A stretch of DNA of 64,000 nt from Arcticibacter pallidicorallinus (lineage in GTDB: Bacteria > Bacteroidota > Bacteroidia > Sphingobacteriales > Sphingobacteriaceae), in the NCBI RefSeq assembly GCF_003002875.1, contig NZ_PVTH01000003.1:186001-250000 (forward strand), read 5' to 3'. The translations under genes and the position numbers were made by a program. Below, in pieces: positions 1-64,000 of this stretch. The notes beneath the pieces were generated by a model. It was not told the DNA's origin. It ran no database searches and worked only from the letters and a program-made list of their open reading frames with translations. The stretch's first letter is position 1; every line of letters starts with the position of its first letter.

Positions 1-391
1 TTCCTTTAGTTCTACTCGTGACTGCATTTTCAATCAAAGAGTCATCAATTTGGAGCGTTTCCAACGAAGGTTCTACAAGAATTGGCTTTAGTCGATTGTC
101 GGTGATCGCCAATATGGAAGCAATGTAAGTGTTAGCAGGAACAATAATTTCATCCCCCTCCTGCATTATCCCCAGTTCAATGTACGCGCGTAGAATAAGT
201 CGCAGAGCGTCTAATCCATTTGCAACACCAACAGTGAAACGAGTCCCAATATACCTCCCATAATTATTTTCAAATTGCAAATTCTCCGTACCTTGAAGGT
301 ACCAGCCGGAATCAACTACTCTATTGATAGCTTCCTTTATTTCCTCCTCGTATTGTTGTGTTATCACTTGAAGATCTAAAAACTTAATCAT
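1..391 (-). CDS. DegT/DnrJ/EryC1/StrS sugar aminotransferase, N-terminal part (cut by window edge)
   Basis: The 130 codons present begin MIKFLDLQ and contain GVANGLDALRL (about residues 55-65), the cofactor-phosphate-binding start of the DegT/DnrJ family, then VPANTYIASILAI. Family members are PLP enzymes that transaminate nucleotide-linked keto-sugars. Next to FdtA-type ketoisomerases the likely reaction is amination at C3 of dTDP-3-keto-6-deoxyhexose (FdtB/QdtB role); that role is inferred from context. The catalytic lysine lies outside the window. The ATG at 391 overlaps the end of the upstream gene by 8 bases, which suggests translational coupling. Confidence 0.88.
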   Translation of the reverse strand, partial: MIKFLDLQVITQQYEEEIKEAINRVVDSGWYLQGTENLQFENNYGRYIGTRFTVGVANGLDALRLILRAYIELGIMQEGDEIIVPANTYIASILAITDNRLKPILVEPSLETLQIDDSLIENAVTSRTKG

Positions 392-1325
392 TTTTCAGCT
401 CGATTTTATAAAAGTCGTGAACCACTCCTCGGGCTCCCATCATTTCCTTTTGTTGTATTAACCCAGCATTTAAATAGCTGCCCATCCTTTCTGTTGAGAT
501 ACCGAAACTATAGTACCGTTTGTGGTTAAAGACATTGGTAATTAAAAAATGGTTCAGATAATCTAGTGCACCTATAACGCGTCCTGATTCCGAATTTGCC
601 ATATACTGTGTATGCACCACATCGCCATAGTCAAAAATAACGAGTCCTGCAAGCAACGTACCCTGCTTTCTAGCCTCAAACAACCTAATATTCCCTGGAA
701 ATAATTTAACTAACATTCCTATTTCAGACACTGTATGGGTTGGTCGGGTCGAAAATTTCGCAAGAACATCTACCAAAAGGTTCCAATATTCAGTATAATC
801 ATGACTTTCATTGATTTCGATATTCTCCTTTTCACATTTTTTAACTGCTTGCCGTTTTGATTCAGAAAATCTGGGTCTACGGTTCAAATCGATAACGCTA
901 GAAAGATCTCTACGAATAAGAACCGCCTGGTTAATAGTCAAGGCATAGAGGTCTTCTTCTGAAGGTAAAACGTTGAATATATTAGGCTTAACTTTATAAA
1001 TAATACTCTCAAAGCTTTTTTCGCGATAATATCTTAATAGCTCTCGAAATATCTCCAAAGTATCCAACGCACGTAAGTCAGAGTGCATTATTAATCCACC
1101 AAAGGTAAGTCCACCGTGACTTACAATTTCTCTCCCGGACTCATTAGCCGGAAATAGGGCTACAATTTTGTTTTTCTTCTGAACTATAACTGAATGATCA
1201 ACGAAACGATCCGAATGATATTCCAGGAAAGATCGGTTAAAAAGAAAAACGGAATTCTTTGCTATAGCGAGAAAACTGTTCCACTCCGATTCAAATTCCG
1301 CGCTATACCTAACGATTTTATACAT
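384..1325 (-). CDS. FemAB/GNAT-like acyl- or aminoacyl-transferase in polysaccharide cluster
   Basis: A 313-residue soluble protein starting MYKIVRYSAEFESEW. The central stretch with SESKRQAVKKCEKENIEI (about residues 152-170) resembles the basic helix of FemAB/BioF2-like GNAT proteins, and LLAGLVIFDYGDVVHTQYMA resembles the substrate-pocket strand of that fold. Such proteins occur in Bacteroidota O-antigen loci and probably acylate an amino sugar, but the substrate cannot be read from sequence. A TTG one codon upstream (1328) is a less likely start. It overlaps the following aminotransferase and sits just after the beta-helix acyltransferase, so it appears to be part of one operon. Confidence 0.68.
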   Translation of the reverse strand: MYKIVRYSAEFESEWNSFLAIAKNSVFLFNRSFLEYHSDRFVDHSVIVQKKNKIVALFPANESGREIVSHGGLTFGGLIMHSDLRALDTLEIFRELLRYYREKSFESIIYKVKPNIFNVLPSEEDLYALTINQAVLIRRDLSSVIDLNRRPRFSESKRQAVKKCEKENIEINESHDYTEYWNLLVDVLAKFSTRPTHTVSEIGMLVKLFPGNIRLFEARKQGTLLAGLVIFDYGDVVHTQYMANSESGRVIGALDYLNHFLITNVFNHKRYYSFGISTERMGSYLNAGLIQQKEMMGARGVVHDFYKIELKND

Positions 1326-1800
1326 CAAACCTATTTACTTTTATAAGTTTCGCTGGAGTGCCTCCAATAACGGAACCAGACGGAAAACTTTGATTTACAA
1401 ATGAATTTGCAGCAACCACACAATAGTCGCCAAGCTGAACTCCGGGCATGATGACAGCATTAGCACCTATCCAGCAATGATCTCCGATTGTTACGGAATC
1501 TTTCATCAACGGATATACTCGCTGCAATATTTCACTTGCATTCGGCCCGGAATCTGCCATTATGTTTACTCCTGACGCGATAGAAACATTGCAACCAATT
1601 CTAATTTTAGCGGAAAAGCCATTTATTACGGTAAACATTCCTATGTATGTGCCTGCGCCTATTTCCAATATGTTTTTCTCAGCCCCATAAATGCTACAGA
1701 ACTTTGCAATTTTCACATCAGCGGCAATATGCACATTGTTTATTGAACTTGTATCATCAATAATTACGTTTTCCTCAATCTTTAGATTTGAAACCTTCAT
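1318..1800 (-). CDS. left-handed beta-helix (hexapeptide repeat) acyltransferase
   Basis: A 160-residue protein made almost wholly of hexapeptide-repeat turns: IGAGTYIGMFTVI, IRIGCNVSIASGV, VTIGDHCWIGANAVIMPGV and the terminal VIGGTPAKLIK. This is the LbetaH acyltransferase fold (WbbJ/FdtC/maltose O-acetyltransferase relatives), which usually acts as a trimer and uses acetyl-CoA. In this cluster it is the best candidate for N-acetylating a 3-amino-3,6-dideoxyhexose (FdtC/QdtC role), though O-acetylation is possible. It overlaps the gene before it by 26 bases and the gene after it by 8. Confidence 0.8.
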   Translation of the reverse strand: MKVSNLKIEENVIIDDTSSINNVHIAADVKIAKFCSIYGAEKNILEIGAGTYIGMFTVINGFSAKIRIGCNVSIASGVNIMADSGPNASEILQRVYPLMKDSVTIGDHCWIGANAVIMPGVQLGDYCVVAANSFVNQSFPSGSVIGGTPAKLIKVNRFDV

Positions 1801-2722
1801 CTTTTAAAAAGAAACCAATTAATTTGAAAATAAAAAGAATATCGTATTCGCTTAAATTTTGATGCACAGGAATAAACGCGGTATTTTCAGGATAAAACAG
1901 GCTTGCTTCAACTCCGTTATGTTGAAGAAATGTCTTCAACCTTATTTTATCAATAAACGTCGGAAGAGTAAACATAAATACGCTAGGAACCTCGCGCTTA
2001 GAAAATTTTAAACGTGGAAGTATACCTATCTCTTCAAAAAGGTGTTCGAAAAGCCTGTAATTTCGCCTTCTCTTCTCAGTCTGATCAGCAATCCCTTTAC
2101 TGTAGAAGCAAATTAACTTAAATAAGTCCGATTCCCACTCCGTTAAAGGATCCCGGTCATCTGCTGTGAAATCAGAATTAAATTGCAAAATGCCCCCATA
2201 CTGTATCGGAAAAAATTTCGGGACACTATAAACGGTATAATCCCCGTATGTGCCAATTTTCATTTCCGCATTGTTAGAAAGAAGACTCATAGCGCGATCT
2301 TCTATTATTGGTAGTCCAAATGTTTTTAGGAAGTCCATGTTCTTGTACACCAAGCCAAAATCATGTATAACAAGAATTACTTTTGTGTTTGACGTTATCT
2401 CTCTCGTCCAAGTACAGTACTTGTCAATGATTGAGGTCACACAGCTACTTATATATTCACCATCCGATGCGGTAAAAATAGCCACATTGTCCTTTGCTGT
2501 TAATTTATAAGACCCTACTGCAAAATCAACTGCCATTTTACCACTAGAAAAAAGCTTTATTGATGTCCCAAAAAGATGCTTAATTAAACCCAAATCAAAT
2601 TCCTGTCCCTGCTTTAATAAGGCCAGATTACTTGCTATGCTCTCTGTATCAAAAGGGCTTATATTATAGTTGGGAACTCTAAATTTGTCAGGATCTATTA
2701 CAACACCTTCAAAGTATTTCAT
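1775..2722 (-). CDS. divergent, short DegT/DnrJ-family aminotransferase-like protein
   Basis: A 315-residue protein, shorter than the usual 360-400 of DegT aminotransferases. Family marks are still visible: SSGKMAVDFAV (about 59-69) at the phosphate-binding position, IIEDRAMSL (about 139-147) at the aspartate that contacts the pyridine nitrogen, and YSVPKFFPIQYGG (about 165-177) at the Schiff-base lysine (K169). PLP binding therefore looks possible, but the sequence is far from canonical sugar aminotransferases. It could be an aminotransferase with an unusual substrate, a dehydratase-like relative or a non-catalytic partner. Its ATG overlaps the FdtA stop codon at 2719-2722. Confidence 0.6.
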   Translation of the reverse strand: MKYFEGVVIDPDKFRVPNYNISPFDTESIASNLALLKQGQEFDLGLIKHLFGTSIKLFSSGKMAVDFAVGSYKLTAKDNVAIFTASDGEYISSCVTSIIDKYCTWTREITSNTKVILVIHDFGLVYKNMDFLKTFGLPIIEDRAMSLLSNNAEMKIGTYGDYTVYSVPKFFPIQYGGILQFNSDFTADDRDPLTEWESDLFKLICFYSKGIADQTEKRRRNYRLFEHLFEEIGILPRLKFSKREVPSVFMFTLPTFIDKIRLKTFLQHNGVEASLFYPENTAFIPVHQNLSEYDILFIFKLIGFFLKDEGFKSKD

Positions 2723-3141
2723 AGCGATAATTTATACTCAGCATAATCTCGTATGTAGTCCCTTTCATCATAGCGCATAGAGGCCAAAACCAACAATACT
2801 GCTCCAGAAGAAAAGTTCACTAATTCTCTCCATATTCCAGGCGTAACATACAGACCGAAATTAGGCCTGTTCAAACTAACAGTCCTCTTAGCTCTTCCGT
2901 CATCTAAGATCACATCGAAACTCCCACTAGCTGCAACTATCAATTGTTGTAAATGGTAATGTGCATGCCCCCCTCTTGTTTCGCCTCCTGGCACGTCGTA
3001 TAAATAATAAACACGCTTAACATCAAATGGAATATTGACATGGTTTTCAACAACAGTAATATTTCCTGCACGATTATGAATCTTATTAAGTTCTATGACA
3101 TTACAGTTGAAAACGGATGGTTTAACTTTTGAAAATTTCAT
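2719..3141 (-). CDS. FdtA/QdtA-type dTDP-4-keto-6-deoxyhexose 3,4-ketoisomerase (cupin)
   Basis: A 140-residue single-domain cupin (WxcM-like/FdtA family). YLYDVPGGETRGGHAH carries the conserved arginine and the His-x-His pair (about H59 and H61), and RPNFGLYVTPGIWRELVNF followed by LVLASMRYDERDYIRDY is the family's C-terminal signature. Family members convert dTDP-4-keto-6-deoxyglucose to the 3-keto sugar used by FdtB-type aminotransferases. I chose the ATG at 3141; a GTG two codons upstream is possible. The next gene upstream is a paralogue. Confidence 0.85.
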   Translation of the reverse strand: MKFSKVKPSVFNCNVIELNKIHNRAGNITVVENHVNIPFDVKRVYYLYDVPGGETRGGHAHYHLQQLIVAASGSFDVILDDGRAKRTVSLNRPNFGLYVTPGIWRELVNFSSGAVLLVLASMRYDERDYIRDYAEYKLSL

Positions 3142-3517
3142 ATTCACGTATATAATCTTCTTCTGAGTAAATTTTCGATGCTACAATAAACGCCAATGAG
3201 TTAGTTGAGAAATTTTGCATATGTCGCCAAATTCCTGCAGGCACATACAGGCCGTAATAAGAGCGATTTAAAGAGATAATTCTTTCAGATGACCCATCGT
3301 TCACTGCTATATCGAAGCTTCCGGACAGAGCGATGATAATTTCCTGATTCTCCTTATAAGAATGCCCCCCTCTAATTTCTCCTCCAGGGACGTCGTAGAT
3401 CCAGTAAGACCTCCTTACCTCAAAGGGGATATGTGTTTTTTCCTCAAGAAAGGATAAATTACCCCGTTCATCGAGGATCTTTGGAAACTCAATGAATTTA
3501 CATTCTTCTATTGTCAT
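3122..3517 (-). CDS. FdtA-family cupin, second tandem copy with altered His-x-His
   Basis: A 131-residue paralogue of the neighbouring ketoisomerase, with the same framework: WIYDVPGGEIRGGHSY, NRSYYGLYVPAGIWRHMQNF and IVASKIYSEEDYIREYE. The second histidine of the family's His-x-His pair is Tyr here (H52, Y54), so this copy may have different chemistry, for example 3,4-isomerisation with another stereochemical outcome, or may act as a partner of the first copy. The ATG at 3517 overlaps the wzz stop codon by one base, which favours it over an upstream start at 3556. Confidence 0.82.
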   Translation of the reverse strand: MTIEECKFIEFPKILDERGNLSFLEEKTHIPFEVRRSYWIYDVPGGEIRGGHSYKENQEIIIALSGSFDIAVNDGSSERIISLNRSYYGLYVPAGIWRHMQNFSTNSLAFIVASKIYSEEDYIREYEIFKS

Positions 3518-4599
3518 TATAAACTCTTTAAGAAATACCGCATTAACAAAAAACAAGCCGTTAAGAAACCCAAAAGCGCCCCCCCAATCACGGCCCCCTT
3601 TAGTTTTCCAAAGCTAGCTTTCTCCAGAGGATAAACAGCGTTATCTATCACCTGAATCAAAGGAGCATCCTGCAATGCACTTATCTTTGTCATCTCTAAA
3701 CTCTTTACCACCTCTGCATAAATGGCAGTGTTGGCCTGCACATCTATTTGCTTTCGCTGAGAAGGAACCCGTAACATTTGCATTGCCATGTTAGGATTTG
3801 GATTAGCATCAATAGAGGATGCAGTACCGCCGATAGAAGTATTTAGGACAGCGCGAACACTGTCAGCCTGACGACGTAGAATTTGTATAGTCCCCTGCTG
3901 TTTCTTAGTCTTTGTTTCAATATAAAATCCGTTGACGTTAACTACTACTGCATCATTGAAGTTTTTAGCAAACTGCTCATCGTCTGATCTAACGTCTACT
4001 TTAATTATACTCAACTTTTTGTCCGGCTTTGCTACAGTTAAATAACTCCTATTTATATCGCTAACTATACTTCTGACGATGCTGTCGTGAGCTCGGGAAA
4101 ATTTTTCTGGTGGAATATCAAACCGAAGGCCCTTGAGACTTGGTCTCTTTGCCCACACTTCTCGCATTCTATTTATTTGAATATATCGGTTAATCAGCAG
4201 ATCTCTCCGTCCATCAAATGTTCCATAAGAAAGTAAGGTTTTCTGTAACATTCTGCGAGACTTGTACAGCTCAAGGAGGTTATCTCCTTGAAACAAGCCG
4301 TCATTTGCTCCTCCTCCAATACTGATACCCGCTATTGCAGCAAGTCCGGCATACTGCCCTAAACCACCTCCCGTTTTTCCTTCGTCCAACACAAATGTGC
4401 ATGAAGCGGTATAGGTTGGCTTCTTAAAATAAACGTAAGTGAAACCCAAACTACCACCTATTATACCCATAAGTAAAATCACCTTCCAGTTAGAAAGAAG
4501 GTAGCTGTACCATTCTTTAACCTTTAAAATCATATCTTTCAACGAGATCTCACCACTTGAAGACGGAGGCACGTTCGTAGTATTTGTATTTAATCCCAT
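3517..4599 (-). CDS. Wzz/GNVR-type polysaccharide chain-length determinant protein
   Basis: A 360-residue inner-membrane protein: cytoplasmic N-terminus, first membrane helix at about residues 39-57, long periplasmic region with coiled-coil character, a GNVR-like proline/hydrophobic region near the C-terminus (LIQVIDNAVYPLEKAS), and a second helix at about 335-355. This is the Wzz topology that controls polymer length and pairs with a Wza-like exporter. It has no C-terminal tyrosine-kinase domain. I chose MGLNTNTTNV (4599), 20 bases after the exporter's stop, over an in-frame start at 4683 that lies inside that gene. Confidence 0.85.
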   Translation of the reverse strand: MGLNTNTTNVPPSSSGEISLKDMILKVKEWYSYLLSNWKVILLMGIIGGSLGFTYVYFKKPTYTASCTFVLDEGKTGGGLGQYAGLAAIAGISIGGGANDGLFQGDNLLELYKSRRMLQKTLLSYGTFDGRRDLLINRYIQINRMREVWAKRPSLKGLRFDIPPEKFSRAHDSIVRSIVSDINRSYLTVAKPDKKLSIIKVDVRSDDEQFAKNFNDAVVVNVNGFYIETKTKKQQGTIQILRRQADSVRAVLNTSIGGTASSIDANPNPNMAMQMLRVPSQRKQIDVQANTAIYAEVVKSLEMTKISALQDAPLIQVIDNAVYPLEKASFGKLKGAVIGGALLGFLTACFLLMRYFLKSL

Positions 4600-4619
4600 T
4601 CTTAGCTCTTTGAAATGGA

Positions 4620-7091
4620 CTATCTTAATAATGAAACAATAATCGCAGCAACCGAAGCTAAGCCACTTGAAAGGCCAACCCACTCCCCGGCAGACATTCT
4701 CCTAACTTCCGGTTTCTTCGGCACAAAAATCTGCGCACCTGGCTTTATCGATGGGAAGTTATTGAAAAACAAAAATTTGCTTGTACTCTGCACCGTTCCA
4801 TTTGCATAAACCACATATGCTGCCCGTCTCTTAGCCCGGTTACCAAAGCCTCCAGCATTGGATATATACTCCCTAAATCCTTTATTCCGGGAAAAAACCA
4901 CAGTAACAGGAGATAAAACCTCTCCACCAATTTTTACAGTCTGCAGTTGCTTAGGCACACTGACGATGTCACCTTCTTCAAGGAAGATATCATCACGACC
5001 GCCCTTTCTCTTAAGTATGCGTGGCAGATCGATCCCCACAAAATCATTTTTTAGAGCCTCTTTATCTAACTTAATAGTGTCACTAACACTCCTTTGAACA
5101 AGTTGAAACTGCCGAACACGCTGACGATCCATCTTGGCCGTCACTGAAGTATCCTGAGGAACTCCCGCACGTTTAAGAGATGCACCTTCGGGGTAAGCGT
5201 AAGCTGTAAAGCCTCCTGCCCGATTCAAGAGATCAGATATACGTTCATCTTTACGAGTGATGGAATAAACACCAGGGAACAGCACTTCGCCCTCAATCTT
5301 TACTATCTTCTGGGTGCTGTAGCCGCTTGATGGCCGAATAGCAACAATATCAAAAGGTTGCAATACAAATGTTGATGCAGTATTTCGGAGATCAGAAGTA
5401 ATATTCACCTGAAAAACTTCCGCTGTTATCGCCGAAGCAGAATTCACGTCGCTATTCTTCACTCGCCTCGAAATCTCCACCCGTTGCGTAGTAGCATTTT
5501 CCTTCAAACCTCCAGCTTGGAGGATCGCGTCTTCCAGAGTCATGCCCTCGGCATACTTCAACTTGCCCGGATCACGAACCTCTCCTTCTACCTGCACATT
5601 GTATTCCTCCTTCAAATCGAAGATCGATGAAATATTAATCTTATCCTCACGCTTTAAAGGAACATCTGCTGCTTCCCCGGACAGCACCTTCGCAACATCA
5701 AAAGAGATCAACTCCGTTTCGTTGTTGTTCTTCAAGCGAGTGATATATGCTCTATTAGTAAAGGCATCCTCTTTGAGACCTTCCGCCTTTTGGATTAATC
5801 CTTTCAAAGTCAACCCCTCAGAAAGTTCAAACTGGCCAGGACGAAATACAGCACCTTCTATGGTTACACGATTCGCGAAACGATCCAGAATTTCATCTAC
5901 AAAGTACTTATCGCCCGACGCCGGCTGATAAGTCGCAAAGGCGTCTGAGGTAATATCGTCAATGCGCCGTTCGGTATCTGTATTTTTCAAGACCTTGACA
6001 CGCGCTTTGTAAGCACGCTCGTTGAATTCACCGGCGAAACGGAATAAATCGCTGAGCCGCTCCCCTTCCTTCATCTCAAAGATGCCTGGCCGCTTCACTT
6101 CTCCGACAATCTCCACCCGGCGGTTGTATGTAGGCACCCGGATAACATCCTGGTCCTGCAGGCCTACATTGTTTCGAAATTCACCTGTTAACAAAAAGTC
6201 GTAGATATCGAGAGTCGCAATCCTTCTGCCTCCCCGTATTAATTCAATTTGGCGGAAAGAACCATTATCCGTGGGTCCTCCCGAAACATATAAGGCGTTA
6301 AATACAGTTGCCAAGGACGGCAGGGTGTAAGTTCCTGGCTTCTTTACTTCGCCTGTTAGAACTACCTTGATACTACGAATATTACCAACCGCGATATTAA
6401 GATTTGTTGCACCTGAACGTAGTCCAGAATAAATGGTAGACATACGCGACTTAATCCGTTGAGTAGCCTGTTCAATTGTCATTCCTCCGACAGGAATAAC
6501 GCCTACATATTGCACATTGATCGTTCCTTCAGGAGACACCCTCAACTTGTAAGAGGCCTCAGAATTTCCGTATATATCCAGCAGGAGCTCGTCATCAGGG
6601 CCAATTACATAATTTCGTGGCGTCGCCATACGCAGGTTCGGCTCAAAGGTGACCTGCTTTCCGCTAAAGAGATCTGAACCGAAAATCTTTGGACGGAAGT
6701 TTTCAAGTATGGAACCAGCCTGTTGCAAAGAATCACGGCTTGCTGATACAGAATCGGTGTCGAGATAATTTACGGATCTACCACTTGTCGTAGTTTGTTT
6801 CAAACTTTTTACGGGCTCTGCCTTTCCTGAGCTTGTCTGTAATTTCTCAACCCTGGCCCTAAGCTTCTGAACTTCGGAAGAAGGCATCCCTCTCGAAGCA
6901 GCAACCTGCTCTAACTGTGCCTCTGTCAGTCCTGCTGCCTGAACCTGCGACATAAACTGCCTGATCTGCGCATCACTCAATTCATCAACCCGGATGTCAC
7001 TGAAATTCTGAGTATTCTGAGCCACAGCGGGAACAGCTACGCTCATGATAAGGGTAAGTAGAAATAGGTAAATAGGTCTCACGTTCAACAC
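4620..7091 (-). CDS. poly-SLBB polysaccharide export outer-membrane protein (Wza-like)
   Basis: An 823-residue protein with an N-terminal signal peptide (MLNVRPIYLFLLTLIMSVAV, cleavage near AVAQ). A Poly_export domain follows at about 150-240 (YVIGPDDELLLDIYGNSE and NVQYVGVIPVGGMTIEQA). After it come repeated SLBB domains, recognisable from recurring motifs such as VEIVGEVKRPGIFEM, VTIEGAVFRPGQFEL, VQVEGEVRDPGKLKY and VKIEGEVLFPGVYSI. A C-terminal hydrophobic helix (GLSSGLASVAAIIVSLL) would cross the outer membrane, as in Wza. At about twice the length of E. coli Wza, it fits the long SLBB exporters of Bacteroidota. It heads the operon read towards position 1. Confidence 0.92.
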   Translation of the reverse strand: MLNVRPIYLFLLTLIMSVAVPAVAQNTQNFSDIRVDELSDAQIRQFMSQVQAAGLTEAQLEQVAASRGMPSSEVQKLRARVEKLQTSSGKAEPVKSLKQTTTSGRSVNYLDTDSVSASRDSLQQAGSILENFRPKIFGSDLFSGKQVTFEPNLRMATPRNYVIGPDDELLLDIYGNSEASYKLRVSPEGTINVQYVGVIPVGGMTIEQATQRIKSRMSTIYSGLRSGATNLNIAVGNIRSIKVVLTGEVKKPGTYTLPSLATVFNALYVSGGPTDNGSFRQIELIRGGRRIATLDIYDFLLTGEFRNNVGLQDQDVIRVPTYNRRVEIVGEVKRPGIFEMKEGERLSDLFRFAGEFNERAYKARVKVLKNTDTERRIDDITSDAFATYQPASGDKYFVDEILDRFANRVTIEGAVFRPGQFELSEGLTLKGLIQKAEGLKEDAFTNRAYITRLKNNNETELISFDVAKVLSGEAADVPLKREDKINISSIFDLKEEYNVQVEGEVRDPGKLKYAEGMTLEDAILQAGGLKENATTQRVEISRRVKNSDVNSASAITAEVFQVNITSDLRNTASTFVLQPFDIVAIRPSSGYSTQKIVKIEGEVLFPGVYSITRKDERISDLLNRAGGFTAYAYPEGASLKRAGVPQDTSVTAKMDRQRVRQFQLVQRSVSDTIKLDKEALKNDFVGIDLPRILKRKGGRDDIFLEEGDIVSVPKQLQTVKIGGEVLSPVTVVFSRNKGFREYISNAGGFGNRAKRRAAYVVYANGTVQSTSKFLFFNNFPSIKPGAQIFVPKKPEVRRMSAGEWVGLSSGLASVAAIIVSLLR

Positions 7092-7211
7092 TGTTGCTTT
7101 TATAGATAGTCCTACAATAACTTTGTTGGAAAATTCCGTAAAGGTAACATTTCCTTATCAATGTAAACTAAAAAAATATTTTGCAACCATGAAATTACTT
7201 ACTTCGCGCAG

Positions 7212-8960
7212 TTACATATCCACCCTCTCCCCAATCTGCTGCCTCCACATCGCATAATAAAGTCCCTTCTCTCCCAACAAATCCTCATGCTTACCAGATT
7301 CGATGATATGCCCCTTCTCCAGCACAAAAATATTATCCGCATGCATAATAGTCGAAAGCCGGTGTGCAATCAAAATCGTAATCCGGTCATCCATCACCGA
7401 AACGTCCCTTATGGTCTTGGTTATCTCTTCTTCTGTTATCGAATCAAGCGCAGATGTAGCCTCATCAAATACCAGAATATCAGGACGACGCAGTAAAGAC
7501 CGCGCAATAGACAACCTCTGCTTTTCACCGCCCGAAACTTTTACTCCCCCTTCACCAATTACCGAATCCAAACCCTTATCTGCACGCGCCAACAAGGTCA
7601 TACAGGCTGCCTTCCTCATCACCTCGAGACATTCCTCGTCCGTTGCTCCTGGCCGAACAAACTGCAGGTTCTCCCTGATGGTTCCCGAAAACAATTGCGT
7701 ATCCTGCGTCACAAATCCAATCCGCTCGCGTAGCTGATCCAGATCAATCTCCGAAGAAGGAACATTATTATAAAGCACCTGCCCTTCTTTCGGTGTATAT
7801 AATCCCACCAGTAACTTCACTAAAGTCGTCTTTCCGGAGCCGGACGGTCCCACGAAAGCAATAGTCTGACCTTTAAATGTCTCGAAATCAATATTATTTA
7901 ACGCACTCGTATTAGCCGATTGATGCTTAAATGTGACATTCTGAAATCGCAGAGACTCAAGTCGCTCCAGCCGAACCGGATTAACAGGCTTCACTTCCTT
8001 AGGCGTACTCATAATCGACTTGAAGTTGGCAAGCGAGACCTCCGTTTCTCTATACGTATTAATAATATTCCCCAGTTCCTGCAGCGGACCAAAAATGAAG
8101 AACGAGTAAAGGAACAATGAGAAGAATTCCCCTACTGAAATCTGGTTATCATAAATCAGATACATCATTAGAAAGAGTACTCCATTCCTAAGCAAATTAA
8201 CCAGCGTGCCCTGAATGAAGCTCAGACTCCGTACATATTTCACTTTCTTCAACTCCAGAACAAGGATCTTCTCAGTCGTCATATTCAACCTCTTGATCTC
8301 CTGAGAAGATAAACCCAAGCTCTTCACCAGCTCAATATTCCGCAGCGACTCTGTAGTCGACCCTGCCAAAGCAGTCGTTTCAGAAACAATACTTTTCTGC
8401 ACCACTTTGATCCGCTTACTCAATATAGAACTCACAGTCCCCAATACCGGAATGACAGAGATATAGAATACTGCGATTAACCAGTGAATATTAATCGCAT
8501 AAAAGAACACAAAGGTTATCCCTATAATACTGGTAAATACGATATTGATAGTAGCAATAATCAGTTTCTCTGTATCCAGCCTAACCTTTTGCAAAATCCC
8601 CAATGTCTCCCCACTCCGTTGGTCCTCAAAAACCTGGTAAGGAAGCTCCAAAGAATGCGCAAGTCCATCAGAGTAAATCTTAGCTCCCAGTCGCTGAGTA
8701 ATTACATTCACATAATAGTCCTGAAAATTCTTCGCAATCCTTGACACCATCGCAACACCCATAGCAGCCAGCACCAACATCCCAGCCCCCTTGAAGAACT
8801 CCTCAGTAGTATAATCGTCGTAATGCGTCACATATTTATCAATGATCTGCCTGAAGATCCATGGGTCCAGGAAGGAGAATATCTGATTAATAGCAGCCAG
8901 CAGCAAAGCCAAACCGATCAATCCCTTATAGTTTTTTAAATATTGTATCAGAATTTTCAT
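7212..8960 (-). CDS. ABC exporter, fused permease and ATPase (MsbA/multidrug type)
   Basis: A 582-residue half-transporter: six membrane helices in the first 300 residues, then one nucleotide-binding domain with Walker A (FVGPSGSGKTTLVKLL), Q-loop (GFVTQDTQLFSG), signature KVSGGEKQRLSIARSLL, Walker B (ILVFDEATSALD) and H-loop (IAHRLST). The family forms homodimers that export lipids, drugs or peptides; the substrate is unknown. I chose ATG at 8960 (MKILIQYLKNYKG); the longer frame from 9020 runs into the frr terminator. It lies between frr and the polysaccharide operon on the same strand. Confidence 0.88.
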   Translation of the reverse strand: MKILIQYLKNYKGLIGLALLLAAINQIFSFLDPWIFRQIIDKYVTHYDDYTTEEFFKGAGMLVLAAMGVAMVSRIAKNFQDYYVNVITQRLGAKIYSDGLAHSLELPYQVFEDQRSGETLGILQKVRLDTEKLIIATINIVFTSIIGITFVFFYAINIHWLIAVFYISVIPVLGTVSSILSKRIKVVQKSIVSETTALAGSTTESLRNIELVKSLGLSSQEIKRLNMTTEKILVLELKKVKYVRSLSFIQGTLVNLLRNGVLFLMMYLIYDNQISVGEFFSLFLYSFFIFGPLQELGNIINTYRETEVSLANFKSIMSTPKEVKPVNPVRLERLESLRFQNVTFKHQSANTSALNNIDFETFKGQTIAFVGPSGSGKTTLVKLLVGLYTPKEGQVLYNNVPSSEIDLDQLRERIGFVTQDTQLFSGTIRENLQFVRPGATDEECLEVMRKAACMTLLARADKGLDSVIGEGGVKVSGGEKQRLSIARSLLRRPDILVFDEATSALDSITEEEITKTIRDVSVMDDRITILIAHRLSTIMHADNIFVLEKGHIIESGKHEDLLGEKGLYYAMWRQQIGERVDM

Positions 8961-8989
8961 AAGACAGCGCGGATAGATGTGGTAACATG

Positions 8990-8997
8990 CAAAAATA
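8990..8997 (-). promoter_or_regulatory. candidate -7 box for the ABC exporter
   Basis: The reverse strand reads TATTTTTG, an exact match to the Bacteroidota -7 consensus TAnnTTTG, about 30 bases before the ATG at 8960. The upstream element is weak (GTTG at a 17-base spacing), and the site lies on the U-tract side of the frr terminator. Confidence 0.35.
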
Positions 8998-8999
8998 AG

Positions 9000-9030
9000 A
9001 AAGGGAACAGTGATCAACACTATTCCCTTT
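9000..9030 (-). terminator. intrinsic terminator after frr
   Basis: Arms of 13 bases (9000-9012 and 9018-9030) with a 5-base loop. The single non-Watson-Crick pair is a G-U wobble only on the minus-strand RNA, and a T-rich tract follows in that direction. It lies 24 bases after the frr stop. Confidence 0.75.
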
Positions 9031-9053
9031 TTAAATTACTTTGAGCGGACTTA

Positions 9054-9617
9054 TTATACCGTCATGATATCTTTTTCCTTAACCTCAGCAAGCTTATCAA
9101 TTTTGACGATGTATGCATCAGTTAATTTCTGAACTTCGCCTTCACCGGTCTTTATCTCATCTTCGGATACACCCTCAGATTTCAAGCGCTGGATCTTGTT
9201 GTTTATATCTTTACGAATATTCCGAACAGCGATACGTCCGCGTTCAGCCTCTTCTTTCACCTTTTTAACCAAATCACGACGACGCTCTTCAGTTAAAGGA
9301 GGTACGTTCATTCGAATTACCATACCATCGTTCTGTGGGTTCAAACCAACATTCGAATCAATAATGGCCTTCTCGATCTTTACTAACAATGGCTTTTCCC
9401 ATGGCTGAACCACCAATGTGCGGGCATCAGGAGTATTGATACTGGCAACCTGACTCAATGGAGTAGGTGTTCCATAATATTCAACCATTACTGAATCAAG
9501 CATGGATGGCATAGCCTTTCCTGCACGAATTTTCAATAATTCTGCATCTGCGTGATCAACGGCTTTATCCATCGTAGATTTAGCATCAGCTAACTGCTGT
9601 CTTATAAGATCGTTCAT
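9054..9617 (-). CDS. frr: ribosome recycling factor
   Basis: 187 residues, the usual length. The protein splits post-termination ribosomes together with EF-G. Characteristic stretches are KIRAGKAMPSMLDSVMVEYYG near residue 30, RTLVVQPWEK, VRMNVPPLTEERRRDLVKKVK-type sequence (here VIRMNVPPLTEERRRDLVKK) and VRNIRKDINNKIQ. The pyrH gene is 20 bases upstream, so the two are probably co-transcribed, a common order in bacteria. Confidence 0.98.
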   Translation of the reverse strand: MNDLIRQQLADAKSTMDKAVDHADAELLKIRAGKAMPSMLDSVMVEYYGTPTPLSQVASINTPDARTLVVQPWEKPLLVKIEKAIIDSNVGLNPQNDGMVIRMNVPPLTEERRRDLVKKVKEEAERGRIAVRNIRKDINNKIQRLKSEGVSEDEIKTGEGEVQKLTDAYIVKIDKLAEVKEKDIMTV

Positions 9618-9637
9618 AAAAACTTTATTAAAATCTA

Positions 9638-10345
9638 TTATCCTTTAACCAATGTACCTATTGTTTCTCCCTGAGCAAGACGCATAAAATTACCGGGTTT
9701 GTTCATATCAAAAACAATTATCGGCAGCTTATTCTCCTGACAAAGTGTAAAGGCTGTCATATCCATAACGTTCAGGCCCTTATCATAAACCTCCTGGAAG
9801 GTAATCTCATCGTAACGGGTCGCTGTCGCATCCTTCTCCGGATCTGCAGTATAAATACCGTCTACACGAGTTCCCTTTAGTACTACATCGGCCTGGACCT
9901 CTATTGCACGAAGCGAAGCGCAGGTGTCAGTTGTAAAGTAAGGATTTCCTGTTCCTGCTCCGAAAATAACGATACGTCTTTTCTCCAGGTGTCTTACCGC
10001 ACGGCGACGGATAAATGGCTCACAGATCTGTTCCATTTTGATGGCAGTCATCAATCGGGTCTTAACACTGAGTTTTTCAAGTGCATCCTGTAGAGCCATA
10101 CTATTGATAACAGTAGCGAGCATCCCCATGTAATCCGCTTGAACGCGGTCCATGCCAGACTGCTCTGCACTCAGACCACGGAAGATGTTTCCACCGCCAA
10201 TGACAATCGCCACTTCGACGCCGGTGTCGAAAACCGCTTTGATGTCTTTTGCATACTGAAGTACCCGATCGCTGTCAATTCCGTACTGTTTATCGCCCAT
10301 TAGAGACTCTCCACTAAGTTTCAAGAGGATACGCTTATATTTCAT
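9638..10345 (-). CDS. pyrH: UMP kinase
   Basis: 235 residues; phosphorylates UMP to UDP for pyrimidine nucleotide and cell-wall precursor supply, as a hexamer in the cytoplasm. Amino-acid-kinase fold motifs are [13 protein letters not shown] at the N-terminus, [33 protein letters not shown] and [11 protein letters not shown]. It follows tsf behind a strong terminator and has its own -7 box at 10389-10396. It leads into frr. Confidence 0.98.
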
Positions 10346-10388
10346 GTTTTAGAAGGTGTTTATAGAATTACAGCCAATTGAAGCCGGG

Positions 10389-10396
10389 CAAAGGTA
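10389..10396 (-). promoter_or_regulatory. candidate -7 box for pyrH-frr
   Basis: The reverse strand reads TACCTTTG, an exact TAnnTTTG match, 44 bases before the pyrH ATG. The base run 19 nt upstream is TTTT rather than TTTG and belongs to the U-tract of the tsf terminator, so terminator and promoter share DNA. Confidence 0.45.
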
Positions 10397-10416
10397 ATAA
10401 TTTATGTAAGAAATAA

Positions 10417-10454
10417 AAAAGGGGTTCTCTTACACCAGCAAGAGAACCCCTTTT
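10417..10454 (-). terminator. intrinsic terminator after tsf
   Basis: A perfect GC-rich 10-bp stem (10421-10430 with 10441-10450), extended by A/T pairs to about 14 bp, with a 10-base loop. A T-rich tract follows in the minus direction. It sits 40 bases past the tsf stop. Confidence 0.88.
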
Positions 10455-10493
10455 AATCAGGACTTTAAGTCCCAAAATATAATAGATATCAAA

Positions 10494-11333
10494 TTATGCT
10501 CCTAATTGAACACGTTTGAACGCTTGAACAGTTAAGCCTTTAGCTACAGTGTCAAGGAACTGAGCAACAGTTTTAGAAGAATCCTTCACAAACTCCTGGT
10601 TCAACAAAGTAGAATCCTTGTAGAACTTGTTCAGCTTTCCGGCAGCGATCTTTTCAACCATTGCTTCTGGCTTTCCTTCTGCACGGATCTGCTCCTTAGC
10701 AATTTCAAGCTCGCGCTCGATGGTGCGAGAATCTACACCTTCTTTGTCAATAGCAACAGGGTTCATAGCAGCGATCTGCATAGAAACATCTTTTCCTGCT
10801 TCATCAGCGCCTTCTGCATCAGCACTCAAAGCTACTAATACACCCAGACGGTAGTTACCGTGGATATATGCAATAACTTTCTCTCCTGTCACAGTTTCGA
10901 ATTTATTAACACCAATTTTCTCACCGATTTTTCCGGTCTGATCAATTACCTGATCAGAGATCTTTGAACCGTTAAGCTCCATTGCAGTTAACTCGTCAAG
11001 AGATGTTGCGTTGTTAGCAATCGCCAAATCAGCAATACTGTTAGCGAAAGCGATGAAATCAGCATTTTTTGCTACGAAGTCAGTTTCACAGTTCACCTCA
11101 ACGATGATACCACGTTTTCCATCAGCAGTAGTCTTAGCGATTACCACGCCTTCGTTAGACTCACGGTCCTGACGGCTCGCAGCAACTTTAGCACCCTTTT
11201 TACGAAGGTAGTCGATTGCAGCCTCAAAATCACCACCTGATTCTGTTAATGCTTTCTTACAATCCATCATACCTGCACCAGTTTGCTGGCGCAGCTTGTT
11301 TACGTCTGAAGCGGATATTTGTACAGTTGACAT
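10494..11333 (-). CDS. tsf: translation elongation factor Ts
   Basis: 279 residues; the guanine-nucleotide exchange factor for EF-Tu. The N-terminal UBA-like domain (VNKLRQQTGAGMMDCKKAL) is followed by the signature EVNCETDFVAKN (about residues 78-89) and the dimerisation subdomains. It ends with an intact C-terminal module (QEFVKDSSKTVAQFL). It is separated from rpsB by about 140 bases that hold a weaker hairpin at 11401-11436, which could set the ratio of EF-Ts to ribosomal protein. Confidence 0.98.
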   Translation of the reverse strand: MSTVQISASDVNKLRQQTGAGMMDCKKALTESGGDFEAAIDYLRKKGAKVAASRQDRESNEGVVIAKTTADGKRGIIVEVNCETDFVAKNADFIAFANSIADLAIANNATSLDELTAMELNGSKISDQVIDQTGKIGEKIGVNKFETVTGEKVIAYIHGNYRLGVLVALSADAEGADEAGKDVSMQIAAMNPVAIDKEGVDSRTIERELEIAKEQIRAEGKPEAMVEKIAAGKLNKFYKDSTLLNQEFVKDSSKTVAQFLDTVAKGLTVQAFKRVQLGA

Positions 11334-11400
11334 TTTTATTCTTTTTTAAATACTTTATTAAATGATCACCATAAGACCTGTCTAAACAGATTACTTATGA

Positions 11401-11436
11401 AAAAAGGCCGGCTTCATAACCGAATTCCGACCTTTT
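11401..11436 (-). terminator. partial terminator/attenuator between rpsB and tsf
   Basis: Arms at 11401-11411 and 11427-11436 pair over 10 bp with one wobble that forms only in the minus-strand RNA. A T-run follows in that direction. Because tsf continues on the same strand without an obvious consensus promoter of its own, this probably gives partial termination. Confidence 0.6.
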
Positions 11437-11473
11437 ATATGTATTATTTCAAATGCTCTATATAGAGCGAAGA

Positions 11474-12265
11474 TTACTCTCCTTTTGATGCTTCAACTTC
11501 AGGAGCTGCTTCCTGGCCGTTGTCGATCTTTGCTTTTGCAGATGCTGCTTCTTTCTCAGCTTCATCTTCTTTCTCACGCTTGCGCTCATCTAAACCTTCC
11601 TGAATCGCTTTGATAATGATATCAGTGATCAGAGTAATAGACTTAGTAGCATCGTCATTCGAAGGAATAGCGAAGTCGATATTAGAAGGATCAGAGTTAG
11701 TATCCACCATCGCAAAAGTCGGGATATTTAACTTCAACGCTTCAGTAACCGCAATGTGCTCTTTCTTAACGTCGATTAAGAATAATGCTGCAGGAAGACG
11801 GTTCAAATCAGCGATACCTCCAAGAAGGGTTTCTAATTTGATACGCTCACGCTGAATCATTAATTTCTCTTTCTTCGATAATACATCGTATGTACCGTCT
11901 TTAGTCATCTTGTCGATGTTAGACATCTTCTTGATTGACTTACGTACAGTAGCGAAGTTCGTTAACATACCACCTAACCAACGTTCAGTGATATAAGGCA
12001 TGTTAACAGATTTTGCCTGCTCGGCCACGATATCCTTTGCTTGTTTCTTAGTTGCTACGAAAAGCACCTTACGACCAGACTTTACAATCTGTTTAATAGC
12101 TGCTGCAGCTTCTTCAACTTTTATTAAAGTCTTGTTTAAATCGATGATGTGGATGCCGTTGCGCTCCATGAAAATGTACTGAGCCATTTTCGGATCCCAT
12201 TTGCGGGTAAGGTGGCCAAAGTGTACACCTGCATCCAGTAAGTCCTGATATGTTGTTCTTGCCAT
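11474..12265 (-). CDS. rpsB: 30S ribosomal protein S2
   Basis: 263 residues. S2 signatures are YQDLLDAGVHFGHLTRKWDPKM at the N-terminus (read here as separate motifs VHFGHLTRKW and KMAQYIF), RWLGGMLTNFATVRKSIKK and FAMVDTNSDPSNIDFAIPSN. The last roughly 35 residues form a charged Ala/Glu/Lys tail, typical for Bacteroidota S2. It lies 18 bases after rpsI in the conserved rplM-rpsI-rpsB-tsf order. Confidence 0.98.
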   Translation of the reverse strand: MARTTYQDLLDAGVHFGHLTRKWDPKMAQYIFMERNGIHIIDLNKTLIKVEEAAAAIKQIVKSGRKVLFVATKKQAKDIVAEQAKSVNMPYITERWLGGMLTNFATVRKSIKKMSNIDKMTKDGTYDVLSKKEKLMIQRERIKLETLLGGIADLNRLPAALFLIDVKKEHIAVTEALKLNIPTFAMVDTNSDPSNIDFAIPSNDDATKSITLITDIIIKAIQEGLDERKREKEDEAEKEAASAKAKIDNGQEAAPEVEASKGE

Positions 12266-12283
12266 TGTTTGATCCTCCTGAAA

Positions 12284-12670
12284 TTAACGTTTACTGAATT
12301 GGAATTTTTTACGAGCTTTCTTACGTCCTGGTTTTTTACGTTCAACCATTCTGTCATCACGGGTCATCAGACCTTTTGCTCTCAATCCTGATTTAGTTTC
12401 CGGATCTAACTCAACAATAGCTTTAGCGATTGCTAAACGAACTGCTTCCGCTTGTCCTTTTACACCACCACCTGCAACGTTTACAGTAATGTCAAACTTT
12501 CCGGCAGAACCAGAAACTTCTAAAGACTGATTAACGATATATTGTAATGGTAAAGTTGGGAAGTACTCTTTGTAATCTTTGCTGTTAACGGTGATGTTGC
12601 CACTGCCATCGTTTAAATAAATGCGGGCAACTGCAGTTTTTCTTCTTCCTGAAGTGTTTGTAGTCGACAT
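12284..12670 (-). CDS. rpsI: 30S ribosomal protein S9
   Basis: 128 residues, normal length. S9 hallmarks are the N-terminal SGRRKTAVARIYL, the central GGGVKGQAEAVRLAIAKA and the basic C-terminal tail ending KARKKFQFSKR, which reaches the P site. It follows rplM by 13 bases and is almost certainly co-translated with it. Confidence 0.98.
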   Translation of the reverse strand: MSTTNTSGRRKTAVARIYLNDGSGNITVNSKDYKEYFPTLPLQYIVNQSLEVSGSAGKFDITVNVAGGGVKGQAEAVRLAIAKAIVELDPETKSGLRAKGLMTRDDRMVERKKPGRKKARKKFQFSKR

Positions 12671-12683
12671 TTCTTTCTTCTAA

Positions 12684-13127
12684 TTAAAGTTTGATTTCTT
12701 TTGGACTCTGAGCGGCATGAGGATGCTCACTACCTGCATAAACATACAGATTGCCGAATAATGCACGGCCCAAACGATTTTTAGGTAACATACCACGAAC
12801 CGCTTTCTCAATGATGCGGTTTGGATGCTTAGCTAACAACTCCTTAGGAGAAATGAAGCGCTGACCACCTGGATAACCGGTGTAACGAACATAAGTCTTG
12901 TCACTTAGTTTGTTTCCTGTCAATTTTACCTTGTCTGCATTGATAACAATGACGTTATCACCGCAGTCTACGTTTGGGGTGAAAGTAGGCTTGTGCTTAC
13001 CACGGATCATCATCGCGATCTTAGTAGACAAGCGCCCCAAAATCTCGCCTTGTGCGTCAACAACTACCCATTCTTTGTTAACGGTTTTTTTGTTGGCGGA
13101 GACAGTTTTGTAACTTAACGTATTCAC
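12684..13127 (-). CDS. rplM: 50S ribosomal protein L13
   Basis: 147 residues, normal length. Motifs include KEWVVVDAQGEILGRLSTKIA, DCGDNVIVINADKVKLTG (with the family's VNADK-like core) and AVRGMLPKNRLGRALFGNLYVYAG. It is the first gene of the rplM-rpsI-rpsB-tsf unit and lies about 50 bases downstream of a consensus promoter. Confidence 0.98.
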   Translation of the reverse strand: MNTLSYKTVSANKKTVNKEWVVVDAQGEILGRLSTKIAMMIRGKHKPTFTPNVDCGDNVIVINADKVKLTGNKLSDKTYVRYTGYPGGQRFISPKELLAKHPNRIIEKAVRGMLPKNRLGRALFGNLYVYAGSEHPHAAQSPKEIKL

Positions 13128-13180
13128 TTGCTTGATATTAAATTAATTAAACAATATACTATACCCCTAAAAAGGGTCTG

Positions 13181-13211
13181 CAAAGATAGAGTAAAATGTT
13201 TAATTATCAAA
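13181..13211 (-). promoter_or_regulatory. Bacteroidota-type promoter for rplM-rpsI-rpsB-tsf
   Basis: On the reverse strand TTTG (13208-13211) is separated by 19 bases from TATCTTTG (13181-13188), a full match to the TTTG/TAnnTTTG consensus used by the primary sigma factor of Bacteroidota. It lies between the recG stop (13234) and rplM, with an expected leader of about 45 bases. Confidence 0.75.
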
Positions 13212-13233
13212 GAGTTGCTGCAATTTATTGATT

Positions 13234-15339
13234 TTAGGAAATTTTATTCCAGTGAATGCCTGGCTGACGCACGTTGAAGTACTCCCTGAGCAGCTGATTT
13301 TCTTCCTTCTCAAGACCTGGATCTGCCTCAAAGATGCCAATAACTTCGTTTCTGGCAACCTGCAGAATCTGCTGATCCTGTGCAAGGTCGGCTAACTTGA
13401 GATCCAGGACGCCACTCTGCTGCGTGCCTTCAATATTGCCAGGGCCCCTGAGTTTCAGGTCTGTTTCCGATATCTCAAACCCGTCATTTGTACGCACCAT
13501 GGTCTCAAGACGTATCTTACCATCGGCACTGAGCTTATTGGTACTCATTAGGATACAATACGATTGCTCTGCACCTCGACCTACCCGCCCCCGCAACTGG
13601 TGAAGCTGCGACAGCCCAAAGCGTTCCGAATTTTCAATGATCATCACGCTTGCATTCGGCACATTTACGCCAACTTCTATAACAGTAGTTGCTACCATAA
13701 TCTGCGTTTCATGCTTCACAAACCGCTGCATCTCAAATTCCTTATCGGCTGCGCTCATCTTTCCGTGCACGATGCTGATCCGGTATTCCGGTAGCGGAAA
13801 TGCCCTGGAAATAGCTTCAATGCCGGCTTCGAGGTGCAAGAGGTCCAGCTTCTCACTTTCCTTAATCAGCGGATAAACAACATATACCTGCCGCCCCTTG
13901 GCTATTTCCTGACGCATAAATCCGAACATACGCAACCGTTGGTTCTCATATAAATGCAAGGTCTTAATCGGCTTTCTACCGGCGGGAAGCTCGTCTATAA
14001 CCGATACGTCAAGATCGCCATATAAAGTCATCGCCAGTGTCCTTGGAATAGGTGTAGCCGTCATAACGAGCATATGAGGGGGGACGCTGTTCTTACGCCA
14101 CAGCTTAGCCCGCTGTTCCACTCCGAAACGATGCTGCTCGTCGATAATGGCAAGCCCTAGATTTTGAAATTGCACAGGATCCTCAATCAACGCATGAGTA
14201 CCTATCAGAATATTCAGACTGCCGTTCAATAGCGATTCATGTATCCGCTTTCGATCCTTCTTCCTGGTTGAACCGGTCAACAGCTCTACCTGAACAAAAT
14301 CCGCCCCTACCAACTGCTGAATAGAAAGATAATGCTGACGAGCCAGGATCTCTGTAGGTGCCATGATACAAGCCTGATAGCCGTTATCAACCGCCAGTAA
14401 CATCGTCATCAGCGCAACAACCGTTTTCCCGCTTCCTACGTCTCCCTGCAGAAGGCGGTTCATCTGCACCCCACGCTGTGTATCAATCCGAATCTCCTTC
14501 AGAACCCGCTTCTGTGCATTGGTCAGAGCAAACGGCAGCTTCGAAGAATAGAACTCATTGAACTTCTCGCCGACCGATCCAAAAACGCAGCCCTTGAACT
14601 TTTCTGTCCGGAGCAGCCTATTACGAAGCAGTTTCAGCTGAATAAAAAAAAGCTCCTCAAACTTCAGTCGCCTCACGGCCGCGTCAAGTTCCTGTTGGTC
14701 AACCGGAAAATGCACTGCCTTTATCGCCTGAGGTCGGGATATTAAATGGTACTTATTTAAGACATATTCCGGAATAGTCTCCCTGATAAGCGGGACCGAC
14801 AACTCAGTCAAATTTTCCAGCAACTTCTGAATACCCTTGCTGTCCAGCTGATTTTGCTTCAGCTTTTCGGTAGAATTGTAAACCGGTTGCAAACTGAGAT
14901 TCCCCAACTTCTTTGCAGCCGGGTTATAAACCTCCACCTCTGGATGAGATATAGATACTTTCCCGTTAAAGTCAGAAGGTTTGCCAAAGACAACGATCGC
15001 GAGACCAGGATGCAGAATACGATCGATCCATTTCAGCGCCCGAAACCAGACCAGTTCCATAATACCCGTATCGTCCCGCAGCTGAACAACCAAACGTCGC
15101 GCCTGCTTTTCCCCAACAATCTCTTTTGATACAACCCTTCCTATAATCTGTATAAGGGGTAGACTTCCGTTTACTTCCCTTATTTTATAAAATCTAGTGC
15201 GATCGATGTATCTGAAGGGATAGTGATAAAGGAGATCTTGAAAGGTAAACACAGAAAGTTCCTTTTTCAGCAACTCAGCCTTGTGCTGACCTACGCCTTT
15301 AAGATACTCGATAGGAGTAATTAAACTAATTTCTGCCAC
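13234..15339 (-). CDS. recG: ATP-dependent DNA helicase RecG
   Basis: 701 residues; remodels stalled replication forks and Holliday junctions. An N-terminal OB/wedge domain (about 1-190) precedes the helicase lobes. Visible motifs are Walker A RLLQGDVGSGKTVVAL (about 291-306), the DEQH box, TATPIPRTLAMTLYGDLD, and in lobe 2 VATTVIEVGVNVPNASVM and QLHQLRGRVGRG. The length fits the family. It is followed on the other side by ridA (12 bases), so they may share a transcript. Confidence 0.97.
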   Translation of the reverse strand: MAEISLITPIEYLKGVGQHKAELLKKELSVFTFQDLLYHYPFRYIDRTRFYKIREVNGSLPLIQIIGRVVSKEIVGEKQARRLVVQLRDDTGIMELVWFRALKWIDRILHPGLAIVVFGKPSDFNGKVSISHPEVEVYNPAAKKLGNLSLQPVYNSTEKLKQNQLDSKGIQKLLENLTELSVPLIRETIPEYVLNKYHLISRPQAIKAVHFPVDQQELDAAVRRLKFEELFFIQLKLLRNRLLRTEKFKGCVFGSVGEKFNEFYSSKLPFALTNAQKRVLKEIRIDTQRGVQMNRLLQGDVGSGKTVVALMTMLLAVDNGYQACIMAPTEILARQHYLSIQQLVGADFVQVELLTGSTRKKDRKRIHESLLNGSLNILIGTHALIEDPVQFQNLGLAIIDEQHRFGVEQRAKLWRKNSVPPHMLVMTATPIPRTLAMTLYGDLDVSVIDELPAGRKPIKTLHLYENQRLRMFGFMRQEIAKGRQVYVVYPLIKESEKLDLLHLEAGIEAISRAFPLPEYRISIVHGKMSAADKEFEMQRFVKHETQIMVATTVIEVGVNVPNASVMIIENSERFGLSQLHQLRGRVGRGAEQSYCILMSTNKLSADGKIRLETMVRTNDGFEISETDLKLRGPGNIEGTQQSGVLDLKLADLAQDQQILQVARNEVIGIFEADPGLEKEENQLLREYFNVRQPGIHWNKIS

Positions 15340-15350
15340 AGGGCATCAAA

Positions 15351-15731
15351 TTAGGCTTTCGTAGCGATAACGGAAATCTCCACATTTACACCTTTCGGCA
15401 GTCCGGCAACCGCCACTGTCTCCCTGGCAGGAAACTCATCCGCAAAGTAAGACCCGTATATATCGTTCACTATAGGGAACAGATTCATGTCAGATAAAAA
15501 TATAGTTGTCTTCACTATATCTGAAAAGCCGAACCCTGCTTCGTATAATACCGCAGTCAGATTTGCCATCACCTGCGTGGTCTCCTCTTCAATTGACGAA
15601 GTGATCAACTGATTAGTAACGGGATCTATAGCAATCTGGCCCGATACATATAAGCACCCGTTTGCGAGAACAGCCTGATTATAAGGACCGATAGGAGCGG
15701 GTGCCTTGTCTGTATTAATTATTTGCTTCAT
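15351..15731 (-). CDS. ridA: RidA-family reactive enamine/imine deaminase
   Basis: 126 residues from the ATG at 15731. Members hydrolyse reactive 2-aminoacrylate-type intermediates released by PLP enzymes. Signatures are the N-terminal APAPIGPYNQAV, YVSGQIA, the arginine-containing EFPARETVAVAGLPKGVNVEI at the C-terminus, and the usual RidA length. A longer frame to 15800 would overlap the small membrane-protein gene and lacks RidA homology in its first 23 residues, so I rejected that start. Confidence 0.93.
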   Translation of the reverse strand: MKQIINTDKAPAPIGPYNQAVLANGCLYVSGQIAIDPVTNQLITSSIEEETTQVMANLTAVLYEAGFGFSDIVKTTIFLSDMNLFPIVNDIYGSYFADEFPARETVAVAGLPKGVNVEISVIATKA

Positions 15732-15732
15732 A

Positions 15733-15870
15733 CTATAATATATACCAGTCAATAATCTTGTAGAGTATTCCCAGAACAAATAATAAGATGGCCGTAGCAT
15801 TTATAAAATGCATCACCTTCAAATTAAAGTTCTGCGGGCGATCCGGATTATTTTTCCTAAAGAAATACAT
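15733..15870 (-). CDS. 45-residue single-pass membrane protein (DUF6728-like)
   Basis: A short gene just upstream of ridA, with its stop one base before the ridA ATG. The protein starts MYFFRKNNPDRPQNFNLKVM and continues into one hydrophobic helix, roughly residues 22-40 (INATAILLFVLGILYKII), ending DWYIL. I believe it belongs to the small DUF6728 family of Bacteroidota, from memory of that pattern and without a search. The function is unknown. The tight spacing to ridA suggests a shared mRNA. Confidence 0.72.
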   Translation of the reverse strand: MYFFRKNNPDRPQNFNLKVMHFINATAILLFVLGILYKIIDWYIL

Positions 15871-15874
15871 AAAG

Positions 15875-15882
15875 CAAATTTA
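15875..15882 (-). promoter_or_regulatory. candidate -7 box for the small membrane protein/ridA
   Basis: The reverse strand reads TAAATTTG followed by C, an exact TAnnTTTG match only four bases before the ATG at 15870. No good TTTG lies 18-20 bases upstream. If it is real, the transcript would be leaderless or nearly so. Confidence 0.3.
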
Positions 15883-15910
15883 ATAAAAATATAAGCGAAA
15901 TCTATTTCAC

Positions 15911-15940
15911 AAAAAAAGAGGGTCCTTATGGGGACCCTCT
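15911..15940 (-). terminator. intrinsic terminator after the OmpA porin gene
   Basis: A 9-bp GC-rich stem (15917-15925 with 15932-15940) and 6-base loop, followed in the minus direction by a run of T (15911-15917 read in reverse). It lies about 35 bases past the stop codon. Confidence 0.85.
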
Positions 15941-15975
15941 CTCGATAATATGCTTAAATACTATATTATCTAAGA

Positions 15976-17238
15976 TTATTTAATCTCAACACGACGGTTC
16001 TGCATACGACCTTCTTCAGTTGTGTTTGAAGCAACTGGACGGCTTTCACCGTAAGCCTTAACATTTAGACGGTTCGCGTCAACACCAGAGTTTACTAAGT
16101 AAGTTTTTACTGAGTTAGCTCTGTCTCTTGACAAGCTCATGTTGTACTCGTCAGATCCTTCAGCTGAAGCATGACCTTCTAAAGATAATACTGAAGAAGA
16201 GTTAGCTCTTAAGTCAGAAGAAACCTTATCCAAAGTAGGGTAAGAAGAAGTCTTCAATACTGAGCTATCAAACTCAAACTGGATAGTTCCGTACTGACCT
16301 GCAGCTGTAGAATCAGCAGTAGGAATTACAAGAGGGCAACCAGCTCCATCAACAACAGTACCGGCAGGAGTTCCTGGGCATTTGTCAAATCTATCAGATA
16401 CACCATCACCATCAGCATCAGCAGAAAGTTGGTTTACAGTGTTCTCTAAAGTGCTTACGCGAGTCTTTAAAGCTTCAACTTCCTGACGTAATGTAGGATC
16501 TTTCAATTCATCATACATTAAAGCAACAGGGTTTGACCACTGAAGGCTTGGTTTTGATTTGTTACCTAAAGTAAACTCAAGACCAGCATATCCATAGGAC
16601 CATTTGTCTTTGTTAGATGCACCGTTTCTCCAAGTGTTGTCCAGGTTATCAGCATCAAGGAAGTTCATGTCATATCCTAAGTTGAAGGCAACAACTTCAC
16701 CTAATTTGAAGTTAATACCAGCACCTACTGGGATAAACAATTCAGTTCTGTCATTTGCATCAGGAGAATATCCTGTCAAACCAGCACCCGCTTGTACGAA
16801 GAAACCAACATTTTTCTGTCTGCTTAAGAAAGAAACAGTTCCAACGTTAACAACACCTTTTAAAGATACTGCATAGTCAAGATCAGTTTCAAATGAGCCA
16901 GAACCCGGGGTTCTTCCGTCATTAGTATCATAAGTTCCGCTCAATTTACCTCTGTGCGCATCTAACTTCAATGCGAAAGAAGGAGCTAATTGTTTCTTAA
17001 TGAAAAGACCGTAACCGAAGTTAGCGTCCCAGTCATTGTAATCATTGGTTCCGAAAGGTACAATTGGTGCTAAAACACCGCCGTTAACTCCGATTGACCA
17101 TGTTCTGTACTGTGATCTCCCGCCAAACACCGTAGCAGAAGATGTTGAAGTAGTTGTAGTTTCTTGTGCAGTAGCAGCTAATGTAGCAACTGACAACAAA
17201 GAACTAGCAACAACTTTCTTAATTGTAGAATAATTCAT
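15976..17238 (-). CDS. OmpA-family outer-membrane porin with TSP3 linker
   Basis: 420 residues: a signal peptide (VASSLLSVATLAATAQ), an N-terminal beta-barrel region to about residue 230, a coiled-coil-like segment (DPTLRQEVEALKTRVSTLEN), a calcium-binding thrombospondin type-3 repeat (DADGDGVSDRFDKCPGTPAG) and a C-terminal OmpA peptidoglycan-binding domain (FEFDSSVLKTSSYP, then LEGHASAEGSDEYNMSLSRD). It should anchor the outer membrane to peptidoglycan. A strong promoter and terminator make it a single-gene, probably highly expressed, unit. Confidence 0.95.
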   Translation of the reverse strand: MNYSTIKKVVASSLLSVATLAATAQETTTTSTSSATVFGGRSQYRTWSIGVNGGVLAPIVPFGTNDYNDWDANFGYGLFIKKQLAPSFALKLDAHRGKLSGTYDTNDGRTPGSGSFETDLDYAVSLKGVVNVGTVSFLSRQKNVGFFVQAGAGLTGYSPDANDRTELFIPVGAGINFKLGEVVAFNLGYDMNFLDADNLDNTWRNGASNKDKWSYGYAGLEFTLGNKSKPSLQWSNPVALMYDELKDPTLRQEVEALKTRVSTLENTVNQLSADADGDGVSDRFDKCPGTPAGTVVDGAGCPLVIPTADSTAAGQYGTIQFEFDSSVLKTSSYPTLDKVSSDLRANSSSVLSLEGHASAEGSDEYNMSLSRDRANSVKTYLVNSGVDANRLNVKAYGESRPVASNTTEEGRMQNRRVEIK

Positions 17239-17288
17239 GTTTTTAGTTTGTTTTAAGGTTAAACAAATTTTTAATTGTGCAATTTTAA

Positions 17289-17318
17289 CAAAAATAAATA
17301 TAAAGCCAAATAGTCAAA
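17289..17318 (-). promoter_or_regulatory. Bacteroidota-type promoter for the OmpA porin gene
   Basis: On the reverse strand TTTG (17315-17318), an 18-base spacer and TATTTTTG (17289-17296) match the TTTG/TAnnTTTG consensus. The leader to the ATG at 17238 would be about 45 bases. Confidence 0.68.
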
Positions 17319-17858
17319 CTCTATACCACTTTGTCCAATTAAAACACCATTCTGTGTATTTAGTTTGCTCGAGTATCAAAAAAACCTCCTGGATAATACT
17401 CCTTTCCAACTTAACACGCACAATAAAAACATACGCAATACGTTGACAAACAATACTATACAGGCTACATTATCCCCACCAATGATTCTGGTAAAAATAT
17501 TTTCGTTTTAGGGTAAATATATTTTCCTCTTTATCGCGACCGTCATTTCTCTTAAAGACCTGTCATTCGGTCACGTAGACAGTACTTTTTTCCATACAGA
17601 TTTCATAGCGCTACAAATAAGTTACTTGAAATTAGCTGTTTTACTTTGTAAACGGCGCAAAAGATGACCTAATAACTGGACATTTTTATAATATTCCCTC
17701 ACATACACGGATTTTATTTACATTCGCATACATACATTTCCAGAAACATCGCCTTTAATAATATCCACTCAGCATTAGCAGGGTCATCAATTGTAGCGTT
17801 TACTGAGATCAACCCGTAATGTTCTTATCTGTGGAAATAAACTACAAATTGCTTTTAG
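17319..17858. other. 540-base A+T-rich intergenic stretch with no recognised gene
   Basis: Apart from the ompA promoter at its edge I see no open frame with protein-like composition, no tRNA-like cloverleaf and no repeat. It separates the conserved minus-strand block from the plus-strand glycosyltransferase island, so it must carry whatever promoter drives the gene at 17859; no exact TTTG/TAnnTTTG pair was found. Confidence 0.5.
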
Positions 17859-18650
17859 ATGCCACTACCGACGTCTTCATTAATTATATCTACATACAAC
17901 TGGCCTGAAGCATTGGAATTATGCTTACTGAGTGTGGCGCGTCAGAAAATACAGCCGTCTGAAGTCATAATAGCCGACGACGGTTCCGGGGAGAAAACCA
18001 GAAAGGTTATCGAAAGATTTGAAAACACCCTTACGGTTCCCCTTATTCATGTATGGCATGATGATAGAGGCTTCAGGAAGACAGAAATTTTAAATAAGGC
18101 AATAAAACAAAGTTCCGCAGCCTACATCATACAGATTGATGGCGATGTTATCCTTCATCCATACTTTATAAAGGATCATCTCCAAATATCAGAAAGGAAC
18201 GCATTCGTGAGAGGTACAAGAGCACGCCTTACCAAACAGATGACAGAAGAGACTCTTGCCTCCAAGAAAACTGACTTCACCGCTCTTTCAAGAGGAGTAT
18301 ATCACCGACTTAACGCAATACGGATACCCGTTTTTAAGGCCTTAGGTATTCGTAAGGAAATGCGAAGCAGAAGCGTACGCGGAAGCAACCTCGCTTTCTG
18401 GAAGTCAGACTTCGTTTTAGTTAACGGCTATAACAGCGATCTGCAAGGATGGGGACACGAGGACGAAGAACTGGCTGCACGTTTCATCAACAACCGGATA
18501 ATAAAGAAAATCGTTAAGCTTAGCGCTGTTCAATATCATCTCCACCATGAAGAAAGTTCGAGGGATCTTGAATCTCTCCATTCGATAACATTAGAAAACA
18601 CAGTAAAGAATACTATTAAATCCTGCGCTAATGGGTATAGCTGCAATTAA
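17859..18650 (+). CDS. family 2 glycosyltransferase with Glyco_transf_7C tail (tandem copy 1)
   Basis: 263 residues. The N-terminal GT-A domain has SLIISTYNWPEALELCLLSV, the nucleotide-sugar motif EVIIADDGSG and the metal-binding IDGDVI (about residue 94). The C-terminal part, SNLAFWKSDFVLVNGYNSDL then GWGHEDEELAARF, matches the galactosyltransferase-type Glyco_transf_7C region that binds the acceptor. There is no signal peptide or membrane helix, so it probably acts on a lipid-linked or LPS-core acceptor at the inner face of the membrane. It is a paralogue of the next gene. Confidence 0.85.
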   Translation: MPLPTSSLIISTYNWPEALELCLLSVARQKIQPSEVIIADDGSGEKTRKVIERFENTLTVPLIHVWHDDRGFRKTEILNKAIKQSSAAYIIQIDGDVILHPYFIKDHLQISERNAFVRGTRARLTKQMTEETLASKKTDFTALSRGVYHRLNAIRIPVFKALGIRKEMRSRSVRGSNLAFWKSDFVLVNGYNSDLQGWGHEDEELAARFINNRIIKKIVKLSAVQYHLHHEESSRDLESLHSITLENTVKNTIKSCANGYSCN

Positions 18651-18651
18651 T

Positions 18652-19494
18652 ATGAGAAAACAAGCAATCAAAACATCCTTAATTATCTCAACCTACAACT
18701 GGGCAGAAGCGCTTAATTTGTGCTTATTAAGTGTATCCAGACTGTCTGTACTTCCCGACGAAGTGATTATTGCCGACGACGGTTCCAGAAGTGATACCTC
18801 TGAATTAATCAAGCTTCATCAGCAATCCTTCAAAGTTCCCCTTATTCACGTATGGCACAAGGACGAAGGGTTTCAGCTGGCCAAAATCAGGAACAAAGCG
18901 ATTGCAAAAGCAAAATATCCGTATATCATCCAGGTGGATGGAGATCTTATATTACATAAACATTTTATAAAAGACCACATACAGATCGCCCGGAAAGGCA
19001 CATTCGTCACAGGAAGTCGCGTTTTGATGAACGACGAACTCTCCGTCATGATGATGTCCAGCGAAAAAACCACCGCAAACATCTTTACTCCCGGAATCCG
19101 CAATCACTTCAATAGCCTTAGAATTAAACCTCTGAGAAACTTTTTAGCAAATCGCTATCACCAAAAAGACATCGATTCCATTCGCGGCTGCAATATGGCT
19201 TTCTGGAAAAGTGACATCATCAGGGTTAACGGTTATAACGAGGAATTCGAAGGATGGGGCGGAGAGGATCAGGAGATCGCCGTACGCATGCTTAACGCCG
19301 GAATAAAAAAGAGAGTGCTAAAAATGGGTGGCGTAGTGCTCCATATCGCACATACTCAATACTGCAGATCCAAACATGCCGAAAATGATCATCGTATGCT
19401 GAAAACGCTGAGAGAAGAAATCACCTATTGCCGCCAGGGCATTAGCCAATACCTCAACAACAACCGTATTCCGAGATTGGGTAATCTAACCTAG
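18652..19494 (+). CDS. family 2 glycosyltransferase with Glyco_transf_7C tail (tandem copy 2)
   Basis: 280 residues, strongly similar to the preceding gene along its full length: SLIISTYNWAEALNLCLLSV, EVIIADDGSRSD, VDGDLI and CNMAFWKSDIIRVNGYNEEF then GWGGEDQEIAVRM. The metal-binding DxD and the C-terminal WGGED motif are intact, so both copies look active. I chose the ATG at 18652, one base after the upstream stop; an in-frame start at 18631 would overlap that gene. A tandem duplication followed by specialisation for two successive sugars is a reasonable inference. Confidence 0.83.
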   Translation: MRKQAIKTSLIISTYNWAEALNLCLLSVSRLSVLPDEVIIADDGSRSDTSELIKLHQQSFKVPLIHVWHKDEGFQLAKIRNKAIAKAKYPYIIQVDGDLILHKHFIKDHIQIARKGTFVTGSRVLMNDELSVMMMSSEKTTANIFTPGIRNHFNSLRIKPLRNFLANRYHQKDIDSIRGCNMAFWKSDIIRVNGYNEEFEGWGGEDQEIAVRMLNAGIKKRVLKMGGVVLHIAHTQYCRSKHAENDHRMLKTLREEITYCRQGISQYLNNNRIPRLGNLT

Positions 19495-19503
19495 AAACGC
19501 ATT

Positions 19504-19534
19504 AGTACTAGCTGCGATGAGTTCAGCTAGTACT
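19504..19534. terminator. bidirectional intrinsic terminator between convergent glycosyltransferase genes
   Basis: A perfect 11-bp stem (19504-19514 with 19524-19534) with a 9-base loop and T-rich sequence on the plus-strand exit side. It lies in the 52-base gap between convergent stops at 19494 and 19547. Confidence 0.7.
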
Positions 19535-19546
19535 TTTAAAAATCCA

Positions 19547-20656
19547 CTAAAGTAAGAGAAGCAATAAAACAGCCGTAACTATAAGCTTCACGATCTTCCA
19601 TCTGTTCAGCCGAAAGGGACTAGGATGGGCCTTTCTAAAACTGAAGTCGATCATTCTACACATCGACGAAAATCTCCTTTGCCTCAACAATGCCCAAAAG
19701 AACCCAAACTCCTGTGCATTCTTGTGCAGCATCATTTGCCAAATCAGCGCAGGACTAACTTTTTGCGAAACGGTTATTGATCGGGCCGCATTCGTAATAA
19801 GTTCTGCTGCTAGAACGATCACAAAAAAAGTCAAAACCGTTCCAAAATGAATTCCTCCGATTAGCATAAAAGGAGTTAGGAGCACCAAGCCAAAAAGCGT
19901 CTCAATGGTAGTGGAAAAGTCAAGACAACTATACGTTCTAATATGAGGCAGCTGCAGAATAGTTGCGTTCCCGTAACCATATCGAAACATTCTTCTAACC
20001 TGGCTTTTTCCTTCATTCCACCATGGATGGCAAACGACAGCATCGGGCAAACTAAGGTAACGCTTACCATTATCCTGACTATTCCTTGTCAGCAGCTCCA
20101 CATCTTCACCTCCAAGAGTCAACTCCTCGCGAAAACGCCGATCTCCGAGCAAAGACCTGTTAAGCATCAAATTCGCAGTCGGAGCCCAGGCTTGTTCTTT
20201 TTTAAACCTGCTCATTTTGAAGAAGCCAACAGCACCATTTAAATCCAGTGCATTGGTAACGTCATTAAACGGTTCCGGAAACTCCGTAACGCCTACAAAA
20301 CCCAGACTCTCGGGATGAGACTCGATTGCCATGGAGTAAGCACTCAGCAAATCCCGTGAAGGCACGATATCATCATCCAGAAATAAGATCCATTGACTAT
20401 TGCCTTCCTCTATCCCCCTATTACGTGTATAAGAGGGGCCTTTATTAACTTCGTTTACCAAAAGCCTGATACTCCCCTCATCCGCCAAACTTTGTATAGC
20501 AGGAGGAACCTTCACCTGCGGGTTGTCGCAGATTAAAATATAATTTGCCCTGAAGCCAGCTGGAGAAGGCAAATTTAAAATCTGCATAAGCAAATGCTCC
20601 TCCATCCTAAAGGAGGGAATAATAATATCTACTTGCTTCGTAAGATCAGCTGGCAT
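19547..20656 (-). CDS. family 2 glycosyltransferase with C-terminal membrane helices
   Basis: 369 residues. The GT-A domain shows VDIIIPSFRMEEHLLMQIL, NEVNKGPSYTRNRGIEEG, WILFLDDDIVPS (DDD near residue 95) and GGEDVELLTR (about 183). After residue 245 come hydrophobic segments (TLFGLVLLTPFMLIGGIHFG and TFFVIVLAAELITNA) and a final one, KLIVTAVLLLLLL, suggesting an integral inner-membrane enzyme that uses a lipid-linked substrate. Donor and acceptor are unknown. It runs convergently to the GT2 pair and divergently from the GT2 gene at 20748. Confidence 0.8.
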   Translation of the reverse strand: MPADLTKQVDIIIPSFRMEEHLLMQILNLPSPAGFRANYILICDNPQVKVPPAIQSLADEGSIRLLVNEVNKGPSYTRNRGIEEGNSQWILFLDDDIVPSRDLLSAYSMAIESHPESLGFVGVTEFPEPFNDVTNALDLNGAVGFFKMSRFKKEQAWAPTANLMLNRSLLGDRRFREELTLGGEDVELLTRNSQDNGKRYLSLPDAVVCHPWWNEGKSQVRRMFRYGYGNATILQLPHIRTYSCLDFSTTIETLFGLVLLTPFMLIGGIHFGTVLTFFVIVLAAELITNAARSITVSQKVSPALIWQMMLHKNAQEFGFFWALLRQRRFSSMCRMIDFSFRKAHPSPFRLNRWKIVKLIVTAVLLLLLL

Positions 20657-20721
20657 GAGTGTGGGAATTCGAATTTTATTTTACCGTTGGGAGCCAAATA
20701 TACTTATAACCGTAGAATACT

Positions 20722-20729
20722 TAATTTTG
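20722..20729 (+). promoter_or_regulatory. candidate -7 box for the GT2 gene at 20748
   Basis: TAATTTTG followed by C, an exact TAnnTTTG match ending 18 bases before the ATG. No TTTG is present at the expected upstream distance. Confidence 0.35.
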
Positions 20730-20747
20730 CGCTTATTCAATGTACTT

Positions 20748-21515
20748 ATGACTACATATCCAACAGGAGGAAGCCGGGAGCAACATTACCCATCTGATCG
20801 AGCAAAACCTCTCGTCAGCATCGTCATTGTCACGCTAAACGCAGAAGCCTGTTTACGCACCTGTCTTCTTTCGATTATCAATCAACAGTATAAAAATATA
20901 GAGCTTTTAGTCTTTGATGGATTAAGCACAGATTCAACCCTTGAGATTATAAAAGAGTATGACACTCACATTAGCTATTGGCAAAGCCGTCCGGATCAGG
21001 GCATATATGACGCAATGAATAAAGCCATACAGAAGGCCTCGGGTGACTGGATCTATTTTATTGGTGCAGACGATAAACTATTGAGTGGATTCAGCGAATT
21101 AGCGGCCCAGCTAAAAAACAGAAACACCCTCTATTACGGAATGTGTGAGCCACTGGGAATCCTCTTTACAGGGAAATATTCCCGATATAAGCTCTCTAAA
21201 TACGGAATGAACCAGCAAGCTCTTCTATATCCCACGGCGGTGCTGAAAGGAAAAGGATATGACACCCGATACCGGGTATATGCAGACTATGCAATAAATA
21301 TCGAAATCTGGGGAAACGAAAGCATACCGAAAAAGTACTACCCTATCGTAATAGCCGAATATAATATGACCGGCTTCTCCTCTTATGCCAAGGACGAATT
21401 CTTTAAAGCCGACAAACCCTCGCTTGTACGCAAACATCTCGGTTGGCTCACTTACATCCGTTACCTATACAAAAGAAATAGAGAGCTGCGCAAGCCGGAA
21501 AGCACGTTCTTCTAA
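20748..21515 (+). CDS. family 2 glycosyltransferase (WcaA/PgaC-like GT-A)
   Basis: 255 residues from the ATG at 20748. Motifs: SIVIVTLNAEACLRTCLLSI, LLVFDGLSTDSTLEII, DQGIYDAMNKAIQKASGDWI and IGADDKLL at the metal-binding position. QQALLYPTAVLKG and YADYAINIEIWGN are typical of this GT2 subgroup. A frame open from 20655 adds 31 residues that overlap the divergent gene and do not resemble the family. It is closely related to the C-terminal half of the GT9-GT2 fusion at 23467, indicating duplication. Confidence 0.83.
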   Translation: MTTYPTGGSREQHYPSDRAKPLVSIVIVTLNAEACLRTCLLSIINQQYKNIELLVFDGLSTDSTLEIIKEYDTHISYWQSRPDQGIYDAMNKAIQKASGDWIYFIGADDKLLSGFSELAAQLKNRNTLYYGMCEPLGILFTGKYSRYKLSKYGMNQQALLYPTAVLKGKGYDTRYRVYADYAINIEIWGNESIPKKYYPIVIAEYNMTGFSSYAKDEFFKADKPSLVRKHLGWLTYIRYLYKRNRELRKPESTFF

Positions 21516-21546
21516 CATTTAAACCCATAGCTACCAGCAATTTTAA

Positions 21547-21554
21547 TACTTTTG
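21547..21554 (+). promoter_or_regulatory. candidate -7 box for the MsbA-like gene
   Basis: TACTTTTG followed by C, an exact TAnnTTTG match ending 16 bases before the ATG at 21571. No matching -33 TTTG. The predicted leader is about ten bases. Confidence 0.35.
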
Positions 21555-21570
21555 CAGATTGATTTATTAG

Positions 21571-23391
21571 ATGAAGACATATTTCCGACTACTATCTTTT
21601 GCAAAGCCTATCGAAAAATTTGCAATTCCCTACGTCATCACCACATTACTCGCCGTATTCTTCAATACGCTGAATCTGGCACTGGTTGTCCCTTTACTTA
21701 CATTCCTGTTTAACACCACTGGCTCAGACGAAGTAGTTTCCAAGCCCGATAGCCTATGGAAGATGATGGATAATTTCAATTATTACTCGCAGGTGATTAA
21801 GGAGGAATATGGAATGTATGGAGCCTTACAATTCATATGCGTAGTGATAGTAGTTTCTGTCTTGTTAAGTAACGTATTCAAATATATCTCCCAGCGCATT
21901 ATGGAGAACTTAAGGATACATACGCTCCTAAACATCCGGCGATCGGTGTTCAATAACGTGATGGATATGCACCTGGGTTTTTTTAATAACGAAAGAAAGG
22001 GCGATATTTTATCAAAGATTACCAACGACGTACAAGTAGTGCAGTTTACAGTAACAGGAACGCTCCAGGTTGTATTTCGTGAGCCTTTCCAACTGATAGC
22101 TTACCTTGTCACACTGTTTGCAATTTCTTATAAACTTACCTTTGTCTCCATTCTGTTCATTCCAATTTCAGCAATTTTCATCGCCAGACTGGTTAAAAGT
22201 TTAAAAAACGTAGCCTCGAATTCACAGTCGTCATTCGGAGTGATGGTGAGCAATCTGGAGGAGGCTTTATCGGGAGTGAAGATTATCAAAGCTTTCAATG
22301 CCTCTTCATTCATTAAACAGAAATTTAATACTGAGAACGAAAACTTTTCAGAGATTGGTCGTCAAATTGCAAAGAAACAACAGCTGGCCTCTCCCATCTC
22401 CGAATTCCTTGGAGTCCTCATGGTAGCCTTTATCGTATTATACGGAGGTAGTATCGTATTGAGCGGCGACGCCAGCTTAACAGCTCCGATGTTCATTGGG
22501 TATATCGCCATTTTCTCTCAACTAACACGCCCCGCGAAAGCACTATCGGATTCCTTTACAGGCGTAAACCTAGGCTTAGCGGCGGGTGAGCGTATTCTCG
22601 AACTCATCGATATGAAGCCAGGAATTCAGGACGGCCCAACTGCGAAAGAAGTAACAGAATTCAAGGAGAAAATAGTTCTTGACAATGTGGTATTCGCATA
22701 TGGTGACAAAACCATCCTCAATCATGTCTCACTTGAAATACCGAGAGGAAAGACAGTTGCCCTTGTTGGGCCTTCAGGCGGTGGAAAATCCACCTTAATG
22801 GACCTCATACCCCGTTTTATTGAACCCCAAAGCGGAACTATCTATTTCGATGGAGTTGACATTAAGGAGATTAAGATTGACTCACTTCGCGCACAGCTTG
22901 GCTTCGTTAACCAGGAATCCATCTTATTTAACGACACCATTTTTAACAACATCGCTTTTGGCAAACCCGATTCCAGTCTTGAAGACGTTGAAGCAGCCGC
23001 ACGTATCGCGAATGCCCACGACTTCATCATAAATACTGAAGACGGATATCAAACAAACATTGGTGATCGTGGAGTGAAGTTATCGGGCGGACAAAAACAA
23101 CGCATAAACATCGCCAGGGCAGTATTGAAGAACCCTCCGATCATGCTGTTGGATGAGGCAACCTCGGCCCTAGACACAGAGTCCGAAAAACTCGTACAAG
23201 ACGCGCTGAATAAGCTCATGAAAAACAGAACAACCCTTGTTATCGCCCACCGCCTCAGCACTATCCAAGACGCAGATCTTATCCTCGTACTCGATTCTGG
23301 TCGGGTAGTAGAGAAAGGCACACACTTTGAGCTAATGGCAAATAACGGAGTATACAGACGCCTGGTTGAAATGCAGACGTTTGCAGAATAA
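21571..23391 (+). CDS. MsbA-like lipid/LPS ABC exporter
   Basis: 606 residues: six-helix permease domain (first 330 residues) and a nucleotide-binding domain with Walker A LVGPSGGGKSTLMDLI, Q-loop GFVNQESILFND, signature KLSGGQKQRINIARAVL, Walker B IMLLDEATSALD and H-loop IAHRLSTI. Length and order match MsbA, which flips lipid A-core across the inner membrane as a homodimer. Its place amid LPS-type glycosyltransferases supports that role, but a drug or glycolipid substrate is possible. It differs from the exporter at 7212, so the window has two. Confidence 0.88.
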   Translation: MKTYFRLLSFAKPIEKFAIPYVITTLLAVFFNTLNLALVVPLLTFLFNTTGSDEVVSKPDSLWKMMDNFNYYSQVIKEEYGMYGALQFICVVIVVSVLLSNVFKYISQRIMENLRIHTLLNIRRSVFNNVMDMHLGFFNNERKGDILSKITNDVQVVQFTVTGTLQVVFREPFQLIAYLVTLFAISYKLTFVSILFIPISAIFIARLVKSLKNVASNSQSSFGVMVSNLEEALSGVKIIKAFNASSFIKQKFNTENENFSEIGRQIAKKQQLASPISEFLGVLMVAFIVLYGGSIVLSGDASLTAPMFIGYIAIFSQLTRPAKALSDSFTGVNLGLAAGERILELIDMKPGIQDGPTAKEVTEFKEKIVLDNVVFAYGDKTILNHVSLEIPRGKTVALVGPSGGGKSTLMDLIPRFIEPQSGTIYFDGVDIKEIKIDSLRAQLGFVNQESILFNDTIFNNIAFGKPDSSLEDVEAAARIANAHDFIINTEDGYQTNIGDRGVKLSGGQKQRINIARAVLKNPPIMLLDEATSALDTESEKLVQDALNKLMKNRTTLVIAHRLSTIQDADLILVLDSGRVVEKGTHFELMANNGVYRRLVEMQTFAE

Positions 23392-23466
23392 AATTATCCT
23401 GATTTTCCAATTTTGATGTTACGTCATCGAACCGGACAACGTATATATTAAACGTATACTTCAATA

Positions 23467-25371
23467 ATGTCTTCAAAAAAAAACAAATTTCGCCTTACCC
23501 GATTCATTCTTCTAAAATTATCATTCATATTCAGATTCCTGGCAAAATTCAGGAGGCCCGCTAAGCGCCTCCTTATAATTAAGATAGACGCAATAGGAGA
23601 CTACATACTTTTCCGAAACTACTTAGAGGTCTTACATAAATCAGAAAGATTCAAAGATTACGAAATTGAACTTTTAGGCAATGATTCCTGGAAAGATCTT
23701 ACATGGCAATACGACAGCAATCTCATCTCGAAATACTGGTTTATCAATGAGCGATGGCTGTTAGTGCACCCGGTTAACGTTCTAAAACTGGGTATTAGCC
23801 TTTTTAAAAGGAGGTATGAGTTCGTATTGCACCCTACCTATTCGAGAACTTTATTAGCAAATGGTCTTTCTGCTTTAGCTTCGGGAAAAGAAACGATCGC
23901 CTTCAGAAGTAATCATGAAATACATCCTCGATACAAAAAACAGACTGATCGTTTTTACTCCACTTTATTAGACTTACCGGAAGGCATTTTTCATGAATAT
24001 GAACGCAATCATAATTATTTCTCTCAGATCTTAAACAACCCTAATCTTCCGTGGGTGGAACTGTCTCTACCGGTGAGAGAAACCGCGCGATCAGGCATAG
24101 TGATCTTTCCTGGTTCCAGCGATCACAAAAGAAATTGGCAGGAGGAAAAATTCGCAGAGCTGATTCAGCGTCTGCTAGACGCTTCGGCGGAAAAGATTAT
24201 TCTAACGGGTGGCCGGGCAGAGGTTGCACTATCCTGTTCGATCATGGGAAGACTTCCGGAGGCCACGAGGCTTGTAGATCAAACGGGCGATACCACGCTT
24301 CCCAAACTGGTAGACTTGGTATCACAAGCACGGTTCGTGATCTCAAATGACACAAGTGTTGTTCACATAGCCGCGGCCTGCAAAACGCCGGTTATCTGCA
24401 TTCAAGGCGGGGGACACTTTGAGAGATTCACTCCTTACTCGGAGAAACTTCTAAATCGTCCGATTTGCGTTTATGAAAAGATGCCTTGCTATAACTGTAA
24501 TTGGGAGTGTCAGTTTCAAACTTTCATCAATGATCCTTATCCATGTATATCAAGCGTTAACATAGACGCTGTATGGAAAGAAGTTAACAAACTATTAGAG
24601 CTTACATCGACAGCCGATAACAAGAATCCTACAGAGTACATAAATACCTCGTTGGAGCTTTCACAAAAAATAACCCCAAAGTCACTTCACAAAATCTCCA
24701 TCATCACGGTCACTCTAAACGCCGCCCGCCATCTGGAAAGATGTATAAAAAGCATTTTATCTTACAATAATCTGAATATAGAATTCATCATCTGGGATGG
24801 GGGAAGTGTGGACGGCACCCTTGACATAATAAAGAAATATGAAAAACACATTTCATTTTGGAAAAGCGAGAAGGATTCCGGCGTGTATGACGCCATGAAC
24901 AAAGCTGTAAAAGTTGCAACTGGGGACTGGATATACTTCCTCGGCGCCGATGATGCTCTTCTTGAAGGTACCGAACTTATTGTTTCAAAGTTCCAACACC
25001 CGCACACAATTTACTACGGCGATATCAGCTACAGTGGGCAGAGAATGATTCGTGAAGCTTATAATTCGTATAGACTCGCAAATGAAAATATATGTCATCA
25101 AGCCATCTTTTATCCAAGACATGTTTTTGATTTGTATCAATATGACCTGAAATACCCTATTGCTGCAGACTGGGTGCTTAACATGAAGCTGTGGTCCGAT
25201 AAAAGGTTCAAGTTCGAGTATCACCCTTTTGTTATTGCTGATTTTAGTGATTCAGGAATTTCGTCCATGAACAAGGATGTTAAATTTTATGAAGATCAAC
25301 TATCCGTTCTCCGAAACACCCTGGGCCTTTGGGTCTATCTCCGGATATGGTTCAGGAAAAGCTTCAAATAA
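23467..25371 (+). CDS. two-domain glycosyltransferase: GT9 (heptosyltransferase-like) fused to GT2
   Basis: 634 residues. Residues about 30-380 form a GT9 (ADP-heptose:LPS heptosyltransferase-like) domain: LLIIKIDAIGDYILFRNYLE, IVIFPGSSDHKRNWQEEKF and FVISNDTSVVHIAAACKTPV, followed by a Cys-rich stretch CYNCNWECQF. After a polar linker (about 380-415), residues 416-634 form a complete GT2 GT-A domain: SIITVTLNAARHLERCI, FIIWDGGSVDGTLDII, DSGVYDAMNKAVKVATGDWI and LGADDALLEG. Both catalytic cores look intact. The enzyme could add two successive LPS-core sugars. The GT2 half resembles the stand-alone gene at 20748. Confidence 0.87.
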   Translation: MSSKKNKFRLTRFILLKLSFIFRFLAKFRRPAKRLLIIKIDAIGDYILFRNYLEVLHKSERFKDYEIELLGNDSWKDLTWQYDSNLISKYWFINERWLLVHPVNVLKLGISLFKRRYEFVLHPTYSRTLLANGLSALASGKETIAFRSNHEIHPRYKKQTDRFYSTLLDLPEGIFHEYERNHNYFSQILNNPNLPWVELSLPVRETARSGIVIFPGSSDHKRNWQEEKFAELIQRLLDASAEKIILTGGRAEVALSCSIMGRLPEATRLVDQTGDTTLPKLVDLVSQARFVISNDTSVVHIAAACKTPVICIQGGGHFERFTPYSEKLLNRPICVYEKMPCYNCNWECQFQTFINDPYPCISSVNIDAVWKEVNKLLELTSTADNKNPTEYINTSLELSQKITPKSLHKISIITVTLNAARHLERCIKSILSYNNLNIEFIIWDGGSVDGTLDIIKKYEKHISFWKSEKDSGVYDAMNKAVKVATGDWIYFLGADDALLEGTELIVSKFQHPHTIYYGDISYSGQRMIREAYNSYRLANENICHQAIFYPRHVFDLYQYDLKYPIAADWVLNMKLWSDKRFKFEYHPFVIADFSDSGISSMNKDVKFYEDQLSVLRNTLGLWVYLRIWFRKSFK

Positions 25372-25380
25372 TTCTCAGCT

Positions 25381-26379
25381 TCAGTCAAGCTTGAGCTTTC
25401 TAATAAGCTTTTGATAGATAGCTGGCGCCTCAATTTTGTTGCCGTAATAGACACCTACAGATGAGCCTAATGATTCAATAAATCTAAGTGTTTTGAATAA
25501 ATCAGGTCTTAGTTTCAACTTATAGTATTCCTTTAATAACCTGAGCTCTCGTTTCTTCGATAGTTTGCGAACTTGACTTTCGATTTTCTGTGAGTACTCA
25601 GGTAAAACCTCCACATGGAACATGTGGTAACAAGAGCTAGTTCCAAAGACTAACTTTTTCAAATAGTCAGGCTTGAGCTTTTCCGATGTGATCATGTGTA
25701 TTAGACTGAGAGAAGGAGAAGTTCCAGCGGCCTTTCCCTGCGCGATAACTGTCATAACCAGCTGAGTGTCGTCTCCGCTAGTCATTTTACCGCCATTCCT
25801 TCCAGTTAGACTGAACCTACCCTCCTCTATACCCTCAACATAATCATTAGTGAGCTCACGCTTAATACATAATCCCGTTCCTAAAGGGTAACAGGACTGC
25901 CATTGGCGAATCATTGCGTATTCAACAAACAAATTTCTTTTTTGCTGAAAAATAGGCGCTAGTTCTTGGAATCGGGGACTTGCAACTCCATCAACGAAGT
26001 CTACCTCCACGATTCCAGGACCCCAAGCCCCAACATCAGGATAGGTTTCCCATAAGGTACTAAGTGAAAGAAGATAATTTTTGTCCGGTTCATTATCATC
26101 ATCAAAAAACACGATATAGCTCCCTTTAGCCTCCTTTATTCCAGCCAGCCTCGCTTTTATTAGTCCTTGTTCTAACACGCTGACAATTCGAACTCTGAGG
26201 TCAGACTGGAGGCGACGTATGACACCTTCGCGCTTCGCTAAAGGGATATTGCTATTGTTATCCACTAGTATTATCTCAACGTTAAGACCATTTAGCTCGA
26301 GTGATTGTATGGAATCCAGACACCTTTCGAGCAATCTGTCTTCCTGGTTATATGTGCAAACAATAATTGAGTAATCCAT
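25381..26379 (-). CDS. family 2 glycosyltransferase
   Basis: 332 residues. Visible GT-A features: YSIIVCTYNQEDRLLERCLD at the N-terminus, VEIILVDNNSNIPLAKREGV, YIVFFDDDNEPD (DDD about residue 95), then FSLTGRNGGKMTSGDDTQLV with the acidic pair expected near the acceptor site. The C-terminus is basic and soluble. Its stop is nine bases from that of the convergent GT9-GT2 gene. Donor and acceptor unknown. Confidence 0.8.
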   Translation of the reverse strand: MDYSIIVCTYNQEDRLLERCLDSIQSLELNGLNVEIILVDNNSNIPLAKREGVIRRLQSDLRVRIVSVLEQGLIKARLAGIKEAKGSYIVFFDDDNEPDKNYLLSLSTLWETYPDVGAWGPGIVEVDFVDGVASPRFQELAPIFQQKRNLFVEYAMIRQWQSCYPLGTGLCIKRELTNDYVEGIEEGRFSLTGRNGGKMTSGDDTQLVMTVIAQGKAAGTSPSLSLIHMITSEKLKPDYLKKLVFGTSSCYHMFHVEVLPEYSQKIESQVRKLSKKRELRLLKEYYKLKLRPDLFKTLRFIESLGSSVGVYYGNKIEAPAIYQKLIRKLKLD

Positions 26380-26572
26380 TTAGCTTCTTATCTATTTATG
26401 TACGTATAAAACGTTGCGTTTATAACGTCAGCTCAGCTATAAAATCATGCCGCAGAGCCAAAGCTGCAATTATATCAAAAACGACGATCCTATGCTAATA
26501 GCAAATACCTATTCGCATCAATTACAAGCGGAATGTTTATTTTTACCAGTCATTCGAAGCTTAATTTCAATA

Positions 26573-27532
26573 ATGTCAACTACTAGTTTTTACCAAACGC
26601 GCTCTGCTGTACTGTTCGTAATCTTCAACAGACCCGATACGACATTCAGAGTTTTCGAAAGAATCAAACAAACAAGGCCTGCCAAACTTTACATTGCTGC
26701 AGACGGGCCTCGGTCAGACAATCCCTCGGATCAAGAACGCTGTATGGAAGCTAGGTCTGTCATAGAGAAGATCGACTGGCCCTGCGAAACAAAAACGTTA
26801 CTGAGGGACGAGAATTTAGGCTGCAAATACGGCGTCTCCACCGCTATTGACTGGTTTTTTGATAATGAACAAGAAGGAATCATATTAGAAGATGATTGTC
26901 TCCCCAGCAATGACTTTTTCCGCTTCTGTGATTTGATGCTTGAGAGGTATAGAAACGATACGAGAATCCGTCACATTACTGGATGCAACTTACAATATGG
27001 AAAAAAATGGGGATCTGCGTCTTATTACTTTTCTAACAATGTGCATGTTTGGGGGTGGGCTGCATGGAAAAGGGTCTGGCAACAGTATGACGTAGAATTA
27101 GCGAGTTATAATGAAAATGAAATTGAAGAGCAGTTTTCTAAGGTCTTCCCTGAACCGTTGCTGGTAGAAAGCTGGAGCGAAATCTTTGAGAAGATGAAGA
27201 GAAACGAAATCGATACTTGGGACTACCAACTCGGGATCGCAAATTTCTTCAATAACGGTTTATGTGTTATCCCGAATTTTAACCTTATTTCAAATATTGG
27301 ATTCGGACCGAACGGCACTCACACCTTTTCAGAGACTGATAGAAATGCTAACATCGTTTCCGAAGACTTGCCAGATGTAATTGTTCATCCAAAATACATC
27401 TTACCGGAAAAGCAAGCTGATATGTCGACATGGAATGCGGATTTCCATATCGAACGAAGAAGGAAGTCAAAAGCAAAGAAAGACGGGATGATAAAGTATC
27501 AACTGAATAAACTGCTTAAGCATTTGAAATAA
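26573..27532 (+). CDS. nucleotide-diphospho-sugar transferase (GT-A fold)
   Basis: 319 residues from the ATG at 26573. AVLFVIFNRPDTTFRVFERI, KLYIAADGPRSDNPSD, DENLGCKYGVSTAIDWFF, EEGIILEDDCLPSNDFF-type motif (here GIILEDDCLPSNDFFRFC) and HVWGWAAWKRVWQQYD are characteristic of a GT-A subgroup common in Bacteroidota glycan loci and cyanobacteria. The EDD triad is the likely metal site. The open frame continues upstream to 26447, but those 42 residues have no family resemblance. It precedes the GT10 gene by 33 bases, so the two are probably co-transcribed. Confidence 0.8.
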   Translation: MSTTSFYQTRSAVLFVIFNRPDTTFRVFERIKQTRPAKLYIAADGPRSDNPSDQERCMEARSVIEKIDWPCETKTLLRDENLGCKYGVSTAIDWFFDNEQEGIILEDDCLPSNDFFRFCDLMLERYRNDTRIRHITGCNLQYGKKWGSASYYFSNNVHVWGWAAWKRVWQQYDVELASYNENEIEEQFSKVFPEPLLVESWSEIFEKMKRNEIDTWDYQLGIANFFNNGLCVIPNFNLISNIGFGPNGTHTFSETDRNANIVSEDLPDVIVHPKYILPEKQADMSTWNADFHIERRRKSKAKKDGMIKYQLNKLLKHLK

Positions 27533-27565
27533 GGCAGTTACTTCATCCTCTACTAACGATCGATT

Positions 27566-28522
27566 ATGATTGATATAAAACGCCTCTACCAACTTTGGGT
27601 TCAATATAATAAAGAGGTGACTTGGTGCAAAGACTCAAACATCAAAGTCTTCAACTTTTGGAATCTACAGAAGCCTGAGGATCTATGGCTTCACCAATTC
27701 ATCCAGCATCATTTTGGAGAAAGTCTATCAAAGAAGAACTCTATCGCCCTTTTTTCAGTAATGGGAGACAGGCGAAAAATCAGTCTTAACAGAAGTAAAG
27801 TGAAAGTTTTTTTCACGGGCGAAAACACGACCATATGGAAAGACTATAAAGACCACTGCATCCAAGAAGTTGATCTTTCCATGGGGTTCGAGTACATTGA
27901 TGCAGATAACTATCTTAGGTTTCCTCTTTGGCTATTGTATATCTTGGATCCCCGCTCCGATTATCAAGCTGTAAAAAAATCCGTGCACAAGATTTCCGTT
28001 ACCAACAAAGATCGTCAAAATTATCCCAAGAGGTTTTGCTCGCTGATCTGCCGACATGATGGGAATGGGATACGAACGGAAATGTTCAACTTACTCACAT
28101 CAGTTGGGCAAATTGACAGTGCGGGCCCATTTTTAAACAATACCAGTGAGCTAAAAGAGGCTTATAACGATCAAAAACAAGAATACCTTAAAAATTATAA
28201 ATTCAATATCTGTCCTGAAAATTCGAACACACTTGGATATGTAACGGAAAAACTATTCGAATCGATAAGCGCAGGGTGTATCCCACTATATTGGGGTAAT
28301 GAGAATCCGGAACCCGAAGTATTAAACAAGAATGCTATATTATTTTATAAAGGAGTTGAACGTTCACATGAACTTACAACCCAAGTTAGAGAGCTCCATA
28401 ACAATGAAAAGCTATATGGCGAGTTTATCTCTCAGGAGACCTTCGTTCCAACAGCAGCAGAATATATATGGGATAGACTTAACATGCTCCATGAACATTT
28501 GAGCAGGCTCTTAAAAAACTAG
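27566..28522 (+). CDS. family 10 glycosyltransferase (alpha-1,3-fucosyltransferase-like)
   Basis: 318 residues. The C-terminal GT10 signature is clear: FNICPENSNTLGYVTEKLFE (about 212-231) and SAGCIPLYWGNENPE. N-terminal features VFFTGENTTIWKDY and LSMGFEYIDADNYLRFPLW match the acceptor-side domain of bacterial GT10 proteins. Characterised bacterial GT10 enzymes transfer fucose from GDP-fucose to N-acetylglucosamine-containing acceptors; whether fucose is the donor here is inferred. No GDP-fucose pathway gene is in this window. Confidence 0.85.
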   Translation: MIDIKRLYQLWVQYNKEVTWCKDSNIKVFNFWNLQKPEDLWLHQFIQHHFGESLSKKNSIALFSVMGDRRKISLNRSKVKVFFTGENTTIWKDYKDHCIQEVDLSMGFEYIDADNYLRFPLWLLYILDPRSDYQAVKKSVHKISVTNKDRQNYPKRFCSLICRHDGNGIRTEMFNLLTSVGQIDSAGPFLNNTSELKEAYNDQKQEYLKNYKFNICPENSNTLGYVTEKLFESISAGCIPLYWGNENPEPEVLNKNAILFYKGVERSHELTTQVRELHNNEKLYGEFISQETFVPTAAEYIWDRLNMLHEHLSRLLKN

Positions 28523-28636
28523 GGCACTATCAATCTCCATTGCCGTTTACTTCAGCGTATCCCTGCCAGTCTCATCTTCTGCTTTGCAGGTTCTCGATTC
28601 TGAAGCCCATGTGTATGGCGCATCAAAAACTTGCCG

Positions 28637-28644
28637 TACATTTG
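28637..28644 (+). promoter_or_regulatory. candidate -7 box abutting the GT90 start codon
   Basis: TACATTTG followed by C, an exact TAnnTTTG match ending three bases before the ATG at 28648. No -33 element. If used, it would give a leaderless transcript or favour a start downstream of that ATG. Confidence 0.25.
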
Positions 28645-28647
28645 CCT

Positions 28648-29634
28648 ATGTTCTTAAGAGATGTCATTCATAAAATTAGGAGAAATAAAATATTTTATTA
28701 CGCGAACTACTATCTTCAGCTTGTAGTTCCTTCTCAATTCTATAAAAGAGCTTTATCTGGAAAACTGGCGAGGCTCTCCAAATTCGACATTGCGGATATT
28801 AGGAAGCGTGTAGACTATTACAATAAGTTGAACGAATTTAGTTCCGTTCGTGACCTAAATAGCTATTTAAAGGATATTCAGGGTATCGAATCGAACAGCG
28901 CCTATCGCGTTGATACTATCAAATACAGCCGCTACTTCAATCCTCACTTTAAAGCAAACTTCCTTTTCGGCGACGTTACTATCGTTGCTGACAAACCTTC
29001 AATTCAAAAAAGCCGGCCCATTCATGGAGACAACACCAATGCTGTCATACTCAAACTCGACAGAAAGCGTCACTTCTTTTTCTTAAAGGATCACAAAAAG
29101 TTCTCAGAAAAAAAAGACATGCTAATTGGCAGAGCCTATATTAGCCAGCCCCACAGAATGAGATTCATGGAGATGTACTTCAATAATCCTCTCTGCGATC
29201 TTGGCCAGGTTAACACCAATTCGGGAAATCTAGAGTGGCTTAAGCCCAGAATATCTATTGCTGCCCATCTGGACTACAAGTTCATTCTTAGCCTGGAAGG
29301 AAATGACGTCGCTACTAACTTAAAATGGATCATGTCATCCAATTCAATTGCCGTCATGCCTAAACCTAAATACGAAACCTGGTTTATGGAAGGAACACTG
29401 ATTCCTGACTTTCACTACATTCAGATTAAGGATGATTATTCTGATCTCGCGGAGAGGTTACAGTATTACATCGACCATCCGGAAGAGGCGCAGAAGATCA
29501 TAAACAACGCTCAGCAATATATAAAACAGTTCCTGAACCCCGAACAGGAGGACCTGATTTCTCTACTTGTGTTGCAAAAGTACTTCTACTACACTTCGCA
29601 GACGAATGACTATCTGCTGAAAGATTTGTTATAA
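28648..29634 (+). CDS. family 90 glycosyltransferase (CAP10/LpsA-like)
   Basis: 328 residues from the ATG at 28648 (MFLRDVIHKIRRNK). The GT90 core is recognisable: FGDVTIVADKPSIQKSRPIH, AVILKLDRKRHFFFLKDHKK, YKFILSLEGNDVATNLKWIM, and SIAVMPKPKYETWFMEGTLI. The tail LAERLQYYIDHPEEAQKIIN is the usual helical end. GT90 enzymes include fungal capsule xylosyltransferases and bacterial LPS core transferases, so a role in LPS or glycan decoration is likely. ATGs at 28609 and 28615 are alternatives. This is the last gene of the island. Confidence 0.83.
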   Translation: MFLRDVIHKIRRNKIFYYANYYLQLVVPSQFYKRALSGKLARLSKFDIADIRKRVDYYNKLNEFSSVRDLNSYLKDIQGIESNSAYRVDTIKYSRYFNPHFKANFLFGDVTIVADKPSIQKSRPIHGDNTNAVILKLDRKRHFFFLKDHKKFSEKKDMLIGRAYISQPHRMRFMEMYFNNPLCDLGQVNTNSGNLEWLKPRISIAAHLDYKFILSLEGNDVATNLKWIMSSNSIAVMPKPKYETWFMEGTLIPDFHYIQIKDDYSDLAERLQYYIDHPEEAQKIINNAQQYIKQFLNPEQEDLISLLVLQKYFYYTSQTNDYLLKDLL

Positions 29635-29684
29635 TGACATTAAGTCCAGCCCATGCCGAAGGTGCGAAATGAAAGAAATTCCAA

Positions 29685-29945
29685 TTATTGATAATGACCT
29701 TTCAGAGAGAAAACATAGATAGTCGTTCCCCTCACTTCATAGATATAACGGTGTTCACGATTAATACGTTTAGACCATTTCTCTTAATATTCATATTTCA
29801 AGGCTTCGGGCTTTCCAAGACCCAAAAAAGGAGTTTGTAATATTGATTCAGTAATTTCTGCTATCCGTTTCAAGACCTTAGCATTTCCCGTCTTTCTCCA
29901 GTATTCAAGTTCTTTGTAAGCTTGCACAGTGAATTCTATTTCCAT
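29685..29945 (-). pseudogene. Txe/YoeB-family toxin interrupted by an in-frame stop
   Basis: Reading from the ATG at 29945, the frame gives MEIEFTVQAYKELEYWRKTG and FLGLGKPEALKYEY, then a TAA at 29784-29786 (codon 54). After the TAA the same frame continues EKWSKRINREHRYIYEV and IYVFSLKGHYQ to a natural stop at 29685-29687. The joined 86-residue protein matches the full length of YoeB mRNA interferases. The conserved glutamate of GKPE lies before the stop; the arginine (EHR) and the terminal His-Tyr lie after it. Start overlaps the antitoxin gene end by 10 bases, the usual arrangement. Probably inactive unless the stop is read through. Confidence 0.85.
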
Positions 29946-30133
29946 AGATCATCTAAACTGATCTTAACAGTCCGACCAAGTTTGATATCTTCCTCGCTCT
30001 CTGCTATCTTTTCCGTGAAGTCAGCACGATATGCGGTCTTCCTTTCATTAAAATCAACGTCAAGGGCTTTAAGTACAGCCTTAATAGCCTTTAACTTCTC
30101 CTGATTATCTGGATGTACGATTAAATAGCTCAT
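29936..30133 (-). CDS. antitoxin-like protein of the DUF2683 type
   Basis: 65 residues, starting MSYLIVHPDNQEKLKAIKAV and ending RTVKISLDDLWK. Short proteins of this type (DUF2683) are found directly before YoeB/RelE toxins in Bacteroidota, and this gene sits in that position, overlapping the broken toxin by 10 bases. The C-terminal part probably wraps the toxin and the N-terminal part may bind DNA; that is inferred from type II modules. The reading frame is intact. Confidence 0.75.
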   Translation of the reverse strand: MSYLIVHPDNQEKLKAIKAVLKALDVDFNERKTAYRADFTEKIAESEEDIKLGRTVKISLDDLWK

Positions 30134-30198
30134 GAGACAAAAACAAACTTAAACAATCATATAACAAAATACGCGACTCCTTTGAGATACACCAAAAA

Positions 30199-30220
30199 AG
30201 GCGGCCTTTGCGGGCCGCCT
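30199..30220 (-). terminator. intrinsic terminator after infB
   Basis: An 8-bp stem of almost only G/C pairs (30199-30206 with 30213-30220), 6-base loop, and a six-T run on the minus-strand exit side. It ends the rimP-nusA-infB unit about 45 bases past the infB stop. Confidence 0.85.
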
Positions 30221-30267
30221 GTATGATTAATATGATGACAATTGTCATCACCTAAGGCAATAAAACC

Positions 30268-33200
30268 TTACAACTTCCTCTTCACTTCAACGCTTTCGTA
30301 TGCCTCAACAATATCACCTTCTTTAATATCATTAAAGTTGTGAATGTTCAAACCACACTCGTAACCCTTCGCAACTTCCTTCACGTCATCTTTATAACGT
30401 TTCAATGAAGCCAGTTCGCCAGTGTAAACAACCACGCCATCGCGTACGATACGGATTTTGCTGTTACGGGTGATCTTTCCATCAAGAACCATACATCCTG
30501 CGATGGTACCGACCTTGCTGATCCTGAAGGTCTCACGAATTTCAACGTTCGCAACGATTTTCTCTTCAAACTCAGGAGCAAGCATACCTTCCATCGCTGC
30601 TTTCACTTCGTTGATCGCATCGTAGATGATTGAATACAGGCGGATGTCAATCGCTTCCTGCTCAGCCAGCTTACGCGCACTTGCAGAAGGACGAACCTGG
30701 AAACCAATGATGATCGCATCAGAAGCAGAAGCCAGCAATACGTCTGATTCAGAGATCTGACCTACCGACTTATGAATGATGTTCACCTGGATCTGCTCAG
30801 TAGACAGCTTCAGTAATGAGTCAGATAATGCCTCAATAGATCCATCCACGTCACCCTTAACGATGATGTTAAGCTCCTTAAAGTTTCCGATAGCCAAACG
30901 ACGACCGATTTCATCCAATGTAATATGTTTCTGAGTACGAAGACCCTGCTCACGCTGTAACTGCAGACGTTTGTTTGCGATATCACGGGCATCACTTTCA
31001 GTATCCATTGCGTTGAACTTGTCACCCGCAGTAGGAGCACCCGACATACCCAACACCTGAACCGGTGTTGACGGGCCAACTTCAGTAACACGCTGTCCGC
31101 GTTCATTGGTCAATGCCTTCACACGACCGCTATAGCTTCCTGCAAGGATCGGATCACCGATCTTCAGCGTACCTGCCTGAATCAATACCGTAGTAACAAT
31201 ACCACGTCCTTTATCAAGCGCTGCTTCGATAACGGTACCTGTAGCACGCTTATTCGGATTAGCTTTCAGATCAAGCAATTCAGCTTCCAGCAATACCTTC
31301 TCCAAAAGGAGATCCACGTTCATACCCGTCTTACCGGATATTTCCTGGCTCTGGTATTTACCACCCCAGTCTTCAACCAGGATGTTCATCTGAGAAAGCT
31401 GCTCACGGATTCTGTCTGTATTAGCTCCGGGCTTATCTACCTTACTAAAGGCAAATACTATCGGAACACCTGCTGCCTGAGCGTGGTTAATCGCCTCACG
31501 AGTCTGAGGCATCACGCTGTCGTCAGCTGCGATCACAATGATCGCGATATCTGTAATCTGAGCACCACGGGCACGCATCGCCGTAAAGGCCTCGTGACCG
31601 GGAGTATCCAGGAATGTTACCTTACGGCCGTCTTCCAGGCTTACCGCGTAAGCACCAATGTGCTGCGTAATACCACCTGCTTCACCACCTAACACGTTCG
31701 TTTTACGAACAAAGTCAAGTAATGATGTCTTACCGTGGTCAACGTGACCCATAACGGTAACAATTGGTGCGCGAGGTACCAAATCAGCCGGATCATCTTC
31801 AATCTCCAGACTGGCTTCTTCATCCTCAGGCTTAATAAATTCTACGTTATATCCGAATTCATCAGCAACGATAGTCAGCGTCTCCGCATCCAAACGTTGG
31901 TTGATTGACACGAACATCCCCAAACTCATACAAGTTGAGATAATCTGTGTCACCTGCACGTCCATCATGCTGGCTAGCTCATTTGCGGTAACAAACTCCG
32001 TAACCTTAAGCACTTTAGATTGTGCTTCTTTCTCCATTGCTGCTTCTTCAGCTGATTGAGCAACATCATCACGTTTCTGACGGCGGAATTTAGCCCGCTG
32101 AGCAAATTTACCTGATTTACCTGCACCACTTAAGCGGGCAAGCGTTGCTTTAATCTGATCCTGGATTTCCTTTTCTGTTGGTTCCTCCTTAGGACCTGAT
32201 GAAGCTCCATGATTTCTGGAACCTCCTCTGAAGTCTGGTCTTGCACCTCCCTGATTACGGGCACCGCCACGAAAATCTGGTCTTGGTCCGGTATGCGGAG
32301 CAGGAGCAGGACCGGCAGCACGAGGCTGACCCGTTCCCGATTGTCCTTGTCCAGGCTGGCCCGGAGCATCTTTACGCTTTCTTTTGCGTTTATGATCGTT
32401 GCTGGCTGCACTTGACGACGACGCTACAGGTTGATCCTTGCGGCGCGGCGGCTGTTGGGCAGACAAATCGATTTTACCGATAACATTCGGTCCGGTAAGT
32501 CGCTGCGCCCTGGCGCGAATGACTTCATTTTCCGGGGCATCTTCTGCCTTGGGACGTTGCTCAACAGACGGAGCAGCTGGAGTTTCCATATTCTGACTAG
32601 CAGAAGCTGCTGGTTTTGCCGCTTCTATATTTTCTTCTTTAACCGGAGCAACGCTCTCTGGGGCAGCCGCTTCTACCTGCTTCTCAACAGGTGCAGAGCT
32701 GACTACCGCAGCCGGTTCAGCTTTCGCTTCTTCAACTGGCGCAGCAACAACCTTTGGCTCTTCCTTAACTTGCGGAGCTTCCACTACGGGAGCTTCAGCC
32801 ACAGGCTTTACTTCTTTGATTTCTTCCTTCGGCTCTGGCTTAGGATCTTCCTGCTGTATCGCTACAGGCTCAGGTGCATCTTGCTTCGGCTCTGGCTTGA
32901 CTTCTTCAGGAGCTTTCACTTCCTGCTTAGGTCTGCGGTTTAACGCATCAAGATCGATCTTACCAACCACTTTCACACCCGAAACTGGCTTTTCTTCCTT
33001 CGGTGCTTCCGGAGCAGGTTTCTCTGCCGGAGCCTCTTTAGGCTTTTCTGCAGCTGGCGTATGACCAAACGATGATCCTGTATTCTTGATCAGAATCTCT
33101 TCCTGTTCGAATTCCTTTTCTCTACGAGGTTCCTGTCTTTCAGGAGCCGGAGATGCAGCGTCATCACGACGTATCTTCCCTATTACAATTTGCCTTGCTT

Positions 33201-33387
33201 CTTCACGGACAATCTTGTCGCCCTGATACTCCTGCAATAAAGCACCATACATTTCTTCTGAAAGCTTTGTATTGGGCTTTGCATCAACCTTAAAGCCTTT
33301 CTTGCTTAAAGATTCTACCGCAGTTGACAAACCAATATTAAGCTCCTTTGCAGCTTTTAGTAAATTTATACTTTTACCTTCTGACAT
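30268..33387 (-). CDS. infB: translation initiation factor IF-2
   Basis: 1039 residues. An IF2_N motif at the start ([20 protein letters not shown]) is followed by a 350-residue Pro/Glu/Ala/Lys-rich low-complexity region and a second IF2_N. Then comes the GTPase domain, with [20 protein letters not shown] (G1), [15 protein letters not shown] (G3) and FSKVDKPGA (G4), and the C-terminal tRNA-binding domains. It brings fMet-tRNA to the 30S subunit. The long acidic/basic linker is typical for Bacteroidota. It is the last gene of the rimP-nusA-infB operon. Confidence 0.98.
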
Positions 33388-33473
33388 TTAAAAAAATTAC
33401 CTCACTAAAAATTTTAACAAAAATACGACATTTATCCCGTATTTAATAGAAGGAACCCGAATTCAGTCTTTTC

Positions 33474-34709
33474 TTATTCAAATTCCGCTCTTAATATACT
33501 CAACACTTCTTTCACTGTACTATCTTCCAAATCGGTACGCTTAACCAGCTCTTCAACGCTCAATTCAAGCACTGATTTTGCTGTATCAAGTCCTACTCTT
33601 TTGAACTCATCAATAATCCAGCCATCGATTTCATCTGAGAATTCTTCCAGATCCACATCCTCATCATCAGCATCAGCCTCACGGTACACATCAATCTCAT
33701 AACCTGTAAGCTTACCGGCTAATTTGATATTGTGTCCGCCACGTCCGATTGCTAAAGAAACCTGATCTGGTTTCAGATATACAGCCGCACGTTTGTCCGC
33801 ATCGTCCAATTTGATAGTCGTGATCTTAGCCGGACTTAATGCACGCTGAATGTATAGAGAGGCATTATTGGTGAAGTTAATCACGTCAATGTTCTCATTC
33901 TTCAGTTCTCTTACAATACCATGAATACGCGATCCTTTCATACCTACGCAGGCACCAACCGGATCGATACGATCGTCGTAAGACTCAACAGCAACTTTCG
34001 CTCTTTCTCCCGGCTCGCGAACGATCTTTTTGATCGTGATCAGACCGTCAAAGATCTCAGGTACTTCCAGTTCGAACAAACGCTGAAGAAAATCAGGCGC
34101 AGTACGCGAAATGATGATCTTCGGATTGGTATTCATCATATCAACCTTCAACACTACCGCTCTTACTGTATCACCTTTCTTATAATAATCCGCGGGGATT
34201 TGCTCTGTTTTCGGAAGCAATAATTCATTTCCTTCGTCATCCAAAACCAGGGTTTCTTTCTTCCAAACCTGGTAAACCTCGCCGGTTACAATCTCTCCAA
34301 CGCGATCTTTGTATTTACGGAAGATCTCATCTTTTTCCAACTCAAGCACTTTCGAAACCAAAGTTTGTCTAGCAGCCAGAATAGCGCGACGGCCGAACGT
34401 TTCCAAGGTGATCTGCTCGATGAAGTCGTCTCCAACTTCCAGTTCAGGATCGATCTTATGTGCGTCTGCCAGCTCAATTTCCAGGTCATCATCTTCTGAA
34501 AAACCGTCTTCCATTACGGTACGCGTTCTCCAGATTTCAAGGTCACCGTTATCGGGATTCACAATCACGTCACAGTTCTCATCTGTTCCGTACTTTTTAC
34601 GGATCATACTCCTGAACACTTCTTCCAACACACTGATGACGGTAGGACGGTCAATGTTCTTAAATTCTTTAAATTCCTGAAAAGAATCAATTAAATTAAT
34701 ATTGCTCAT
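33474..34709 (-). CDS. nusA: transcription termination/antitermination factor NusA
   Basis: 411 residues: N-terminal RNA-polymerase-binding domain (VISVLEEVFRSMIRKKYG), S1 domain (VGEIVTGEVYQVWKKE), two KH domains (GACVGMKGSRIHGIVREL and VSLAIGRGGHNIKLAGKL) and a C-terminal helix-hairpin-helix-like end (LELSVEELVKRTDLED). It modulates pausing, termination and ribosomal-operon antitermination. Its start is two bases from the rimP stop. Confidence 0.97.
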   Translation of the reverse strand: MSNINLIDSFQEFKEFKNIDRPTVISVLEEVFRSMIRKKYGTDENCDVIVNPDNGDLEIWRTRTVMEDGFSEDDDLEIELADAHKIDPELEVGDDFIEQITLETFGRRAILAARQTLVSKVLELEKDEIFRKYKDRVGEIVTGEVYQVWKKETLVLDDEGNELLLPKTEQIPADYYKKGDTVRAVVLKVDMMNTNPKIIISRTAPDFLQRLFELEVPEIFDGLITIKKIVREPGERAKVAVESYDDRIDPVGACVGMKGSRIHGIVRELKNENIDVINFTNNASLYIQRALSPAKITTIKLDDADKRAAVYLKPDQVSLAIGRGGHNIKLAGKLTGYEIDVYREADADDEDVDLEEFSDEIDGWIIDEFKRVGLDTAKSVLELSVEELVKRTDLEDSTVKEVLSILRAEFE

Positions 34710-34711
34710 TT

Positions 34712-35179
34712 CTACTTAAATGAAATTAAAACCTTTATTTCTGTTATCTGGTCAAAGGGAATGAGGTTCTGTTCCAAAACCGCTTTCTTTCCTTTTTCCT
34801 TTATGCTTTCTTCTATTAAAATCCCTGCTTCCTGAACTTCCAGAAGTTTACCTTCTCTTTTATCAGGCACATCTGCAAGTTTGACGGACAAACTGCGTCC
34901 AACATTCTTCTGATATTGTCGCTGCGTACTGAGCGGATAATCCAAACCCGGAGATGACACTTCCAGATGATAAGCCTGCTCAATTACGTTTTCCTCTTCG
35001 AGATGAAATCCCACTGTTCTGCTTATTGCAGCACAATCCGCTATTCCGATGCCGTTATCTCCGTCCATCAGAATAACCAACCTGCCGTTCGGGTGCATCT
35101 TTATATCCACTATAAAGAGTTCCGGACGGTCGGCTATTTTTTCTTCAACTAACTCTCGTACCCTTTGCTCTATATTCAT
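34712..35179 (-). CDS. rimP: ribosome maturation factor RimP
   Basis: 155 residues, normal length; needed for assembly of the 30S subunit. Motifs: RVRELVEEKIADRPELFIVD, LVILMDGDNGIGIADCAAIS and YHLEVSSPGLDYPL. It is first in rimP-nusA-infB, behind a consensus promoter and a leader hairpin (35197-35221) that may regulate the operon. Confidence 0.95.
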   Translation of the reverse strand: MNIEQRVRELVEEKIADRPELFIVDIKMHPNGRLVILMDGDNGIGIADCAAISRTVGFHLEEENVIEQAYHLEVSSPGLDYPLSTQRQYQKNVGRSLSVKLADVPDKREGKLLEVQEAGILIEESIKEKGKKAVLEQNLIPFDQITEIKVLISFK

Positions 35180-35196
35180 AACTACCGGTAAAAGAA

Positions 35197-35221
35197 AAGA
35201 GGGGACGTACTGCCCCCTCTT
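35197..35221 (-). promoter_or_regulatory. terminator-like hairpin in the rimP-nusA-infB leader
   Basis: An 8-bp stem (35197-35204 with 35214-35221, with an extra C opposite) is followed in the minus direction by a T-rich run that reaches the rimP start region. It lies between the promoter (-7 box at 35232-35239, expected start near 35225) and the ATG at 35179, so nearly the whole leader is the hairpin. It could act as an attenuator, an mRNA-stabilising 5' stem or a translational control element. Confidence 0.6.
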
Positions 35222-35231
35222 TCGATTTATG

Positions 35232-35262
35232 CAAATATAGTGATATATATGAATTTTGCAAA
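35232..35262 (-). promoter_or_regulatory. Bacteroidota-type promoter for rimP-nusA-infB
   Basis: On the reverse strand TTTG (35259-35262), a 19-base spacer and TATATTTG (35232-35239) are a full match to the TTTG/TAnnTTTG consensus. Confidence 0.72.
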
Positions 35263-35339
35263 CAGAAATATGACAAATGCTTTATTACTAACGAGTTTTG
35301 AACGTATACATGCCGGATCTTGTACAGACGTTGCCCTTA

Positions 35340-35768
35340 TCAGTATAGACCCAGAAATCCTCGTCTTTCCATCCAGGATTGAAGGATGATGGTAGCTGCT
35401 ACCGTGTCAATCAAAGATTTGTTTTGCCGGTCGATCTTTTTCAGTCCGCTTTGAGATATAGCAGCGGAGGCCATTTTAGACGTAAAGCGTTCATCAATCC
35501 TTTCTATAGGCACTGTGGGAAATGCTTTTTTCAAGATGGTGATAAACCCCTTTACATGGGGTGTCGACTGCGAAGCTGTACCATCCATTTGACGAGGCTC
35601 ACCTACAACAAAGAGCTCCACCTCCTCGGTCTGCATGTAATTCTTCAGGAATTCGACCACATCTTTCGGACGAACGGTGGTCAATCCTGTCGCGATGATC
35701 TGCAACGGATCGGTCACTGCAACTCCTATTCTCTTGGTACCGTAATCAAATGCTACAACTCTGGCCAT
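35340..35768 (-). CDS. ruvX: putative pre-16S rRNA nuclease / Holliday-junction resolvase-like RuvX (YqgF)
   Basis: 142 residues with an RNase H-like fold: VVAFDYGTKRIGVAVTDPLQ (first catalytic Asp), VVGEPRQMDGTAS (catalytic Glu region) and IERIDERFTSKMA, DTVAATIILQSWME (final Asp). Length fits the family, which processes 16S rRNA 5' ends and has also been linked to recombination. It reads in the same direction as rimP, but a 160-base gap with the rimP promoter lies between. Confidence 0.93.
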   Translation of the reverse strand: MARVVAFDYGTKRIGVAVTDPLQIIATGLTTVRPKDVVEFLKNYMQTEEVELFVVGEPRQMDGTASQSTPHVKGFITILKKAFPTVPIERIDERFTSKMASAAISQSGLKKIDRQNKSLIDTVAATIILQSWMERRGFLGLY

Positions 35769-35798
35769 CGCAGCAAAGTTATTGATTTAAAAAGGCTT

Positions 35799-36119
35799 TT
35801 ACATCCTTCCATCCGCATTACGCTTCATTAACATCAAGTAAATCCCGCTTTTTTTAAAGCCGGGCCAATCGATCAGTTTTAATAATTCTTTAAGATCCTT
35901 ATCAGCAATATTCTCCTGATCACTTTTATCAAAAATAGTCAACAGATAAACAGTATCCCGACAGACCTTAGAGCACGTAATCACACCCGCGCCTCCTGAT
36001 TTATCTTTTCCTTTACTTACTATAGCTAAGCGGATTTAATAGCATTCGTCTCCAAGAGGCGTACCTTGAACAGTTTCTTCTTTAAGAGATTGAATCAATA
36101 TGAAGAAATCAGATTTGCA
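35799..36119 (-). pseudogene. RelE/ParE-family toxin remnant with in-frame stop
   Basis: Frame translation on the minus strand gives SDFFILIQSLKEE, QGTPLGDECY, a TAA at 36036-36038, then IRLAIVSKGKDKSGGAGVIT and DTVYLLTIFDKSDQENIADK then DLKELLKLI. This matches the usual RelE-family order (xGTPLGxxCYKIRLAI..SKGKGKSGGARVI..DTVYLLxIYDK), with the Lys between Y and IRLAI changed to stop. A GTG-started fragment at 35984 gives only a tail. The N-terminal helix seems to run into the 3' end of the next gene, with a TAG at 36120-36122. No intact antitoxin partner is adjacent. Confidence 0.75.
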
Positions 36120-37118
36120 CTATCTTTTAAAAAACGAAATCCGCTCCCTGATCTGGAATTGTACCTTGTCATCGCCATCTTCCGTTCGATGTTTAGTAGT
36201 TGCTTTCTTTTTCATTGCCGTCGTCGTTGTTTCCGTTATGTTCTCGTTCCTTCGTTTCAAATCCCTTAGCAGTCTGTTGCCTTCGTAACACATATTATTA
36301 AAGGATGCTCCCCGTGTTTGCTGCGCCTCATTGAGCTCCATATTCACAGGGCCCGTAGGGTATTCTCCCGGTTCTTCAGCATGAAACGCGGCAATGATCG
36401 AACATGGACTGAACTCCTTGCTATTGAGCAATACATAGCCTTCTTCCATTCGGGTTTCGCTATAAGCCAGCAACGATACGCTGAGCATCAGCAGCTGATC
36501 GGGTTCCGGCAGGGTTTCAAAGCGGATCTCCTGGGCTTCCAGCTGAGCCTGCCAGCGAAACTCCAGGTCTTTCACTTCCAGATATTCATAGTACTCCTTC
36601 CGGAAATTGAAGCCGATCAGGCTGAAACGGATCTTGTACTTACTCACCGGTTTACTGATGCTTAGAGGCACCCTCAGGTCGGTTTTGGCGTTTAAGGCCC
36701 CCATGAACACGCTTAGGCGCCCCTCTTCATCCCGCTCTACCCGCTGACTGACCTGCAGTACTTCGCTCAGCCGGCTCTTCATATTGAAGTCCATCCCGAT
36801 GAGGCTTTCCAGGTCCGCGTCATGCAAGTCGCGCTGACCAACGCTTCCGCGTAAGCTATTGCGAATCCCCCGGTACACCAGCTGTGTGCTGCGGCTGACC
36901 GCCTCGCCATCCCGGTGCACGTAGGCCGGCTCAAAGGCCTGCCTGATCACCGCCGCCGTGGTACTGGAGAGACCGAACTCCGTGGAGGCCCGGATGCTGG
37001 CACTGGTCTGCTCGAATTTGCGGGGTTTCCCCTGGATGATGTTCATTTCGCGGTAGCCGCGATATACAACGGAACCTGCCTTGCCGCGAACGATTCCTTT
37101 CTTGTCTACTTTTGCCAT
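36120..37118 (-). CDS. protein of unknown function, G+C-rich gene
   Basis: 332 residues from the ATG at 37118 (MAKVDKKGIVRGKAGSVVYR); the frame is open to 37190. I do not recognise a catalytic family. The N-terminus is Lys/Arg/Gly-rich (MNIIQGKPRKFEQTSASIRA). The middle has regular alternating charged beta-like stretches (YKIRFSLIGFNFRKEYYEYL and QEIRFETLPEPDQLLMLSVS). The C-terminus is polar and Thr/Lys-rich (NITETTTTAMKKKATTKHRT). There is no signal peptide or clear membrane helix. Base composition is visibly richer in G+C than neighbours, especially 36700-37080. The last 15 or so residues (IRERISFFKR) may derive from the toxin remnant next to it. Structural or DNA-binding roles are only guesses. 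Confidence 0.65.
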   Translation of the reverse strand: MAKVDKKGIVRGKAGSVVYRGYREMNIIQGKPRKFEQTSASIRASTEFGLSSTTAAVIRQAFEPAYVHRDGEAVSRSTQLVYRGIRNSLRGSVGQRDLHDADLESLIGMDFNMKSRLSEVLQVSQRVERDEEGRLSVFMGALNAKTDLRVPLSISKPVSKYKIRFSLIGFNFRKEYYEYLEVKDLEFRWQAQLEAQEIRFETLPEPDQLLMLSVSLLAYSETRMEEGYVLLNSKEFSPCSIIAAFHAEEPGEYPTGPVNMELNEAQQTRGASFNNMCYEGNRLLRDLKRRNENITETTTTAMKKKATTKHRTEDGDDKVQFQIRERISFFKR

Positions 37119-37190
37119 AACCTTGTTTGATTTGGAGAACAAGGTAGCGCGACGGGAAACATGTGACGATTTTTTCGCCAAAATCGACAA

Positions 37191-37528
37191 AATTTTATGC
37201 TATTTTTAAAATAACGTACCTCAAAAGCAGTCAAGCCCTGCTTAGGCTGAGCTTAGTACTTCTTTATATGAAGAGCTATATGTGCAGCTGAAAGGCAGTA
37301 ATACGTCCCACTTTAAGCCGTTCAGGTCGGACTTATTACGGAACAATGTGTGTCTGTTATTGGCTGCATACAACGGTGGTGGTTATTTCATATTGCCCTC
37401 CCTTACAGTTCCTGGGTACCCGATATACAGTAGCAACGCAGCGCCTCCGGTAAAAGTAGCTTTGGATACGTCAGATTTCTTATATCCGGCATATTCTCAT
37501 ATTTGCTATCTATTTCTTAATTTGCACG
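37191..37528. other. 338-base intergenic region with no recognised gene
   Basis: This divergent region separates the unknown minus-strand gene from holB. Short open frames exist on both strands, but none has a convincing start, length or composition. A TTAATTTG at 37517-37524, one mismatch from the -7 consensus, lies four bases before the holB ATG. Confidence 0.45.
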
Positions 37529-38674
37529 ATGCTGTTTAGTGAAATTGTAGGGCAGAAAGACATTAAGCGTCAGTTGATTCAGACCGTTGCGGAGCAACGG
37601 ATTAGTCACGCACGCTTATTTCTGGGGCCGGAGGGCTCGGGAAGTCTGGCGCTTGCCCTGGCTTACGCACAGTATATTTCCTGCGAAAACCGCAGTCCGG
37701 ACGACAGTTGTGGCGAGTGTTCCTCATGCCGAAAGTACAATCGGCTGATACATCCGGATCTTCATTTTTCCTATCCTTTCTTTGCCAAGCATAAGGACGA
37801 TACCGCCCTCACCTTCATTGAAGAATGGAGAGAGGCTTTTTTGAAAAACCCATATTTAAATCTGGACGAGTGGCGCCTTCAGCTGGATGCCGATAACAAA
37901 CAGGCTAACATCAATATCGCCGAGTGCCACCAGATCATCCGGAAGCTTAGCATGAAGCCGTTTGAGGCGGAGTACAAGGTTTTGATCATGTGGTTGCCCG
38001 AATATCTCGACAAGGAGGGAAATACACTACTGAAGATTATCGAGGAGCCGCCGCAAAAAACACTCTTCCTGCTTGTGGCTCAAAACCAGGATCAGATTTT
38101 AAACACCATCCTGTCGAGGACTCAACTGCTCAAGATCAACCGGCTCAAAGATGAGGAAGTGAAACAACACTTGATCGAAACGATTCATGTCCCGGCTTTG
38201 CAGGCCAGCAGAATCTCTTATCTGAGTGAGGGAAACATTCAGCTGGCTATTCAGCTGAGTCGTGAGGAAAGTGACCACGCATTTGGCAGGTTCACTGAAT
38301 GGTTGAGAAACAGTTTTGGCAATAAGGGACTGCAGCTGATCGAATTTTCTGAATCAGCATCGAAATGGGGCAGGGAGAACCAAAAGAACTTTCTGCGTTA
38401 TGGCTCGAAGCTCCTAAGGGAGGTCATGATGGTCCTATCCGGCGCTGAAAATCTCATTCATCTTCCGGAAAATGAAAAAGAGTTTGTGGTCAAGTTTAGC
38501 CGCTCGGTCGATTTAAATAAAACGGAGGCCCTTATTTCGGAAATCGAAAAGGCCCATTATCATATTGAAAGGAATGCAAACCCTAAAATTTTATTTTTAG
38601 ACGTATCTTTGCAATTTACAAGAATTCTGAAGTTTAATACGCTCCCCAAGGGGACTCACTATATATATCAATAA
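37529..38674 (+). CDS. holB: DNA polymerase III delta-prime-like clamp-loader subunit
   Basis: 381 residues. The N-terminal AAA+ fold has FSEIVGQKDIKRQL, HARLFLGPEGSGSLALALAY, a Cys-rich zinc motif (CENRSPDDSCGECSSCRKY) and IEEPPQKTLFLLVA with sensor ILSRTQLLKI. The Walker A motif lacks the usual lysine (GPEGSGSL), consistent with delta-prime, which does not hydrolyse ATP. It loads the sliding clamp together with DnaX and delta. It abuts ricT (stop at 38674, next start 38675). Confidence 0.9.
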   Translation: MLFSEIVGQKDIKRQLIQTVAEQRISHARLFLGPEGSGSLALALAYAQYISCENRSPDDSCGECSSCRKYNRLIHPDLHFSYPFFAKHKDDTALTFIEEWREAFLKNPYLNLDEWRLQLDADNKQANINIAECHQIIRKLSMKPFEAEYKVLIMWLPEYLDKEGNTLLKIIEEPPQKTLFLLVAQNQDQILNTILSRTQLLKINRLKDEEVKQHLIETIHVPALQASRISYLSEGNIQLAIQLSREESDHAFGRFTEWLRNSFGNKGLQLIEFSESASKWGRENQKNFLRYGSKLLREVMMVLSGAENLIHLPENEKEFVVKFSRSVDLNKTEALISEIEKAHYHIERNANPKILFLDVSLQFTRILKFNTLPKGTHYIYQ

Positions 38675-40309
38675 ATGGGATGTGGATCATGTTCAACCGG
38701 CGGCGGATGTACGCCGGCAGGCTGTAAAAGTAATGGCTCTTGCCTTACCGGCGGATGCAGCAAATTAGATGTTTACGATTGGCTGGCCCATATGGACCTT
38801 CCAACTAACTATAAACCTTTCAATATCATTGAGGTTAAATTCAAGGGATCGCGCAAAGATTTTTACATTAATCATGAGCATGCGTACCTGGAAATGGGCG
38901 ACCTGGTAGTAGTGGAAACTACAACAGGTGGTTATGACATTGGCCATGTTTCGCTTACCGGTGAGCTGGTGAGGATGCAGATCAAAAAGAAGCATCAGAA
39001 GCTGGATGATATCACCAGAAAGGTGATCAGAAGGGCAACACCTGCTGACGTGGATAAGTGGAAAGCGGCGAAGGATATGGAATGGGAGACGATGCACAAG
39101 GCGCGTACCCTTGCCCTGAATCTGGGCCTCTCTATGAAGATCAGCGACGTCGACTATCAGGGTGATAAAACCAAGGCAACCTTCTACTATACAGCAGAAG
39201 GGCGGGTGGATTTCCGTGAGCTCATCAAAAAAATGGCAGAAAACTTCCGTATCCGTATTGAGATGCGCCAGATCGGCATGAGGCAGGAAGCGAGCAGATT
39301 AGGCGGCTTAGGCTCCTGCGGTCGCGAACTTTGCTGCAGTACCTGGCTTACCGATTTCAAAACGGTGTCTACGTCGGCAGCAAGGTATCAGAATTTGTCT
39401 TTAAATACACTGAAACTAGCGGGACAATGTGGCAAGCTGAAGTGCTGCCTCAACTACGAGCTCGACACGTATATGGATGCGCTGAAGGATATTCCGGATG
39501 ATGTAGATCGTCTGGAGACGGTTATCGGCATGGCACGTCTTCAAAAGACCGATATCTTCAGGAAGCTCATGTGGTTCAGTTACCCGAATCAGGAAAACTG
39601 GATTCCTCTGGATATTTCACGAGTGAAGGAAATTCAGAAACTAAACAAAGAAGGCATCAAGCCTGAAGATCTGAAAGATGAGGCGGCTGAACTGGAACCG
39701 GTACAGGCTACCAAGATCCTGGATTATGAGAACGTTGTTGGGCAGGATAGTATCACCCGTTTGGATGAGCGTCAGAATAACAAGAAGAAAAAGAAGCGGA
39801 ATAATAAGAGCAGACCTAAGCAAGATGATGCTGGAGTTGCGCTAACGCCGTCGTCTCCGGTTGCAAAGCCTGCGAGGCCTGCTGCCAACAATCAGAGAAG
39901 AGAACAGAAGTCGGGCCCTCAGAACCCAAATCAGCGGAGAGAACAGAACGCTGCTGCTAACAGCCAGAAGAGAGAACAGAACCCTGCCGCTCCTCAAGCT
40001 GATAATAACCAGAAAAGGGAGCAGAATACTGCCGCTCCTCAGACTGACAACAACCAGAAGAAAGAGCAGAACGCGGCGGTTCATGCGGCAAACAGACAGA
40101 AAAGGGAGCAGAATACTGCCGCTCCTCAGACTGACAACAACCAGAAGAGAGAGCAGAACGCGGCGGTTCATGCGGCAAACAGACAGAAAAGGGAGCAGAA
40201 CGCTGATGCGCAAGCTGAAGGTGGAGAATCCGGCAATAAAAAGGCTCAGGGAAGTCGTCATTTCCGGAGGAATAAGAATAATAACAAGCCTAAACCTAAT
40301 GCAGAATAA
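38675..40309 (+). CDS. ricT: PSP1-domain protein RicT (YaaT-like), with repeat-rich C-terminal tail
   Basis: 544 residues. Two N-terminal Cys-rich segments (GCGSCSTGGGCTPAGCKSNG) precede the PSP1 core, with YLEMGDLVVVETTTGGYDIG, IRIEMRQIGMRQEASRLGG, CGRELCCSTWLTDFKTVS and CGKLKCCLNYELDTY. In Bacillus, RicT acts with RicA/RicF as an Fe-S complex in RNA maturation. From about residue 350 the protein becomes a polar Gln/Asn/Lys/Arg tail containing an imperfect repeat of 29 residues. The order holB-ricT-gldH is common in Bacteroidota. The stop overlaps the gldH start. Confidence 0.9.
   Translation: MGCGSCSTGGGCTPAGCKSNGSCLTGGCSKLDVYDWLAHMDLPTNYKPFNIIEVKFKGSRKDFYINHEHAYLEMGDLVVVETTTGGYDIGHVSLTGELVRMQIKKKHQKLDDITRKVIRRATPADVDKWKAAKDMEWETMHKARTLALNLGLSMKISDVDYQGDKTKATFYYTAEGRVDFRELIKKMAENFRIRIEMRQIGMRQEASRLGGLGSCGRELCCSTWLTDFKTVSTSAARYQNLSLNTLKLAGQCGKLKCCLNYELDTYMDALKDIPDDVDRLETVIGMARLQKTDIFRKLMWFSYPNQENWIPLDISRVKEIQKLNKEGIKPEDLKDEAAELEPVQATKILDYENVVGQDSITRLDERQNNKKKKKRNNKSRPKQDDAGVALTPSSPVAKPARPAANNQRREQKSGPQNPNQRREQNAAANSQKREQNPAAPQADNNQKREQNTAAPQTDNNQKKEQNAAVHAANRQKREQNTAAPQTDNNQKREQNAAVHAANRQKREQNADAQAEGGESGNKKAQGSRHFRRNKNNNKPKPNAE
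40021..40200 (+). repeat. 87-bp tandem repeat in the RicT tail
   Basis: The unit beginning at 40021 recurs almost exactly at 40108, with a further partial copy at 40195; period 87 bases (29 codons), keeping frame. It encodes alternating NQKREQNAAVHAANRQ and KREQNTAAPQTDNN type segments. Near-identity at DNA level suggests recent duplication, likely prone to slippage. Confidence 0.85.
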
Positions 40310-40781
40310 GTACCGGCATTTATTTACCGCAATACTTTTGTTATGTATAGGCTTGCAGGGCTGCAAGGAGACTGCGATTGTCGATGTGAATTTACCCATC
40401 GACAATCGTTCCTGGTCTTACGCCAGCAAAGTGAGGATACCTGTTATCATCGAAGATCCAGGCAAGGCGTACAACCTGTACCTTAACCTGCGCCATACTT
40501 CCGATTATAAATACGCTAACATATTTGTACTGATTCATCAGTCGGCCACAGGCTACGAAACAAAAACGGAACGCAAGGAGTTTAAACTTGCCTATCCGGA
40601 CGGCGAATGGCTGGGTAGCGGAGCGGGCAATTTCTATTCCTATCAGCTTCTGTTTCGCGAAGGATACCGGTTTCCGGCAAAAGGAACTTACATCATCGAG
40701 ATTGAACAAAACATGCGGGATAACCCTCTCCCTGAGGTAACGGATGTAGGCCTGCGTGTTGAGCCTGTCGAGGAGAATTAA
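40299..40781 (+). CDS. gldH: gliding-motility lipoprotein GldH
   Basis: 160 residues starting MQNKYRHLFTAILLL with a lipobox before Cys22 (IGLQGC). Motifs such as VDVNLPIDNRSWSYASKVRI, YNLYLNLRHTSDYKYANIFV and FREGYRFPAKGTYIIEIEQN fit GldH. In Flavobacterium GldH is an outer-membrane-side lipoprotein needed for gliding. In non-gliding Bacteroidota it persists and may serve the type IX secretion or another envelope role. The ATG at 40299 overlaps the end of ricT. An open frame upstream to 39861 is only the alternative reading of the ricT repeat. Confidence 0.88.
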   Translation: MQNKYRHLFTAILLLCIGLQGCKETAIVDVNLPIDNRSWSYASKVRIPVIIEDPGKAYNLYLNLRHTSDYKYANIFVLIHQSATGYETKTERKEFKLAYPDGEWLGSGAGNFYSYQLLFREGYRFPAKGTYIIEIEQNMRDNPLPEVTDVGLRVEPVEEN

Positions 40782-40862
40782 AACATTCTTTATCATTGTG
40801 ATACCTGTCACTTTTCATGCAGGAACAACCGCGTAGATTTACCAGGGATATCCAATTAACCG

Positions 40863-42401
40863 ATGCCGATCAAAACCTTTTCAAGCGCTGTCTTTGGAAT
40901 AGAGGCGAAGACGATTACTATTGAGGTAAATATTACCAGTGGTACGCGGTACTACATCGTTGGTCTGCCCGACACGGCGGTGAGGGAAAGCCTGCTACGC
41001 ATAGAAAGCGCCATCTGCAATTCCGGATACCGGATGCCCCGACAGAAAATTCTGGTGAATATGGCCCCTGCGGACATTCGCAAGGAGGGATCTTCGTTCG
41101 ATCTGGCTATAGCTGTAGCTATTCTTTGTGCTTCTGAACAAATCGATGCGACGCTGATCAGTCAATATATGATATTGGGTGAACTGTCTTTGGATGGGAC
41201 AATCCAGACTGTAAAAGGTGCGCTTCCGGTTTCTATCCAGGCACGGATGGAGGGCTTCAAAGGGCTCATCGTTCCTGCACTGAATGCCAGGGAAGCGGCC
41301 ATCGTTAATGATATTGACGTGTTGGGTGTACAAACGCTGGCAGAGGTTCTGGACTTCTTCAAGGGCATGGGCAATATACAGCCAACTGTGGTAGATACCC
41401 GTGAGGAATTTTACTCGAACATTTCCAACTATCCTACAGACTTTTCTGATGTAAAGGGTCAGGAGAATATCAAACGGGCGCTGGAAATTGCTGCTGCGGG
41501 GGGACATAATGCTATATTGATCGGTCCGCCTGGTTCCGGAAAAACGATGCTGGCAAAAAGGCTGCCCAGTATCTTGCCGCCGCTCAATCTGCAGGAAGCG
41601 TTAGAGACTACCAAGATTCACTCCGTGGCAGGAAAGCTGGCCGCGGCAGACTCCCTGATGACGGCCAGGCCGTTTCGCTCGCCGCATCATACGATCAGCG
41701 ATGTGGCGCTTGTGGGCGGAGGGGCCTCGCCACAGCCGGGCGAGATATCGCTTTCTCATAATGGGGTGCTTTTCCTGGATGAGCTGCCGGAATTTAAGCG
41801 TTCGGTACTGGAGGTGATGCGCCAGCCGCTGGAGGAGCGGAGGGTAACGGTATCCAGAGCCAGGCTTTCGGTTGACTATCCTGCGAGCTTCATGCTTATC
41901 GCCTCGATGAACCCATGTCCCTGTGGCTTTTATAATCATCCGGAAAAGGACTGTACATGTCCGCCAGGCGCTGTTCAGAAGTATTTAAGTAAGGTGTCCG
42001 GACCACTGCTGGACCGCATTGACCTTCATGTGGAAGTAACTCCTGTGAATTTTACCGACCTGGCTTCGGAACACAGGTCGGAAAGCAGTGCCGACATACG
42101 TGCCCGGGTGATCAAGGCACGCGAACTGCAAAGCAAGCGCTTCAGTGGCAGCAAGGAGGTGTACTGCAATGCACAAATGAGTTCAAAGGAGGTTCGTCAG
42201 GTTTGCCGTATCAACGACGCGGGACAGATACTATTGAAAAAGGCGATGGAAAAACTGGGACTGTCCGCCCGTGCCTACGACCGGATTCTGAAGGTATCGC
42301 GCACTATCGCTGACCTGGCAGATTCAGAAGAAATCCGCATTGAGCATCTGGCAGAAGCGATACATTACCGGAGTCTGGACCGTGACGGCTGGGCGGGATA
42401 A
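40863..42401 (+). CDS. YifB/ComM-family Mg-chelatase-like AAA+ ATPase
   Basis: 512 residues. The N-terminal ChlI-like domain (KTITIEVNITSGTRYYIVGL and VNMAPADIRKEGSSFDLAIA) is followed by the AAA+ core: Walker A ILIGPPGSGKTMLAKRLP, FRSPHHTISDVALVGGG, Walker B GVLFLDELPEFKRS, and sensor MLIASMNPCPCGFYNHPEKD with a Cys motif. ComM-like members act as helicases in branch migration during recombination of incoming DNA. Length and motifs are complete. Confidence 0.94.
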   Translation: MPIKTFSSAVFGIEAKTITIEVNITSGTRYYIVGLPDTAVRESLLRIESAICNSGYRMPRQKILVNMAPADIRKEGSSFDLAIAVAILCASEQIDATLISQYMILGELSLDGTIQTVKGALPVSIQARMEGFKGLIVPALNAREAAIVNDIDVLGVQTLAEVLDFFKGMGNIQPTVVDTREEFYSNISNYPTDFSDVKGQENIKRALEIAAAGGHNAILIGPPGSGKTMLAKRLPSILPPLNLQEALETTKIHSVAGKLAAADSLMTARPFRSPHHTISDVALVGGGASPQPGEISLSHNGVLFLDELPEFKRSVLEVMRQPLEERRVTVSRARLSVDYPASFMLIASMNPCPCGFYNHPEKDCTCPPGAVQKYLSKVSGPLLDRIDLHVEVTPVNFTDLASEHRSESSADIRARVIKARELQSKRFSGSKEVYCNAQMSSKEVRQVCRINDAGQILLKKAMEKLGLSARAYDRILKVSRTIADLADSEEIRIEHLAEAIHYRSLDRDGWAG

Positions 42402-42430
42402 TGTTTTGATGCTGTTTACGTTAATGAATC

Positions 42431-43069
42431 ATGAATAGCATTAAGGTAATGATTGCGGGATTTGCGATGAGCGTGCTTTTGGCGTGCAACTTATCCGGAC
42501 AGCAGAAGGGGACGAAGGAAGTAGAGGTAAAGTCGGATAAGGCCAAATCTATCGCGGCATTTGCTGAAGGCTGCTTCTGGTGCTCTGAGCATATCTTTGA
42601 GGAACTTGCAGGAGTAGATTCTGCGGTGTCGGGCTACGCAGGCGGACATACCAAGAACCCTACCTATGAGGAAGTATGCAGGGAAACTACCGGTCATGCC
42701 GAAACGGTACTGGTGTACTATAATCCCAAGGTGATTAGTTATGAGCAGTTGCTGGAGGCGTTTTTTACTTCCCATGACCCTACGACTCTGAACAGACAGG
42801 GACCCGATGAAGGGCCTTCCTATCGCTCGGCTATTTTTTATGTAGACGAGGAGCAGGAAAGGCTGGCTACCGAGGCGATAAAAAAATGGACTCCGAAGTT
42901 TGAGATGCCTATTGTAACGGAGGTTGCACCGCTTAAGGCTTTTTACCGGGCTGAAGAGTATCATCAGAACTATACGACCGAAAACCCCTATGATTCGTAC
43001 GTAAGAGCAGTTTCCTTACCCCGCTTTGACAAGTTTCAGAGGGCCTGTAAGCTCAAAATGAAAAACTAG
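42431..43069 (+). CDS. msrA: peptide methionine sulfoxide reductase MsrA, lipoprotein form
   Basis: 212 residues. The N-terminus MNSIKVMIAGFAMSVLLACN carries a lipobox (LLAC), so the enzyme is probably membrane-anchored outside the cytoplasm. Catalytic region EGCFWCSEHIFEELAG (about residue 46-61; the first Cys is catalytic), SGYAGGHTKNPTYEEV, HAETVLVYYNP and HDPTTLNRQGPDEGPSYRSA are the MsrA signatures. GCFWC replaces the more common GCFWG. It reduces methionine-S-sulfoxide in proteins. No msrB is adjacent. Confidence 0.93.
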   Translation: MNSIKVMIAGFAMSVLLACNLSGQQKGTKEVEVKSDKAKSIAAFAEGCFWCSEHIFEELAGVDSAVSGYAGGHTKNPTYEEVCRETTGHAETVLVYYNPKVISYEQLLEAFFTSHDPTTLNRQGPDEGPSYRSAIFYVDEEQERLATEAIKKWTPKFEMPIVTEVAPLKAFYRAEEYHQNYTTENPYDSYVRAVSLPRFDKFQRACKLKMKN

Positions 43070-43083
43070 GCATTTTATTTTCT

Positions 43084-43091
43084 TACCTTTG
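43084..43091 (+). promoter_or_regulatory. candidate -7 box for the M16 protease gene
   Basis: TACCTTTG followed by C, an exact TAnnTTTG match ending eight bases before the ATG at 43100, without a matching -33 TTTG. Confidence 0.3.
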
Positions 43092-43099
43092 CCTTTTAA

Positions 43100-44332
43100 A
43101 TGGATTACGAGGTCTTCACACTGCCAAACGGCATTCGGTTATTATTTAAGCCATCAACTTCTTCTGTATCACATGCCTGCATTGTCATTAATACAGGTTC
43201 GAGAGATGAGCCTGAAGGCAAGGATGGCCTGGCACATTTCATTGAACATCTTCTGTTTAAGAAAACGGAAAAAAGAAGCACTCATCAGATTCTGAATTAC
43301 CTGGAAGCGGTAGGCGGCGATTTGAATGCTTATACTACTAAGGAATATACCTGCATTCATGCCTCTATTTTAAATCCTTACCTGAGAAAAGCGCTTGACC
43401 TGTTTGAGGACCTGGTGTTTCACTCGCAGTTCCCTGTCAAGGAGATGGATAAAGAAAAGGGCGTGATTCTGGACGAGATCGCTTCTTATCAGGATCAACC
43501 TGAAGAAGCGATTCAGGACGACTTTGAAGACCTTCTTTTCTCCGGCCATGCTTTGGGGCGCAACATTCTCGGCACACCAGAATCGGTCATGGCTTTTGAG
43601 CAGCAGGATATTTTTTCCTTTCTGAAAGCGAATTACAATACAGAAGAGATCGTAATCGGTGTCAACGGAAACTATACGTCGAAAGAGATCAGCAGACTGT
43701 TTACCTCTATCTTCGACAAGATACCGGCAAACGTAAATAAGCCTGTCAGAACTGCACCAGGGTATACTCCGGTAACGCGCTCTGTGGACAAGGCAATTTC
43801 GCAGACGCATTGCGTGATCGGGAATCAGGCTTATTCCATATATGACGAAAAGAAAACAGGACTTCTTCTACTGAATAATATCCTGGGCGGAAACGGTATG
43901 AGTTCTTTGCTGAACCTGACCATCCGGGAAAAATATGGTATCGCATATACCATTGAATCCAATTTCACGCCAATGTGTGACAGCGGAATCTTCTCTATAT
44001 ATTTTGGTACTGATGCCGAAAAGTCTGACCGGGCACTAAAACTGGTTCATAAGCAACTCAGGCTCTTAAGGGAGAATAAGATGAGCGATATTACGCTGGA
44101 CCGTGCAAAGAAGAAGATAAATGGCCAGATTGCACTGGGTGAAGATAACAGGATGGGACTTATTATCGGTATGTGTAAGAGTTTGATCGACCATGGTCGT
44201 GCAGAGTCCCTAGAGGAGATCTTCGCCAGGATAAACGCCATCACGCCTTCCTCCATTCAGGAGATAGCAAACGAGATTTTTGATCCTGCCAACATCAGCA
44301 CGCTTACTTTTGTGCCGAATGAGGCTGAATAA
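43100..44332 (+). CDS. M16-family zinc peptidase (processing-protease like)
   Basis: 410 residues. The inverted zinc motif HxxEH is intact (LAHFIEHLLFK, about residues 46-56), with VILDEIASYQDQPEEAIQDD carrying the downstream Glu ligand. The C-terminal half has the usual second M16 domain, with LNNILGGNGMSSLLNLTIRE and REKYGIAYTIES. Homologues cut signal-like or misfolded peptides; the substrate here is unknown. There is no signal peptide, so it is probably cytoplasmic. It lies in a run with msrA and def. Confidence 0.92.
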   Translation: MDYEVFTLPNGIRLLFKPSTSSVSHACIVINTGSRDEPEGKDGLAHFIEHLLFKKTEKRSTHQILNYLEAVGGDLNAYTTKEYTCIHASILNPYLRKALDLFEDLVFHSQFPVKEMDKEKGVILDEIASYQDQPEEAIQDDFEDLLFSGHALGRNILGTPESVMAFEQQDIFSFLKANYNTEEIVIGVNGNYTSKEISRLFTSIFDKIPANVNKPVRTAPGYTPVTRSVDKAISQTHCVIGNQAYSIYDEKKTGLLLLNNILGGNGMSSLLNLTIREKYGIAYTIESNFTPMCDSGIFSIYFGTDAEKSDRALKLVHKQLRLLRENKMSDITLDRAKKKINGQIALGEDNRMGLIIGMCKSLIDHGRAESLEEIFARINAITPSSIQEIANEIFDPANISTLTFVPNEAE

Positions 44333-44349
44333 TTTATTAATTTTATAGT

Positions 44350-44919
44350 ATGAAGTTACCAATAGTAGCATACGGTGATCCTGTTTTAAGGAAAAAAGCT
44401 GAGAACATCTCCGCTGAATACCCTGAGCTGCAAACGCTTATTTCTAACATGTTCGATACCATGTATAACGCAAGTGGTGTGGGCCTTGCTGCGCCACAGG
44501 TGGGCCTGGCTATCCGGTTGTTTGTTATAGATCTTTCAGATAAAGATGAACCTGGATATGAGAACTTTAAAAAGGTGTTTATCAATGCCACGATTCTGGA
44601 GGAGAAAGGTGTTTTATGGGATTTTAATGAAGGTTGCCTGAGCATACCGGATATCCGCGAAGATGTAAGAAGGCTGGATACCATTGTTGTTTCATACTAT
44701 GATGAAAACTGGGTGCAGCATGAGGAGACATTTAATGGCATGGCTGCCCGTGTCATTCAGCATGAATACGACCATATTGAAGGAAAGTTATTTACTGATA
44801 AGCTAAGTCCTCTGAGAAGAGCCATGCTGAAAAGTAAGTTCGATGCTATTAAGAAGGGTGCTATAAAGGTAGACTATAAGATGAAGTTCCCCCTGGCTTC
44901 CAAGGGTAAGAAGAAGTAG
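44350..44919 (+). CDS. def: peptide deformylase
   Basis: 189 residues; removes the N-formyl group from nascent proteins. All three active-site motifs are present: GVGLAAPQVGL (residues about 44-54), EGCLSIPD with the metal-binding Cys, and RVIQHEYDHIEGKLF with HExxH-like HEYDH. Spacing and length are normal. It follows the M16 gene by 17 bases and ends two bases from the convergent gene's stop. Confidence 0.97.
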   Translation: MKLPIVAYGDPVLRKKAENISAEYPELQTLISNMFDTMYNASGVGLAAPQVGLAIRLFVIDLSDKDEPGYENFKKVFINATILEEKGVLWDFNEGCLSIPDIREDVRRLDTIVVSYYDENWVQHEETFNGMAARVIQHEYDHIEGKLFTDKLSPLRRAMLKSKFDAIKKGAIKVDYKMKFPLASKGKKK

Positions 44920-44921
44920 GC

Positions 44922-45554
44922 TTAGTTACTCTTACTTTTGTCTCCGTTGATAATTTGCTGAATAAAGGAGCCCCAGGCAAAGGGATTTAAAAGCGGATTA
45001 GCCATCCGCTGATTTATTGCCTTGTTGGTCAAAGCAATATGATTGTTCTGGAAGTTGACGCCTCTCATTTCCTGTCCGTCTCTTGGCAGGTCACGCGCCA
45101 TCGCCAGTAATGAAGATCTTGCTACATTCTTTTTAGCAATCTCCAGATCATCATCTGCGAACTTCATAGACATAAATTCTTTGGTAAATTCGTCAACACT
45201 GGCCCATGGCAGTACGGATACCATTGGCAGGTTTACTACGACAGGCTTCATTTTAACCACTACTGTATAGCTTTTTTCACCTTCCATATCGGGTATTACG
45301 AGTGCTTCGCGGCGATAACCCACAGCACTGAACAATATGGTGTCGCCCTGAGCGGCTACAAACGAGAAGTACCCCTGAAAATTTGCTGATACGGTCCTGT
45401 TGCTTTTGTTCTTATTCGTGACGGTAACATAGGGAACCACAACATTGGAGTCGACATTGTATATGATTCCTGAAAATTGCACAAGAGGCTTGTCCTGAGC
45501 TTGTGCAAAGCCAGTTACATACATCATAATCAACGCGGCGATAAATATTCTCAT
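44922..45554 (-). CDS. secreted CarboxypepD_reg-like domain protein
   Basis: 210 residues from the ATG at 45554. A signal peptide (IFIAALIMMYVTGFAQAQ) is followed by a CarboxypepD_reg-like beta-sandwich: VQFSGIIYNVDSNVVVPYVT, NRTVSANFQGYFSFVAAQGD and TILFSAVGYRREALVI. The rest is a helical region (FTKEFMSMKFADDDLEIAKK and QMANPLLNPFAW-type tail, here RMANPLLNPFAWGS). Such domains are usually periplasmic or surface modules. Function unknown. It stands alone, convergent with def. Confidence 0.8.
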   Translation of the reverse strand: MRIFIAALIMMYVTGFAQAQDKPLVQFSGIIYNVDSNVVVPYVTVTNKNKSNRTVSANFQGYFSFVAAQGDTILFSAVGYRREALVIPDMEGEKSYTVVVKMKPVVVNLPMVSVLPWASVDEFTKEFMSMKFADDDLEIAKKNVARSSLLAMARDLPRDGQEMRGVNFQNNHIALTNKAINQRMANPLLNPFAWGSFIQQIINGDKSKSN

Positions 45555-45609
45555 CAACGTAAACCTATCAATAATTGTGCTACTATTTAGTTAAAATCTG
45601 TTAAAAGCC

Positions 45610-45644
45610 AAAAAAGCGAAACATGTTACATGATTCGCTTTTTT
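45610..45644 (-). terminator. intrinsic terminator after the NifU-like gene
   Basis: An 11-bp stem (45610-45620 with 45634-45644), A-rich on one side and T-rich on the other, so it can work in both directions. It lies 20 bases past the stop at 45664 in the minus direction. Confidence 0.7.
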
Positions 45645-45663
45645 GATTATGCTAGCTGTTTGT

Positions 45664-45942
45664 TTACTGTGCGACGTGCGGCATGACCGCGTTCGGATCG
45701 TCCATATCAGTGAGGTTCACCGCCTCTATTCCCACAATTTCAGGAACTGACCTTTTTATGGCTTGTTCAATCCCTGCTTTCATAGTCATTACGCTCATGG
45801 GACAAGATCCGCATGCACCCAGTAATCTGACTTTTACTATATTTTCAGGAGTTATTTCTTCCACCGACACATTGCCACCGTCTGCTTCCAGGTACGGCCG
45901 AATGCTATCTAACGCACTTTCCACTCTTTGCAACAAATCCAT
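45664..45942 (-). CDS. NifU C-terminal-domain (Nfu) iron-sulfur scaffold
   Basis: 92 residues comprising only the Nfu domain: SIRPYLEADGGNVSVEEI and LGACGSCPMSVMTMKAGIEQ with the conserved CxxC that binds a 4Fe-4S cluster. It is shorter than NfuA, lacking the degenerate A-type domain. It follows the Mrp-type ATPase by about 36 bases, and the two are likely partners in delivering Fe-S clusters. Confidence 0.93.
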   Translation of the reverse strand: MDLLQRVESALDSIRPYLEADGGNVSVEEITPENIVKVRLLGACGSCPMSVMTMKAGIEQAIKRSVPEIVGIEAVNLTDMDDPNAVMPHVAQ

Positions 45943-45978
45943 AATAATTTTTTTATAAAATTACACAATAATCTTGAA

Positions 45979-47049
45979 TTAAACAGAAGCCGGCTTAGCG
46001 TTATGGATAGCCACCTGCTGTGCAACCCGCTCTGCCACATTCATGAAAGCAACGGACATTGGATTATTATCCTGTAAGATTACAGGCTCTCCGCCGTCGC
46101 CAGCCTCGCTGATGGACTGCACCATAGGAATTTCTCCAAGGAACGGTACATCAAACTTTTCAGCAAGAGACTTACCTCCGCCTTTTCCAAAAATATAATA
46201 TTTATTCTCAGGAAGTTCGGCAGGCGTGAAATAGGACATATTTTCAACAATACCAAGAATGGGAACATTGATGGCATTCATCATGAACATACCAATTCCC
46301 TTCTTTGTATCTGCCATGGCAACTTTCTGAGGCGTGGTTACGATCACCGCTCCTGCGACCGGATAGGTCTGCGCCAATGTGATGTGTATATCGCCGGTGC
46401 CCGGAGGAAGGTCGACTACTAAATAATCCAGATCGCCCCAGTCGGCATCATTAAACAGCTGTTTAACAGCATTAGACGCCATTGGTCCTCTCCAGGGAAT
46501 AGGTTGCTCCGGATCAGTAAAGAATCCAATAGACAGCAGCTTGATTCCGTATTTCTCTATAGGTTGAATACGGGTCTTGCCTTCCGGAGTTGGGATTGCC
46601 TCGGGCTTGGCATCTTCAACACCGAACATGATGGGGATGGAAGGTCCGTAGATATCCGCGTCGATTAAACCCACTTTGGCACCCTTTTTAGCCAATCCCA
46701 GCGCTATATTGGAAGATACAGTCGATTTACCGACACCACCTTTACCTGAAGCGACGACAATGATGTTGCTGATGTTGTGAAGAGGCTGGTTCTTTTGAGT
46801 AGTTACTCGGGAAGTCATCTTCACGTCGACTTTGACATCGGGGCTGATGAAATGCGCAATCGCATTGCGACAGGCATTTTCAATTAAGTCTTTAAGCGGA
46901 CATGCCGGTGTAGTGAGTATAACCGTAAACGTGACGTGGTTGCCCTCTATAACTATATCTTCAATCATGTTAAGGGTTACCAGGTCCTTTTTAAGATCCG
47001 GTTCTTCAACATGGCTTAAGGCGTGCAATACCTTTTCCTTTGTAATCAT
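45979..47049 (-). CDS. Mrp/ApbC/NBP35-type iron-sulfur carrier ATPase
   Basis: 356 residues from the ATG at 47049. An N-terminal DUF59/MIP18-like domain (MITKEKVLHALSHVEEPDLK) precedes a deviant-Walker P-loop ATPase: VVASGKGGVGKSTVSSNIAL (about 102-121), LIDADIYGPSIPIMFG and LVVDLPPGTGDIHITLAQ. These proteins bind and transfer Fe-S clusters. The gene pair with the Nfu protein on one transcript supports the role. Seven residues upstream in the frame were rejected as start. Confidence 0.93.
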   Translation of the reverse strand: MITKEKVLHALSHVEEPDLKKDLVTLNMIEDIVIEGNHVTFTVILTTPACPLKDLIENACRNAIAHFISPDVKVDVKMTSRVTTQKNQPLHNISNIIVVASGKGGVGKSTVSSNIALGLAKKGAKVGLIDADIYGPSIPIMFGVEDAKPEAIPTPEGKTRIQPIEKYGIKLLSIGFFTDPEQPIPWRGPMASNAVKQLFNDADWGDLDYLVVDLPPGTGDIHITLAQTYPVAGAVIVTTPQKVAMADTKKGIGMFMMNAINVPILGIVENMSYFTPAELPENKYYIFGKGGGKSLAEKFDVPFLGEIPMVQSISEAGDGGEPVILQDNNPMSVAFMNVAERVAQQVAIHNAKPASV

Positions 47050-47067
47050 ACGATGAGTATTAAAAAA

Positions 47068-47075
47068 CAAAATTA
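47068..47075 (-). promoter_or_regulatory. candidate -7 box for mrp-nfu
   Basis: The reverse strand reads TAATTTTG, an exact TAnnTTTG match 18 bases before the ATG at 47049. No TTTG was found 18-20 bases further upstream. Confidence 0.35.
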
Positions 47076-47185
47076 ATCAAACCAGCTCGCTTAGCTGTCT
47101 GTTTCTTTATGTTTTTACAGATATTTACACTTTGGAAACTAATCTTTTGGGATTAGCGTTTTCTTTATGCGTCTAAAAATTAAAT

Positions 47186-49324
47186 ATGTCCGGATACATG
47201 CGTATTCCTACGAACTATAAAAAGTACTTAAAAATTACGGGTATTATTCTGCTGATCATACTGGTAGTGGTCGCCATTCTCGGTTCTGTTGCTTATTCAA
47301 AAAGGGAAACCTTGTTGAAGCAGATGGTTGCCAAGGCAAAGGATAAGGCAAAGAGAGACTATAATTTAAACCTCAACATCAATAATCCGAGATTTGAAGG
47401 GTTGCGAACAATTGCTTTCTCAGACATCTCGATCGTGCCGGAAGGCCGGGATAGTCTGCTCTCGGTTCGGGATCTGCATGTTGGTGTAAAACTGATGCCC
47501 TTATTATTCGGCGACATCAAGCTGCTTGGACTCCGGGTGAATGAGGCCGATATTAATCTTATTAAGCGCGATACGGTACGTAATTACGACTTCCTTTTTA
47601 GAAAGAAGAAACCGACCTCTACTGAAAAGGGCAAGGCAGATTACGCAGAGCTGGCAAATAATCTGCTTAACCAGCTTCTCTATAAGATTCCCGATGAAAT
47701 GGACGTAAAAAACTTCAAGCTTACGATCATCAGGGACGAGGAAAAACTGAACTTCCATACCACTTCTGCCGTCATAGAAAGCGGTGAACTTAAGTCGACC
47801 ATTCTTGTTAACGGCGACGAGTCTGTCTGGCACGTCGATGGGAATGTCGATGCTGATGATAAAAAGCTCGATATTAAGCTATATGCCGATAACAAGAAGG
47901 TAGAGCTGCCGATGCTTGAGAAAAAGCTCGGCGGGAAGATCAACTTTGATACCGTATATACCCAGCTGAAGAACACCCGGAAAAAGGGCGATGAGTTTCA
48001 TATTTACGGATCCTGGGCGATCAGTAATCTGCTGATCAATCACCCCAGGATTGCGGCGAACGACATCATCGTTCCAAGTGGCTCCATCGATGCGGATGTA
48101 CTGATCGGGAAAGATTTCCTTGCTATTGACAGCTCCTCGGTAATTCATCTGAAGAATATTCAGGCAAATCCTTACATCAAGTACACGATGGGTAAGAACA
48201 AATCTTACGCGCTGAAGCTGAAGACCGGCGACATGGATGCTCAGGATCTGTTCAACTCCTTTCCTATCGGTTTATTTGAGTCTCTTGAAGGCATTCAGGT
48301 GGAGGGTAAGCTTCGGTACGAAATGGCTTTCTTCCTGGATACCCGCAAGCCCGACAGTGTTCAGTTTAGCTCATCTATGAATCCTTCCGGTTTTCGGATT
48401 GTAAAATGGGGCAAGACGAACCTTGCAAAAATTAATGCTCCGTTTGTATATACACCTTATGAATACGGTAAACCGATGCGTGATATCATTGTAGGACCGC
48501 AGAATCCGGACTATACCCCGATCGATGAGATATCTCCAAATTTGCGTAACGCATTGCTGACTGCCGAAGATCCCTCCTTTTACTCTCATAATGGCTTTGT
48601 TGAGATGTCGATAAAACGGTCTATCGCTACCAACTTTAAAGAAAAAGCTTTCAAAAGGGGAGGAAGCACCATATCCATGCAGTTGGTAAAAAACGTGTTC
48701 CTGATCAGACAGAAGACGCTTGCCCGCAAAATTGAGGAAATGCTGATCGTATGGCTGATCGAGAACAACCGCGTATCGAGCAAGAAGCGGATGTTTGAAG
48801 TCTACCTGAATATTATTGAATGGGGGCGTAATGTATATGGTATCGGGGAGGCTGCACGCTATTACTTCAGCAAGCACCCGTCGGAACTGACGATAGGAGA
48901 AGGGATCTATCTTGCGAGTATAGTTCCTAAACCAAAGTCGTCGCTCTATTACTTTACGCACGACGGCGGGCTGCGAACCAGTTTACGCGGTTATTTCAAG
49001 CTTATCGGCAACCTGATGGCCCAACGTGGATATACATCACGAGATACTAACGCTTACGGATTTTATGGAGTAAGAGTGAGAGAGGCCCTGCGTCCTGCGG
49101 CTCCGGTTATTGATACGTTGGAAATTGATTCACTTTTCGAGGCAGATGACGACATGGTGGGCGAAGACCTCTTCAGAGATCTTTTTAAGATTCAGAAAGC
49201 AGACACAGTGAAGTCAGTCTCCGAAAGGACAAAAGAAATAGCCAAAGATACCTCGTTGACGCGTGCTGAGAAGAGGAGGCTAAGGCGGGATTTGAGAAGG
49301 CAGGAAAAAGAAGCAAGTAACTAA
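47186..49324 (+). CDS. GT51 peptidoglycan glycosyltransferase with AsmA-like N-terminal region
   Basis: 712 residues. A membrane helix at about 15-37 (GIILLIILVVVAILGSVAYS) is followed by a 400-residue periplasmic beta-rich region resembling AsmA-like proteins (RFEGLRTIAFSDISIVPEGR, LLGLRVNEADINLI). A GT51 domain follows at about 430-620: LRNALLTAEDPSFYSHNGFV with the catalytic Glu, RGGSTISMQLVKNVFL, and NIIEWGRNVYGIGEAARYYF. There is no transpeptidase domain. It should polymerise lipid II outside the membrane. The C-terminal tail is highly charged. Confidence 0.88.
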   Translation: MSGYMRIPTNYKKYLKITGIILLIILVVVAILGSVAYSKRETLLKQMVAKAKDKAKRDYNLNLNINNPRFEGLRTIAFSDISIVPEGRDSLLSVRDLHVGVKLMPLLFGDIKLLGLRVNEADINLIKRDTVRNYDFLFRKKKPTSTEKGKADYAELANNLLNQLLYKIPDEMDVKNFKLTIIRDEEKLNFHTTSAVIESGELKSTILVNGDESVWHVDGNVDADDKKLDIKLYADNKKVELPMLEKKLGGKINFDTVYTQLKNTRKKGDEFHIYGSWAISNLLINHPRIAANDIIVPSGSIDADVLIGKDFLAIDSSSVIHLKNIQANPYIKYTMGKNKSYALKLKTGDMDAQDLFNSFPIGLFESLEGIQVEGKLRYEMAFFLDTRKPDSVQFSSSMNPSGFRIVKWGKTNLAKINAPFVYTPYEYGKPMRDIIVGPQNPDYTPIDEISPNLRNALLTAEDPSFYSHNGFVEMSIKRSIATNFKEKAFKRGGSTISMQLVKNVFLIRQKTLARKIEEMLIVWLIENNRVSSKKRMFEVYLNIIEWGRNVYGIGEAARYYFSKHPSELTIGEGIYLASIVPKPKSSLYYFTHDGGLRTSLRGYFKLIGNLMAQRGYTSRDTNAYGFYGVRVREALRPAAPVIDTLEIDSLFEADDDMVGEDLFRDLFKIQKADTVKSVSERTKEIAKDTSLTRAEKRRLRRDLRRQEKEASN

Positions 49325-49434
49325 TACCTGTAAAAAACGTAAAAAGCCCTGGAAGTCCATTAGAAGGTTGCGACCTTACAGACTTTCGACAGTGCAGGTG
49401 GCGCTAACAAATTGATATATAATAAAGTACTCTG

Positions 49435-49989
49435 ATGAAAATTGAAATTGAAGACAAAGAGTTTACCTGTTTCCTGGAATATGAGCAGATAAGGAAGCGT
49501 ACCCGCCTTTTAGCCATTCAGATGAATGTGGATTATGATAACAGGCTGCCCGTGGTGATCGCTGTACTGAACGGAAGCTTTTTGTTTATGGCTGACCTGA
49601 TGAAGGAAGTAACCATTCCGGTTGAAGTAGCTTTTGTCAAGCTCGCCTCATATCATGGCGGAGAATCAACATCAGGTACTGTGAAAAAAATGATCGGTTT
49701 GGAGATAGACCTGAAGGGCAGAGATGTTATTATCGTCGAAGACATCGTGGATACCGGCATTACCCTTTCCTATCTTCTGGAACAGGTAAGAGAACAAGAG
49801 CCTGCATCCGTAGCCGTATGTACGCTTCTGATAAAACCAGACTCCCTACAGAAGGAATTTGATGAGATTGCGTACGTAGGTTTTGAGATTGGAAACGAAT
49901 TTGTTGTAGGCTATGGTCTTGATTACAAAGGACTAGGAAGGAATTTAAAGGATATCTACCAGGCAATTGTCGTTCCGTCGGAAACTTAA
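49435..49989 (+). CDS. hpt: hypoxanthine phosphoribosyltransferase
   Basis: 184 residues. The PRPP-binding motif VIIVEDIVDTGITLSYLL (about residues 98-115), VVIAVLNGSFLFMADLM, and VGFEIGNEFVVGYGLDYKG match HPRTs, which salvage hypoxanthine and guanine. Length is normal. It reads in the same direction as psd, 39 bases ahead of it. Confidence 0.95.
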   Translation: MKIEIEDKEFTCFLEYEQIRKRTRLLAIQMNVDYDNRLPVVIAVLNGSFLFMADLMKEVTIPVEVAFVKLASYHGGESTSGTVKKMIGLEIDLKGRDVIIVEDIVDTGITLSYLLEQVREQEPASVAVCTLLIKPDSLQKEFDEIAYVGFEIGNEFVVGYGLDYKGLGRNLKDIYQAIVVPSET

Positions 49990-50028
49990 TAACATTTTTA
50001 GCATATTTGCGGTTAAAATTAATTTTAA

Positions 50029-50715
50029 ATGACAATCCACAAAGAAGGCTATACATCGATAGCGCTTTCCATTTTGCTGATCTTTATAATGAACGCCGTT
50101 GCTCACTATTACTGGCCGGATCAAAGTGTGATTAAGTGGATTATCTATATTCTTTCATTTGTGATTTTTATCACGGTGCTTCAGTTTTTCAGGCATCCGA
50201 CACGGAAGACCGTTCTAAACACGGAACATATCATCTGTCCTGCTGACGGAAAAGTAGTGGTTATCGAAGAAACAGAAGAGACCGAATATTTCAAGGATCG
50301 CCGTTTACAGGTCTCGATCTTCATGTCGCCGATAAATGTCCATGTTAACCGCAATCCCATTTCGGGAATTGTAAGATACTTCAAATATCATCCGGGCAAG
50401 TATCTGGTAGCGTGGGACCCAAAGTCATCTACTGATAATGAGCGTACAACCGTAGTAGTACAGCATGAAACCGGTATAGAAATACTCTTCAGGCAGATTG
50501 CCGGAGCGTTAGCCAGAAGGATTGTCTGGTATGTAAAAGAGGGCGATCAGGTTCAGCAGGGCGAGCAGTTTGGATTCATCAAGTTCGGTTCGCGAGTAGA
50601 CGTTTATATGCCCCTCGGGACAGATGTAAAGGTAACTCTCGGCCAGGTTGTTACAGGCGGCGTTACCGTGCTTGCAGACGTCACGAAAGCAGTTGAAGTA
50701 ACAGAAGAAGGTTAG
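50029..50715 (+). CDS. psd: phosphatidylserine decarboxylase family protein
   Basis: 228 residues. Two N-terminal membrane helices (ALSILLIFIMNAVAHYYW and WIIYILSFVIFITVLQFF) are followed by the decarboxylase domain, with CPADGKVVVIEE, LQVSIFMSPINVHVNRNPIS and FGFIKFGSRVDVYMPLG. The GS pair in FGSR is where the proenzyme is cut to form the pyruvoyl group. This is the short Bacteroidota/archaeal class, which makes phosphatidylethanolamine or an archaetidyl homologue; the former fits a bacterium. Confidence 0.93.
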   Translation: MTIHKEGYTSIALSILLIFIMNAVAHYYWPDQSVIKWIIYILSFVIFITVLQFFRHPTRKTVLNTEHIICPADGKVVVIEETEETEYFKDRRLQVSIFMSPINVHVNRNPISGIVRYFKYHPGKYLVAWDPKSSTDNERTTVVVQHETGIEILFRQIAGALARRIVWYVKEGDQVQQGEQFGFIKFGSRVDVYMPLGTDVKVTLGQVVTGGVTVLADVTKAVEVTEEG

Positions 50716-50754
50716 ACTTAAGTCAGACCTTTGCCGGGAGGCTATATATTCCAT

Positions 50755-50811
50755 AAAAGAAAAAGGCTGAAAGGAATGATGCGATATCATTCCTTTCAGC
50801 CTTTTTCTTTT
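50755..50811. terminator. large bidirectional terminator between psd and rplS
   Basis: A perfect 26-bp inverted repeat (50755-50780 with 50786-50811) with a 5-base loop. The outer part is A-rich on the left and T-rich on the right, so both convergent transcripts would end here. Confidence 0.88.
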
Positions 50812-50866
50812 ATGTCAGCATCTATGTCCCCTTGCATACAGTACCCTCTACAAAAGGACATAAAAA

Positions 50867-50892
50867 ATCCCGTTCATCGGAATGAACAGGAT
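50867..50892 (-). terminator. intrinsic terminator after rplS
   Basis: An 11-bp stem (50867-50877 with 50882-50892), 4-base loop, and a T-run on the minus exit side. It lies about 25 bases past the rplS stop and before the large psd hairpin. Confidence 0.75.
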
Positions 50893-50917
50893 ATGAAATT
50901 TCTTTAAGCTAAGATAA

Positions 50918-51271
50918 TTATTTGGTAACTCTCTTAGATTTGATTCTGGCAGCTTTACCAGTTAATGCACGTAGGTAGAACAATTTGGCTCTGCGAACTT
51001 TACCAACGTTGTGAACCTCTATTTTGGCAATGTTAGGTGAGTTAATTGGGAAAATACGCTCAACACCAACACCATTAGACATTTTTCTTACAGTAAAGGT
51101 CTCGTTATTTCCAACACTATTGCGCTGAAGAACAACCCCTTGATAGATCTGGATACGCTCCTTGTTTCCTTCGCGGATTTTATAGTGAACGCTTACTGTA
51201 TCGCCAGATTTGAATGCAGGCACTTCTTTCCTGGCTACAGCCTGCTCTTCAACAAATTTTACTAAATCCAT
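50918..51271 (-). CDS. rplS: 50S ribosomal protein L19
   Basis: 117 residues from the ATG at 51271, which is the usual L19 length. Motifs: [60 protein letters not shown] and [20 protein letters not shown]. The frame is open 27 codons upstream (to 51352), but that stretch has no L19 similarity. Confidence 0.97.
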
Positions 51272-51461
51272 GATTTTATTTATTAAAACGGCATTAAACC
51301 TTAATATCCGCCCCTTTTTTCGGAGTGCAATATTAGGCATAATAATTAACATTTGAAAGAATGATTTTCAAATAATTGCAAAAAATACAAATCAATCATT
51401 CGTTGTTCAATTGAATAGTATATGACTGACGTTAAGATGTTTCACTTAACAAAGACCCTTT

Positions 51462-52136
51462 TTATTCCAAAAGGTCGGGACGACGCTTCATTGTACGTTC
51501 CAAAGCCTTCTCATGTCGCCAATTGTTGATCTTCGCCTGGTCGCCACTTAATAGTATCTCAGGAACACGGATACCTCTCCATTCGGCTGGTCGGGTATAA
51601 ACAGGCGCATCGAGCAGCTCGCCCTGAAATGAGTCAGACAGCGCAGAAGTTTCATCAGAGAGCACTCCGGGAATAAGACGAACAATGGAATCTACCAGAA
51701 CAGCCGCGGGGAGTTCACCTCCGGACAAGACGTAATCACCTATGGAGATCTCTTTCGTTACGTACAGATCGCGAATTCTTTGATCAATGCCTTTGTAATG
51801 GCCACAAAGAATTATAACGTTCTTACCAAGCGAGAGCTGATTAGCCATGGTTTGGTTCAGGGTCTCTCCGTCGGGAGTCATAAAAACGACTTCGTCATAC
51901 TGGCGTTCAGCCTGCAGCTTTTCGATGCATGCTGCAAAAGGCTCAATCGACATCACCATTCCGCTTCCACCCCCGTAAGGGTAGTCATCCACATTCTTGT
52001 GCTTATTACTGGAGAAGTCTCTCAAATTGTGCACATGAATCTCGGCTATACCTTTCTTTTGAGCACGCTGCAAAATTGAATGAGCAAACGGACTATCCAA
52101 TAAGCCCGGGAGTACTGATATTATATCAAATCGCAT
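51462..52136 (-). CDS. trmD: tRNA (guanine-N1-)-methyltransferase TrmD
   Basis: 224 residues; methylates G37 of tRNAs using SAM. Trefoil-knot motifs are [58 protein letters not shown] and [20 protein letters not shown]. It is six bases from rimM on the same strand. It is the third gene of rpsP-rimM-trmD; rplS follows but after a 190-base gap. Confidence 0.97.
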
Positions 52137-52141
52137 GGTTA

Positions 52142-52666
52142 CTAAGCTAAATATACATCCAGAAGCCCATCAGGAAGCTTTACATGTAAGTTTGAATCTT
52201 CTTCATCTATAGAAACGATCATGTCATCGTTAAGAGGAAACATGATCTCTCTGAATTTATAAGAAACTACTGCGATGAACTGTTGGGGATATTCATGAAC
52301 TTCAATTATCTCCCCCAGCTCTCCTAACTTCTCATCATGAGCTATATACCCTTTAAGATCCGTATAGTAGAATTCATCATCTGACCTTTCGGGTTTCTTT
52401 GCAAGGGGCAGATAGAGCTTCTTTTTGAGCAACTTCTCCGCCTTTTCAATGACATCAATGTCTTCGAAGTAGAAATAACCCGTTGAATTTGAATGAAGCT
52501 TGCAGGAGGCGGTAAAGAATGGAATTAGCTTCTTATTTATTTCGATGAACACGGAGTCAAACTCGAGATCCTCGTAATCGTCGAATTCGAAGTAAACCTG
52601 TACTTCGCCCTTAAGTCCTTTTGTTTTGGTGATATATCCGATGTAAAAGCTTTCTTCTAGCGTCAT
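52142..52666 (-). CDS. rimM: ribosome maturation factor RimM
   Basis: 174 residues; helps mature the 30S head. The N-terminal RimM domain ([20 protein letters not shown]) and the C-terminal PRC-barrel ([20 protein letters not shown] and [20 protein letters not shown]) are both present. It is preceded by rpsP, with a structured 95-base gap between (see 52680-52742). Confidence 0.95.
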
Positions 52667-52679
52667 GGCCTTGAAATAA

Positions 52680-52742
52680 AAATGTCATTTCAACAAAGAG
52701 AATTACCTGAATCAGGGAACTCAATCTGCCAAAATGACATTT
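52680..52742 (-). terminator. possible attenuator hairpin between rpsP and rimM
   Basis: A perfect 11-bp inverted repeat (52680-52690 with 52732-52742) encloses 41 bases that can form a weaker inner stem, and a T-rich tract follows in the minus direction just before the rimM ATG. It could lower expression of rimM-trmD relative to rpsP. Confidence 0.45.
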
Positions 52743-52761
52743 GATGGTTCTGTAAGAAAAA

Positions 52762-53295
52762 CTATTCAGCGTTTTCAGAAGTTTCTTCTGACGCAGCTTC
52801 TTCAGAAGCTACTTCTTCGGCTACCTCTTCTGCAGGAGGAGTGTTTTTAGCAGCTATTGCAGCGGCTCTTTCTTCCTTCTTCTTCGCTTCAGCAGCTAAA
52901 GCAGCTTTTTTAGCAGCATCTTTAGTTTGATTAAAGTTCTCTTTCTTACCAAGAGCTTTATCTTCTTTACTCTGAACCCACTCGTTAAACTTAGCTTCAG
53001 CTTGTTCAGCAGTTAAAGCACCTTTCTTTACACCACCATTCAGGTGTTTCATGTAAAGGACACCTTTATCTGAAAGAAGTGTACGAACAGTGTCAGTTGG
53101 CTGAGCACCTTTGTCCATCCAGTCTAATGCTTTGTCAAAATTCAGAACGATTGTCGCTGGATTGGTGTTCGGGTTGTAAGAACCTAAACGCTCAATGAAA
53201 CGACCATCTCTTGGTGCACGCGCATCTGCTACTACTACATAGTAAAAAGGCTTACCTTTTTTACCGTGTCTTTGCAATCTAATTTTAGTTGCCAT
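52762..53295 (-). CDS. rpsP: 30S ribosomal protein S16 with long C-terminal extension
   Basis: 177 residues. The first 80 form the S16 core: [40 protein letters not shown] and [20 protein letters not shown]. The remaining hundred are an Ala/Glu/Lys-rich extension ending [10 protein letters not shown], usual for Bacteroidota S16. It heads rpsP-rimM-trmD behind a promoter at 53355-53385. Confidence 0.96.
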
Positions 53296-53354
53296 TTTTT
53301 TAAATTATATTTATGTATACAACATAGTTCCCGGAGTATCCTTCTGCGGGGTCG

Positions 53355-53385
53355 CAAATGTACTGATATTTAGTTATAATTTAAA
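53355..53385 (-). promoter_or_regulatory. promoter for rpsP-rimM-trmD
   Basis: On the reverse strand TTTA (53382-53385) and TACATTTG (53355-53362) are separated by 19 bases; the -7 box is exact and the -33 element differs from TTTG in one base. Confidence 0.6.
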
Positions 53386-53511
53386 ACATATTGTGCTGTT
53401 TTTTAGGCTGCAAAGAGGTGACAACTGACCAATATCAGCTGAATTGCGAGAATCCAGAAATAGCATTGATTACATCTTGAGTTTGATTACGTGAGACAGA
53501 TATAATTGAAA

Positions 53512-54939
53512 ATGGAAACTTCAGGACAATATAACAAAGGCATGGATCTGCGCGCATTGGAAACGCTGACAACTGTCCTGGATAATCTAAAGGATGCAGT
53601 ATGGAGCTTTGATCTTGTTAAGCAACAATACATCTATACAAATCGGCAATTCAACGAAATGTACGGCGCGACCCCGGAGCAATTACGGGCCGAGCCCTTT
53701 AAATGGAGAACCACAGTACATCCGGAAGATTATGCTTTCGTCAATAGGGAGACGCAACGCCTGTATCAGGGTGAAAGTGTGGAACTGGAATTCCGGATTG
53801 TTGTAAACGGCCAGATAAGATGGGTGAGCGATCGTAAGTCGCCCGTTTTCGATTCCGGGGGCAAGCTCTTCGCTGTCGTGGGAATAAGTAGCGACATCAC
53901 AGATAAGAAGCGTGCGGAACTTGTTCTGAAAGACTCCGAATACACTTATAGGTATCTTTTTCTAAACAACCCTAACCCCTTGTGGATCTATGACCTGGAG
54001 ACCCTGGCCTTTATGGCTGTAAATAACGCGGCTATTTCTGAATATGGTTTTACGGAGGAAGAGTTTCTTTCTATGAACATAACTGAGATCCGGCCAGCTG
54101 AAGAAGTGCCCCGGCTCTTGTCAGCAGTCCGCAGTGTAAAAAAAACACATAGCCGCACGCAGGGTTGGAAGCACCTCACCAAAGACGGGCGGCTTATTGA
54201 TGTTATCATCTCAGGCCATGGTATCATTTATAACGGCAGGAAATCGGAAATCATCATGGTCCATAACGTGACGGAAATTATGAAGGCACGCGAAGAGATG
54301 ATAATTGCAAAAACCAATCTCGATGCTACGATAGATAGCATTGATAACATCATTTGGTCTATTGACCCCGATTATCGGCTTCTATCTGCCAATGCTGCGT
54401 TTAAGACAATGATCAAAGACAAGTACGATGTGGATATTGAGCTGGGAGACTCTATACTTATACCCGTTGTTAAGCCAGAAGAAGTGCAGTTATGGAAGGC
54501 CTATTTTGACAGGTCACTTTCGGGGGAGATGGTTGTATTAAATGCAAAAATATTGCATCCAACAAATACCCACGAAATAAAGATGTACCCCATTCATCAT
54601 GATAACAGGATTATCGGTATAGTATGCCAAGGACGTGATGTACAGGAAGCCCTGGATAATGCAATACGCATAGAGAAGCAAAATCGTGACCTACGGCAAA
54701 TCGTCGAGCTTGCTTCGCATGACATAAGGGGACCAGTGGCGTCGTTGATGGGTATAGTACCCTTATTCAACGAGTCAAACCCGGAAGATCCCTTCAATGC
54801 TGACATTATCAATCATGTGAGAACCCTTGTCCATCAGCTGGACAGGGTTCTCCATGAGATTGTTAGTAAAAGTCATTTACTTCATCAGGAAAATACGATT
54901 AAAGACCCCTCTCCACAAAGTCAATCAGAGAATGAATAA
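53512..54939 (+). CDS. multi-PAS signalling protein ending in a HisKA-like H-box, no ATPase domain
   Basis: 475 residues from the ATG at 53512. A first PAS/PAC (about 20-140: [40 protein letters not shown]), a second PAS (about 145-265: [20 protein letters not shown]) and a third (about 270-385: [20 protein letters not shown]) lead to a helix with [20 protein letters not shown], an H-box with the phospho-accepting His. The protein then stops after one more helix, so the HATPase_c domain is absent. There is no membrane helix. It may dimerise with or be phosphorylated by another kinase. Its 3' end overlaps the convergent gmhA by 41 bases. Confidence 0.8.
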
Positions 54940-55465
54940 CCTTTATATGGATTTCCTGAGCATGATCTGCATATTCGGACCATGGCGCCCGAATCTCGAC
55001 ATCGCAAAGGTCGGCCATCTGCCCGCCGTCTTTTCCAGTTAGCCCGATTACTTTCATCCCGCGGTCTTTAGCCGCGAAAATGGCTTTGAGTACGTTTTCA
55101 GAATTTCCGCTTGTACTGATAGCTAATAAAACGTCATTACGACTTCCGATCGCTTCAACCATCCGGGAAAAAACGTGAGCATACCCGTAGTCATTGGCGA
55201 CACAGGATATATGTGAGGGATCAGATATAGACAGCGCTGCCAAAGCCTTTCGATCATTTCGGTAGCGACCGCTCAGCTCTTCGGCAAAATGCATGGCGTC
55301 ACACATGGAGCCTCCATTGCCGCAAGACAACACTTTGCCACCAGAAGCCAGAGCTTCTGAAAGCAAGCGTCCTGCAGCCTCTATTCTCTCAAAGTTCGAT
55401 TCATCTCCTAAGAAAGTACTCAGCACTGCCTGAGCTTCTAAAAAGTGTTGTTTAGCTGATCCCAT
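54899..55465 (-). CDS. gmhA: phosphoheptose isomerase (SIS domain)
   Basis: 188 residues. SIS-domain motifs of GmhA are [20 protein letters not shown] (about residues 45-64), [30 protein letters not shown] and [20 protein letters not shown] with the metal-binding Gln-x-x-His. It converts sedoheptulose 7-phosphate to D-glycero-D-manno-heptose 7-phosphate, the first step of heptose supply for LPS core. That fits the GT9 domain at 23467. It reads after pfkA on the same strand. Confidence 0.92.
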
Positions 55466-55485
55466 GTGAGATATAGATTTAGGAG

Positions 55486-56472
55486 TTATAACGAAAGAAT
55501 GTTCACAATCTTTAGAAGTCTTGGATCTGCTTCTGAAAGATGCTTTACTGCATTGTAAAATGGTGTATAATGAATGTTATGGTTAACAAGACCAACCATC
55601 ATGTTTTTTTGCCCGTTTAGCAGCGCTTCAACAGCTGCAACGCCCAGGCGGCTAGCCAATACTCTGTCCATACAGCTTGGTCTCCCGCCACGTTGGATAT
55701 GTCCGAGAATAGAAAGCCGGGTATCATAGTTGGGGAACTTCTCTTTGATTAACTCTGTAATTTCGAAGCCACCTATCTCGTCTCCCTCTGCTACAATTAT
55801 GATTTTTGACGCTTTGTCTTTACGGCCACTGGCCAGTCTTTTAAATAGCTGGTCGACATCGGTACGCGACTCTGGAATAAGGATTGCTTCAGCACCGACA
55901 CCGATACCACTTCTTAGGGCGATAAGGCCGGAATCTTTGCCCATAACCTCTACAATGAAGAGCCTGTCGTGAGATTCGGCGGTATCCCGGATTTTGTCTA
56001 CTGCATCTATAACAGTATTGATGGCCGTATCGTATCCAATGGTAAAGTCGGTACCGATGAGGTCGTTGTCGATAGTTCCGGGCATTCCAATTACAGGAAT
56101 ATCAAACTCCTTACCAAATATGTTAGCTCCTGTAAAGGTACCTTCTCCACCAATCACAACAAGGGCATCGATACCGTTTTTCTTCAGATTGTCATAAGCC
56201 TTCTGTCTTCCCTCTTTAGTGTAGAAAGCATCACTTCTGGCAGTCTTAAGAATCGTTCCTCCACGTTGGATTATATTCGCTACAGATTTGCGATTCATCG
56301 GAATGAACTCTTCACCAATAAGACCTTCGAAACCTCTCATGATACCCGTAACCTGGATATCATAATAAAGCGAGGTTCTAACAACTGAGCGGATAGCCGC
56401 GTTCATTCCCGGGGAATCTCCTCCTGAGGTAAGCACCCCGATATTTTTTATTTTATTCTTATCCATGATCAT
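55486..56472 (-). CDS. pfkA: ATP-dependent 6-phosphofructokinase
   Basis: 328 residues. Motifs include [60 protein letters not shown] (catalytic Asp in DND), [16 protein letters not shown] and [20 protein letters not shown]. The G of GGDG in ATP-dependent enzymes is SP here (GGDSPG), still common among bacterial PfkA. ATGs at 56472 and 56466 are both possible. It probably shares a transcript with gmhA, 20 bases downstream. Confidence 0.96.
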
Positions 56473-56536
56473 TTCTAAAATTCGCCGAAAATTTTAAACT
56501 TCTTGAGGCGACGTTGAAATTTCTTACAATTATCGT

Positions 56537-57301
56537 TCAAATATACTTAAGCTCTTTCAATCCAAAGCACCTTACGCCGTCCGCTGTCTTAAGCTCCAGC
56601 AGGCCCGTTTCGGTTACACCGATAATTTCAGCGTCAAAACGCACTCCTTCCCGTTCAAAAACAGCAAGCGTATTTAACCGATATAGCTTTGCTCTGTACT
56701 CCTGGCGTTGCAAAACAAGACCGCCATTCTTCAACTGACTGTATCTTCTATCTATTGCGGTTAAAAGATGTGCCAGTACGTCGTTAAGCGTCCACTCCTT
56801 TTCTGCTATAAGTGCCATCGAGGTAATATTCTTGATACTGGCAGGAAAGCTGGTCTGGTTGAGATTTAGTCCGATTCCCACTATAGAATACTTCCAGTTC
56901 GTGCCCCTTATTATATTCTCAATAAGCACACCGCCGAGCTTCCGGTCATCGAAAATAATATCGTTTGGCCATTTAATCTCACATCCCGATCCAATAAAAG
57001 AACACAAAACATCGTTAATAGCTAAACTAATGGCTATATTAAGAGAAAACTGCTGCGAAATCGGCAAGAAAGACGGAGACAGGAGGATGCTGAATGTTAA
57101 ATTTTGGCCTGGTTGGCTTAGCCATTTATTATCAAACTGGCCCCGGCCTGCAAATTGCTCTTCTGCCAATATAACAGTTCCTTCCGGCACTGGCTTGGAA
57201 TTTGCCACTTGTTTCTTAAGATAATCATTTGTTGAATCAACGCGCTTTAATGAGACAATATTTTGACCGACAAATAATCCCGAAATTGTTTTATTTTGCA
57301 A
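56537..57301 (-). CDS. birA: biotin-[acetyl-CoA-carboxylase] ligase
   Basis: 254 residues lacking the N-terminal DNA-binding domain of E. coli BirA. LKRVDSTNDYLKKQVAN, AEEQFAGRGQFDNKWLSQPG with the reactive biotinoyl-AMP site, IKWPNDIIFDDRKLGGVLIE and YSIVGIGLNLNQTSFPASIK are the catalytic motifs. It attaches biotin to carrier proteins. The best start is a TTG at 57301: a stop lies five codons upstream and no ATG is present near the N-terminus. It is divergent from rsfS. Confidence 0.92.
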   Translation of the reverse strand: MQNKTISGLFVGQNIVSLKRVDSTNDYLKKQVANSKPVPEGTVILAEEQFAGRGQFDNKWLSQPGQNLTFSILLSPSFLPISQQFSLNIAISLAINDVLCSFIGSGCEIKWPNDIIFDDRKLGGVLIENIIRGTNWKYSIVGIGLNLNQTSFPASIKNITSMALIAEKEWTLNDVLAHLLTAIDRRYSQLKNGGLVLQRQEYRAKLYRLNTLAVFEREGVRFDAEIIGVTETGLLELKTADGVRCFGLKELKYI

Positions 57302-57342
57302 AGCGTTAATTGACTAATTTTAGCCAAACATAATTTTTTTTA

Positions 57343-57717
57343 ATGATAAAAAACCAAGGACGTAATGAATCCGCTTACATTTCTGAATTAGCCATATTTG
57401 GGATTCAGGAAAAAAAAGGAAACGAGATTGTAAGGCTGGATTTAAGAAATATTCACAGTTCTGTGGCAGATTATTTCGTTATCTGCCATGCGGAATCCAG
57501 CACTCAGGTTCGAGCGATCACCAGAAGCATTGAAGAAGAAATTTACAAGGCCACAGGCGAGTGGCCTGCCCGAGTAGAAGGTCTTGAATTTGCGGAATGG
57601 ATCCTTCTTGACTATGTTGATGTCGTAATTCATGTCTTTAAAACCGATAAACGCGAGTATTACGGCATTGAAGATCTGTGGGGAGACGCTGAAACGGTGC
57701 ACTATCAGAGTGCATAA
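57343..57717 (+). CDS. rsfS: ribosomal silencing factor RsfS
   Basis: 124 residues, normal length. Motifs: EIVRLDLRNIHSSVADYFVI, RVEGLEFAEWILLDYVDVVI, and VFKTDKREYYGIEDLWGDAE. It binds L14 and blocks subunit joining under starvation. It lies 24 bases ahead of ftsH and is probably co-transcribed. Confidence 0.96.
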   Translation: MIKNQGRNESAYISELAIFGIQEKKGNEIVRLDLRNIHSSVADYFVICHAESSTQVRAITRSIEEEIYKATGEWPARVEGLEFAEWILLDYVDVVIHVFKTDKREYYGIEDLWGDAETVHYQSA

Positions 57718-57741
57718 AATAAGTTTAATAAAATACTGATA

Positions 57742-59829
57742 ATGAAAGACGTAAATACCGAAAATAAAAAAGGGTTTATCAAGAAAACAGGAAAGAAAAT
57801 GGTTCCCAAGCCCCCACGGTTTAATATCATGTGGGTTTATGCGGGAATTATTCTGCTCCTTTTTGTAGTGCAATGGTTTTTCAATAACCAGACGATAAAG
57901 AAAATCACCTATCAGCAATTCGAAACTGAGTATCTGCGGACAAGAGACGTAGAAAAGATTGTTGCATATAAGAGCAACGATTTGGTTGTTGCTGAGGTGT
58001 ATATCAAAAAAGACAGATTAAAGGATCCTAAATACAAGGATGTTCGTACGGAGGATAACCTGAACATGGGTAATGCTGCAGGTCCGCAATTTCAGTTTAC
58101 CGATGGATCTTTTGATGGGCTCGAGGCGAAAATCAAAGAGGCCGAGAAAGACTTGCCTGCAAACCAGCGTACACCTGTAACTTTCGACACTCGCGAAAAC
58201 TTCTGGGCAAGCTGGTTCATGTCGATAATCCTTCCTGTGCTACTACTAATTGGATTCTGGGTGTTCATCATGCGCAGAATGGGTGGTGGAGCCGGCGGCG
58301 GCGCAGGAGGTCAGATCTTCAACATCGGAAAGTCGAAGGCTACCTTGTTTGACAAGGAGGCTCAGGTCTCTGTTACGTTCAATGATGTAGCGGGACTTGA
58401 AGAAGCCAAACTTGAGGTTATGGAGATTGTAGACTTTCTTAAGAATCCTAAAAAATACACCAACCTTGGAGGAAAGATTCCAAAAGGAGCACTGCTAGTT
58501 GGTTCGCCGGGTACAGGAAAAACCCTATTAGCCAAAGCGGTTGCCGGCGAGGCGCAGGTGCCTTTCTTTTCACTTTCAGGATCTGACTTTGTCGAGATGT
58601 TTGTTGGTGTTGGAGCTTCGAGGGTCAGAGATTTATTTAAGCAGGCGAAAGATAAGGCTCCCTGCATAATATTCATCGATGAGATTGATGCTATCGGACG
58701 TGCCAGAGGCAAAAATAATATCGTAGGAGGAAACGATGAGCGTGAAAACACGCTTAATCAGCTGTTAGTCGAAATGGACGGATTTGGTACTGATTCTGGT
58801 ATCATTATACTTGCAGCAACGAACAGGCCGGACGTTCTGGACTCTGCATTACTGCGACCGGGACGCTTTGACAGACAAATTTCGATCGATAAACCAGATT
58901 TAGTTGGTCGCGAGCAAATATTTAAGGTGCACCTTCAGCCGATCAAACTTGCTGAGGAGGTTGACCCTAAAAAATTATCTGCGCAAACCCCCGGTTTTGC
59001 TGGTGCAGAGATTGCCAACGTGTGTAACGAGGCTGCTTTGATCGCTGCCCGTCGGAACAAGGAAGCGGTGGATATGCATGATTTTCAGGATGCAATTGAC
59101 CGGGTTATTGGCGGACTGGAGAAGAAAAATAAAATTATATCTCCGGAAGAGAAAAAGATCGTTGCTTACCATGAAGCAGGTCACGCGATTGCAGGTTGGT
59201 TCCTGGAACATGCTGATCCTCTGGTGAAAGTATCAATTGTTCCACGTGGAGTAGCTGCACTGGGATATGCACAGTACCTTCCGAAAGAGCAATTTCTCTA
59301 TACTACGGAGCAGCTTACAGATGGCATGTGCATGACTCTAGGCGGCCGTGTTGCTGAAGATATCGTTTTCGGTAAGATTTCTACAGGAGCTCAGAATGAC
59401 CTCGAACGTATTACCAACCTGGCGTACGGAATGGTGTCTGTATATGGGATGAATGAGAAAGTTGGGAACATCTCTTTTAACCAACAGGATCAATTCACGA
59501 AACCTTATTCTGAAACAACGGGTGAACTAATCGACTCTGAGGTACGTCTTTTAATAAAGTCAGCTTACGATCGTACGAAGACTCTGTTAACCGAGAAACG
59601 TGAGGGTCTGGAAAAACTTGCTGCGAAGCTTCTTGAAAAAGAGATTTTGTTTCAAAGTGACCTGGAAGAAATTCTGGGAAAAAGGCCTTTTAACCACCGA
59701 ACTACGTACGATGAGTTTGTAAACGGGGATGATGACACAGGCAATCAGAAACTGGCGGCAGAGAACCTGCATCCTGAGCCTTTTGGAGACTCCACAGAAC
59801 CTCTTAACAAAAACGAATCAAACAATTAA
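57742..59829 (+). CDS. ftsH: ATP-dependent zinc metalloprotease FtsH
   Basis: 695 residues. Two membrane helices (about 34-51 and 155-175) flank a periplasmic domain, followed by a Gly-rich linker. The AAA+ core has Walker [20 protein letters not shown], Walker [17 protein letters not shown] and the second region of homology [20 protein letters not shown]. The M41 protease has [20 protein letters not shown] with zinc-binding HExxH. The C-terminus is acidic ([15 protein letters not shown]). It degrades membrane and short-lived regulatory proteins. It is followed by a terminator. Confidence 0.98.
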
Positions 59830-59834
59830 ATATT

Positions 59835-59857
59835 AAAGCTCCGATAAACGGAGCTTT
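59835..59857 (+). terminator. intrinsic terminator after ftsH
   Basis: A 9-bp stem (59835-59843 with 59849-59857) with a 5-base loop and a run of T directly after. It ends six bases after the ftsH stop region. Confidence 0.88.
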
Positions 59858-59913
59858 TTTTTTCAAAAGGATAATGCATATCTTCGGTTTTGCTGATTCC
59901 AGTACGGAAAAGA

Positions 59914-60549
59914 ATGAAAGAGACTACCTCTAAAGAAAAAATGCTCAAGAAAATACGGAAGGCCTTGCTTGAAAAGCGAGACAATCCGCACCCTAATCTT
60001 GAAGAAGCCCCATTATATGAAGATTATACCGGCTACCTTGACGTTCTCTTTGCAGAGCAATTGAGCCTTGTAGCTGGTAAATTTATCTTTTGTGAAGATG
60101 AAATGCAGTTTGTCGAAAACCTGCTGCTTCTGGCGGACGAGAAGGGCTGGCGCAAAATATATTGCTGGGAGCAACCGCTTCAGGAGCTTCTTACGCACTT
60201 CGAATTTCCTTTTTACAGTACAGACACAGATTTCATGGATGCAGAGGTTGGAATTACTTTGTGTGAGTCGCTGATCGCTAGAAACGGGAGCGTTCTGGTG
60301 TCTAACGGGGGTACTGCGGGAAGACGGCTAAGCATTTATCCGCATTGCCATATTGTAGTGGCCTATACTTCTCAACTGGTATTGGATCTTAAAGATGGCT
60401 TTAAACAGCTGAAGAGCAAATATGACACCAATATTCCCTCAATGGTATCGACAATTACCGGTCCGAGCAGAACGGCTGATATCGAAAAAACGCTTGTTTT
60501 AGGCGCTCATGGCCCAAAGGAGTTCATTGTTTTTTTACTTGAAGGTTAA
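59914..60549 (+). CDS. LUD-domain protein (LutC/YkgG-like)
   Basis: 211 residues from the ATG at 59914. LUD features are the helical N-terminus (SKEKMLKKIRKALLEKRDNP), VGITLCESLIARNGSVLVSN then GGTAGRRLSIYPHCHIVVAY, and the C-terminal TITGPSRTADIEKTLVLGAH then GPKEFIVFLLEG. The family includes LutC of lactate utilisation, but no lutA or lutB is near, so a lactate role is uncertain. A TTG-start extension to 59890 is possible. Confidence 0.85.
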   Translation: MKETTSKEKMLKKIRKALLEKRDNPHPNLEEAPLYEDYTGYLDVLFAEQLSLVAGKFIFCEDEMQFVENLLLLADEKGWRKIYCWEQPLQELLTHFEFPFYSTDTDFMDAEVGITLCESLIARNGSVLVSNGGTAGRRLSIYPHCHIVVAYTSQLVLDLKDGFKQLKSKYDTNIPSMVSTITGPSRTADIEKTLVLGAHGPKEFIVFLLEG

Positions 60550-60560
60550 GCTTTTTAATT

Positions 60561-60615
60561 TTATCGACTATACAAGAAATGCGGGTTGAGTCCGCATTTC
60601 TTGTATAGTCGATAA
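60561..60615. terminator. bidirectional terminator between the LUD and aminotransferase genes
   Basis: A perfect 24-bp inverted repeat (60561-60584 with 60592-60615) with a 7-base loop in the 75-base gap between convergent stops at 60549 and 60625. T-runs are modest on both sides. Confidence 0.75.
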
Positions 60616-60624
60616 TTTTCTTTG

Positions 60625-61881
60625 CTATCTAAGCTTAAGCAACGCTTCCTTAATCCGTGGAAGCATCTCCTGTATATCACTTAAAGAACAAGCGCCGATT
60701 GAAGATCTGAACCAGTTTACAGAGCTATCTGCACCAAAAGCTGAAAAGGGCACGAAAGCGGCTTTTGCTTCTTTTATTAAATAGAAGTTGACATCCTCAC
60801 TGTTTCTCAATACCTGCCCGTCTGAAGTCGTCTTACCGACGTAGTCGATCTTAATGGTCAGATAGATGGCTCCCATTGGCTCAATAACATCAACATCGAG
60901 GCCTTCATCCTTGAACTTCTTGAAGCCGTAGTAAATCGCATCAAGACTATCCTGAATCTTCCTTTTGAATGTTGTAAGATAAGTTTCCACAGCTGCTGAA
61001 TCCTGAAGAAACGCAGCCATAGCAAACTGTTCCGCCTTTGGCGCCCAGGCCCCCATGTGCATCACGAGCGTCTTCATTTTCTCAATAATCAGCTCAGGAC
61101 CAAATCCCCACCCGACACGCACTCCCGTTGAGGCAAAGCATTTCGAAGCTCCATCAATGTAAACCACAAAGTCTTTGATAGAAGGTCGTAGCGAGACGGG
61201 ATCATAGTGTGTATGCTCTCCGAACGTTAGCATGGCGTATATCTGATCATAGATTACATATAACGGCTTTTCAGACTCGCCACGACGATTATTTTCTTCG
61301 AGAACCAGGTCGCATATTTCTTCCAGGTCTTTCTTCGAGAACATGGTTCCTGTCGGGTTCAACGGTGAACATAGTGCTATCAGGCTAGCATCCTTGATAT
61401 GCGGACGAAGATCATTTGCTGTCGGCATAAAATTATTTTCAGGACTTGTTGTGATAGGAACACCTTTAGCCCCCGTTAGCGAACAGTAATGATCGTTGTT
61501 CCACGAAGGAGCTGCATAGATCACTGTATCACCAGGATCAATAAGCGCAAGATATGCTGCATATATCAAAGGACGTGATCCGCAGGATATCAAAATTTCG
61601 CTTGTATTGAAATTTAAGCCATAAGCATCAGCCAGATAATTACTCACTCCCTGTCGCAGAGGAAGGATACCGTCAGCAGGTGGATAATTGGTCTGATGGT
61701 CATCGTAAGCCTGCTTAATACTGTTTTTCAGGGCATCTGGAATGGGGAAAAGAGCCGGATCAAAATCGCCAATCGTAAGGTTCGCGATCTTCTGTCCCTG
61801 TTTCTTTAATTCGTTAATTTCTCCTGCGATCTTAATTATTTCAGAGCCTTTTAACTTCTGTGCTAAACGTGATACACTCAT
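60625..61881 (-). CDS. pyridoxal-phosphate-dependent aminotransferase (class I/II)
   Basis: 418 residues. Class I fold motifs: NLTIGDFDPALFPIPDALKN, TNYPPADGILPLRQGVSNYL, SPLNPTGTMFSKKDLEEICD, YVIYDQIYAMLTF, and the Schiff-base region YIDGASKCFASTGVRVGWGF (Lys about residue 248). This resembles aspartate/aromatic aminotransferases, but the exact substrate is unknown. It lies 14 bases after argH, so it may be in the arginine cluster transcript. Confidence 0.88.
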   Translation of the reverse strand: MSVSRLAQKLKGSEIIKIAGEINELKKQGQKIANLTIGDFDPALFPIPDALKNSIKQAYDDHQTNYPPADGILPLRQGVSNYLADAYGLNFNTSEILISCGSRPLIYAAYLALIDPGDTVIYAAPSWNNDHYCSLTGAKGVPITTSPENNFMPTANDLRPHIKDASLIALCSPLNPTGTMFSKKDLEEICDLVLEENNRRGESEKPLYVIYDQIYAMLTFGEHTHYDPVSLRPSIKDFVVYIDGASKCFASTGVRVGWGFGPELIIEKMKTLVMHMGAWAPKAEQFAMAAFLQDSAAVETYLTTFKRKIQDSLDAIYYGFKKFKDEGLDVDVIEPMGAIYLTIKIDYVGKTTSDGQVLRNSEDVNFYLIKEAKAAFVPFSAFGADSSVNWFRSSIGACSLSDIQEMLPRIKEALLKLR

Positions 61882-61895
61882 TTTCTTTTATATGG

Positions 61896-63227
61896 TTAAG
61901 ATACCAACGCCTCAACAGCGTCTTCGACCTTTTTAAAGTTAAAATTATCAACCACTAATTTATAGGCGTCGGTGATTTGGGCGTTGCAAAGATTACCGAT
62001 ACTTCCTTCATGCACATGTTTTACTGACGCCGGTGCTTTAAAGTTTCCACTTTCAATCTCCATTCCAACCTTCTTATAAGCTTCTCTGAAAGGCAATCCA
62101 TTAAGCACCTCTTCATTCACTGCTTCCACGCTGAACAGATATGCATACTTAGGATCATCCAATATATCGGCTTTAATAGAAATATGCTTAAGCATGTATG
62201 TGGTCATTTCCAGACATTCGTTTAGCGAAGTAAAGGCCGGAAAAAGGCTTTCTTTCAAAAGCTGCAGATCCCTGTGGTAGCCGGAGGGAAGATTTGTGGT
62301 CATCAATGCGACCTCGTTAGGCAAGGCTTGTATCTTGTTGCAACGCGAACGGATCAATTCGAATACATCCGGATTCTTTTTATGCGGCATGATACTTGAG
62401 CCCGTGGTCAGCTCATCAGGAAACTTAATAAATCCGAAGTTCTGATTGATGAACAAACATGCATCCATAGCCAGCTTGGCCAAAGTAGCAGCAACGGACG
62501 ACATGGCCTGAGCCAGGATACGCTCGGTTTTACCTCTTCCCATCTGCGCATAGACCACATTGTAGTTCATAGAATCAAATCCGAGGAGCTCGGTTGTCAT
62601 CGTGCGGTTCAACGGAAAAGATGAGCCATAACCGGCGGCAGACCCGAGCGGGTTCTTATTACACACCTTCCAGGCTGCGAGCATAAGCTCCATATCATCC
62701 ACCAGGCTTTCGGCATAAGCTCCAAACCACAGTCCGAAAGATGAGGGCATAGCAATCTGAAGATGCGTGTAACCGGGAAGAAGTTTGTCTTTGTGTTCTT
62801 CGCTGAGATCTATCAGCAAGTCAAACAGAGAGGTCGCATTTCCTACGAGGTTCTTTATCTCAGACCGGAAAAAGAGCTTCAGGTCAACAAGCACCTGATC
62901 GTTTCTTGAGCGCCCGCTATGTATTTTCTTCCCTGCTTCGCCTATTCGTTTGGTCAGCAGAAGCTCCACTTGTGAATGCACATCCTCAACACCTTCTTCA
63001 ATCTTGAACTGGCCTTGACGAATTTCCTGATAAATAGACTTTAATTCCGCCTGGACCGCTTCGAGATCTTTCGGGTCCATAAGTCCGATACTTGCAAGCA
63101 TACGCGTATGCGCAAGTGAGCCTAACACATCGGCTTCGGCAAGGAACTGATCTAATTCACGATCTCTTCCCACAGTAAATTGTTCGACCGAACCTGATAC
63201 TTCTTTATCTTTTTGCCAAAGCTTCAT
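61896..63227 (-). CDS. argH: argininosuccinate lyase
   Basis: 443 residues; last step of arginine biosynthesis, yielding arginine and fumarate. Motifs: IEEGVEDVHSQVELLLTKRI, GRSRNDQVLVDLKLFFRSEI, and the fumarase/aspartase superfamily signature TTGSSIMPHKKNPDVFELIR (about residue 273-292). Length is slightly shorter than the E. coli enzyme, typical for Bacteroidota. The ATG at 63227 overlaps the stop of the upstream deacetylase (ATGA). Confidence 0.96.
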   Translation of the reverse strand: MKLWQKDKEVSGSVEQFTVGRDRELDQFLAEADVLGSLAHTRMLASIGLMDPKDLEAVQAELKSIYQEIRQGQFKIEEGVEDVHSQVELLLTKRIGEAGKKIHSGRSRNDQVLVDLKLFFRSEIKNLVGNATSLFDLLIDLSEEHKDKLLPGYTHLQIAMPSSFGLWFGAYAESLVDDMELMLAAWKVCNKNPLGSAAGYGSSFPLNRTMTTELLGFDSMNYNVVYAQMGRGKTERILAQAMSSVAATLAKLAMDACLFINQNFGFIKFPDELTTGSSIMPHKKNPDVFELIRSRCNKIQALPNEVALMTTNLPSGYHRDLQLLKESLFPAFTSLNECLEMTTYMLKHISIKADILDDPKYAYLFSVEAVNEEVLNGLPFREAYKKVGMEIESGNFKAPASVKHVHEGSIGNLCNAQITDAYKLVVDNFNFKKVEDAVEALVS

Positions 63228-64000
63228 TTGGTAGTTATTTTATTCAGTAATGTGATGTAAATCGTTATTGCTTCTTCTATCTCTTTAACGTAAATAAACT
63301 CGTCTGCCATGTGTGATCGTCCCGAAAACCCTGGTCCCATCTTCAAAGACGGGATATTAAGGAGCGCCTGGTCGCTCGTCGTGGGAGATCCGTATGTATT
63401 TCGGCCCATTTCAATACCTGCTAACACGATAGGGTGATCCTTGGCAATAGAGGAGGGCTTTAGACGCATTGAGCGGGGGCGGACTTCGCTTGACACGTGC
63501 TCTTTGATTATTTGCAGTACTTCTTCCATCTTGTAGGCATCAGTCAGGCGCACGTCTACAGTGTAATTGCAGGTAGAAGGTACGACGTTGTGCTGAGATC
63601 CTGCGTTAATTATAGTGACTGACATTTTAATCGGTCCGAACACCTCGGATTCGCGGGAGAATCTGTATGTACTGAACCACTCAATATCCTTTATAGCCTT
63701 ATATATTGCGTTATCACCCTCATCACGAGCCGCATGTCCCGCTACCCCCGTTGCGACGCAATCAAGCACCATAAGTCCTTTTTCAGCTATGGCAAGCTGC
63801 ATTTCAGTAGGTTCGCCTACGATAGCAAACTCAAGTGTTCCTAATTCAGGGAGGATGAGTTCAATACCATTTTGTCCGGAAATCTCTTCTTCCGCGGTAG
63901 CTGCAAGACAGAGGTTGTATGGAAGATCGGTCTTCAGGTAAAAGTATCGAAAAGCAGCAATTAGTGACACCAAGGCACCACCGGCATCGTTACTTCCCAG
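63224..64000 (-). CDS. M20-family deacetylase, ArgE-type (cut by window edge)
   Basis: 259 codons present; the 5' end is outside the window. The first in-frame residues read LGSNDAGGALVSLIAAF, the metal-binding Asp motif of M20 peptidases, followed by AATAEEEISGQNGIELIL with the catalytic Glu pair, and VVPSTCNYTVDVRLTD of the dimerisation domain. SPTTSDQALLNIPSLKMGPG and FSGRSHMADEFIYVKEIEEA hold the final ligands. In this cluster it should remove the acyl group from N-acetyl- or N-succinyl-ornithine or citrulline; Bacteroidota use acylated citrulline routes, so the substrate is not certain. Confidence 0.88.
   Translation of the reverse strand: MGSNDAGGALVSLIAAFRYFYLKTDLPYNLCLAATAEEEISGQNGIELILPELGTLEFAIVGEPTEMQLAIAEKGLMVLDCVATGVAGHAARDEGDNAIYKAIKDIEWFSTYRFSRESEVFGPIKMSVTIINAGSQHNVVPSTCNYTVDVRLTDAYKMEEVLQIIKEHVSSEVRPRSMRLKPSSIAKDHPIVLAGIEMGRNTYGSPTTSDQALLNIPSLKMGPGFSGRSHMADEFIYVKEIEEAITIYITLLNKITTK

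Follow-up and report, generated by a model that had tools for sequence, protein, structure and literature searches.

A terminator-like hairpin in the rimP-nusA-infB leader of Bacteroidota, a probable site of NusA feedback

In the window (the whole 64,000-nucleotide stretch that was analysed), a hairpin stands between a promoter and the first codon of the rimP-nusA-infB operon. The three genes form a head-to-tail series on the minus strand, from 35179 down to 30268, and were confirmed with Pfam. The source genome belongs to the Sphingobacteriaceae, and the NusA of Arcticibacter svalbardensis, with 96% identity, is among the closest named NusA proteins. The features concerned are the following:

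35340..35768, minus strand: ruvX, the upstream neighbour on the same strand, ending before the promoter (Pfam RuvX, 1.2e-37)
35257..35262, minus strand: upstream promoter element TTTGCA (sequence and sigma-70-type scan, 9/12 matches)
35232..35239, minus strand: -7 promoter box TATATTTG, of the TAnnTTTG class (sequence)
35195..35223, minus strand: probable terminator hairpin, 12-bp stem and 5-nt loop (fold energy, conservation and covariation)
35190..35194, minus strand: T-rich exit CTTTT, which extends the TTTT of the 3' arm into an interrupted U-tract (sequence)
34712..35179, minus strand: rimP, first gene of the operon, 155 aa (Pfam RimP_N, E = 1e-14; ATG at 35179-35177)
33474..34709, minus strand: nusA, with N-terminal, S1 and KH domains (Pfam NusA_N, 9.7e-35)
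30268..33387, minus strand: infB (Pfam IF-2, 1.9e-41)

The terminator-like hairpin that a first-pass annotation had reported between the promoter and the start of rimP is indeed present, with its stem at 35223-35195, its T-rich exit at 35194-35190 and the ATG beginning at 35179. On the minus strand, the -7 box is separated from the stem by 8 nt, where about five bases had been claimed, and the stem from the rimP ATG by 15 nt. The 40-nt leader folds into the 12-bp stem with an energy of -19.5 kcal/mol, compared with a mean of -7.5 kcal/mol for shuffled sequences (z = -4.9), and none of 200 shuffles was equally stable. The arms contain GGGC on the 5' side and GTCCC on the 3' side. The description of the promoter as full-consensus holds for the Bacteroidota box TAnnTTTG, which the pertinent part of PMC9723704 calls the sigmaA -7 box, but not for an E. 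coli sigma-70 promoter, for which the scan gave 9/12 matches at best.

Relatives were gathered at 111 loci, 110 of which had rimP, and these provided 103 distinct leaders. A hairpin followed by a T-tract was found in all of them (103/103), while 1 of 515 dinucleotide shuffles scored at least as high as its own leader and any qualifying hairpin appeared in 6 of 103 single shuffles. In 99/101 leaders with an anchored core (L050 and L082 were unanchored), TAnnTTTG was found in the 75 nt that precede the stem core, versus 7/101 shuffled sequences. The two leaders without it, L091 and L109, both have a tRNA-Gln gene just upstream. When a promoter box at most 45 nt upstream, a hairpin score of at least 17 and a start codon were required together, 98/103 rimP leaders qualified versus 1/307 windows of other genes, the lone match being the rimP of L074 taken from a different start codon. 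With hairpins in all 103 leaders and so few composites elsewhere, the arrangement is not due to chance. The distance from stem to start codon ranged from 9 to 69 nt across the 103 leaders.

A tRNA-Gln (TTG) gene lies immediately 5' of the putative rimP terminator in L091 (3352-3425), L100 (44-115) and L109 (3395-3468). In L091 and L109, which have no box in between, this arrangement recalls the metY tRNA ahead of E. coli rimP.

Base pairing in the stem was followed across these leaders. A MAFFT alignment of the 103 stems placed the 5' arms wrongly because loop lengths vary, and it was therefore replaced by anchored counts and by a set of 24 sequences selected for a 4-nt loop. The anchored counts covered 100 of the 103 rows (L015, L050 and L082 were dropped). 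The pair next to the conserved A-U pair at the base of the G-run was formed in 96 of these 100 leaders, as G-C (65), A-U (13), U-A (8), G-U (6) or C-G (4); shuffling gave a mean of 66 and a maximum of 75 paired leaders, and 0/2000 shuffles reached 96. Kinship alone can beat shuffles, yet the pair types differ among clades. The 24 leaders with equal loops had a covariation score of 0.149, versus 0.084 when shuffled and at most 0.038 when slid, while the number of pairs changed on both sides in this alignment (2) was not unusual (218/500 shuffles). The terminator is kept with a different stem in two Daejeonella leaders (L045 and L050) and in one further relative (L015), and other families likewise retain it with stems containing GUGGGG, GUCCCGC, AGCCCG, CGCCC, GUGAGCGCC or UGGGC. 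Read from the sequences, this pattern points to selection on the structure of the stem. The first-pass annotation had staked its proposal on conservation of the stem in close relatives; the stem is conserved and its pairs covary, so that this refutation fails. In these three leaders (L045:3296-3340, L050:3428-3474 and L015:2010-2052), the GGGG stem is swapped for one with a C-rich 5' side and a G-rich 3' side.

To see how far the hairpin extends in the phylum, we located rimP in 120 genomes and scanned the last 150 nt ahead of the Pfam match. A hairpin was present in 51/60 and 45/60 leaders, with 3/180 and 5/180 in the shuffles, and in 26/27 leaders of Bacteroidales (shuffles, 2/81), where 29 loci were examined of 37 genomes with rimP and 2 were too short. 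These samples are non-random: 30 loci were the top Pfam scorers among 296 genomes, 30 were the best of 51 selected genomes, and the remaining 60 were hand-picked among the matches listed so as to spread families. No qualifying hairpin was detected in 9/60, 15/60 and 1/27 leaders. A few of these misses reflect a strict detector, a shorter hairpin being visible by eye in L203, L222, L223, L248 and L259, and a few have no visible hairpin in the DNA upstream of rimP (L198, L228, L229, L233 and L237). One Bacteroidales match (L284) lies far from the start codon and may be due to chance. We also built a covariance model (R1) from the 24 leaders. In the source genome its best match was the rimP leader (38.8 bits; next, 29.2 bits), but over 296 genomes, with few candidates scored per genome, 119 had any match at E <= 0.1. 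R1 missed many rimP leaders and picked up ordinary terminators, and leaders were therefore counted by locating rimP instead.

We identify the element as the form that the published 'rimP-leader' attenuator takes in Bacteroidota. In the pertinent passages of Naville and Gautheret 2010 (PMC2965389), this leader has a G-rich 5' arm, a C-rich 3' arm and a T-stretch directly before rimP of rimP-nusA-infB; it has no antiterminator, its stem sequence is unusually conserved, and NusA was proposed as the effector. Like it, our element lies directly 5' of rimP, the first gene of the operon, consists of a terminator hairpin followed by a T-stretch, and is without visible antiterminator (0/99, see below); its distance to the gene, 15 nt in the window and 9-69 nt across the 103 leaders, falls in the published range of 4-130 nt. 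The published GGGc(...)gCCC motif is found strictly on both arms in 13/103 leaders and on the 5' arm only in 28/103. The sequences differ in that 87/103 of our leaders have GGGG[A/G]C with G[C/T]CCC, and in that other Bacteroidota families have unrelated stems, some of them C-rich on the 5' side. The published description covers Firmicutes and Gammaproteobacteria, and the main text of PMC2965389 contains no word starting with 'Bacteroid'. The present data would thus extend the attenuator to almost all of the Bacteroidota sampled, in a minimal version consisting of promoter, stop signal and gene.

Rfam holds a 102-position model for the same gene and with the same name (RF01770, rimP). It gave no match in the window at its cut-off, and no match was listed for the locus at E up to 10; genome-wide, there were 22 weak matches, none above the gathering cut-off of 47 bits, and the best of them (24.7 bits) lies elsewhere. 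Weak matches of the leader to other Rfam families, such as MicC (35 bits versus a cut-off of 90), were rejected as chance products of AT-rich sequence and a hairpin. A structured 5' element upstream of rimP, with no Rfam match, appears for Flavobacterium psychrophilum and other genera of Flavobacteriaceae in the relevant part of PMC9723704; it is named in a list there, and is likened to ours by gene and phylum alone. No fuller account of this leader in Bacteroidota was found in the literature searched, most subscription journals being outside its scope.

Could the hairpin simply end an upstream transcription unit? Upstream orientation was taken only from genes checked by hand and with Pfam, as a greedy ORF caller proved unreliable, predicting a false antisense ORF across ruvX in the window itself. 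A divergent upstream gene, genuine according to Pfam, is found in L090, L103 and L111 (an HD-domain gene, beyond which lies lpxD in L090), in L066 (TonB-dependent receptor) and in L018 (holin-family membrane protein); in L092, L096, L099 and L106, a divergent ORF of this kind was recognised by its length and start. Since the neighbour is divergent in several genomes, the hairpin is not an upstream gene's terminator, and its position after the promoter also speaks against this.

Transcription generally starts about 5 nt after a -7 box of this type. With this assumed start, the median length of the stretch ahead of the stem is 8 nt for L001-L082 and 20 nt for L083-L111. A search for an antiterminator found 0/99 leaders in which an upstream stretch could form at least 4 G-C pairs with the 5' arm. 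The suggestion of a 'switch', understood as a choice between alternative RNA folds, is therefore not supported, and regulation, if there is any, must act via the polymerase or via a hairpin-bound protein.

Taken together, these features make it very probable that the hairpin functions as an intrinsic terminator, and we infer that termination takes place there in vivo. Placed as it is at the beginning of the rimP-nusA-infB transcript, it would make a polymerase leaving the promoter either stop after about 35-45 nt, releasing a tiny RNA, or continue into rimP, nusA and infB. Polymerase-bound NusA would raise the fraction that stops, and NusA made from the operon would thereby limit its own synthesis. 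NusA is the likely effector, judging from B. subtilis, E. coli and S. agalactiae, and a leader terminator serving as a NusA feedback brake is, on the whole, the explanation that we favour. Autoregulation of NusA in some bacteria, which the first-pass annotation had invoked, is on record: the relevant passages of PMC12288461 describe B. subtilis NusA as autoregulating by termination in its own leader. In S. agalactiae, according to the part of PMC4448216 that deals with rimP-nusA, transcription was mapped to stop at an intrinsic terminator 31 nt downstream of the start, a short and a long RNA arise from one start, and feedback by NusA was proposed; this leader is of another phylum, with experimental RNA ends, and is likened to ours by description, not by sequence. 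NusA also regulates the E. coli metY-rimP-nusA-infB operon, as stated in the pertinent part of PMC6511841. The E. coli leader, which we read in L199, has a GGGC/GCCC hairpin and a T-run directly before rimP, but it is longer, follows a tRNA gene and has tandem terminators (t1 and t2). With no room for an RNA switch, the Bacteroidota leader would provide a clean test bed for a feedback point set by a polymerase-bound factor alone.

We compared the rimP leaders with 67 gene-end terminators from the same DNA. The longest T run was modestly shorter in the leaders (mean 4.8 versus 5.8), the T count in the first 10 positions was nearly equal (7.4 versus 7.6), the stem score was 25.5 versus 28, and a six-T run was absent from the first ten positions in 80/103 leaders versus 28/67 gene-end terminators; the p-values of this comparison treat related sequences as independent. 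According to the section of PMC12288461 on its targets, B. subtilis NusA acts chiefly on terminators with weak hairpins or interrupted U-tracts. The weaker hairpin and U-run of the leaders fit this preference and count for the NusA reading; against it, the stem in the window is strong (12 bp) and is no weak hairpin. The motif TTNTTT (N not T) was observed in the T-rich tail of 42/103 rimP leaders and 15/67 gene-end terminators; the relevant lines of PMC8060035 describe it as the NusG pause motif of B. subtilis.

The structural data would fit equally well a constitutive partial terminator, which would sense nothing and would lower and steady the output of the operon or block read-through from upstream, where ruvX lies on the same strand in the window. 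We consider this rather unlikely, since the hairpin is located after the promoter and persists in the leaders with divergent upstream genes listed above, and since other phyla offer known or proposed cases of NusA feedback on this operon. In 39 genomes with both structures, a common 6-mer was found in 60% of pairs for the 5' arm of the rimP leader versus 9% for terminators at the end of infB, and in 12-13% of pairs for the 12-nt segments flanking the stem; the 37% obtained for the segment upstream of the promoter is ascribed to AT-rich low complexity. Thus, the stem sequence is conserved more than pairing requires, which a plain terminator fails to explain and which counts against the explanation favoured above. 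We tentatively raise the possibility, well short of an expectation, that the stem is a sequence-specific signal besides a terminator, each large clade having its own fixed stem word (GGGGAC/GUCCCC in Bacteroidia) that would be read on the nascent RNA by the RNA-binding domains of NusA or by another partner. If so, feedback would hit the terminator of the rimP leader while sparing ordinary ones. This extra conservation is directly testable.

A hairpin at the 5' end of an mRNA may also protect it or tune its translation with no terminator being involved, and the stem does lie near the inferred 5' end (median 8 nt after the assumed start in L001-L082). This explanation is improbable, as a stability hairpin has no need of the T-tract that follows the stem in 103/103 leaders and the distance between stem and start codon is variable (9-69 nt). 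It is very unlikely that the leader responds to free 30S subunits or to factors of ribosome assembly (RimP, IF2), as the first-pass annotation had suggested for ribosome assembly: the gene content of the operon is all that speaks for it, the low 6-mer sharing of the flanking segments gives no sign of a larger conserved fold, and none of the known ribosomal leaders in Rfam reached its cut-off. That the stem, which is also an inverted repeat in the DNA, is a palindrome for a repressor binding just downstream of the promoter is scarcely credible, since the spacing of G-run and C-run ranges between 4 and 11 nt, many leaders outside L001-L082 have a T-tract on one side only, and other families replace the stem sequence while keeping the T-tract and the place.

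Elsewhere in the window, an ORF of 544 aa (38675-40309) contains an imperfect tandem repeat at 39959-40203, which codes for a tail of the QKREQN type. The repeat is made of 42-45 nt units, with one 87-nt unit being 99% alike.
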